Notes under the pieces: generated by a model
The model's input: only the letters and a program-made list of their open reading frames with translations
Databases searched by the model: none
Told to the model about the DNA's origin: nothing
Made by a program: the position numbers and the translations under genes
In this document: positions 1-32,702 of the stretch, one piece after another
Layout: every line of letters begins with the position of its first letter
Position numbering within the stretch: the stretch's first letter is position 1
From: Oscillospiraceae bacterium
GTDB taxonomy: Bacteria > Bacillota > Clostridia > Oscillospirales > Ruminococcaceae
DNA length: 32,702 nucleotides
Assembly (NCBI GenBank): GCA_017460955.1
Contig: JAFTZY010000061.1
Span: 1 to 32,702, forward strand
Direction: 5' to 3'

Positions 1-15
1 ACATTTCTCCGATCT

Positions 16-21
16 TGTCAA
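16..21 (-). promoter_or_regulatory. -35 hexamer of a minus-strand promoter cut by the window edge
   Basis: On the minus strand TTGACA lies at 16-21. The following 15 bases up to the edge end in AAATGT. Other promoters in this window have a 17-base spacer ending in TGTGG, so the -10 box is expected just outside position 1. It would be a second promoter in tandem with the one at 108-136, both firing left out of the window. The -10 box itself is not visible. Confidence 0.45.
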
Positions 22-107
22 GCCCTTTTTCAAACTTTTTCAAAATCTTTTTCGTGGCTCCGCTCCCCCAGCACCGGAAGTCCCCTTCCCGCTGCGACAG
101 CTCTATT

Positions 108-136
108 ATTATACCACGGCAGCGCCGGATTGTCAA
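108..136 (-). promoter_or_regulatory. sigma-A-type promoter firing leftward out of the window
   Basis: On the minus strand TTGACA (131-136) and TATAAT (108-113) are separated by exactly 17 bases, and the spacer ends in GTGG. Both hexamers are perfect consensus. Transcription would run toward position 1 into a gene or RNA outside the window. The roughly 100 bases downstream contain no convincing start codon with a ribosome binding site, so the transcript has a leader of at least 100 nt. Confidence 0.75.
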
Positions 137-300
137 GTAAAAAATCAGCAGATTTTGCGTCCGGTTTTTGGTGGATTTGCAGAGAACTTTCCTCACCCGA
201 TCGACTTCCCGGGCGAAGTTTCATATAAGGTATATAGGAAAGCTTGCCCGCGAACCGGACCGTGCCGGCAAGGAGAGCACAAAATGTCGGGAGCGGCACT

Positions 301-545
301 ATGTTCCATTACAAAATTGTGGAAAATGCGCCGTTTACGGTCACAAGTCTCAAAAGCGGTTCAACGCCGAGACGAGCTGCAGGGAAGTCCCTGCATTCCG
401 GGGCGAATGGATGTCGGACATGCGGGTCCGAAGGGCATGTCCGGCGTGTGTACGGACATGGACGGCAGGACCTCCGACTACCGGATCGCCGATTTCTATA
501 TGCCGCAGCTGGAGGTCGAATACCGCCGGCTGCCCGACCATGTTC
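301..545 (+). pseudogene. frameshifted remnant of a GyrI-like effector-binding protein
   Basis: Pieces of one GyrI-like domain (the small-molecule-binding domain of AraC/BltR-type regulators and stand-alone relatives) lie in three successive frames. Frame 1 from ATG 301 gives MFHYKIVENAPFTVTS. Frame 3 from about 348 gives RFNAETSCREVPAF.GEWM. Frame 2 from about 430 gives GVCTDMDGRTSDYRIADFY. Order and spacing match the family pattern of a Y.I...pAFtV start, an RRFN-E-S..EVP.F..EWM block and a GVC.D..G..-DY.IADfY block. The C-terminal third is not recognisable. At least two frameshifts are needed, so the gene is dead. The assignment rests on motif memory, not on an alignment. Confidence 0.6.
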
Positions 546-607
546 CGCACAATCTTGGTCTTGACACCTTCTGTCAGGCACTCACGGACGACGCCGGCGA
601 GCTCCGG

Positions 608-756
608 TTTCCTACAGGATTTCTCCATCATGCGCACGCAGGAGGGCAGGCGCTCCTTCAAGGCCGTGCCGTCAAAGCCGGAGGGGGGCGTCCTATGCAA
701 GGGACATTGCGGAAAAGTGCGGTGTGACCTACGATATGCTCCTTGGCGGATCGTGA
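608..756 (+). pseudogene. unrecognised gene remnant, C-terminal end
   Basis: Frame 3 reads FLQDFSIMRTQEGRRSFKAV up to about 690. The adjoining frame 1 reads ASYARDIAEKCGVTYDMLL and stops at 754-756. Both strings have the composition of real protein, unlike the Arg/Pro/Ser-rich shadow frames around them, and they join with one small frameshift. This suggests the C-terminal end of a decayed gene on the plus strand. The family is not recognised. It may be the tail of the GyrI-like remnant just upstream or a separate gene. The stop lies 10 bases before the end of the convergent gene at 766-1242. Confidence 0.3.
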
Positions 757-765
757 CGGCAGCGT

Positions 766-1242
766 TCACCTGTGTCCCTCCGGCGGGAGCGTCCTGATCC
801 TGACATGCTCCTCGAAGAGCCCTGCATAGCGCACCTGCATGAGGACAATGCCGCTGCGGCGCCAGATCTGCGCATCCGCCGAGGCAAGGCGCCGGGTGAG
901 ATCCTCGCACATCGGGCCCGTTTCACAGCGGCAGCGCCCGCCGTCCGCGGTGTACTCCAGCACATAGCTGCGGTACACGCCGCGGCCGTGCCGGATGATG
1001 CGGCAGCCGATGATGACGGCATCATAGCGCTCGGCATTGGCCTGGATATGCTCCTGCTCGATCGCGCAGTACACGCACAGTCCCGCCGTAACGGCGGCTG
1101 CAAGTGCCGGGAACACTGCCAGCAGGAGCATGGTCTCCGGGTAGGGGATGTACAGTGCTGCCGCAAGCTGCACTGCCACGAGCAGCACCAGCACGATCAG
1201 GGAGCGCCGGTAGAACGGCGCATCGTTGATGTTCGGTCTCAT
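766..1242 (-). CDS. small membrane protein of unknown function, possibly DUF3592-like
   Basis: The 158-residue protein has a polar N-terminus, two close hydrophobic segments (about residues 16-36 and 39-60) and a C-terminal domain rich in beta-type sequence, read as extracytoplasmic or cytoplasmic depending on topology. The pattern of two membrane segments followed by a domain containing a V..Y....G.R motif recalls DUF3592-type proteins, but this is weak. The ATG at 1242 is chosen over a longer in-frame start because GGAGG sits six bases upstream. The gene begins directly after the terminator of the tRNA operon, so expression depends on read-through or on an unseen promoter. No function is proposed. 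Confidence 0.65.
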   Translation of the reverse strand: MRPNINDAPFYRRSLIVLVLLVAVQLAAALYIPYPETMLLLAVFPALAAAVTAGLCVYCAIEQEHIQANAERYDAVIIGCRIIRHGRGVYRSYVLEYTADGGRCRCETGPMCEDLTRRLASADAQIWRRSGIVLMQVRYAGLFEEHVRIRTLPPEGHR

Positions 1243-1251
1243 AGATCCTCC

Positions 1252-1288
1252 AAAAATAAAAAGTCCCAAAGCGTAAGCTTTGGGACTT
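1252..1288 (-). terminator. intrinsic terminator of the tRNA operon
   Basis: A perfect 12-bp stem (1261-1272 with 1277-1288, loop GTAA) is followed on the minus strand by TTTATTTTT. It lies 33 bases after the tRNA-Gly gene and immediately before the ribosome binding site of the next gene. Confidence 0.9.
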
Positions 1289-1320
1289 CGACTATACCGG
1301 GAGTATTCCCCCGATACATG

Positions 1321-1396
1321 TGGAGCGGATTACGAGGCTCGAACTCGCTACCTCCACCTTGGCAAGGTGGCGCTCTACCAGATGAGCTAAATCCGC
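1321..1396 (-). tRNA. tRNA-Gly (GCC)
   Basis: A complete cloverleaf on the minus strand has acceptor stem GCGGATT/AATCCGC, D arm with GGTAGAGC, anticodon loop TTGCCAA, T arm GTTCGAG and an encoded CCA. It is the last gene of the four-tRNA operon. Confidence 0.97.
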
Positions 1397-1402
1397 ATAA
1401 TA

Positions 1403-1478
<76 letters not shown>

Positions 1479-1480
1479 AT

Positions 1481-1557
1481 TGGCGACCCGGATGAGACTC
1501 GAACTCACGACCTCCGCCGTGACAGGGCGGCGTTCTAACCAACTGAACTACCGGGCC
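1481..1557 (-). tRNA. tRNA-Asp (GTC)
   Basis: A complete cloverleaf on the minus strand has anticodon loop CTGTCAC, a T arm with GTTCGAG, acceptor stem GGCCCGG/CCGGGTC with one G-T pair, and an encoded CCA. Confidence 0.97.
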
Positions 1558-1564
1558 ATGGAAA

Positions 1565-1640
1565 TGGTGGGGACTACAGGGCTCGAACCTGTGACCCTCT
1601 GCTTGTAAGGCAGATGCTCTCCCAGCTGAGCTAAACCCCC
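1565..1640 (-). tRNA. tRNA-Val (TAC)
   Basis: A complete cloverleaf on the minus strand has anticodon loop CTTACAA, T arm GTTCGAG, acceptor stem GGGGGTT/AGTCCCC with G-T pairs, and an encoded CCA. It is the first gene of the operon after the promoter at 1687-1715. Confidence 0.97.
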
Positions 1641-1686
1641 ACCGTATATCCGCCGCTTTCGGACTTTCGTTCCTTGCGACTATTAC

Positions 1687-1715
1687 AGTATACCACAACT
1701 CGATGCGTTTGTCAA
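1687..1715 (-). promoter_or_regulatory. tRNA operon promoter
   Basis: On the minus strand TTGACA (1710-1715) and TATACT (1687-1692) have a 17-base spacer ending in TTGTGG. It lies about 45 bases upstream of tRNA-Val. This near-consensus promoter fits a stable-RNA operon. Confidence 0.9.
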
Positions 1716-1744
1716 CACTTTTTTTCAAAAAATTACGGCTTTGT

Positions 1745-1885
1745 GAAAGCTGCACATCCGGAGGTTCTCAAAATTGTGGAATTTGTGGATATGGGGATGG
1801 GCTCTTCAGGAGGTTGAAACTTGATAGGTCCCTTGTGGGGGCTCCGCCCCCGGCGGGGTTCTCTTGATTTGTAAGTTTTACTTCA
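1745..1885. other. non-coding stretch left of the inverted repeat
   Basis: No gene is seen. A GGGGGC-TCC-GCCCCC hairpin at about 1838-1853 is the only clear structure. The open frames crossing this stretch lack ribosome binding sites and recognisable protein patterns. Confidence 0.5.
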
Positions 1886-2258
1886 CCCCCTCTGCACTCC
1901 GCTTTTAAAGCGGTAAGGGAGAGCGAGTCCTTCGGTGACGGGCTACTGTTCGACCAAATTTCGTGCCACAATAAGACCTGGGCGCGTTCGCTGGTGGAAT
2001 GCATACTAAACTTGTTAGCATAGTGCCAGGCGAACCAGGTGCGTATGCGCGTAAGGTTTGCAGAAAGAAGAGGACTTCTCACACCCAAAGCACCTATCGG
2101 AAAGCGCACCTTGTTCGCCTGGCACTGCGCCAACAATCAAAGGATGCATCCTCCGGAGAACGCGCTTAGGTTTTAGTAAGCCGGGGAACTCGGCCAAAAG
2201 GTAGGCCTTCACCGAAGAACTGTCTCCCCCTATTCGCTTAAAAGCAGGTGCAGGGCGG
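1886..2258. repeat. large imperfect inverted repeat, arms of about 155 bp
   Basis: The left arm (1886-2043) and the reverse complement of the right arm (2105-2258) align over their full length with scattered substitutions and a few one-base gaps. Shared blocks include CTGCAC, GCTTTTAAGCG, TTCGGTGA, GGCGCGTTC, GGATGCAT and, next to the loop, GTGCCAGGCGAAC followed by AGGTGCG. The 61-base centre (2044-2104) is unpaired between the arms. The innermost block is 22 bp with one mismatch (2022-2043 with 2105-2126). It may be two head-to-head copies of a short repeat, a miniature inverted-repeat element, or the gene for a long hairpin RNA. The open frames across it are not convincing proteins. No target-site duplication was recognised. 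Confidence 0.75.
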
Positions 2259-2366
2259 CAGCCCTGCTGCACGGAGTCCAGAGGGGCGGGCAATCGCCCC
2301 TCTGGTCGGGGGTGGCGGGTGCTCCCGCCTAAAGATGGCACAGGAGGGGGCCGAAGGCCCCCTCCC
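2250..2366. repeat. cluster of GC-rich perfect hairpins
   Basis: Consecutive short palindromes occur here: GCAGGGC/GCCCTGC at about 2250-2267, an 11-bp stem CCAGAGGGGCG/CGCCCCTCTGG at 2278-2305, GGCGGG/CCCGCC at about 2313-2328, and GGAGGGGGCC/GGCCCCCTCC at 2343-2365. None is followed by a good T-run on either strand. They lie beside the large inverted repeat and may belong to it. No gene is seen between 2258 and 2456. Confidence 0.6.
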
Positions 2367-2410
2367 AAGACCTCTCAAATTTGAGAAATCCACCTCCCCC
2401 GCAATTTAGT

Positions 2411-2456
2411 GAAGAGAGAAAGCCCCCTGTCGGGGGCCTTGGGGGCTCACGCCCCC
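2411..2456 (-). terminator. tandem hairpins terminating the recG unit
   Basis: Directly after the recG stop, the minus strand forms GGGGGC/GCCCCC stems at 2441-2456 and again at 2422-2437. The second is followed by TTTCTCTC. The T-run is interrupted, so efficiency is uncertain. Confidence 0.6.
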
Positions 2457-4496
2457 TCAGTTGAGCCCATTCTCTCCATATCTCGCAAACAGCCGCACAA
2501 TGTCCATGTACAGGGCGTGGTGCTCCTCCATTTGCAGGTCCGGGTCCTTCCCGAGCAGCCCCTCCCCCGCCTCCTGCACATCATGCAGAAGCTGCGTGTC
2601 CGCAAGGCTCCCGAGCTTCAGGGGCGGCAGGCCGTGCTGCATGCTCCCGAAGAAATCGCCCGGGCCGCGCAGCTCCAGATCCGCCTGCGCCACCGCAAAC
2701 CCATCGGTCGTGCTGCTGAGCAGACGCAGACGCTTGCGGCTCTCCTCCGTGGCATGCTCCGTCACGAGGATGCAGTAGCTCTGTGCGCTGCTGCGTCCTA
2801 CGCGCCCGCGCAGCTGATGGAGCTGGGACAGTCCGAAGCGCTCGGCATCCTCCACCATCATCACCGTGGCATTCGGCACGTCCACTCCGACCTCCACCAC
2901 GGTCGTACACACGAGCACATCGGTCCCGTGTGCGCGGAAGCGCTCCATCGCTTCGTCCTTTTCCGCCGCCGTCATCTGCCCGTGCAGGATGCCGGTGCGA
3001 AAGTCTCTGAGGGCGCCCTTTCCGATCTCTTCCGCGTACTTCGTCACCGCCCGCAGGTCGCTCTCCCCCTCTTCAATGGCGGGGCAGACGATGTAGGCCT
3101 GGTGTCCCTTCTTCAGCTCCCCGATCATGAACTGCATGGCACGCTCCCGGAGCTTTCCCGTGACCGCATAGGTCTGCACCGGCAGCCGTCCGGCGGGCAG
3201 CTCATCGAGCACGGACACGTCCAGATCCCCGTACACCATCAGAGCCAGCGTGCGCGGGATGGGCGTGGCGGACATGACCAGCTTGTGCGGCACCCCGCCC
3301 TTTTCGGCAAGTGCGGTGCGCTGTGCCACGCCGAAGCGGTGCTGCTCATCGGTGATGACAAGGCCGAGCCCGGCATATTCCACAGCCTTCTGGAAAATGG
3401 CATGCGTCCCCACGATCACCTGGGCGCTCCCGTCGGCGATCGCCCCGGTGCATTCCCGTTTTTCCTTCGCCTTCATCGAGCCCGTGAGGAGCACGACCCG
3501 GATGCCAAGGGGGGTGAGAAATTCCGACAGTGTGGCAAAATGCTGCCCCGCCAAGATCTCCGTGGGTGCCATCAGGGCGCACTGGAAGCCCCCCTGCACG
3601 CACAGGGCACATGCGGCCGCTGCCACGGCGGTCTTGCCGCTGCCGACATCCCCCTGCAGTAGTCGGTTCATGGGTCTGCCGGAGAGGAGATCCCCGCGGA
3701 TCTCATCGATCGCCCGCCGCTGCGCCGCCGTGGGGGTGAAGGGCAGGCTTTCAAGGAAGGCGCTTATCTGCGCAGTCTCCGGGACGGGGTAGGCGCTTTC
3801 GCCCCCCGCACGCCGGCGCAGCAGGCGCAGTCCGAGCCAGAGCCGGAGCATCTCCTCAAAGGCAAGGCGGTGCCGGGCGTTTTCTGCCTCCTCCATGCTC
3901 TCGGGCTGGTGGATGCCGTGCAGGGCGTGGGGGAGCGCACACAGGCCGTAGCGATGCCGGAGCGCGGGCGGCAGGGTCTCGAAGGGGGCCTCGTCCATCA
4001 TTTGCAGGGCATCCTTGATGTTCGTGCGCACCATGGCACTGGTCAGTCCCGCAGTCTGGGGGTAGATCGCTTCAATGGCCGCATCGCTCTCCCGGTGGAT
4101 GAGGGGGGCGGTGATCTCCCGGTGGGAGGCGGGACCCGTGATCTTCCCGAACATCGAATAGGTCCTGCCGACCTCGAGCGCCCGGAAGCCGTAGACATTG
4201 TTGAAAATGCGCACGGTCACGGGCGTCCCCTCCCCGTCCTGCGCCTCGAGCGTGAAGATGGTCAGTCCCCCTCTGGCATAGACGGGGCGTTTCTTTTCAA
4301 GGATCGTGACGCGGATGACGGCCTGGACATCCTCCGGGACCTCGGCTGCCGGCTGCGGGTCGCGGTAATCGCGGTAGGTGCGGGGCAGGTAGCACAGAAG
4401 GTCATAGGGGGTCTGTACGCCCACGCTCTCATAGATCGCACTGCGCTTGGCACCGACACCCCGCAGGGTGCCGATGGGCTGGAACAGCCGGTTCAT
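2457..4496 (-). CDS. recG: ATP-dependent DNA helicase RecG
   Basis: A monomeric superfamily-2 helicase that remodels stalled replication forks and branch-migrates Holliday junctions. The 679-residue protein has the usual length and order: an N-terminal wedge/OB domain (about residues 1-230), then two helicase domains. Motifs seen are Walker A GDVGSGKT (282-289), the box DEQH followed by RFGV (383-390), SATPIPRT (409-416) and a late QLRGRVGR motif VI. The ATG at 4496 has GGAGGTGGAG just upstream. It is the last gene of the yloU-fakA-recG run, 85 bases after fakA, with a GC-rich hairpin in the gap that may lower its transcription. Confidence 0.97.
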   Translation of the reverse strand: MNRLFQPIGTLRGVGAKRSAIYESVGVQTPYDLLCYLPRTYRDYRDPQPAAEVPEDVQAVIRVTILEKKRPVYARGGLTIFTLEAQDGEGTPVTVRIFNNVYGFRALEVGRTYSMFGKITGPASHREITAPLIHRESDAAIEAIYPQTAGLTSAMVRTNIKDALQMMDEAPFETLPPALRHRYGLCALPHALHGIHQPESMEEAENARHRLAFEEMLRLWLGLRLLRRRAGGESAYPVPETAQISAFLESLPFTPTAAQRRAIDEIRGDLLSGRPMNRLLQGDVGSGKTAVAAAACALCVQGGFQCALMAPTEILAGQHFATLSEFLTPLGIRVVLLTGSMKAKEKRECTGAIADGSAQVIVGTHAIFQKAVEYAGLGLVITDEQHRFGVAQRTALAEKGGVPHKLVMSATPIPRTLALMVYGDLDVSVLDELPAGRLPVQTYAVTGKLRERAMQFMIGELKKGHQAYIVCPAIEEGESDLRAVTKYAEEIGKGALRDFRTGILHGQMTAAEKDEAMERFRAHGTDVLVCTTVVEVGVDVPNATVMMVEDAERFGLSQLHQLRGRVGRSSAQSYCILVTEHATEESRKRLRLLSSTTDGFAVAQADLELRGPGDFFGSMQHGLPPLKLGSLADTQLLHDVQEAGEGLLGKDPDLQMEEHHALYMDIVRLFARYGENGLN

Positions 4497-4525
4497 AGCT
4501 CCACCTCCATGGTCTGCTTATATAG

Positions 4526-4557
4526 TAGAAACAGCCCCCGCCCGGGATGGGCGGGGG
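4526..4557 (-). terminator. hairpin between fakA and recG, possible partial terminator
   Basis: GCCCCCGCCC (4534-4543) pairs with GGGCGGGGG (4549-4557) around a five-base loop. On the minus strand it is followed by CTGTTTCT. The weak T-run suggests a leaky terminator or an mRNA-processing element that sets fakA above recG. Confidence 0.5.
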
Positions 4558-4581
4558 TCGTGGGAAAGCCGGGGTGCGGGA

Positions 4582-6237
4582 TCATTCCGCAGCAATGATA
4601 TAGTAATACACGGGCTGGCCGCCGTTGACCAGCATGATCTCCAGCCGGTCGCCGTACTTCTCCTGCAAGCGGGTATGGAGACGTTCTGCCGTTTCCTCAT
4701 CGACATCGGCACCGTAGGTCACCGTCAAAAAGCCCGTATCGCCGTTCACCATGCGCTTGCACAGCTTATAGGCGGCCTTGTTGAGCTCGCGCTCTGTGAA
4801 GGCAAGGCGGCCGTTTTCGAGGGCAAGCACCTCCCCCTTGCGGATGGTGTGGCCGTCGATCTCGGAATCGCGTGCCGCAAAGGTGATCTGTCCCGTGGAC
4901 ACCTTCTCAAAGGCGCGTGTCATGGCGATGCGGTTGCCCTCGGCATCAAGGGTCTCATCGAAGGCGAGCATAGCGGACATGCCCTGCGGGATCGTGCGGG
5001 TCTGGAGCACGAGCACATTGCGGTCGGCAAGGCTCACGGCCTGCTCGGCTGCCATAATGATGTTCTTGTTGTTGGGCAGAACAAAGACATTCTTTGCCGG
5101 GGTGGCATGGATGGCCTTGAGGATGTCCTCCGTGGACGGATTCATGGTCTGGCCGCCCTTGACCACATGGTTGACGCCCAGTTCCCGGAACATGTTCTCG
5201 AGTCCCTCACCGGCAGCCACGGCCACAAAGCCGAAGGTCTGCTCGGGCTCGGCGCGGACATAGTCCTCATCGGCAGCGGCATTCTGTGCCTCGCGGACAC
5301 GTCCTGCATGCTGGATGCGCATATTCTCCACCTTGGGCTTGGGCTCATTGACGAACTGGCCGAATTCCAGCGCCTTCTGGAGGGCAAGGCCGGGATTGTC
5401 CGTATGCACATGCACCTTGATGATCTCGTCATCATCCACGACAACGACGCAGTCACCGATGGTCTCCAGATAGGCCCGCAGCTTGAACGGATCCGGGCAG
5501 TCCTTCTTCTTTTCCACGATGAATTCCGTGCAGTAGGTGAAGGTGATCTCCTCCTCGAGATCGACCCTGCCGATGGCAACGGATTCCTGTGCCGCCTTCT
5601 GTACGGGCTCCTCGGCCTGAGCGGGGGCCTCGCCCTTAAACACGGCGAGCATGGCGTTCCACACGGTCACAAGGCCCTTGCCGCCGGCATCGACCACGCC
5701 GGCCTTTTTCAGAATGGGCAGCTGCTCGGGGGTCTGTGCGAGTGCTTCCTCGGCAGCGGCGCACGCCTGCTCCCAGACGACGACGGGGTCACTCTGCTCC
5801 TGTGCCGTGCGCTGTGCCTTCTGGGCACCCATGCGGGACACGGTGAGGATGGTGCCCTCGGTGGGCTTCATCACGGATTTGTAGGCGGCCTGTACGCCGA
5901 TCTCCAGCGCATTGGCCACATCCCGGCCGTCGGCCTCCTCAAGGCCTGCCATGCCCTTGGCAAAGCCGCGGAAGAGCAGGGAGAGGATGACACCGGAATT
6001 GCCTCTGGCGCCGCGGAGCATGGCGGAGGCGGCCTTTTCGGCGACCTCGGACACGGCCGCGTCATCGCTCATGACGCTCAGCTCCCGGCGGGCGGCAGTC
6101 ATGGTCATGGACATATTGGTACCCGTATCCCCGTCGGGAACGGGATAGACATTGAGCTCATCAATGGCCTTGCGGTTCTTCTCAATGGTCACTGCGGCGG
6201 AGCACAGTGCGGTTTTCAAAAGCTTGCCATTCATCAT
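4582..6237 (-). CDS. fakA: DAK2-domain protein FakA/YloV, fatty acid kinase subunit
   Basis: The 551-residue protein resembles FakA, the ATP-binding subunit that phosphorylates fatty acids held by a FakB (DegV-family) partner so they can enter phospholipid synthesis. The N-terminal DAK2/DhaL-type domain carries the metal-nucleotide signature DGDTGTNM (35-42) and a GARGNSGV segment. The C-terminal half contains VHVHTDNPG, typical of the YloV family. No FakB gene lies in this window. AGGAGG at 6251-6256 favours the first of two adjacent ATG codons. It follows yloU by 30 bases, the conserved Firmicute order, and shares the promoter at 6658-6686. Confidence 0.92.
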   Translation of the reverse strand: MMNGKLLKTALCSAAVTIEKNRKAIDELNVYPVPDGDTGTNMSMTMTAARRELSVMSDDAAVSEVAEKAASAMLRGARGNSGVILSLLFRGFAKGMAGLEEADGRDVANALEIGVQAAYKSVMKPTEGTILTVSRMGAQKAQRTAQEQSDPVVVWEQACAAAEEALAQTPEQLPILKKAGVVDAGGKGLVTVWNAMLAVFKGEAPAQAEEPVQKAAQESVAIGRVDLEEEITFTYCTEFIVEKKKDCPDPFKLRAYLETIGDCVVVVDDDEIIKVHVHTDNPGLALQKALEFGQFVNEPKPKVENMRIQHAGRVREAQNAAADEDYVRAEPEQTFGFVAVAAGEGLENMFRELGVNHVVKGGQTMNPSTEDILKAIHATPAKNVFVLPNNKNIIMAAEQAVSLADRNVLVLQTRTIPQGMSAMLAFDETLDAEGNRIAMTRAFEKVSTGQITFAARDSEIDGHTIRKGEVLALENGRLAFTERELNKAAYKLCKRMVNGDTGFLTVTYGADVDEETAERLHTRLQEKYGDRLEIMLVNGGQPVYYYIIAAE

Positions 6238-6267
6238 ATTCTATCTGTATCCTCCTGCTGATCACTG

Positions 6268-6612
6268 TTACGGCTCGACGACTTCATCCACATAGACGCG
6301 GACATGGGATACGGGGAGCTGCAATGCATCCTCGACCGCAAATTCCACCTTATGCATCAGAGCACGCACCACGGCGGGGATGTTCACGCCGTAGACGACC
6401 TTGACGTGGATGGTTATAATGAGCTTTCCGTCCCGTGTCAGGATCGAGACCGGACTGCGCCGGCCGCCCGCGAGCATCTCCGTCAGGCTCGGCTGTGCAA
6501 AGCCGGCCACACCGAAGCTCTGCAGTACGGTCTGCTCGGTGAGCTGCTTGACATAGAGCTCGGAAACGGTGATCTTGCCGATGTGATTCTCTAACGTTAA
6601 CATATCTGCCAT
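6268..6612 (-). CDS. yloU: Asp23/Gls24 family protein YloU
   Basis: A small Asp23/Gls24-family (DUF322) protein, usually encoded directly upstream of fakA and thought to act at the membrane in envelope stress. The family pattern is clear: LENHIGKITVSE near the N-terminus, a GVAGF loop, then IHVKVVYGVNIPAVV and a final VHVRVYVDEVV strand. The start is placed at ATG 6612 (114 residues). A second ATG at 6603 is possible, because the AAGGAAAGG ribosome binding site sits very close to the first. A TTGTAA-17-TATAAT promoter lies about 45 bases upstream. Confidence 0.9.
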   Translation of the reverse strand: MADMLTLENHIGKITVSELYVKQLTEQTVLQSFGVAGFAQPSLTEMLAGGRRSPVSILTRDGKLIITIHVKVVYGVNIPAVVRALMHKVEFAVEDALQLPVSHVRVYVDEVVEP

Positions 6613-6657
6613 CCTTTCCTTGCACCTGCGCTGCCGTATTCCGGCACGCTCTTTTTT

Positions 6658-6686
6658 ATTATAACACATTCCGTTCCGGATTACAA
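6658..6686 (-). promoter_or_regulatory. promoter of yloU-fakA-recG
   Basis: On the minus strand TTGTAA (6681-6686) and TATAAT (6658-6663) are spaced by 17 bases, and the spacer ends in AATGTGT. It is the only promoter seen for this three-gene unit. Confidence 0.85.
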
Positions 6687-6708
6687 GCCCCTATTTGCGT
6701 TTTTTCAG

Positions 6709-6737
6709 AAAAAAGAAGGAGGCATCGTGCCTCCTTC
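6709..6737 (-). terminator. intrinsic terminator of the rmuC-nadC-lipoprotein unit
   Basis: A perfect 10-bp stem GAAGGAGGCA/TGCCTCCTTC (6715-6724 with 6728-6737, loop TCG) is followed on the minus strand by six Ts. It lies just after the lipoprotein stop codon. Confidence 0.92.
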
Positions 6738-6742
6738 ACAGG

Positions 6743-7357
6743 TCATTCCGTTACCGTAATGGTGCCGTCCTCCCAGGTCACGGCATTCTCATCGCCGAAG
6801 TTGTGCGTATCACTGCTCCAGACATGGGGCAGCTCCGCCAAGGACATGTCCGCATACCGGATCTCGTACACGTCCCCTGCCTTGGCATCGCCGGGCAGCT
6901 TGACATTCAGCACGATCATGCACCCCGTATCCGTGCTTTCCTCCACGCCGCTGGTCCATGCCGTCCACATGAAATGCTCCTCGTCATTGATGCTCTCATA
7001 CACCGGCATGGTCACATCGGGGTTCTCCTCATCCTTTTCAAAGGTGCAGCGGCTGTCCATGATGATGCCCCACTCGGCATAGGTGATGCCGGGATTCTGC
7101 GTCAGTGTCACCGGGATCTTCACGGTGTTGTCCTGCGCCGCAAGTTCCTCCTCGGTGACCTCGGCACTCCCCACCTGCACATGGATCCCGTCGCCGGAGG
7201 GCTGTGCCTGCGCACTCTCCTCCTGCGTCTCCTCCTGCTGTGCCTGCGTGGGTGCCTCCTCGGGCGGTGTCAGCTTTTCCTCCTCCTGATTGCAGCCGGC
7301 AAGGCTCACGGCCCCGAGCATGAGCATGCACAGAAGGGCCCCTTTCCAAAGCTTCAT
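6743..7357 (-). CDS. lipoprotein with a cohesin-like domain
   Basis: The 204-residue protein has a signal peptide ending in the lipobox LAGC (Cys22), then an acidic Pro/Gln/Glu-rich linker (about 23-60). A single domain of about 140 residues follows. It begins VQVGSAEVTEEE and VKIPVTLTQNPGI, and closes with KAGDVYEIRYADM and GTITV. This is the strand layout of cohesin modules (type-I-like V.V....G..V.VPVTL.NNPG..). Cohesins bind dockerins in cellulosome and surface assemblies of Ruminococcus, but a lipid-anchored cohesin-like domain can also be a general adhesion fold. No dockerin is seen here. It starts 11 bases after nadC with its own GGAGG site. The cohesin call is inference from pattern. 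Confidence 0.65.
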   Translation of the reverse strand: MKLWKGALLCMLMLGAVSLAGCNQEEEKLTPPEEAPTQAQQEETQEESAQAQPSGDGIHVQVGSAEVTEEELAAQDNTVKIPVTLTQNPGITYAEWGIIMDSRCTFEKDEENPDVTMPVYESINDEEHFMWTAWTSGVEESTDTGCMIVLNVKLPGDAKAGDVYEIRYADMSLAELPHVWSSDTHNFGDENAVTWEDGTITVTE

Positions 7358-7368
7358 GGTATTCCTCC

Positions 7369-8208
7369 TTACTTGTCAAACTTCATGGAAATGTCAAAGC
7401 ATTTCACGGAATGCGTCAGTGCGCCAAGGGAAATGATGTCCACGCCCGTCTCGGCGATGGACGCGATGTTCTCCTGCGTCACGTTGCCCGATGCTTCGAG
7501 CAGGGCACGGCCGTCCGTGATCTGCACGGCCTCCCGCATGGTCTCCGGGGACATGTTGTCGAGCATGATGATCTCGCACTTGCAGGCAAGTGCCTCCCGG
7601 AGCTCCTCGAGCGTGCGCACCTCGACCTCGATCTTGGTCATATGGCCGATGCGCCGCCGCAGGGCCTCCACGGCCGGGGTGATGCCGCCGTAGACGTCGA
7701 TGTGGTTGTCCTTGAGCATGGCACCCTCGGACAGGTTGTAGCGGTGGTTGTAGCCGCCGCCGACGGTCACGGCATATTTCTGGATCCGGCGCAGACCGGG
7801 GAGGGTCTTGCGGGTATCGGTGATCTTGGCGTTCGTATGCGCCACGAGCTGCACACAGGTGTGCGTGGCCGTGGCAATGCCGGACATGTGCTGGAGGAGG
7901 TTGAGCGCCGTGCGTTCCCCCTTCAGAAGCGTCTGGGTATTCCCCTGCATAACGGCGATGATGTCGCCGCGTTTGACGAGGTCGCCGTCGCGGACCTTCG
8001 CTTCAAATGTCACATCCCCGCCCGCAAGCTCGAACACACGCGCTGCCACGCTCAGACCTGCGATCACACCGTCGTCCTTGGCAACATAGTACGCCGAGGA
8101 GGTGTGGTCGTCGGGGAGGAGGTAATCGGTGGTCACATCCACATAGGTGATGTCCTCCTCAAGGGCGGTGCGGATGATGCGGTCGATGTCGCTCTGCAAC
8201 AGCTTCAT
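7369..8208 (-). CDS. nadC: nicotinate-nucleotide diphosphorylase (carboxylating)
   Basis: Quinolinate phosphoribosyltransferase, which converts quinolinate and PRPP to nicotinate mononucleotide with loss of CO2 in de novo NAD synthesis. The 279-residue length is normal. Diagnostic segments are the NLLQHMSGIAT helix, the TRKTLPGLR motif that binds quinolinate/PRPP, the HRYNLSEGAMLKDNH block, and EVEVRTLEE followed by IMLDNMSPE. The start codon lies two bases after the nadB stop, so the two are probably translationally coupled. nadA (quinolinate synthase) is not in the window. Confidence 0.96.
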   Translation of the reverse strand: MKLLQSDIDRIIRTALEEDITYVDVTTDYLLPDDHTSSAYYVAKDDGVIAGLSVAARVFELAGGDVTFEAKVRDGDLVKRGDIIAVMQGNTQTLLKGERTALNLLQHMSGIATATHTCVQLVAHTNAKITDTRKTLPGLRRIQKYAVTVGGGYNHRYNLSEGAMLKDNHIDVYGGITPAVEALRRRIGHMTKIEVEVRTLEELREALACKCEIIMLDNMSPETMREAVQITDGRALLEASGNVTQENIASIAETGVDIISLGALTHSVKCFDISMKFDK

Positions 8209-8210
8209 GG

Positions 8211-9680
8211 TCAGACTCCTTTCTCTTCGATCATCGCTTCATTGAGGATGAGGAAGGCGATGGTGGCGGTGGAACGGGCTTCCACATAATCGGCATTGAT
8301 CTGATAATTGCCGTCGTCGAGATCGTGGAGGATCTCGCAGACACGGCTGAAATTGTCCCGTGTTTTCTCGGCATTCGGGATGACAAAATAGCTCTCCTGT
8401 AAAATGTGCCTAAGCTCCGTGCGGATGCCGTGGGGCACGGGCGGTGCGTCCTTCCGCAGATCGAAGGCGTGCGCCGCATAGGTCTGCGGTGCGGCCGACA
8501 GGCGCTTTGCGATGTCCTGTGCGGCATGGCGGGAGAACACGAGCGCTTCGAGCAGGGAATTGCTGGCAAGGCGGTTGTTGCCGTGTACGCCCGTATTCGA
8601 GCACTCGCCGCAGGCATAGAGCCCCTTCACCTTGGTGCGGGAGTCGGAATTGACCTGGATGCCGCCCATGAGGTAGTGCTGGCACGGATAGATCGGGATG
8701 CGGTCGCGTGTCAGGTCATAGCCCTGCTCGAGGAGGTTCTTGTAGATCATCGGGAAGCGGTCCTTCACCTCATCGGGATCCTTATGGGTGATGTCGAGGT
8801 AGAACTCATCCGACCCCGTGCGCCGGCTCTCGAGCACGATGGCATTGGACACCACATCACGCGGTGCAAGCTCGAGGCGGTCGTCATAGCGCTGCATGAA
8901 GCGCTCCCCGTCGCAGTTGAGCAGATACGCCCCCTCGCCGCGGACGGCCTCGGAGATGAGGAAGCACTCACGGGTGCGGCGGTTGTTGAACGCCGTGGGG
9001 TGGAACTGGATGAGGGACAGACCCCTTATCATAGCGCCCAGATGATACGCAAACATGATCCCGTCCCCGGTGGCAATGGCGGAATTGGTGGTAAATTCAT
9101 ACACCCTGCCGATGCCGCCGGTGGCCATGATGAAGAAATGGCTGTTGACAGTGCGGTAGGCCCCGTCATGCAGCGTGAGGGCAGAAAAGCCCGTCTCCGT
9201 CCTGCACACGTCGCACAGGAGGGTGTTCTCGCAGATCTCGACATGGGGGAGCGTGCGGACGAAGGCCAAGAGCTTTTCGGCGATCTCCCGTCCCGTGGCA
9301 TCCTTATGGTGGAAGATGCGCCGTCTGCTGTGGCCGCCCTCGAGGGTGCGGTGGTAGTCGCCGTCCTCTTTTTTGTCGAATTCCACGCCCAGGCGGATGA
9401 TGCGGTCGATATCCTGCGCCGCTTCATTGACGAGCATATGCACGGTCCGGTGGTTATTCTGGAAGCCTCCTGCGATATAGGTATCGTTCTCGTGCAGGGA
9501 GGTACGGTCCTCCGGGGAATTGTACACCCCGGCGATGCCCCCCTGGGCAAGGGAGGTATTGCACAGCGGCAGCTCCCGCTTGCTCAGAAGGAGCGTGCGG
9601 GTGCCCGCCGGCAGATTGATGGCGGCATAGAGTCCGGCAGCGCCGGCACCGGCAATGATGACATCATAATTCTCGGACAT
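8211..9680 (-). CDS. nadB: L-aspartate oxidase
   Basis: A FAD enzyme that oxidises aspartate to iminoaspartate, the substrate for NadA. The 489-residue protein begins with a dinucleotide-binding GAGAAGLYAA (10-19). Further motifs are SLAQGGIAG, the EGGHSRRRIFHH active-site stretch, the LIQFHPTAF segment and YPCQHYLMGGI, all typical of NadB and the succinate dehydrogenase flavoprotein family. The C-terminal helical region is a little short. It lies 35 bases after glgP in the same direction and directly before nadC. AGAGGAGA precedes the ATG at 9680. Confidence 0.95.
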   Translation of the reverse strand: MSENYDVIIAGAGAAGLYAAINLPAGTRTLLLSKRELPLCNTSLAQGGIAGVYNSPEDRTSLHENDTYIAGGFQNNHRTVHMLVNEAAQDIDRIIRLGVEFDKKEDGDYHRTLEGGHSRRRIFHHKDATGREIAEKLLAFVRTLPHVEICENTLLCDVCRTETGFSALTLHDGAYRTVNSHFFIMATGGIGRVYEFTTNSAIATGDGIMFAYHLGAMIRGLSLIQFHPTAFNNRRTRECFLISEAVRGEGAYLLNCDGERFMQRYDDRLELAPRDVVSNAIVLESRRTGSDEFYLDITHKDPDEVKDRFPMIYKNLLEQGYDLTRDRIPIYPCQHYLMGGIQVNSDSRTKVKGLYACGECSNTGVHGNNRLASNSLLEALVFSRHAAQDIAKRLSAAPQTYAAHAFDLRKDAPPVPHGIRTELRHILQESYFVIPNAEKTRDNFSRVCEILHDLDDGNYQINADYVEARSTATIAFLILNEAMIEEKGV

Positions 9681-9715
9681 GACGGATCTCCTCTCAAATT
9701 CTCACAGCATCCGGC

Positions 9716-12094
9716 TCACTCGCCGAGGGAGACCGGCTCGATCTGCCAGATCTCACGGGCATATTCCCGGATGGTTCGGTCGGAGCTGAATTTGCCGCAG
9801 TGGCAGATGTTGTGCCACTGCTTCCGGGCGAAGGCAAGGCGGTCGGCCTTGTAATCACGCAGGGCATCGAGCTTTCTGTCCACATAGCTTTGCAGGTCGC
9901 CGATGACATAGTAATGGTCGGGGGCATGCCAGCTTGCGCCCTCGGTGAGGGCATCGTAGAGCTCCCGGATGTCGGGCTCGTCCACGAATTCCCCGTTCAT
10001 GAGGGTCTGTACCACACGGCGGATGGTGTCGTTCTCGGCCAGCACCCGGCGGCTGTCGTAGTCCTTCCAGATATCGGCAAGCTCCTCGACGCGGGCGCCG
10101 AAGATATAGTTGTTGTCCTCGCCGGCCTCCTGCACGATCTCCACATTCGCACCGTCGTAGGTGCCCAGGGTGACTGCACCGTTGGCCATGAGCTTCATAT
10201 TGCCCGTACCGGAGGCCTCGGTGCCGGCGGTCGAGATCTGCTCGGAGATGTCGGCGGCGGCCACGAGCTTTTCGGCATAGGACACGTTGTAGTCCTGCAC
10301 GAAGAACACGCTCAGCCGATCCTTCACATCGGGATCGTGCGCGATCATCTCCGCGATGGCATTGATGAACTTGATGATGGCCTTGGCTCTGCGGTAGCCG
10401 GGCGCTGCCTTGGCGCCGAAGAGGAAGGTCACGGCGGGCAGGGAAGCTGCATCGATGCTGCCGTCCTTGATCCCGTAATAGAGATACAGGATGGAGAAGG
10501 CGTTGAGGAGCTGGCGCTTGTATTCATGCAGGCGCTTGATCTGGATGTCAAAGACAGCGTCCGTATTCCCGGGAACGTCCCTGCCCGTCTCACAGCCGCG
10601 CATGAAGTCCACAAGCTGCTGCTTCTTCTCCTGCTTGACCACAATAAAGCGCTCCATCACGGCATCATCTTCCGCAAACCGGTCAAGCTGCTCCAAGAGA
10701 CCAAGGTCGCGCACCCACTCGTCCGTTCCGAGCAGCTCCGTGAGCAGTGCGGACAGCTCCCGGTTGCACAGGGCAAGCCACCGGCGCTGGGTGATACCGT
10801 TGGTCTTGTTCTGGAAGCGCTCGGGGTAGTACTTGTACCAGGAGGCAAGGGCGGTGTCCTTGAGGATCTGCGTGTGGATCTCGGCCACACCGTTGACAAA
10901 GCTGCCCATGAAGATGGCCATATGAGCCATGTGGATCATGTTGTCCTGCACGATGCGCATCGAGCGCACCTCGTCCCGGCTCGCACCCTTCTGATAGAGT
11001 TCGGCGATGAGGGCTTCATGCAGCCGCAGGATGATGCGGTAGATCTCCGGGAGCAGCTCCCCGATGAGGGGGGCCCACCATTTTTCCAGCGCCTCGGCCA
11101 TGATGGTGTGGTTCGTATAGCGGAACACCCGGCGTGCCGTATCGGCGGCATCCTCGAAGGAGACACCCTCCTGCATGAGCAGGCGGATGAGCTCCGGGAT
11201 GGAGATGACCGGATGGGTGTCGTTGAGCTGGACGGTCAGGACCTCGGCGAGATTCTCATAGGTGCCGTAGGTCTCGTAATGCGTTTTCAGCAGATGCTGG
11301 AGGGAGGCCGAGCAGAAGAAATACTGCTGGCGCAGACGCAGCTTCTTGCCCTCGTTTGTATCGTCATTCGGGTACAGGCAGCGGGAGATGTTCTCGGCAT
11401 AGATCTGCTCTGCACAGGCCTCGAGGTACTTCTGGTCATTGAAGGCGTGGAAGTCGAATTCCCGCACGGGCTCGGCCTGCCACAGGCGCAGCGTGGAGAT
11501 GTGCTTTGTGCCGTAGCCGATGACGGGCATGTCATAGGGGACGGCCTTCACGGTCATATCGGCAAAGCGCACCGTGACCGTCTCCTCCTCCCGGCGCACG
11601 GACCAGGCATCGCCGTAGCGCGTCCAGTCGTCGGCCTCCTCACGCTGGAAGCCGTCCTCGATGGACTGCCGGAACAGGCCGTACTTGTAGCGGATGCCGT
11701 AGCCGTCAAGGGGCAGGTCGAGCGCGGCGGCGCTGTCGAGGAAGCATGCGGCGAGCCGTCCGAGGCCGCCGTTTCCAAGGGCGGCATCCTCGATCTCCTC
11801 CATCACGGACAGAGAGGTGCCCATCTCCTGCAGGGCCTTCTCCATCTCGTCATAGATCCCAAGGCACAACAGATTGTTGAAGATGCTGCGGCCCATGAGG
11901 AATTCCATCGAGAAATAGCACGCTCTGCGGGTATTGCGGTGGGCGTTCCGGGAATCCTCCCAGTCCTCGGTCATCAGGTCCATGACCATGCTGCCGACAG
12001 CCTCATGCAGCTCCTGCGGGCTGCACTGGGCAGCCGGACGCGGCAGGGCGGCGCTGAGATATTTAACAAACGTATCCTTGTTGTAGTCTAACAT
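9716..12094 (-). CDS. glgP: glycogen/alpha-glucan phosphorylase
   Basis: Releases glucose-1-phosphate from alpha-1,4-glucans. The 792-residue protein carries the pyridoxal-phosphate site EASGTGNMKLMANG, with the Schiff-base lysine at residue 634. It also has the N-terminal GNGGLGRLAACF block, the ARRVFRYTNHTIMAEALE-type block and the RIHEYKRQ-type segment (here IKRLHEYKRQLLN). The ATG at 12094 directly abuts the malQ stop codon, so the two are probably coupled. Pairing with malQ gives a complete route from linear maltodextrins to glucose-1-phosphate plus glucose. Confidence 0.97.
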   Translation of the reverse strand: MLDYNKDTFVKYLSAALPRPAAQCSPQELHEAVGSMVMDLMTEDWEDSRNAHRNTRRACYFSMEFLMGRSIFNNLLCLGIYDEMEKALQEMGTSLSVMEEIEDAALGNGGLGRLAACFLDSAAALDLPLDGYGIRYKYGLFRQSIEDGFQREEADDWTRYGDAWSVRREEETVTVRFADMTVKAVPYDMPVIGYGTKHISTLRLWQAEPVREFDFHAFNDQKYLEACAEQIYAENISRCLYPNDDTNEGKKLRLRQQYFFCSASLQHLLKTHYETYGTYENLAEVLTVQLNDTHPVISIPELIRLLMQEGVSFEDAADTARRVFRYTNHTIMAEALEKWWAPLIGELLPEIYRIILRLHEALIAELYQKGASRDEVRSMRIVQDNMIHMAHMAIFMGSFVNGVAEIHTQILKDTALASWYKYYPERFQNKTNGITQRRWLALCNRELSALLTELLGTDEWVRDLGLLEQLDRFAEDDAVMERFIVVKQEKKQQLVDFMRGCETGRDVPGNTDAVFDIQIKRLHEYKRQLLNAFSILYLYYGIKDGSIDAASLPAVTFLFGAKAAPGYRRAKAIIKFINAIAEMIAHDPDVKDRLSVFFVQDYNVSYAEKLVAAADISEQISTAGTEASGTGNMKLMANGAVTLGTYDGANVEIVQEAGEDNNYIFGARVEELADIWKDYDSRRVLAENDTIRRVVQTLMNGEFVDEPDIRELYDALTEGASWHAPDHYYVIGDLQSYVDRKLDALRDYKADRLAFARKQWHNICHCGKFSSDRTIREYAREIWQIEPVSLGE

Positions 12095-13645
12095 TTATGC
12101 TTCCTCCGTTGTGGATTTTTTCTTGCGGGGCTTTGCCGCCGCCTTGGGGACTTGCGTCGTCAGGGCTCTGCCGTAGGTACGGTTGAGCCGGCGGATGCGC
12201 TTTGCCAGGGACTCGGTGAAGTCCCCGCTCTGTGTGCGGTACTGCCAGTTGCCGCCGAGCACCGAGGGGGTGTTCATACGGGCATCGGCGTCCTCCTGAA
12301 GGAAATCCTGCATCTGTGCCACGGCAAGCTCCGCCGTGGACTGCCAGCAGGCGGCGACCATGGCCTCCGGGATCTCGGACTTCTTCTTCACGCGCAGATA
12401 GGCCTTGGCGTACTTGACGGTCTTTTTGTCCGCCTTCTCCACCCAGCCCCGGAGCGTTTCATTGTCATGCGTACCGGTATAGGCCACGCAGTGGGGCGAG
12501 GCGAAATTGTGCGGCAGATGCTCGTTGTCCGGATCGGAATCGAATCCGAACTGCAGCACCTTCATGCCCGGATAGCCCACGGCCTTGAGCATCCGTCTGA
12601 CACCGGGCGTGATGAAGCCCAGGTCCTCGGCGATGATGTGCATGTCCCCGAGCTGTGCCTGTGCGGCCTTGAAAAGCTTCTTGTTCGGGCCCTTGCGCCA
12701 CTTGCCCTTCACGGCATCGGTGTTGCCGAAGGGGATGGTGTAGTAGCTCTCAAAGCCCCGGAAATGGTCGATGCGCACGATGTCGTACATATTCCCCGCA
12801 TGGCGCAGGCGCTCGATCCACCAGGCGTACCCCGTCTTTTCGTGGTAGTCCCAGTCATAGAGCGGATTGCCCCAGAGCTGGCCGGTGGGCGAGAAGGGAT
12901 CGGGCGGACAGCCGGCGACCTCGACGGGCTGCTTCTTCTCATCGAGGGCAAAGAGCTCGGGCGATGCCCAGACATCCGCGCTGTCGAGCGCCACATAGAT
13001 GGGCATATCCCCGATGACGGAGATCCCCTTGTCGTTGGCGTATTTTTTCAGGGCATCCCACTGTCTGCGGAACAAGAACTGGATGAAGCTGTGCAGCTCG
13101 ATCTCCTCGGCGTATTCGCTGCGGGCCGCATCGAGCGCCTTCTTCTCCCGCATGGCAAGCGGTGCCTCCCACTCGTACCAGGGTGCGCCGTCATGGGCAT
13201 ATTTAAGTGCCATAAAGAGCGCATAATCGGGCAGCCAGGACTTGTTCTGCGTCTTGAAGGCCGAAAATCCGCGCACGGGATGCGCCTTGCTGTGCTGGAA
13301 GGCACGGCGCAGAACGGTGATATTGCTCCGGTAGAGGAGCTCATAATCCACCTGCTCCCCCGAGCGCTGCCAGAGCATGGCCGCATAGTCCTCATGCTCG
13401 AGCAGTCCCTGGGCTTCGAGCGTCTCAAAGTCTATGAAATAGGGATTGCCCGCATACACGGAAAAGGACTGGTAGGGGGAATCCCCGTAGCTGGTCGGCG
13501 ACAGCGGCAGGATCTGCCAGCAGGCCGTTTCGCTTTTTTGCAGGAAATCTGCAAATTCCCTTGCCTCCTGCCCCATCCGTCCGATGCCGAAGCGGGACGG
13601 CAGGCTGGAGATGTGCAGCAGGATGCCGCTTTTTCTTGTACTCAT
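12095..13645 (-). CDS. malQ: 4-alpha-glucanotransferase
   Basis: A GH77 amylomaltase that disproportionates short maltodextrins into substrates for the phosphorylase encoded next. The 516-residue protein has the family opening GILLHISSLPS.FGIG.MG. The catalytic nucleophile Asp293 lies in VRIDHFRGFE, the general acid/base Glu340 in IIAEDLGFITP, and the third acid is in GTHDNETLRGW. The last 20 residues are a Lys-rich tail. The start overlaps the rmuC stop by four bases (ATGA), with AAGGAGG upstream. Confidence 0.96.
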   Translation of the reverse strand: MSTRKSGILLHISSLPSRFGIGRMGQEAREFADFLQKSETACWQILPLSPTSYGDSPYQSFSVYAGNPYFIDFETLEAQGLLEHEDYAAMLWQRSGEQVDYELLYRSNITVLRRAFQHSKAHPVRGFSAFKTQNKSWLPDYALFMALKYAHDGAPWYEWEAPLAMREKKALDAARSEYAEEIELHSFIQFLFRRQWDALKKYANDKGISVIGDMPIYVALDSADVWASPELFALDEKKQPVEVAGCPPDPFSPTGQLWGNPLYDWDYHEKTGYAWWIERLRHAGNMYDIVRIDHFRGFESYYTIPFGNTDAVKGKWRKGPNKKLFKAAQAQLGDMHIIAEDLGFITPGVRRMLKAVGYPGMKVLQFGFDSDPDNEHLPHNFASPHCVAYTGTHDNETLRGWVEKADKKTVKYAKAYLRVKKKSEIPEAMVAACWQSTAELAVAQMQDFLQEDADARMNTPSVLGGNWQYRTQSGDFTESLAKRIRRLNRTYGRALTTQVPKAAAKPRKKKSTTEEA

Positions 13646-14838
13646 ACGTTTCCTCCTTGGGTCGGGGGCGGAGTCCCCGGCTCCCCGATGCTGTTGAGGC
13701 GGCGCTCCATCTGTCTGGTGCGCACACCCACGAGCCGCTCGAGCTCATCACTCGCACTGACAAGCTTGTCCTGTGTCCGGGCAAGCGCCTGGGCATAGCG
13801 GCTAAATTCCGTTTTGACCTCGCCTAAAAGCTTCCATACCTCACCGGAATACTTCTGCACGGCGATGCTGCGCAGTCCCATCTGCAGCGTCGAAAGCATG
13901 GCTGCCAGCGTGGACGGGCCCGTGATAAAGACCCGGTATTTCCGGAAGGCCTCCTCCGGCAGGCCGCTGCGCACGGCCTCGGTGTAGAGCCCCTCGGTGG
14001 GCAGGAACAGGATGCCGAAATCCGTCGTTTCGGGCGGTGCGAGGTATTTGGCGGCGATGTCCTGCGCTTCACTGCGCATGCGCTGGGCAAGGGCTTTGCG
14101 TGCCTGTGCGGCCGCGTCGGCATCGCCCTTCTCATACGCCTCCTGCAAATGCAGGTAGGTGTCGCCGGCAAACTTCGCGTCAATGGGCAGGAGCACCTCC
14201 CCGTCCGCCTCCGGCAGACGCAGGGCAAATTCCACAGTGCCCTTGCCGATCCTGGCATTGCGCACGAACTGCCCCTCCGGGAGCATGTCGCTCAGAAGCG
14301 CCTCGAGCCGGATCTCCCCGATCTCGCCCCTTGCCTTGACATTCGAGAGCAAACGCTTGAGGTCGCCCACGCTCCCCGCAAGGCTCTGCATCTCGCCGAG
14401 TCCCTTGTACACCTGCTCGAGCCGGTCATTGACCGAGGTAAAGGCCTCCCGGATGCGGGCATCGAGGACCTTCTGCATCTTCTCGTCCACCACGCCGCGC
14501 ATGGCGTCAAGCTGTGCCTGCTGCTCCCTGCGCATCTGGGTGAGCTGTGTATTCATCGAGCGCTCCATGGCAAGCAGGCGCTCCTCGGTCTGACGCGAGC
14601 GTACCTCGAGCATGTCCGACTGCCGGTCAAAGCTCTGCTGCTGCTCGGCACGCAGGGACTGCGCGATCTGTGCGACCGCCTCCCCCTGTGTCTGCCGGGA
14701 GGCCGTCACGGCCGCCTCCAGCCGGGAGAGCTCCCGCACGGTGCCCGGCTCCCCCTGTGAGAGCCTTCTGACAAGCCAGAGCAGCACGATGAGCAAAATG
14801 ACGATCACAATACATAGTATCAGCACGATCCACTGCAT
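13642..14838 (-). CDS. rmuC: DNA recombination protein RmuC
   Basis: A membrane-anchored RmuC-family protein, thought to limit recombination at inverted repeats. The 398-residue protein starts with one membrane helix (about residues 3-25), followed by a Gln/Arg/Glu-rich coiled coil to about residue 140. The nuclease-like RmuC domain carries the family segments GEIGEIRLEALL, LPIDAKF and DFGILFLPTEGLYTEA. The ATG at 14838 (AGAGGTGAATTT upstream) is preferred over a longer frame whose extra residues look like shadow sequence. It is the first gene of the six-gene minus-strand run. Confidence 0.92.
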   Translation of the reverse strand: MQWIVLILCIVIVILLIVLLWLVRRLSQGEPGTVRELSRLEAAVTASRQTQGEAVAQIAQSLRAEQQQSFDRQSDMLEVRSRQTEERLLAMERSMNTQLTQMRREQQAQLDAMRGVVDEKMQKVLDARIREAFTSVNDRLEQVYKGLGEMQSLAGSVGDLKRLLSNVKARGEIGEIRLEALLSDMLPEGQFVRNARIGKGTVEFALRLPEADGEVLLPIDAKFAGDTYLHLQEAYEKGDADAAAQARKALAQRMRSEAQDIAAKYLAPPETTDFGILFLPTEGLYTEAVRSGLPEEAFRKYRVFITGPSTLAAMLSTLQMGLRSIAVQKYSGEVWKLLGEVKTEFSRYAQALARTQDKLVSASDELERLVGVRTRQMERRLNSIGEPGTPPPTQGGNV

Positions 14839-14912
14839 AAATTCACCTCTTTCCGGGAATCCTCCGGATGCGGCCCCCCACCGCGCACCATTTCCGACAA
14901 GGAGTGATACCG

Positions 14913-15296
14913 ATGAAAACGCTTCCCCTGTTCCGGACCTATCTGACCGGATTTTTCCTCTACGCCCTGATCGAGATCGCCGCACGCGGCTACACACACT
15001 GGACGATGGCGCTCACGGGCGGGACGGCCCTGGCGCTGCTGAGCGTTCTTTTTGCGGCCGCACCGCAGCGCATGCCGATGCCCCTGCGCTATCTGTGCGG
15101 TGCATTTGTCATCACCGCACTCGAGCTGACCGTGGGATGCGCGGTCAATCTGCATCTGCACTGGCATGTGTGGGATTACAGCCGTCTGCCGCTGAATTTC
15201 CGCGGACAGATCTGCCCGCTCTACAGCACGTTCTGGTTCCTGCTGTGCATCCCGGCGCGGCACCTGACCGAGGCACTGCGGCAGCATTTCTCCTGA
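14913..15296 (+). CDS. small multi-pass membrane protein, CmpB-type (PF06541-like)
   Basis: The 127-residue protein has three to four hydrophobic segments (about 7-25, 30-47, 56-76 and 99-115). The stretch ELTVGCAVN followed by VWDYSRLPLNFRGQICP strongly resembles the ABC-type CmpB permease family of small Firmicute membrane proteins. Their transport role is unproven despite the name. AAGGAG stands eight bases before ATG 14913. It is divergent from rmuC with 74 bases between starts, and no promoter is obvious in that gap. A strong minus-strand promoter downstream (15318-15346) would produce a transcript antisense to the whole gene. Confidence 0.8.
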   Translation: MKTLPLFRTYLTGFFLYALIEIAARGYTHWTMALTGGTALALLSVLFAAAPQRMPMPLRYLCGAFVITALELTVGCAVNLHLHWHVWDYSRLPLNFRGQICPLYSTFWFLLCIPARHLTEALRQHFS

Positions 15297-15317
15297 GCGT
15301 TTGTCACATACGGTTTT

Positions 15318-15346
15318 ATTATACCACATTTCCGGACCGCTTACAA
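15318..15346 (-). promoter_or_regulatory. minus-strand promoter antisense to the CmpB-type gene, likely serving the rmuC operon
   Basis: On the minus strand TTGTAA (15341-15346) and TATAAT (15318-15323) have a 17-base spacer ending in AATGTGG. The next minus-strand gene is rmuC, starting at 14838, so its mRNA would carry a leader of about 470 nt fully antisense to the CmpB-type gene. Confidence 0.8.
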
Positions 15347-15505
15347 GTATTTTCGCATTTTTTGTCAGATTCATCAATTTTTACGCATCGGTTTTGACAC
15401 CTGCGCCTCCGGACTGTACGCCACAGAAATACAGTCGTATTCCACAAAAAGAAGGTGTCGGATTACAGCAAAGTATACAAAAGAGACGGAATGACAAAGA
15501 ATGCC
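15347..15505. other. intergenic stretch between divergent promoters, with one inverted repeat
   Basis: No gene is seen. GACTGTA (15412-15418) and TACAGTC (15430-15436) form a perfect 7-bp inverted repeat spaced by 11 bases. It lies about 70 bases upstream of the serC -35 box and could be an operator or a small hairpin. Confidence 0.35.
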
Positions 15506-15534
15506 TTGACTTCATGGAAAAAAAAGAGTATAAT
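15506..15534 (+). promoter_or_regulatory. promoter of serC-serA
   Basis: TTGACT (15506-15511) and TATAAT (15529-15534) have a 17-base A-rich spacer. The leader to serC is about 90 nt and contains a 7-bp stem (15552-15558 with 15572-15578). No known riboswitch or T-box pattern is recognised in it. Confidence 0.88.
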
Positions 15535-15632
15535 ATAGGATGTGAGTCCGACCGCTGCGGCTCCCTCCATGGCAGCGGCAGCGGCGGATGTACAGAAAAT
15601 CGTTATTTTTTTCACGATGGAGGTAGTTTAAC

Positions 15633-16721
15633 ATGAGCAGAGTTTACAATTTCAGCGCAGGCCCGGCTGTTCTGCCGGAGGAGGTCCTGAAGGAAGCCGC
15701 AGAGGAAATGCTGGATTACCGCGGATGCGGGATGTCCGTCATGGAGATGTCCCACCGCTCCAAGATGTTCCAGCAGATCATTGACGAGGCAGAGCAGGAT
15801 CTGCGTGACCTGATGAACATCCCGGACAACTACAAGGTGATGTTCCTCCAGGGCGGCGCATCCCTCGTGTTCGCACAGGTGCCGATGAACCTGATGAAGA
15901 ACGGCAAGGCTGCATACATCATCACCGGTCAGTGGGCCAAGAAGGCTGCTGCCGAGGCAGAGAAGTACGGCGAGGTCGTAAGAGTCGCTTCCTCCGCCGA
16001 CAAGACCTTCTCCTATATCCCGGACTGCTCCGATCTGGACATTCCCGAGGATGCTGACTATGTTTACATCTGCGAGAACAATACCATCTACGGCACCAAG
16101 TACAAGGAGCTGCCGAATACCAAGGGCCATATCCTGGTTTCCGACGTATCCTCCTGCTTCCTGTCCGAGCCGATCGACGTATCCAAGTACGGTGTCGTAT
16201 ACGGCGGCGTGCAGAAGAATGTCGGCCCTGCCGGCGTACAGATCGTCATCGTCCGTGAGGACCTGATCGCTGACGGTCCCGCTGTGGCACAGACACCCAC
16301 CATGTGCGACTGGAAGATCCAGGCCGACAACAAGTCCCTGTACAATACGCCCCCCTGCTACGGCATCTACATCTGCGGCAAGGTCTTCAAGTGGATCAAG
16401 AAGATGGGCGGCCTCGAGGGCATGAAGGCACACAACGAGAAGAAGGCTGCCATCCTGTACGATTTCCTCGATCAGTCCAAGCTCTTCAAGGGCACGGTCG
16501 AGAAGAAGGACCGCTCCCTGATGAACGTACCGTTCGTGACCGGCGATGCCGATCTCGATGCCAAGTTCGTAGCCGAGGCCAAGGCTGCCGGCTTTGAGAA
16601 CCTCAAGGGCCACAGAACGGTCGGCGGTATGCGTGCTTCCATCTACAACGCAATGCCGATCGAGGGCGTGGAGAAGCTCGTTGCCTTCATGAAGAAGTTC
16701 GAGGAAGAGAACACCAAGTGA
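15633..16721 (+). CDS. serC: phosphoserine aminotransferase
   Basis: A PLP enzyme that converts 3-phosphohydroxypyruvate and glutamate to phosphoserine, the second step of serine synthesis; it also acts in pyridoxal phosphate synthesis in some bacteria. The 362-residue protein opens with YNFSAGPAVLPEEVL and has MEMSHRS, FLQGGAS and the cofactor lysine K195 in YGGVQKNVGPAG. The ATG follows GGAGGTAG at good spacing. Codon choice (AAG, ATC, GCT/GCA) looks more biased than in neighbouring genes, consistent with high expression. It heads a plus-strand unit with serA. Confidence 0.97.
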   Translation: MSRVYNFSAGPAVLPEEVLKEAAEEMLDYRGCGMSVMEMSHRSKMFQQIIDEAEQDLRDLMNIPDNYKVMFLQGGASLVFAQVPMNLMKNGKAAYIITGQWAKKAAAEAEKYGEVVRVASSADKTFSYIPDCSDLDIPEDADYVYICENNTIYGTKYKELPNTKGHILVSDVSSCFLSEPIDVSKYGVVYGGVQKNVGPAGVQIVIVREDLIADGPAVAQTPTMCDWKIQADNKSLYNTPPCYGIYICGKVFKWIKKMGGLEGMKAHNEKKAAILYDFLDQSKLFKGTVEKKDRSLMNVPFVTGDADLDAKFVAEAKAAGFENLKGHRTVGGMRASIYNAMPIEGVEKLVAFMKKFEEENTK

Positions 16722-16728
16722 TCCTCAC

Positions 16729-17199
16729 ATGGAGATCTTTCTGCTTCTGCTGCTCATCGGCGGTATGGCCCTGACGGTCTACGGCATCTGGGAGCAGCGG
16801 CACGTCTATGCAAATGAACACTGCGCGATCGGGCACGTCACGGGCTACAAGCCGTATGTCTCGAGCAATATCTGGATGACGGCGGCCTATGCGGCGACTG
16901 CGATGCAGTACCCGGTCGTGGCAGTGACACTGGACAGCGGTGAGGTGCGAAGGCTCCGGCTCTACCAGCCCATTGCGATGTCCGTCATCGAAAAGTCCTA
17001 CCCGGAGCTGCTGCCGGGCGGCGAGGTGCTCGTCACCTATTTCGGGGAGAAGCCGAAGCTTGCGTTCCTCACAGGGCATCCCCTGAGCAAGGGAATGAAG
17101 CCCATGAAGCGCTCCCCCTTCCTGCTCGCCGGCATCGCTCTGATGCTCACCCCCGTTGCCACGATCCTGCTGTGGTACTGGGTCGTTAATTATGTCTGA
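16729..17199 (+). CDS. small membrane protein between serC and serA, unknown function
   Basis: The 156-residue protein has an N-terminal membrane helix (2-20) and a C-terminal one (about 129-150), flanking a domain of roughly 100 residues. The middle is mostly beta-type, with VTGYKPYV and YPVVAVTLDSGEVRRLRLY, then GGEVLVTYF. This layout recalls DUF3592-type proteins and, loosely, the protein at 766-1242. The start lies seven bases after the serC stop without a good ribosome binding site, so translation is probably coupled to serC. Its presence inside a serine operon gives no clear clue to function. Confidence 0.65.
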   Translation: MEIFLLLLLIGGMALTVYGIWEQRHVYANEHCAIGHVTGYKPYVSSNIWMTAAYAATAMQYPVVAVTLDSGEVRRLRLYQPIAMSVIEKSYPELLPGGEVLVTYFGEKPKLAFLTGHPLSKGMKPMKRSPFLLAGIALMLTPVATILLWYWVVNYV

Positions 17200-17236
17200 C
17201 TTCCGATCCCATCATATCGAAAAGGAGTGTTTCCCC

Positions 17237-18346
17237 ATGTACAATATTTTAACGCTCAACAAGATCGCTGCCTGCGGCACGGATCTGTTTGACAAGTCCC
17301 GCTACACCGTCGGTGATGCTGTGGAGAACCCCACCGGCATCCTCGTGCGCTCCGCTGTCATGCATGACATGGAGCTCGGCGCAGATCTCCTGGCCATCGG
17401 CCGTGCCGGTGCCGGCACCAACAACATCCCGGTCGAAAAGTGCGCTGAGGCCGGCATCGTGGTCTTCAATTCCCCCGGTGCCAATGCCAATGCCGTCAAG
17501 GAGCTCGTGCTCGCCGGCCTGTTCCTGGCCTCCCGTAAGGTGACCGCTGCCGTGCAGTGGGCCTCCACGCTCGAGGATACGGCGGATATGAATGTTGCCA
17601 AGCAGGTCGAGAAGGGCAAGTCCAACTTCGGCGGCTGCGAGATCACCGGCAAGACGCTCGGCGTCATCGGTCTGGGTGCCATCGGCCGCAAGGTCGCACA
17701 GGCTGCCGCTGCACTGGGCATGACCGTTGTCGGCACGGATCCGTTCCTGACCGACGCTGCCGCTGCCGAGATCGCACCCTTCTGCAAGGTGGTCGCCACC
17801 AAGGAGGAGGTCTATGCAGCATCCGATTACATCACCCTGCATGTACCGTGCAACAACGATACCAAGGGCTTCTTCAATGCCGATGTCTTTGCACAGTGCA
17901 AGGACGGTGTGAAGGTCCTGAACTTCGCAAGAGGTGAGCTGGTCAATGACGAGGACCTCGAGAAGGCCATCGCCTCCGGCAAGGTCTCTGCCTATGTGAC
18001 TGACTTCCCGAATGCCAAGACCGTCAAGATGGACGGTGTGGTCGCCATCCCGCATCTGGGTGCTTCCACCGCCGAGTCCGAGGACAACTGCGCCATCATG
18101 GCTGCCAATGAGCTGATCGACTACATCGAGAACGGCAATATCACAAATTCCGTGAACTTCCCGAATGTTTCCGCCGATGCTGCCAAGAAGGTATGCGTCC
18201 TGCACAAGGAAGGCGCTTCCTTCCCGGGCACCGTTCTGGCATCCGGTGTGAAGAAGGGCTTCGGCTACACGATCCTTGCCGGCGATGCCGATGCAGAGGC
18301 TGTCAAGGCCGCTGACGGCGTCATCCGCGTCAGAGTGATCGGCTAA
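17237..18346 (+). CDS. serA: D-3-phosphoglycerate dehydrogenase with shortened ACT region
   Basis: Catalyses the first step of serine synthesis. The 369-residue protein has the NAD-binding glycine motif GLGAIG (145-150), the substrate arginine in FARGELV (R232) and the catalytic histidine in IPHLGAST (H273). The NSVNFPN hinge (304-310) leads to a C-terminal part of only about 55 residues. It keeps the first ACT strand (KVCVLHKEGASFPGT) and the last (GVIRVRVIG), but lacks roughly 20 residues of the middle of a normal ACT domain. Serine feedback may therefore be altered (inference). AAGGAG lies nine bases before ATG 17237; longer upstream starts fall inside the preceding gene. Confidence 0.95.
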   Translation: MYNILTLNKIAACGTDLFDKSRYTVGDAVENPTGILVRSAVMHDMELGADLLAIGRAGAGTNNIPVEKCAEAGIVVFNSPGANANAVKELVLAGLFLASRKVTAAVQWASTLEDTADMNVAKQVEKGKSNFGGCEITGKTLGVIGLGAIGRKVAQAAAALGMTVVGTDPFLTDAAAAEIAPFCKVVATKEEVYAASDYITLHVPCNNDTKGFFNADVFAQCKDGVKVLNFARGELVNDEDLEKAIASGKVSAYVTDFPNAKTVKMDGVVAIPHLGASTAESEDNCAIMAANELIDYIENGNITNSVNFPNVSADAAKKVCVLHKEGASFPGTVLASGVKKGFGYTILAGDADAEAVKAADGVIRVRVIG

Positions 18347-18370
18347 GGCTGTTCTTTTAAAAATGCACTG

Positions 18371-18406
18371 CGCCCCTGCCTGTGTGTTCAGGCGGGGGCG
18401 TTTTTT
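18371..18406 (+). terminator. intrinsic terminator after serA
   Basis: CGCCCCTGCC (18371-18380) pairs with GGCGGGGGCG (18391-18400) through one G-T pair and is followed by six Ts. On the other strand the hairpin may also stop gpr transcripts, with a T-run about nine bases later. Confidence 0.93.
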
Positions 18407-18414
18407 GGCTGTGT

Positions 18415-19263
18415 TCATACGCCGCTTGCATCCGCATACGTCATCTGCGGATGGAGCGCGAGATTGATGCCGCAGGACAAGAGACGTGCGGCCTGACTGA
18501 TGAGCCGGTCGATGTCCCGGGGCGTGACGACCATGTCCTCCGAGGTGGGCAGGGGGAGCCGTCCGGTGAGGTCCTCGGCGATGGTTTTCATCCCGATCAC
18601 CGTCGGCACGCCGATGCCGATGACCGGCACGCCCAGACTCCCGGCATCAAGTGCCGTCCGGTGATTGGCCACACCGCTCCCCGGTGAGATCCCCGCATCC
18701 GAGAGCTGTACGGTCGTCCCGAGCCGTGTGAGCGACGAGCAGCACAGCGCATCCACGGCAATGACTGCTGCGGGCCGGATGCGCTCTGCCACGGCAGCGA
18801 TGAGCTCGGCGGATTCGATCCCCGTCTGTCCGAGCACGCCGCCCGAGAGCACGCTCACCGGCCGCAGCTCCCGCAGAAAGGCCTCGTCCTCGGCATTCAG
18901 CACCCGCCGCAGATGCCGCGTCGCGAGCACCCCGGCAGCCGTCCGGGGACCGAGTGCATCGGGGGTGATGTCGCTGTTGCCGAGCCCTGCCACGAAGATG
19001 TCCCCCTGCGCCGGGAGGAGCTCCCGCAGCTCCCCGGCAAGCTCCTGTGCCATGGCTTCATACTCGTCCGAAAACCGCGACAGGGACTGTCCCTCGAGCG
19101 TGATATAGCGCCCCCGTCCCTTGCCGAGGGACCGCCCGCTCTCGTCGTCGTCAATGCGGATCTCCGTGATGGAAAAGACCCTGCCGCGCTTGTGCTCGGT
19201 GATGCCCCGGCGCTCCTTGGCGGCGGCAAGGCATTCCAGGGCCAGATCGGTGCGATTTGGCAT
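18415..19263 (-). CDS. gpr: GPR endopeptidase (spore germination protease)
   Basis: Degrades small acid-soluble spore proteins during germination. It is made as an inactive zymogen in the forespore and matures by removing an N-terminal propeptide. The 282-residue protein begins MPNRTDLALE, with conserved blocks GLGN.DITPDALGP, SGGVLGQTGIE, IAVDALCCSSLTRLGTT, QLSDAGISPGSGV and VIGIGVPTV. The ATG at 19263 has AGGAGG five bases upstream; a longer frame extends into the promoter region of rpsT and is rejected. It shows that the lineage makes spores, or recently did. It is transcribed divergently from rpsT. Confidence 0.95.
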   Translation of the reverse strand: MPNRTDLALECLAAAKERRGITEHKRGRVFSITEIRIDDDESGRSLGKGRGRYITLEGQSLSRFSDEYEAMAQELAGELRELLPAQGDIFVAGLGNSDITPDALGPRTAAGVLATRHLRRVLNAEDEAFLRELRPVSVLSGGVLGQTGIESAELIAAVAERIRPAAVIAVDALCCSSLTRLGTTVQLSDAGISPGSGVANHRTALDAGSLGVPVIGIGVPTVIGMKTIAEDLTGRLPLPTSEDMVVTPRDIDRLISQAARLLSCGINLALHPQMTYADASGV

Positions 19264-19345
19264 AATGACCTCCTGATCATGCGGGATTTGGGCAGGATGC
19301 CGAAAAAGTGGAAAGTTTTTCTCCGAAAAACCGTGAAACTGCCGC

Positions 19346-19374
19346 TTGCAATCCCGGCGGAAAGATGGTATAAT
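19346..19374 (+). promoter_or_regulatory. rpsT promoter
   Basis: TTGCAA (19346-19351) and TATAAT (19369-19374) are spaced by 17 bases, and the spacer ends in GATGG. It leaves a leader of about 137 nt before rpsT. Confidence 0.85.
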
Positions 19375-19380
19375 AATCTG

Positions 19381-19517
19381 TAGGTGTAGTAACGGTATAC
19401 TATGCACGGACGATCGTGCCGTCCGAAGGCAGCTGTGTCTCACTGCCTTCCTATTTTATACCGTGCCGGAGCAGTTATGCACCGGCGACAGAAGAAACAA
19501 GGAGGTGCTCTGAAGAA
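19381..19517 (+). promoter_or_regulatory. structured 5' leader of rpsT, candidate autoregulatory element
   Basis: A closing stem ACGGTATA (19392-19399) with TATACCGT (19457-19464) encloses two hairpins. One is GCACG/CGTGC at 19404-19419 (or an alternative with GGACG/CGTCC). The other is GAAGGCAG (19425-19432) with CTGCCTTC (19443-19450). A further GCCGG/CCGGC pairing at 19465-19486 lies just before the ribosome binding site and competes with the closing stem. This three-way-junction layout upstream of a ribosomal protein gene resembles ribosomal-protein leaders. Binding by S20 is inference. Confidence 0.5.
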
Positions 19518-19772
19518 ATGCCGAACATCAAGTCTGCCAAGAAGAGAGTGAAGGTCAACAAGACCAAGGCCCTGGCCAACAAGGCAAGAAAGTCCAATCT
19601 CAAGACCATGATCAAGAAGGCTGAGCTGGCCGCTGCCAACAACGATGCCAACAAGGCCGAAGCAGTCAAGCTCGCCATCAAGCGTGTGGATCAGGCATGT
19701 GCCAAGAATCTGCTGCACAAGAACAATGCAGCCAGAAAGAAGGCCCACCTGGCAAAGCTGCTCAACGACTGA
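19518..19772 (+). CDS. rpsT: 30S ribosomal protein S20
   Basis: The 84-residue S20 protein binds 16S rRNA early in small-subunit assembly. It begins MPNIKSAKKRVKVN and is rich in Lys and Ala, with a helical pattern throughout and the HKNNAARKKAHLAK end typical of the family. GGAGGTG precedes ATG 19518 with about 11 bases spacing. Codon use is strongly biased, as expected for a ribosomal protein. It is monocistronic between its own promoter and a strong terminator. Confidence 0.97.
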   Translation: MPNIKSAKKRVKVNKTKALANKARKSNLKTMIKKAELAAANNDANKAEAVKLAIKRVDQACAKNLLHKNNAARKKAHLAKLLND

Positions 19773-19780
19773 GTTTCATA

Positions 19781-19824
19781 AAAAGCACCCCCGTTCCCAT
19801 CTCACAGGAACGGGGGCTTTTTTT
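19781..19824 (+). terminator. bidirectional terminator between rpsT and the DUF378 gene
   Basis: CCCCCGTTCC (19788-19797) pairs with GGAACGGGGG (19807-19816). It is followed by CTTTTTTT on the plus strand and by TGCTTTTT on the minus strand, so it serves both convergent genes. Confidence 0.93.
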
Positions 19825-20044
19825 ATCCGATGCTGCGCACTTCATCGTGCTCCTCGTCGCCAAGACGGAAGAGCAGGGTGGAGCACCAGACCGCAGAGAT
19901 GGCTACCAGAATGTAGACCACCCTGCTGAGAATGGCAGTGCCGCCGCCGAACAGCCATGCAACCAGGTCGAACTCGAACAGGCCGACCAGACCCCAGTTG
20001 ATGCCGCCGATGATGAGCAGTGCCAGACAGATCTTATCCCACAT
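19823..20044 (-). CDS. DUF378 family membrane protein
   Basis: The 73-residue protein has two membrane helices (about 5-25 and 37-60). The family hallmark IIGGINWGLVGLFEFDLV lies near the N-terminus, then GGGTAILSRVVYILV. DUF378 proteins are common in Firmicutes and have no established role. The start at ATG 20044 is set by AGAGGT eight bases upstream. The only strong promoter upstream (20197-20225) is followed by an intrinsic terminator before this gene, so expression would need read-through. Confidence 0.85.
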   Translation of the reverse strand: MWDKICLALLIIGGINWGLVGLFEFDLVAWLFGGGTAILSRVVYILVAISAVWCSTLLFRLGDEEHDEVRSIG

Positions 20045-20125
20045 GGCATTGTACCTCTTTTCTGCAAGGCGGATGCCCTGCGAAGGTAGTATGGACCGTG
20101 AAAACCGCAATTATGCACGGTACTT

Positions 20126-20161
20126 AAAAAAAGCGGGCAGATCCTGTAACAGGATCCACCC
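20126..20161 (-). terminator. intrinsic terminator after ricT and inside the leader of the DUF378 gene
   Basis: On the minus strand a 12-bp stem with two G-T pairs (20150-20161 with 20135-20146, loop TTA) is followed by GC and seven Ts. It ends the darA-holB-ricT unit and also any transcript from the promoter at 20197-20225. Confidence 0.9.
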
Positions 20162-20190
20162 AAGCATAATAAGGATGTAGGATTTATGAT
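20126..20190 (-). ncRNA. candidate small RNA or terminated leader of about 65 nt
   Basis: A consensus promoter (20197-20225) and a strong intrinsic terminator (20126-20161) define a minimal transcript of roughly 65 nt with no start codon plus ribosome binding site. It could be an independent small RNA or an attenuated leader of the DUF378 gene 80 bases further on. The sequence before the terminator stem is AT-rich, and no known family is recognised. Confidence 0.4.
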
Positions 20191-20196
20191 GATTTT

Positions 20197-20225
20197 AGTA
20201 TACCACATTTTTTGAAAAGTGTCAA
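20197..20225 (-). promoter_or_regulatory. promoter overlapping the ricT stop codon
   Basis: On the minus strand TTGACA (20220-20225) and TATACT (20197-20202) have a 17-base spacer ending in AATGTGG. The -35 box contains the ricT stop codon. It drives the short RNA or leader ending at the terminator 20126-20161. Confidence 0.85.
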
Positions 20226-21214
20226 TTGCTTTGTTCGTTTTTTGTAGTTTTAGCTAAAGTCTGCTGATTTTTTTGTGCATTCTGACCATTCCCGGCACGC
20301 TTCTGGTGGTTCTGGCCGCCCTGTGCGCTGCGGGCATTCTGGTCGTTCTGACCGGGCTTGCGGTCATGGCGGCGGTGCTCCTCCTTCTGGGGGCGGGGCT
20401 TATTTTCCTGGCGGATGGGCTCGGCCTCGGCGCGGTCGATGATATAGGGCACGGCATCCTCCCCCTCGGGCTTGATGCGCAGCTTGCCGGTGATGAGGTT
20501 GGCATCCTCGACCTTACCGCGGCCCTGGGGGGTCTTGACATACGAGCCGATGCGGGGGGTGATCTTCGAGAGCTCCTCATAGACCGACTGCTCGTGCTTT
20601 AAGCAGCACATCAGGCGGCCGCAGGTACCGGAGATCTTGGTGGGGTTGAGGGACAGTCCCTGCTCCTTGGCCATCTTGATGGACACGGGCTGGAAATCCG
20701 AGAGGTACCCCCGGCAGCAGAATTCTCTTCCGCACACGCCAAGTCCGCCGAACATCTTTGCCTCGTCCCGGACACCGATCTGCCGAAGCTCGATGCGCAT
20801 GCGGAACACGGAGGCCAGATCCTTGACCAGCTCGCGGAAATCCACACGGGTATCCGCTGTGAAATAGAACAGGAGCTTGGAATTGTCGAAGGCGCAGCTG
20901 ACGTCCACGAGCTTCATGTCGAGCTTTCGCTCGGCGATCTTCTTCTCGCACACGGCAAATGCCTTCTTCTCCTTCTGACGGTTCTGCTCGAGCGCACGCT
21001 CATCCTCCGCGGTAAGGATGCGGATGACGGGCTTTAAGGGCGATACCACGCCCTCGCTCTCGATCTTGCGGTTGGGGATGGAGACGGTGCCCCATTCCAT
21101 CCCGCGGGCCGTTTCCACGACGACCCTTGTGCCCATGGGCAGTGTCAGTCCGCCCGGGGCAAAATAATAGACCTTGCCCGAATTCTGGAAACGGACACCT
21201 ACGATCTCGATCAT
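20222..21214 (-). CDS. ricT: PSP1-domain protein RicT (YaaT)
   Basis: In Bacillus, RicT forms a complex with RicA and RicF that carries iron-sulfur clusters and stimulates RNase Y-dependent mRNA processing and the phosphorelay. The 330-residue protein has the PSP1 core, with VGVRFQNSGKVYYF at the start and SCAFDNSKLLFYFTAD in the middle. Cysteine blocks GVCGREFCCRGYL and GTCGRLMCCLKHE are the likely cluster ligands. The last 50 residues are a low-complexity Asn/Gln/Lys/Arg tail not seen in the compact family members known to me. The ATG at 21214 (AGGAAGTAGC upstream) overlaps the region right after the holB stop. Confidence 0.93.
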   Translation of the reverse strand: MIEIVGVRFQNSGKVYYFAPGGLTLPMGTRVVVETARGMEWGTVSIPNRKIESEGVVSPLKPVIRILTAEDERALEQNRQKEKKAFAVCEKKIAERKLDMKLVDVSCAFDNSKLLFYFTADTRVDFRELVKDLASVFRMRIELRQIGVRDEAKMFGGLGVCGREFCCRGYLSDFQPVSIKMAKEQGLSLNPTKISGTCGRLMCCLKHEQSVYEELSKITPRIGSYVKTPQGRGKVEDANLITGKLRIKPEGEDAVPYIIDRAEAEPIRQENKPRPQKEEHRRHDRKPGQNDQNARSAQGGQNHQKRAGNGQNAQKNQQTLAKTTKNEQSN

Positions 21215-21215
21215 G

Positions 21216-22190
21216 CTACTTCCTTTCTGTATCACTAAGCAGGCTGCCGCCGAGTGCGGCAAGTGCCAGCCTGACGCTGACATTGGCCTGCAATGCCTCA
21301 TATGCTTCCTGTACGGCCGCATGCATCCTTGCAGCGCGTCCGGACGTGACGGCCTCCGAGAGGGCCTTCGCACTGCTCCGGTCGCAGCCTATCATGTCCT
21401 GCGCCTCAAATTTCAAGGCAAGCGCATCCCGCAGCTGCCGCTCGAGCAGCATAAGGAAGCTGCACGCCTCCTGCCGGTCCTTCTCATACACCGAGAGCAG
21501 GCGCAGGATCTCATACGCATCGCGCACTGCGAGTGCCGTGGTCAGACGGGCGGCATTGGCCGTCATCTCCTGCATCCCGGCATCGTGCAGCCACCGCAGG
21601 GACCGCCCGATATTCCCGCCGCACGCTTCATAGGCGGCATCGGCCTCCCCTGCACTGCACCCCTGCGCGAGCAGCGCCTCCCTGTGCGCCTCCCGGGAAC
21701 AGGGTCCCACGGGGAGGATCATCATACGCGAGCGCATCGTCTCGAGCAGCGCATGGCGGTGCTTTGCCGTGAAGAGCAGCAGCACATGGGGCGGCGGCTC
21801 CTCGGTGAGCTTGAGGAGGGTATTCTGCGCACGCACGTCCATGCGGTCGCAGTCGGTAAAGAGATAGATCTTCCGTGCGCCGTCATTGGGGGCGACGATG
21901 GCCTCCCGGCAGATCCGCCGGACGGTATCGACGGAAAAGCCCTGCAGCTTCCCGGAATGCTCGACCTCGATGACATCCGGATGGATGCCCCCTTCGATCT
22001 TGCGGCAGTGCAGGCAGGTGCCGCAGGGCTTGTCCTGCCCCGTACACAGCGCTGCCATTGCGGTAAAGTGCGCAAGGGTCCGGCGCCCCGTCCCCTCCTC
22101 ACCGCAGATCAGCATGGCATGGGGGAGCTGCTCCCTTGCTGCCATGGTCCGGATGAGGCGGCTCTGCGCAGTTTTTCCGTAGAGCGTCAT
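21216..22190 (-). CDS. holB: DNA polymerase III delta-prime-like clamp-loader subunit
   Basis: The 324-residue AAA+ protein belongs to the clamp loader. It has a zinc module of four cysteines (C49, C56, C59, C62), the TLLKLTEEPP segment and the TMRSRM sensor region with a Ser-Arg pair. The P-loop reads GEEGTGRRT (30-38): the usual Walker lysine is Arg and the next Ser/Thr is also Arg. This subunit probably does not bind or hydrolyse ATP, as is typical of delta-prime. Its start overlaps the darA stop by four bases, and the gene order darA-holB-ricT is the conserved Firmicute order. Confidence 0.93.
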   Translation of the reverse strand: MTLYGKTAQSRLIRTMAAREQLPHAMLICGEEGTGRRTLAHFTAMAALCTGQDKPCGTCLHCRKIEGGIHPDVIEVEHSGKLQGFSVDTVRRICREAIVAPNDGARKIYLFTDCDRMDVRAQNTLLKLTEEPPPHVLLLFTAKHRHALLETMRSRMMILPVGPCSREAHREALLAQGCSAGEADAAYEACGGNIGRSLRWLHDAGMQEMTANAARLTTALAVRDAYEILRLLSVYEKDRQEACSFLMLLERQLRDALALKFEAQDMIGCDRSSAKALSEAVTSGRAARMHAAVQEAYEALQANVSVRLALAALGGSLLSDTERK

Positions 22191-22504
22191 AGCTTTTCAA
22201 AGCGCTCGACATCGGTGACGAACACGGTCGCGCCCCCGACCTCGACCTCCACGGGGAAGCTCACCCCGGAATCCATGGGTGCGCCCGTGGGGACGAACTG
22301 CCGCCGCTTATGGCTCTTATCCCGGATGATGGAGATGACCTCCTCGACCCGTTCGTTCTCCACGCAGGTCAGGAAGGTGGTATTCCCGGCGCTCAGAAAG
22401 CTGCCGGTGGAGGCAAGCTTCGTGGCAAAAAAGCCCGCCTTGGTCAGCGCCCGGGAAACGGCCGGGCTGTCATCGCCGTTGACGATGGCAAAAATGAGTT
22501 TCAT
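22187..22504 (-). CDS. darA: cyclic-di-AMP receptor DarA (YaaQ/PstA)
   Basis: A PII-like protein that binds cyclic-di-AMP as a trimer. The 105-residue protein starts MKLIFAIVNGDDS. The GFFATKLASTGSFLSAGNTTFL block forms the nucleotide-binding loop region, and it ends in GGATVFVTDVERFEK, a close match to the family. The first ATG with a GGGGGAG site is at 22504. A promoter lies 40 bases upstream (22545-22573). The yaaR gene that sits between yaaQ and holB in Bacillus is absent. Confidence 0.95.
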   Translation of the reverse strand: MKLIFAIVNGDDSPAVSRALTKAGFFATKLASTGSFLSAGNTTFLTCVENERVEEVISIIRDKSHKRRQFVPTGAPMDSGVSFPVEVEVGGATVFVTDVERFEKL

Positions 22505-22544
22505 GGATGCTCCCCCTTCCCTCATGCGTAAGGCCTACTTCTGT

Positions 22545-22573
22545 ATTATACCACATTCCGCGGCATTTGGCAA
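22545..22573 (-). promoter_or_regulatory. promoter of darA-holB-ricT
   Basis: On the minus strand TTGCCA (22568-22573) and TATAAT (22545-22550) have a 17-base spacer ending in AATGTGG. It lies between the upstream GTPase-nuclease gene and darA. Confidence 0.88.
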
Positions 22574-22593
22574 GAGGTATTTTCGGGAACGGC

Positions 22594-25137
22594 TCAGCGC
22601 TCCCCGGCACCGGCAGCACGGACCTCCTGCCAGAGCTCCTGGGCGGACATGCGGTAGGCGCCGTTGCCGAGGATGATGATCTGCTCCATGCCGTCCGAGG
22701 TCGCCACGCGCACGCGGTAATCCTTCGCCAGCTCATGGGAGATGCGCTCGATGTAGGTATCCGCCGTCTCGGCCTCCTTGGTATACACCACATCCACGCC
22801 GCCGATGCGCTGCACGCTCCCCGTGCCGCCCTTGACGCGGTAGGCATCGAACACCACGATCAGCCGGCAGTCCCGGTAGCCGCGGTAGTTGTCCAGGAGA
22901 TGGACGAGCCGGTCACGGGCCGCATCGAGGTCCTGCGCGGCGATCCTTTTCAGCTCCTCCCAGGCAAAGATGATGTTGTACCCGTCCACGAGCAGGTACT
23001 CCGGTCCCGAGGGCAGGGGCACGCGCTTCCGGGAAACCGTTCGCTCGGGGGCGGGCGTATGGAAATTGCGCCGCTCCTCCCGCGCATCCCGGCGGATGGT
23101 GCCGTAGGTCTGCTCGAAGATCTGTTTGAGCTGTGCATCCTGCTCGGCACTGCCCGTGTACGCCTCCCGCACGGGACGGACTCGGCGCTCCTGTACCTGC
23201 ACGGGGCGTTCCTTCTGCGGGTCCTCCGTATGCATATGGGCGGCCACCTCGTCCCAGTGGACCAGCACCCCCGCACCGTGGGAGCAGAACACCGAGTCCG
23301 GCGAGCCCTCCGGATCCGCAAGCGGATCGTACCCGATGCGCTCGATCACGGGCGCCGGCTCCGGACACGGGGCATACCCGTCCGGACGGCAGGTGAGCCG
23401 TCCCCGGCCGTGGGTGTACTCCATCACGGCCGTGCGGTAGGTCATCATGAGTGCGGCGGGGGCACGTCCCTCGATCACGGCCGTCTCCCCGAGGGTCTGG
23501 GGTGCCAGGGGCCTTGCACCGCGCATTTCCAGGTCCGTGAGCGCCCGGCCCACGCTTGTCAGCGGCACCTCGAGCCGGAACCGGTACCACGGCTCAAGGA
23601 GCACGCTTTCCGCCTGCATCAGGCCCTGCCGCACCGCCCGGTAGGTCGCCTGCCGGAAATCCCCGCCCTCGGTGTGCTTCTTGTGCGCACGCCCGGCAAG
23701 GAGCGTGATCTTCACATCGGTGAGCGGCGAGCCCGTGAGCACGCCCGGATGCTGCCGCTCGCCCAGGTGCGTGAGGATCAGGCGCTGCCAGTTGCGGTCA
23801 AGTGCATCCTCCCGGCATACCGTGGCAAGCTGCACGCCGCTGCCCGGGGCGCCTGGCTCGAGAAGCAGGCGCACCTCGGCATAATGCCGCAGCGGCTCAT
23901 AATGCCCGAGTCCCTGCACGGGTGCGGCGATCGTCTCCCGGTAGGCCACACCCGCCGGGACAAAGCCTGCCCGGATCGAAAAGCGCTCCTCCAGGACGGA
24001 TGCGAGCACATCGAGCTGGATCTCGCCCATGAGCAGCACGGTGATCTCCCCGCCGCGGAAGGCAACATGGAGCTGGGGATCCTCCTGCTCGAGCCTGCGC
24101 AGTGCGCTAAGGGCGGTATGGATCGGCACCTCGGCGGGCAGCGCCACGGCATAGCGCAGAATGGGCTCGAGCGTGGGGGCGGGGGCATCGGGCTCGGTGC
24201 CAAGGCCCTGTCCGGGGAAGGTCTGTGTCAGGCCCGTGACGGCGCAGACCGTCCCGGGGTACACCGCATCGGCGGGGGTGAATTTCGTCCCGGAGTAGAG
24301 CCGGATGGCATCCACCTTCTCCTCCCAGGGCTGCGGGGTCTCCCCTTGCAGGACATCCTTCGGGCGCAGCACGCCGCCGGTGACCTTCAGGTGGGTCAGG
24401 CGCTTGCCCTGCGCCTCCTCGGTGATCTTGAACACCCTTGCGGAAAAGGCGTCACGGCGCGGCAGCGGAAGGGTGCAGTGCGCAAGGAGGGTGAGGAGGC
24501 GTTCGATCCCCTCGCAGCGCAATGCCGACCCGAAGCAGCACGGGAACACATGGCGCTGCGTCACGGCGCGGGCGATGCCGTCCATGGGGGCGCATCCCGT
24601 TTCGAGCACGGATTCCATGAGCGCCTCATCGGTGGCGCCGACCGCCTCATAGAAGGCATCGTCCTCCTGCGTGAAATCCACGCATGCAGGGTCGAGCCGT
24701 TCCCGCAGCTCCTGCATGATCGCCTCCTGCGAGGAATGCGAGAGGTCCATCTTATTGACAAAGACGAACACTGGAACCCCGGCATGGTCAAGGAGGCTCC
24801 AGAGCGTTTCGGTATGGCTCTGCACGCCCTCGGAGCCGCTCACGACGAGCACGGCATAATCGAGGACCGAGAGGGTGCGTTCCATCTCGGCGGAGAAATC
24901 GACATGTCCGGGGGTATCGAGGAGGGTGAGCTCCGCGTCCGGCAGGAGGAGCCTTGCCTCCTTGGCAAAGATGGTGATGCCCCGGGAGCGCTCGAGCGCA
25001 TCGGTATCGAGGAAGGCATCGCCGTGATCGACGCGGCCGAGCCGGCGCAGCATGCCGGCAGTGTAGAGCATCGCCTCGGAGAGGGTGGTCTTGCCCGCAT
25101 CCACATGGGCGAGCATCCCGACGGTCAGACGTTTCAT
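22594..25137 (-). CDS. EF-G/Tet(M)-like translational GTPase fused to a YacP/Rae1 NYN nuclease domain
   Basis: The 847-residue protein has two parts. Residues 1 to about 600 are a translational GTPase of the EF-G/Tet(M) group: P-loop AHVDAGKT (10-17), RGIT (52-55), DTPGH (74-78), NKMD (128-131), then domains II-V. The domain IV loop reads AHKKHTEGGDF (484-494), not the SPVSTP-type loop of tetracycline protection proteins. After a linker (about 615-712) comes a NYN/PIN-like domain of the YacP type: LLVDGYNIIF (715-724), VVFDAYRVKGG (761-771), YTKEAETADTYIE (785-797) and ATSDGMEQ (812-819). In Bacillus the separate YacP (Rae1) cleaves mRNA in the ribosomal A site. The fusion suggests GTP-driven delivery of the nuclease to ribosomes (inference). 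AAAGGAG fixes the start at 25137. Confidence 0.9.
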   Translation of the reverse strand: MKRLTVGMLAHVDAGKTTLSEAMLYTAGMLRRLGRVDHGDAFLDTDALERSRGITIFAKEARLLLPDAELTLLDTPGHVDFSAEMERTLSVLDYAVLVVSGSEGVQSHTETLWSLLDHAGVPVFVFVNKMDLSHSSQEAIMQELRERLDPACVDFTQEDDAFYEAVGATDEALMESVLETGCAPMDGIARAVTQRHVFPCCFGSALRCEGIERLLTLLAHCTLPLPRRDAFSARVFKITEEAQGKRLTHLKVTGGVLRPKDVLQGETPQPWEEKVDAIRLYSGTKFTPADAVYPGTVCAVTGLTQTFPGQGLGTEPDAPAPTLEPILRYAVALPAEVPIHTALSALRRLEQEDPQLHVAFRGGEITVLLMGEIQLDVLASVLEERFSIRAGFVPAGVAYRETIAAPVQGLGHYEPLRHYAEVRLLLEPGAPGSGVQLATVCREDALDRNWQRLILTHLGERQHPGVLTGSPLTDVKITLLAGRAHKKHTEGGDFRQATYRAVRQGLMQAESVLLEPWYRFRLEVPLTSVGRALTDLEMRGARPLAPQTLGETAVIEGRAPAALMMTYRTAVMEYTHGRGRLTCRPDGYAPCPEPAPVIERIGYDPLADPEGSPDSVFCSHGAGVLVHWDEVAAHMHTEDPQKERPVQVQERRVRPVREAYTGSAEQDAQLKQIFEQTYGTIRRDAREERRNFHTPAPERTVSRKRVPLPSGPEYLLVDGYNIIFAWEELKRIAAQDLDAARDRLVHLLDNYRGYRDCRLIVVFDAYRVKGGTGSVQRIGGVDVVYTKEAETADTYIERISHELAKDYRVRVATSDGMEQIIILGNGAYRMSAQELWQEVRAAGAGER

Positions 25138-25188
25138 GGCGGGGGCTCCTTTCATCAAAATCTATGACTGGGTATTGAAAACCGGTAT

Positions 25189-25218
25189 TTCACACAGGGC
25201 AGCAGAATGTGGTATCAT
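25189..25218 (+). promoter_or_regulatory. promoter of the small ACT-domain gene
   Basis: TTCACA (25189-25194) and TATCAT (25213-25218) have an 18-base spacer ending in AATGTGG, the same pre-(-10) string as other promoters here. It is weaker than the others in both hexamers. Confidence 0.6.
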
Positions 25219-25270
25219 AAATAAAAAAGCAGGCGGGATGCGGGGCATTCCGGGATAAGGAGGGATTTTT

Positions 25271-25516
25271 ATGAACAACGGGACACCGATCCGCATTCTC
25301 ACCCTGGACCGGGTGGGCGTCGTCAGCGAGATCACGGGGATCTGCTCGGGACTCGGGATCGGCATCCGCACGCACAACGCCCGTGTGGTGCGGGGCAGCC
25401 GGGGGGAATACCTCTCGGATTTCCGGGCGGTCCTGGACGACACGGAGCCCGAAACGCTCCATCGGCTGCGCTGCCGGCTCTCCCACATCAAGGGCCTGCG
25501 CCGTGTGGAAATATGA
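25271..25516 (+). CDS. stand-alone ACT-domain protein
   Basis: The 81-residue protein is almost entirely one ACT fold. It has the opening strand IRILTLDRVGVVSEITGICSG, a central IGIRTHNARV strand, and SDFRAVLDD, then a final RVEI strand. The DRVGVVSEIT turn is the ligand-binding loop of many amino-acid-sensing ACT domains. No catalytic domain is attached. AAGGAGGG precedes ATG 25271. It is transcribed divergently from the GTPase-nuclease gene and ends in a shared terminator. Its ligand is unknown; a role with the ACT-shortened SerA 7 kb away is only a speculation. Confidence 0.8.
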   Translation: MNNGTPIRILTLDRVGVVSEITGICSGLGIGIRTHNARVVRGSRGEYLSDFRAVLDDTEPETLHRLRCRLSHIKGLRRVEI

Positions 25517-25773
25517 GGCGGGGAGCCCCCGCAGGCAGATGCCTCCCAATGAATGCCGCAAGCGGCATTCAAAGGTCGGCCTACTCTCCGATGATCTCCA
25601 TTAAACTTGCCTCTGGTCGCTCGCCGCACACTTCAAATCTAAGGTGAAGCGTGCATTCAGCATTTCTGCTGGCTGATTGCAAGCGGCGAAATCCCCTTCT
25701 CCAACTCCGGACGGCGTCTTCCTTGCCGCCTTTATGCGGCAACGGATCTATCATCAAAACGCACAAGCAATCG
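25517..25773. other. hairpin-rich non-coding stretch
   Basis: No gene is seen. Consecutive palindromes occur: GCGGGG/CCCCGC at 25518-25532, GGCA/TGCC at 25534-25543, a perfect 9-bp GAATGCCGC/GCGGCATTC stem at 25551-25570, GCACACTTCA with TGAAGCGTGC at about 25625-25653, and GCCGC/GCGGC at 25725-25740. The antisense open frame here has no ribosome binding site. It may be a long structured 3' region of the ACT mRNA, a small RNA, or a degenerate repeat. It shares a hairpin-rich character with 2250-2456, but no clear sequence identity. Confidence 0.45.
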
Positions 25774-25803
25774 AAAAAGCCCCCTCTCAAGGGGGGCTTT
25801 TCT
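25774..25803. terminator. bidirectional terminator between the ACT gene and the kinase-deaminase operon
   Basis: GCCCCCT (25779-25785) pairs with AGGGGGGC, flanked by AAAAA on the left and CTTTTCTT on the right. It can end both convergent units. Confidence 0.85.
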
Positions 25804-25816
25804 TCATGTATATCGC

Positions 25817-27892
25817 TTAGAATCCCCGCTTCTTCATCTGCTTGCGGAATTCCGCATCGATCTTGGCTGCCTTCTTCTTCTCCTTGGCAAGGCGCTGCAT
25901 CTCGGCAGCGGACAGCGGCGTATCGGCGCTCAGGCCGGTATCTGCCTGCTGCTGCGGCATGGTGCGCACGCCGCGGCTCGGTGCAGCACCGGGCGCGTCA
26001 TCCATGAAGCGGGACAGACGCTGCCTGAACACGGAGCCGTCCGCCTTTGCCTGGGGAGACCCCTGCGAATAGCTCGACTGCTGCGGCATCTGCTGGCTGT
26101 GCGCGGGCTGGGAATACATGGGCTGCTGCCCGTACATCGGCTGCTGGTACATGGGCTGCTGGGACTGCCCGGGCTGCATGTACATGGACTGCTGCTGCGG
26201 CTGCTGGGATCCACCGGCCTGCATATACATGGACTGCTGCTGCGGCTGCCCGGGCTGGATATACATGGACTGCTGCTGCGGCTGCCCGGGCTGGATATAC
26301 ATCGACTGCTGCTGGGGTCCTCCCGGCTGGATATACATCGACTGCTGCTGGGGTCCTCCCGGCTGGATATACATCGACTGGCGCTGCGGCTGCTGTGCAT
26401 ACATCGGCTGCTGCTGCGCATACATGGGCTGCTGCGGCTGCTGGAGCTGCTGGGACTGCTGGAGCTGCTGGGACTGCTGTGCATTCTGCTGCATGCCCGG
26501 CCTTGCGACCGCGCCGTAGATCGGCTGGTTCTGGGGCAGGGCAGTGAAGCCCTGCTGCTGGGGCTGCTGCGCCTGTGCAGGACCGCCCTGCATCGGCGGC
26601 TGGTAGAAATTCGGATCGCTTGCGGGCGGCGGCTCGGGGGATTCCCCTGCCTCGAAGCCGAATGCGGAGAAATCGCCTTCCTCCGGCACTTCCATCGTCC
26701 GCACGGGTGCCATGGCCTCGGGTGCCTCCTCGGCAAACTCGTTGGGTTCCTCGGCAAATTCGTTGGGCGCATCCTGTGCAAATTCATTCTGCGGCTCCAT
26801 GGCCTGAGCGGGCGCTTCGGCAGCAAATTCATTCCGCGGCTCCATGGCCTGAGCGGGTGCCGGTGCGGGCGCTTCGGCGGCAAACTCGTTCTGCGGCTCC
26901 ATGGTCTGGACCGGTGCCGGTGCGGGCGCTTCCGCTGCGAACTCATTCTGCGGCTCCATGGTCTGGACCGGTGCCGGAGCGGGCGCTTCCGCTGCGAACT
27001 CGTTCTGCGGCTCCATGGTCTGGGCCGGTGCCGGAGCGGGCGCTTCCGCTGCGAACTCGTTCTGCGGCTCCATGGCCTGAGCGGGGGCCGGAGCTTCCTG
27101 CGCAAACTCGTTCGGTTCCTCTGCAAATTCGTTCGGTTCCCCGGCGGCGTCCTCTTCCTCCGTCTGTTCGGTGAAGGTCCGTGCCGGGTCGGGCTCTGCC
27201 TGGGCGTTCACGAATTCGTTCTCCAGATCCGCAAAGACGCTCTCGATCGAGGGCTTGTCATCGGGCTTCACCGTCCCGGTAAAGGACGGATCGGGCTCAC
27301 CCTGCACGGAGGCGGGCATGGCCATTTCCGGCGGGATCTCAAAGCCGTCGATATCAAGTGCGGCCTGTGCAGCGGGGACTTCCGGCGCCTCGGGTGCGGG
27401 CGTCTCAAACTCCGCGGGATCGGGTACTTCAAACTCTGCCATGGCGTCCTCGGTGCTCTCCCCCTCGGGATCGAACTGATCCTCGGGGCCGAGCGAACCG
27501 GGGGCAAGCAACTCAATGGCCTTGACACTGCGGTTGGCAGCGATATAAATGTCGGTGAAGCGGTTCTCCGGATTGGTCTCGCACAACAGCTTGATGCAAG
27601 ACTCGCACGGCTGGCTGACCTCACGGGTCGCAAAGGAGATCGTGATGAGCTGATCCACCTTGTCCTCGTCCGTCTGGGACAGCGCCATGATGGCGTTGTA
27701 TTCCGGGCATGCCCGCATGAGCTGTCCGGCGCTGATCTTCACGCTTGTCACGCCGGCAAACACATGCTGCCGGTCGGTGATCATTACGCAGAACTCCGCA
27801 TCGCGTCCGGAGACGAGGTTCGGCTCGACCAGCTTGACATTCTCCATGAGCCGGACGGCGTAGTTATACAGATCCTTGGACTCCATTTCCAT
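25817..27892 (-). CDS. cytidine-deaminase-like domain fused to long tandem repeats
   Basis: The 691-residue protein begins with a domain of about 135 residues matching the tetrameric cytidine deaminase fold: CPEYNAI (C62, E64) and PCESC (C96, C99), the complete zinc ligands and catalytic glutamate at the usual spacing. The strand that normally reads GVNVENAS reads GVTSVKIS, so the Asn and Glu that bind ribose are lost. An acidic stretch follows, then 19-residue repeats around EPQNEFAAEAPAPAP (275-365) with other NEFA copies. Next is a Gln-rich region with 12-residue QQQSMYIQPGGP-type repeats (about 504-583), and a basic tail (about 620-691). It may be a scaffold or client of the kinase/phosphatase encoded upstream (inference). 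Start at ATG 27892; last gene of the operon. Confidence 0.75.
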   Translation of the reverse strand: MEMESKDLYNYAVRLMENVKLVEPNLVSGRDAEFCVMITDRQHVFAGVTSVKISAGQLMRACPEYNAIMALSQTDEDKVDQLITISFATREVSQPCESCIKLLCETNPENRFTDIYIAANRSVKAIELLAPGSLGPEDQFDPEGESTEDAMAEFEVPDPAEFETPAPEAPEVPAAQAALDIDGFEIPPEMAMPASVQGEPDPSFTGTVKPDDKPSIESVFADLENEFVNAQAEPDPARTFTEQTEEEDAAGEPNEFAEEPNEFAQEAPAPAQAMEPQNEFAAEAPAPAPAQTMEPQNEFAAEAPAPAPVQTMEPQNEFAAEAPAPAPVQTMEPQNEFAAEAPAPAPAQAMEPRNEFAAEAPAQAMEPQNEFAQDAPNEFAEEPNEFAEEAPEAMAPVRTMEVPEEGDFSAFGFEAGESPEPPPASDPNFYQPPMQGGPAQAQQPQQQGFTALPQNQPIYGAVARPGMQQNAQQSQQLQQSQQLQQPQQPMYAQQQPMYAQQPQRQSMYIQPGGPQQQSMYIQPGGPQQQSMYIQPGQPQQQSMYIQPGQPQQQSMYMQAGGSQQPQQQSMYMQPGQSQQPMYQQPMYGQQPMYSQPAHSQQMPQQSSYSQGSPQAKADGSVFRQRLSRFMDDAPGAAPSRGVRTMPQQQADTGLSADTPLSAAEMQRLAKEKKKAAKIDAEFRKQMKKRGF
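26143..26383 (-). repeat. 36-bp in-frame tandem repeats (SMY/Gln-rich)
   Basis: About six direct copies of a 36-bp unit encode QQQSMYIQPGGP-type peptides, with drift to MYMQ at the distal end and shorter QPMY units beyond. The copies are contiguous, without spacers, and keep the reading frame. Confidence 0.9.
26776..27070 (-). repeat. 57-bp in-frame tandem repeats (NEF-type)
   Basis: Four full 57-bp copies and one shortened 45-bp copy encode EPQNEFAAEAPAPAPxQxM units. The DNA copies are nearly identical, pointing to recent expansion or exchange. Shorter EPNEFA units flank both sides. Confidence 0.9.
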
Positions 27893-27922
27893 AGATGTTC
27901 CTGCCTTTCTGTCGTGGAGGTC

Positions 27923-28840
27923 TTATGCTGTGGGCTGGCTGTAGAAGCAGGTGCGGTTCTTGCCGCCGAGCTTGGCGCTGTATATGGCTGCATCAGCGCA
28001 GTCGAGCAGGAGCTCGGGATCGGCACCGTCACGGGGATGGGCAGCAACGCCGTAGCACATGTTCACGGAAACGGGCTCACCGTTGACCATAACGGGTTCG
28101 CCGAAGAGCGCACGCAGCTGCTCGATGATGTTGAGGATATCGGCCTCGGTGGGGGTGCCGTCGAGGATGATGCCGAACTCGTCGCCGCCCGTTCTGGCGA
28201 CGGTGTAGCGGCTGCCGCTGTACTTGTCGATGCGCTCGGCATAGGTGCGGATCACATCGTCACCGGCCTTGTGGCCGTAGGCATCGTTGATGCGCTTGAA
28301 ATCGTCCACATCGGCTGTGATGACGGTGAAGGGAGCTCTCTGGGCCACACGGTCACCCAGATCATCCAGGAAACGCTGCTTGTTGGGCAGGGTGGTCATG
28401 CGGTCGTAGTAAGCAAGATAGGTCAGGGCGTCGTCCTTTTCCTTCATCACGCGGTTCTGCTCGATCATCTGCTCATAGCTCTCGTTGAGCTCGGCATGCA
28501 TCTTGCGGCTGCGGTCAATGTACACGAAGATGATGGTCACGGTGAGGATGGTAGCGATGGGGGTGATGATGCCGGGCAGTGCCCCCATGTTCTGGCTGCG
28601 CAGGGTGGACATGAGCGCGGACAGTGTGGTCAGACCGTTGAGGATGAGTGCTGCGATGAAGCCGCGCTTACCGTTGGTCACCACGATGACCGTGGAGATG
28701 AGCACGAGGATCTGACCGAACACACCGTTGAAGGACGGTGCCAGGGAGAGCGGTCCCTGGATCAGAAAGACTGCCAGATAGAGGATGATCCCCACAACGA
28801 GGATGAAAATATTAAAGCCCTTGTTTTTTTCCTGATTCAT
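27923..28840 (-). CDS. membrane GGDEF diguanylate cyclase
   Basis: The 305-residue protein has four to five N-terminal membrane segments (about 10-28, 37-55, 60-78 and 88-108), a helical signalling linker (110-140) and one GGDEF domain. The active site GGDEF (218-222) is intact, as is the metal and substrate stretch ADVDDFKRINDAYGH. The position of the inhibitory RxxD site before GGDEF reads RYTV, so product inhibition at that site is probably absent. It should make cyclic-di-GMP. It lies 43 bases after the PP2C gene and 30 bases before the deaminase-repeat gene. Confidence 0.92.
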   Translation of the reverse strand: MNQEKNKGFNIFILVVGIILYLAVFLIQGPLSLAPSFNGVFGQILVLISTVIVVTNGKRGFIAALILNGLTTLSALMSTLRSQNMGALPGIITPIATILTVTIIFVYIDRSRKMHAELNESYEQMIEQNRVMKEKDDALTYLAYYDRMTTLPNKQRFLDDLGDRVAQRAPFTVITADVDDFKRINDAYGHKAGDDVIRTYAERIDKYSGSRYTVARTGGDEFGIILDGTPTEADILNIIEQLRALFGEPVMVNGEPVSVNMCYGVAAHPRDGADPELLLDCADAAIYSAKLGGKNRTCFYSQPTA

Positions 28841-28883
28841 AAATGTTTTTTCCTTTCCTTATTATGCGTGGATGCGGGTTTTG

Positions 28884-29837
28884 TCACTCCACCTGGAGAT
28901 TGGGGTTGCGCCTGAGCTGATTTTTCAGCTTCTGCTTCTGGATGCGGGCAGCCTGCTCGGCCTTGCGCATCTCGGCGCGGCGCTTGTTCTTCTCGACCTG
29001 CGTGCGCAGGATCTGCAGATGCTGTGCCAGGAACTGCGGATCGAAGGCACCGGCCATGGAGATGTCGTCCTGCGTACCGAAATTGGTGCGCTTGACAAGG
29101 TTTCTGGTGATGACCTTATCGAACTCGCCGAGCTGGCCTAAATGACTTGCGATGATCGTGTGGTAGTCGAGGAAATCCTCGCTGCTGCGGAAGGACGTGT
29201 AAAGTCCGTCCGTGGACACGAACACGGCCAGGGGCGCCTCCATCGTGTAGAAGCTGTTGAACAGGTCGATGGCATTGGAATTGCTCATGGACGCTGTGAG
29301 GTTGGCAGGGCAGCTCTCATCGTCGATAATGGGCATTTCTGCCTGTGCATCCTGGTCAATGACGACCATACTGCCGTCGCCGATCTGGATGCCGAAGGTG
29401 AATTTCCGGCCGTACACCACGGCAATGAGCGTGGTGCCGTAGATGGACTCGGTGCGGATGTCCTCAAACTCCTCCTCGGAGAAGGGGGCCCGCTCGAGTG
29501 CGGTGAAGGGATTCTCCTGCAAATGCCGGAGGATCGCCCGGTCCCATCTGGAAATGATCTGCTTTTCGATCTTGCGGATGAGCCGTTTGGGATCCCGCTC
29601 GAAGCTCTCCTCAAAAGCGGGGGCATCCGCATAATAGCTTGCGACAGTCTGCACGGTGGCTGCAACGGCCATGCGTGCGCCGACGTCACTTCTGAAATGC
29701 TTCTTGCTGCCGTGGCCGTCCGCCACTGCGGCAAGCGCGTAATTTTCGTAGACCTTGAAATCTGAAAAATCCTGGCATACCGTTCCTTTTGCCGTATGAC
29801 TGGCACCGATCACGGAATGGTAAAATCCGCTGTACAT
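28884..29837 (-). CDS. PP2C-family protein phosphatase
   Basis: The 317-residue protein is a PP2C/PPM Ser/Thr phosphatase of the kind found beside TerY-like proteins. Metal-binding and core motifs are present: CQDFSDF (21-27), VADGHGSKKHFRSDVGA (38-54), YGTTL (133-137), IGDGSMVV (152-159), STDGLYTSF (208-216) and QDDISMAG (256-263). After residue 268 a charged coiled-coil tail rich in Lys, Arg and Gln follows. It is encoded between the vWA and GGDEF genes and is the likely reverser of the kinase at 30708-32066. Confidence 0.9.
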   Translation of the reverse strand: MYSGFYHSVIGASHTAKGTVCQDFSDFKVYENYALAAVADGHGSKKHFRSDVGARMAVAATVQTVASYYADAPAFEESFERDPKRLIRKIEKQIISRWDRAILRHLQENPFTALERAPFSEEEFEDIRTESIYGTTLIAVVYGRKFTFGIQIGDGSMVVIDQDAQAEMPIIDDESCPANLTASMSNSNAIDLFNSFYTMEAPLAVFVSTDGLYTSFRSSEDFLDYHTIIASHLGQLGEFDKVITRNLVKRTNFGTQDDISMAGAFDPQFLAQHLQILRTQVEKNKRRAEMRKAEQAARIQKQKLKNQLRRNPNLQVE

Positions 29838-29873
29838 ATTCTGAGCACCTCCCTTATCTTACCGTACAGCGCC

Positions 29874-30686
29874 TTACCAGCCGCTGTCGAAGGGAACGTC
29901 GCCGTAGCCCTCGGATTTGATGATCTCCTGGATCTGCTCGCCCAGGAGCTTCTGCTTGGACTCGAATACGTCCTGCATGCCCAGCTCATGCTGGGTATCA
30001 TCGGAGAGGGTCATGCTCTTACTGCCGATCTGGGACGAGGTCACAGCGATGATCTTAATGAGGTGTGCGAGCTGTCCGCCGGAGTAGGCATGCACTACGG
30101 TATCCTTGGTGCCGGTGAATTCTGCGAGCATGTCGTCATTGGCCTCCTTGCCGATGCCGAGTGCCGTTTTCAGACCGTACTTATACCAGCTGTTCTTTTT
30201 CAGGGAGGCAAGCCCCGTCTTGTAATCGTCCGACGGATAGCCGTCCGTCATCAGGAACATAACGGGAGCAAAGGACAGGGACGGGGAATTGAGGAAGCTG
30301 TTGCGGGACATGCGGATGGACAGCTCCTTGAAGGCAGCGCCCATACTGGTCACGCCGTCCGCACGCAGGCGGATCCATTCAAAGTCCTCGATCGAGATGG
30401 GCTCGGAGTACATCCACATCACGGAATTCGAGAAGGTCAGCACGGCGATCTTGACATCCGTGTCCGCCTCGCCGACTCTGCGGATCTCCGGGATCAGCTC
30501 CTCCATGACGGTATTGAGCTCACCCATCTTGGTGCCCTTCATACTGCCGGAGGTATCGATCAGGAAGAAGATGACCAGGCTCTTGCGGGAAACACCCGTC
30601 GCGTTGAGCGGATCGTCATCGTAGAAGCTCAGCTCGCCGTCGAGCTCATCGCCCATATCCAGCGCTGTATCCATATCATCAAGCAT
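29874..30686 (-). CDS. TerY-like von Willebrand factor A domain protein
   Basis: The 270-residue protein has an acidic N-terminal segment and a vWA domain with a complete metal-ion-dependent adhesion site: DTSGSM (44-49), T113 in DGVTSMG and D148 in LMTDGYPSD. The overall pattern, with SVMWMYSEPI and the late GGQLAHLIKII segment, fits the TerY group of cytoplasmic vWA proteins. A start at 30686 is preferred to ATG 30695 because the AAGGAG site overlaps the earlier ATG. Together with the adjacent kinase and PP2C genes it makes a TerY-P triad. Confidence 0.88.
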   Translation of the reverse strand: MLDDMDTALDMGDELDGELSFYDDDPLNATGVSRKSLVIFFLIDTSGSMKGTKMGELNTVMEELIPEIRRVGEADTDVKIAVLTFSNSVMWMYSEPISIEDFEWIRLRADGVTSMGAAFKELSIRMSRNSFLNSPSLSFAPVMFLMTDGYPSDDYKTGLASLKKNSWYKYGLKTALGIGKEANDDMLAEFTGTKDTVVHAYSGGQLAHLIKIIAVTSSQIGSKSMTLSDDTQHELGMQDVFESKQKLLGEQIQEIIKSEGYGDVPFDSGW

Positions 30687-30707
30687 TGACTGCATCTCCT
30701 TTCTTCA

Positions 30708-32066
30708 TTATGCTTCGTCGTTGATGCGGGCCTTGATGCCGCCGCCGAAGTCGATCACGATGCCGTTCCACAGCGGGAAGCCCTTGCCGGGTGCGACATT
30801 GTAGAACTGGTTGTCGGGCATCTTGGCACGCCATACCTGACGCGACAGGTTCTTGATGCCCATCATGCCGGGCTTGAGCTTGTTCTCGACGAGCTCGCCG
30901 GTCACAGTCGTGAAATCATCGGAGGCAAGCTCGGTCTCACATGCATAGAACTTACAGCCCAGGTACAGCGGGATACGGTAATCCCGGTTGTTGAAGGCAA
31001 TGCTGGCGTACTCACTGCCGCAGCGCGGGCAGCGGTAGAAGTGATTCCCGGCCTCCTCGAACATGGAGGCGAAATTGGTGCGTCCGCAGGTGCAGGAGAT
31101 GATCTCCGAGCGCAGGCGGATGAAGAGCTTCTGCCACTCGTTCTCGATGATGCGGCGGTTCGGCTCTGCGATGCCGGTCGTGAACGAATGGATGAAGGCC
31201 TCGCGGATGTAGTCGGGATAGATCTTCCAGAACTTGATGACGTTGTCATGGATGCCGCGCACGGGGCGGTTCGAGGCATCGTTCGGGTCATACACAAAGA
31301 CGGCCTGCTTGCCGTAGTGCTTGAGCTCTGCGGTCTCGGTCAGGCAGATGTCCTTGACCACCTTCTCGCCCTCCATGGGGTCGCCGCGGAACAGGAGCTT
31401 GAAGAGCACGACGGCCAGCGAATACTTGTCGGTCTGCACATTGGGCTTGGCAATGCCCCTTACGACCTCGGGGGCCATATAGCCGGGCTTGCCGCCGATG
31501 CCGAAGTTGCTGCCGTCGGGCGCGATGTTGTCACAGTCGCACACGAGGATGTCGCCGTTGTTGACGTTGATGAAGAAGCCGCCGTCGTTCAGGTCCTGGT
31601 AGCTCTTGCCGGCTCTGTGGAGCTGGCGGAAGGCATTGACGATGTTGATGACCGCCGTCACGAGTGCAAACAGGCTCTTGAACTGCACGGGGGACTTCAT
31701 GGCACGGCCCGTGAGCGGATCGATGTCCAGCTTGTAGGTGTTGAGGATGTCCACGAAGGACTCATAGGTCTCCGGACGCACGTCCATGAGGTAGCCGAAG
31801 CCGCCGGTCTCCAGGGGCTTGGTGAGGTACTTGGGCCACAGGAATTTCTCGCTGGGCGCACCGTCGCGGATATTGGTCTCGATGTTGTCGCGGAAGGCGC
31901 GGGGATTGCGGATCTTGTCCACGTCGTACCATTTCAGGGCATAGTTGATGCCGTTGAATTCCACGAGGTATACGATACCCTGGCCGCCGCTGCCGAGCAC
32001 CTTGAGCACCCTGGCAGCCCCGCCGTATTCCATTTCAATGTATTGTCCGATCTGAAGCTCTACCAT
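30708..32066 (-). CDS. Ser/Thr kinase-like protein with zinc ribbon (TerY-P type)
   Basis: The 452-residue protein has an N-terminal protein kinase fold: glycine loop GSGGQGIV (25-32), Lys45 in YALKWY, catalytic Asp158 in YQDLNDGGFF, a DFG-equivalent CDCDN (176-180) and YMAPEV (196-201). The catalytic loop deviates from HRDLKPEN; QDLNDGG fits the diverged kinases of TerY triads. A zinc ribbon follows: CTC (C325, C327) and CPRC (C346, C349). The last 70 residues (NLSRQVW, then VAPGKGFPLWNGIVIDFGGG) suggest a degenerate FHA-like module, which is less certain. The N-terminus has no membrane segment. It precedes the vWA gene by about 20 bases. Confidence 0.88.
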   Translation of the reverse strand: MVELQIGQYIEMEYGGAARVLKVLGSGGQGIVYLVEFNGINYALKWYDVDKIRNPRAFRDNIETNIRDGAPSEKFLWPKYLTKPLETGGFGYLMDVRPETYESFVDILNTYKLDIDPLTGRAMKSPVQFKSLFALVTAVINIVNAFRQLHRAGKSYQDLNDGGFFINVNNGDILVCDCDNIAPDGSNFGIGGKPGYMAPEVVRGIAKPNVQTDKYSLAVVLFKLLFRGDPMEGEKVVKDICLTETAELKHYGKQAVFVYDPNDASNRPVRGIHDNVIKFWKIYPDYIREAFIHSFTTGIAEPNRRIIENEWQKLFIRLRSEIISCTCGRTNFASMFEEAGNHFYRCPRCGSEYASIAFNNRDYRIPLYLGCKFYACETELASDDFTTVTGELVENKLKPGMMGIKNLSRQVWRAKMPDNQFYNVAPGKGFPLWNGIVIDFGGGIKARINDEA

Positions 32067-32105
32067 GATCTATCAACCCTTTCTCATTAGTATGCTGGAT
32101 ACGCA

Positions 32106-32702
32106 TCATCCGAAGATCGCGCCCTTGCTGATGGCCTCGGTCCGCAGACCTGCCTGTGCGCAGAATTTATGGACATAGGAGTTTTCATAGCACTTGATGA
32201 CAAGGCCGGGGTCGCACATGGCGAAGGCATCGTCAGCGATGTACTTGACACTGTCCGGGATAAAGAGCTTGCGCAGGCTCGTGCAGCCTGCAAAGGCCTG
32301 TGCGCCGATGCTGCTCACAGTCGTGGGGATCTCCACGACCTCCAGGCTGTGGCAGAACGAGCAGGTGCTCTCCTCGATCTCGGTCACGCCCTGCGGGATG
32401 CGCAGCACATTGAGCTTGCCGCAGGCATTGAACGCCCCGCGGCGGATGACGCGCAGATTCTCCGGGAGGGAGACGGTCTTGAGGCGCTTGCAGTCGGAGA
32501 AGGCGTACTCTCCGATGCCGGTCAGGCTGCGGGGGAGCTCGACCGAGCGCATAAAGCCGAAGCCGTCAAAGCAAAAGCTCTCGAGCAGCGTGTAGCCGTC
32601 GGGCACCTTGACATTGCCCTTGAGGCGGGAGCGTGCGGCATCTGCGATATGGAAGATGCGCTGCTCGGCTTCACGGGCCGGCTGTGCGGGTGCTGCCGGG
32701 GG
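32106..32702 (-). CDS. BspA-type leucine-rich-repeat protein, 5' end outside the window
   Basis: An open frame runs to the right edge without a stop, so the start is missing; the visible part is 198 residues. Residues near the edge are Pro/Ala/Gln-rich (PAQPAREAEQR), then a short helical stretch. About five LRR_5 repeats of the BspA/TpLRR type follow: ESFCFDGFGFMRSVELPRSL, IGEYAFSDCKRLKTVSLPENL, RRGAFNACGKLNVLRIPQG, and so on. No cell-wall anchor or signal sequence is visible. An internal GTG at 32606 could be mistaken for a start, but the frame continues upstream in good protein sequence. It lies 39 bases before the kinase gene in the same operon. Confidence 0.85.
   Translation of the reverse strand, partial: PPAAPAQPAREAEQRIFHIADAARSRLKGNVKVPDGYTLLESFCFDGFGFMRSVELPRSLTGIGEYAFSDCKRLKTVSLPENLRVIRRGAFNACGKLNVLRIPQGVTEIEESTCSFCHSLEVVEIPTTVSSIGAQAFAGCTSLRKLFIPDSVKYIADDAFAMCDPGLVIKCYENSYVHKFCAQAGLRTEAISKGAIFG

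Follow-up and report, generated by a model that had tools for sequence, protein, structure and literature searches.

A chromosomal operon conserved in gut Ruminococcus, with a putative kinase/phosphatase switch, a membrane cyclase-type protein, and a long-tailed deaminase-fold protein

Gene content and layout of the operon

The window (the whole stretch of 32,702 nucleotides analyzed here, contig JAFTZY010000061.1 of an Oscillospiraceae bacterium) ends in a chromosomal operon that is conserved in gut Ruminococcus and combines a putative kinase/phosphatase switch with a membrane cyclase-type protein and a long-tailed deaminase-fold protein (Table 1). The six genes are probably co-transcribed.

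Table 1. Features of the operon, in the order of its genes
Feature	Position	Strand	Characteristics
LRR_5 gene, 3′ part	32106..32702	-	opens the operon; truncated 5′ by the contig end
Ser/Thr protein kinase with C-terminal zinc ribbon	30708..32066	-	catalytic loop YQDLNDGGFF
vWA protein	29874..30695	-	MIDAS motifs intact; Pfam VWA 5.1e-9
PP2C-type Ser/Thr phosphatase	28884..29837	-	DGHG, STDG, and DD motifs; PP2C_2 2e-35
GGDEF protein	27923..28840	-	hydrophobic N-terminal region, then GGDEF domain
Cytidine-deaminase-fold protein, 691 aa	25817..27892	-	extended tail of Q/P/A/E-rich repeats; basic helix at the C-terminus
Deaminase-fold domain, residues 1-150	27443..27892	-	intact zinc site CPE (62-64), PCESC (95-99)
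Tail repeats of the deaminase protein	26115..27140	-	57-base, 36-base, and shorter units
Conserved C-terminal segment of the deaminase-tail protein	25817..25924	-	[S/T]xx[E/D]...KK..A[KR]...F
Hairpin with T-rich tail on both strands	25780..25796	.	terminator-like operon end

A preliminary description of this DNA had read the six genes as one operon, a reading that their separation in related genomes would have refuted. The genes do stay together: LRR, kinase, vWA, and PP2C form an unbroken series in 55 of the 59 loci that could be tested (16 loci that were too short, and L106, were left out). Among these 59, PP2C was not found beside vWA in L100, L102, and L103, and L104 carries it in a different order. 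The deaminase-headed gene is absent only from L104 among the loci with clear room for it. In R. flavefaciens XPD3002 (L060), the complete set of six genes is found on one contig. The arrangement had also been called unfamiliar, and our literature searches found no description of the six-gene layout.

Contig C74 of the same genome opens with the N-terminal helical part of an LRR_5-type gene (C74:2-412, minus strand). Full-length LRR relatives possess an N-terminal helical region, some of them together with a zinc ribbon.

The kinase–vWA–PP2C triad

The kinase, vWA, and PP2C genes had been assigned to the TerY-P type, and in architecture the assignment holds: a kinase with C-terminal zinc ribbon, a vWA protein with MIDAS, and a PP2C are all present in the window. 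The zinc ribbon (CTCG...CPRC) has four cysteines that are invariant in 25 aligned kinases, and its pattern is matched in 70 of 77; it is missing from the full-length kinases of L098, L100, L102, and L103, from a kinase fragment (L047), and from both frames of L104. All three MIDAS motif patterns are found in 75 of 77 vWA proteins. A search against NCBIfam gave no TerY match.

The catalytic loop of protein kinases usually has an asparagine where the window kinase has a glycine. The loop YQDLNDGGFF, with this glycine, is present in 74 of 77 kinases, and across 12 loci compared the position is occupied by Asn, Gly, or Ser. Because of this substitution, kinase activity is treated here as an assumption, and the protein might be a pseudokinase.

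According to the accounts in PMC11090510 and PMC4978471, which refer to Anantharaman et al. 2012, the TerY-P triad consists of a TerY vWA protein, a PP2C, and a kinase–zinc ribbon protein, and the description of CoCoNuTs presents its association with ter genes as usual but not required. As in those triads, the zinc-ribbon kinase, MIDAS vWA, and PP2C genes are adjacent and co-directional here. In contrast to them, neither ter nor restriction genes were seen next to the window operon, which possesses a constant LRR partner, extends to a GGDEF protein and a deaminase-fold repeat protein, and carries the glycine in the catalytic loop of its kinase.

The deaminase-fold protein and its tail

The deaminase-headed protein of the window has both the deaminase fold and the complete zinc site (C/H-x-E and PCxxC). 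This site is intact in 39 of 73 distinct operon-type proteins, the window's included; the other 34 have lost one or more of the four residues that make up the site and kept the fold, the tail end, and the gene position. These counts were lowered from 75 to 73, and those of complete proteins from 70 to 68, as two loci are duplicates with the same DNA (L141 of L081, and L142 of L078). The tail contains a 57-base unit repeated 5.1 times (26802-27094), a 36-base unit repeated 5.4 times (26200-26394), and further shorter units of 9-21 bases. In the C-terminal segment one lysine is invariant in all 68 complete distinct proteins.

Cytidine and blasticidin-S deaminases (PDB codes 3mpz and 1wn5) share 17 and 16% identity with the operon protein. 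They differ from it in that the operon protein continues into a long tail of low complexity and a basic helix at the C-terminus, its relatives have often lost the zinc site, and its gene is placed in a signaling operon. Ordinary deaminases with retrieved surroundings served for comparison (n = 16; L149, L150, L165-L174, L176, and L221-L223), some of which bear an extra N-terminal domain; in the control locus L175 the gene caller found no deaminase. The deaminase fold of the operon protein may have a binding rather than an enzymatic role.

In a further locus (L154), which was excluded from all counts, a deaminase-tail protein without zinc site is encoded near an EAL-GGDEF gene, from which a single gene separates it.

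Pairing of deaminase-fold and GGDEF proteins

In the GGDEF protein of the window both GGDEF and DVDDFKRIND are intact, and therefore it is probably an active diguanylate cyclase. Other loci have no GGDEF protein or one that deviates from the strict motif (its state in L137, L140, and L155 was assigned by hand). No GGDEF gene adjoins 28 of the 73 operon-type deaminase-tail genes, so c-di-GMP cannot be obligatory.

Several properties of the deaminase-tail protein were compared with the presence of an adjacent GGDEF gene. Intact zinc sites occur 31 times with and 8 times without such a gene, broken ones 14 times with and 20 times without (Fisher p = 0.0015 on raw counts of 73 distinct proteins; p = 4e-4 with the two duplicates included). 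Once relatedness is allowed for, only 6 independent pairs on well-supported branches remain, the association is not significant, and no link between the two is claimed. All 12 tails low in QNPYGMS lack an adjacent GGDEF gene, and 41 of 56 other tails have one (p = 2e-6); the 12 cluster, by eye, on the kinase tree, and co-evolution is not claimed. The tail motif FKxRL has no clean link to GGDEF, being present in 27 and absent from 14 GGDEF loci, and present in 13 and absent from 16 of the rest (duplicates included). We likewise make no claim that a zinc-less operon protein goes along with a retained zinc-intact paralogue: by eye, in the family sample, a paralogue accompanies 7 broken proteins and 1 intact one, and several broken proteins have none.

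A second deaminase family occurs apart from the triad. His-Ala-Glu and PCxxC are invariant in its 10 aligned proteins, each encoded beside a GGDEF gene, and its 15 GGDEF partners all have GSDEF or GDDEF. A GGDEF neighbor, predicted beforehand for 8 new matches in the genus, was found in 5; the requirement of a tail was set after this outcome had been seen. The tail-less relatives in L217, L218, and L220 have no GGDEF neighbor, and two of them precede a GDSL-lipase/dockerin gene. Second-family genes with a tail occur in 12 genomes, each of which has the operon or its vWA gene as well. When the search for this family was extended across the order, 1 of 345 genomes matched, and that match (G056) is an operon-type protein. 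The pairing of deaminase-fold and GGDEF proteins is recurrent, and literature searches found no description of it.

Alternative explanations

The deaminase-headed protein could be a working enzyme on a nucleoside or nucleotide, possibly the GGDEF product, gated by the kinase triad in a nucleotide-signal system. The intact zinc ligands and catalytic glutamate of the window protein and many relatives are consistent with this, as are the invariant motifs of the GGDEF-adjoining second family. However, the frequent loss of zinc-site residues at unchanged fold, tail end, and gene position, together with the uniformly GSDEF or GDDEF second-family partners, makes such a system unlikely. In the window both active-site motifs are intact, and its proteins may be enzymatically active. 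Production of a modified nucleotide, as suggested in the preliminary description, cannot be what all members of the operon family have in common, because 34 of 73 have a broken zinc site and 28 of 73 lack an adjacent GGDEF gene. It is quite unlikely that the LRR-triad unit and the GGDEF/deaminase-tail unit merely lie side by side without functional contact. The strand opposite to the triad carries the deaminase-tail and GGDEF genes in L088, L090, and L091-L094, and the second family is found apart from the triad; yet the two units are still neighbors in these six loci, and second-family genes with a tail co-occur with the operon or its vWA gene, which shared ancestry could account for.

A role in stress or metal response, as a TerY-P system connected with tellurite-resistance (Ter) genes, would agree with the triad architecture as described in PMC11090510 and PMC4978471. 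TerD is found in 23 of 28 genus genomes with the vWA gene versus 2 of 10 without (raw counts, kinship ignored), and in G015 and G033 a TerD array and the vWA gene share a contig, ∼27 kb apart. However, the operon is present without a TerD (PF02342) match in the window's own genome and in G011, G022, G023, and G024, and the subset of neighboring genes run against Pfam gave no TerD match. The Ter link of the preliminary description is therefore weakly supported, and a system of this kind is very unlikely. Its proposal of anti-phage defense was not borne out and appears most improbable. The kinase matches the PADLOC models mad6 and PD-T4-6 (best 1.9e-11), TerY-P triads accompany some restriction systems in the accounts of PMC11090510 and PMC4978471, and L194 has a DEAD-helicase gene beside a related triad. 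PADLOC 2023 nevertheless gave no match to system-specific models, with nothing for the vWA, PP2C, LRR, and deaminase-headed proteins and one marginal 2TM match (0.015) for the GGDEF protein, the flanking genes checked in the window and L097 are housekeeping genes, and the vWA gene is present in 28 of 38 genus genomes. The operon looks like a system of everyday signaling, not of phage defense or metal resistance.

Proposed mechanism and implications

We tentatively favor, as a reading with somewhat less than an even chance of being right, a chromosomal phospho-signaling operon in which the triad would act through the deaminase-tail protein, working with the GGDEF protein. The zinc-ribbon kinase and PP2C would act as a reversible TerY-P-type Ser/Thr switch, in which the vWA and LRR proteins would serve as subunits for assembly or as adaptors. 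The deaminase-tail protein is the most likely substrate or scaffold of this switch and would work together with the membrane GGDEF protein, which in the window probably makes c-di-GMP. Input may come from the products of neighboring genes, a sugar-binding-type lipoprotein and a sensor that combines a four-helix bundle with a degenerate GGDEF domain. The genes present and their order, their conservation, the states of folds and motifs, and the recurrence of the deaminase/GGDEF pair are observed; the kinase substrate, the direction of the signal, and the c-di-GMP output are inferred.

In SiaABCD of Pseudomonas aeruginosa, as presented in PMC7647112, a PP2C and a kinase likewise control a phosphorylation state, and a diguanylate cyclase belongs to the pathway; the likeness is one of functional analogy only. 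In contrast to SiaABCD, the operon kinase is of the eukaryote type and bears a zinc ribbon, vWA, LRR, and deaminase-fold proteins are encoded alongside it, and no SiaC-type substrate was recognized among the Pfam matches of its six genes. The sensor and the second-family partners resemble the degenerate GGDEF interaction modules outlined in PMC5635695, in that a GGDEF fold with an incomplete active site accompanies a partner protein. Unlike in that outline, the partner here is a deaminase-fold protein with a disordered tail, and the GGDEF copy of the window has an intact motif.

More speculatively, and rather unlikely, low-complexity-tailed deaminase-fold proteins may be a new partner class of GGDEF-domain membrane proteins. 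A retired or re-purposed nucleotide enzyme would then serve as a scaffold under phospho-control, which might form condensates and would pass on an extracellular signal of the sugar type in Ruminococcaceae of rumen and gut. The deaminase-fold/GGDEF pairing can be checked by simple interaction and enzyme assays. TerY-P triads are discussed with tellurite resistance or restriction in PMC11090510 and PMC4978471; here, with neither alongside, the triad is chromosomal and widespread in Ruminococcus. Rumen strains of this genus are in culture, which makes the triad tractable for finding phosphorylation targets.

Organization and conservation of the operon

The window comprises the entire contig C37 of the draft genome, and its six operon genes run in one direction, as the preliminary description had proposed, on the minus strand. 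From the LRR gene to the deaminase gene, the intergenic gaps measure 39, 12, 36, 43, and 30 bases. A promoter and terminator scan of the minus strand gave no match between the six genes, and a hairpin was detected on both strands 3' of the last gene; as the scan totals were close to the shuffle means, both results count as weak evidence.

Operon genes and two neighboring coding regions of the window
Feature	Pfam match	Position	Strand	Remark
LRR gene	LRR_5	32702..32106	-	truncated by contig end
Kinase	Pkinase	32066..30708	-	
vWA	VWA	30695..29874	-	
PP2C	PP2C_2	29837..28884	-	
GGDEF	GGDEF	28840..27923	-	
Deaminase-headed repeat protein	deaminase, sub-threshold (E 0.034)	27892..25817	-	
EF-G-like GTPase, 854 aa	GTP_EFTU, EFG_IV, EFG_C	22594-25158	-	C-terminal YacP-type NYN fusion
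Small ACT-domain-like protein	below cut-off	25271-25516	+	convergent with operon

A scan of public genomes returned 76 operon loci, labeled Ruminococcus, Oscillospiraceae, Clostridia, or Clostridiales, with one exception labeled Alistipes. The expectation that the genes stay together in related genomes held for the LRR-kinase-vWA-PP2C row, which is uninterrupted on a single strand in 55 of the 59 loci that could be tested; the exceptions are L100, L102, and L103 (no PP2C gene adjoining the vWA gene) and L104 (different order). The deaminase-headed protein was found in 63 of the 76 loci. One of the 13 misses, L089, retains the C-terminal half at a contig end, and among the other 12, more than 3.1 kb is available 3' of the vWA gene only in L104 (the contig of L106 ends within the vWA gene itself). 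When the window and nine more distinct loci, found in other genera, are added to these 63, the set comes to 73 operon-type deaminase-tail proteins, and a GGDEF gene adjoins the deaminase-tail gene on the same strand in 45 of them. Several GGDEF copies, many of them off the strict motif, lie inside the operon in L034, L040, and L105. Within the genus, the operon vWA gene occurs in 28 of 38 genomes (9 of the 12 of good quality); thus, the operon-type deaminase match is likewise not genus-universal. Genomes G002 and G025 carry a second, distant kinase-vWA-PP2C triad (L029 and L030; vWA 38-39% identical).

Conserved motifs of the kinase, vWA, and phosphatase

The Lys, the catalytic Asp, and the zinc-ribbon Cys residues are all kept across 25 aligned kinases. 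The catalytic loop reads YQDLNDGGFF in 74 of 77 kinases and YQDLNGGGFF in one, with no match in two. The operon kinase has Gly at the site usually taken by the catalytic-loop Asn, a position held by N, G, or S across a 12-locus set. All three MIDAS patterns are present in 75 of 77 vWA proteins. Of 70 phosphatases, 52 show the full set of three PP2C patterns, and most of the others are without the last one. The full-length kinases of L098, L100, L102, and L103 are missing the zinc ribbon, and in these loci its loss coincides with that of the deaminase zinc site.

By description, the triad fits the TerY-P architecture, which the portions of the literature covered (PMC11090510, PMC4978471) link to restriction or stress. 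Those portions name neither a GGDEF nor a deaminase protein. Among ten neighbors of related triads from other families were Sel1, LRR, helicase, and transglutaminase proteins.

The missing 5' end and an upstream sensor pair

Two genes flank the operon in relatives, one for a Peripla_BP_4 protein and the other for a four-helix-bundle sensor that carries a GGDEF domain. Upstream of the LRR gene, 58 distinct loci have 3 kb or more of sequence; this pair lies within 4.5 kb upstream in 32 of these and in none of the remaining 26. In L054 and L138, the pair and the operon point the same way. The best matches to both genes in the window's genome, with domains confirmed, lie at the start of another contig, C74, whose first 412 bases encode on the minus strand a helical stretch resembling, by eye, the N terminus of the relatives' LRR proteins. 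No exact overlap between the ends of C37 and C74 was found; gene content suggests that the two contigs are adjacent. The C74 sensor carries SGNEF as its GGDEF motif, and the 34 sensor matches across all loci read NEF in 31 cases and DEF in one (two unscorable).

A second deaminase/GGDEF pairing

Besides the operon proteins, the deaminase domain profile matches deaminases of the ordinary kind as well as a second family, 149-288 residues long and encoded apart from the triad. In the first 10 second-family loci (L151-L153, L157-L163), a GGDEF gene follows directly downstream on the same strand. The prediction of a GGDEF neighbor, set beforehand for eight new matches in the genus, came true in five, all with an LKxR-motif tail, which the failures (L217, L218, and L220) do not have, a split made after the outcome was seen. 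Overall, 15 of 18 second-family genes have a GGDEF neighbor versus none of the 16 ordinary deaminases with surroundings retrieved, although the second-family counts come from related loci and are not independent observations. Since the 15 partners carry GSDEF (13) or GDDEF (2), and the first metal Asp is replaced by Asn in 12 of 14 pattern-scorable cases, they are probably inactive cyclases. The deaminase gene comes first in this family, the reverse of the operon order, which argues that the pair was assembled more than once. Each of the 12 genomes that carry a second-family gene with a tail contains, in addition, the operon (eight, family sample) or its vWA gene (four, genus sample: G011, G020, G021, and G023).

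The proteins of L217, L218, and L220 are short and deaminase-like in fold, and two lie ahead of a GDSL-lipase gene with a dockerin. One more deaminase-tail protein (L154:9628-10986, plus strand) has MMNGQYMQQG-type repeats and no zinc site, and its gene lies near an EAL-GGDEF gene.

Possible roles of the operon

Both a Ter link and an anti-phage function had been considered for the operon, and neither is probable. No TerD match was found in the window's genome, though TerD occurs in 25 of 38 genomes of the genus, namely in 23 of 28 with the operon vWA gene versus 2 of 10 without, and TerD gene arrays lie ∼27 kb from that gene on the same contig in G015:C5 and G033:C3. A loose Ter connection may exist in other species. 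An anti-phage role is improbable, as a PADLOC search gave no system-specific match and, of the ten other window proteins run against Pfam, one has no match and the rest are of housekeeping type (carbohydrate phosphorylase, 4-alpha-glucanotransferase, RecG, RmuC, a fatty-acid-kinase-like protein, DNA polymerase III delta, PSP1, an FAD-binding protein, and the EF-G-like GTPase).

We favor a signaling pathway in which the kinase and PP2C would form a reversible Ser/Thr switch, assembled by the vWA and LRR proteins, with the deaminase-fold tail protein as its likely substrate or scaffold and the membrane GGDEF protein as the partner of the latter. Cyclic di-GMP would be produced where the GGDEF motif is intact, as in the window; the direction of the signal is one that we infer. 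Because the zinc site was repeatedly lost while the fold and C terminus were kept, the sequences argue for binding, rather than deamination, as the probable common function of the deaminase-tail proteins. In the portion of PMC7647112 covered, SiaABCD offers a functional precedent, with a PP2C/kinase couple acting within a diguanylate-cyclase pathway.

Literature searches, largely within open-access papers, found no pairing of deaminase with GGDEF or of TerY with GGDEF, also under wider terms, and no description of the arrangement, which had not been recognized at the outset either. We place the operon with the TerY-P kind, and the deaminase/GGDEF pairing is its most novel element.
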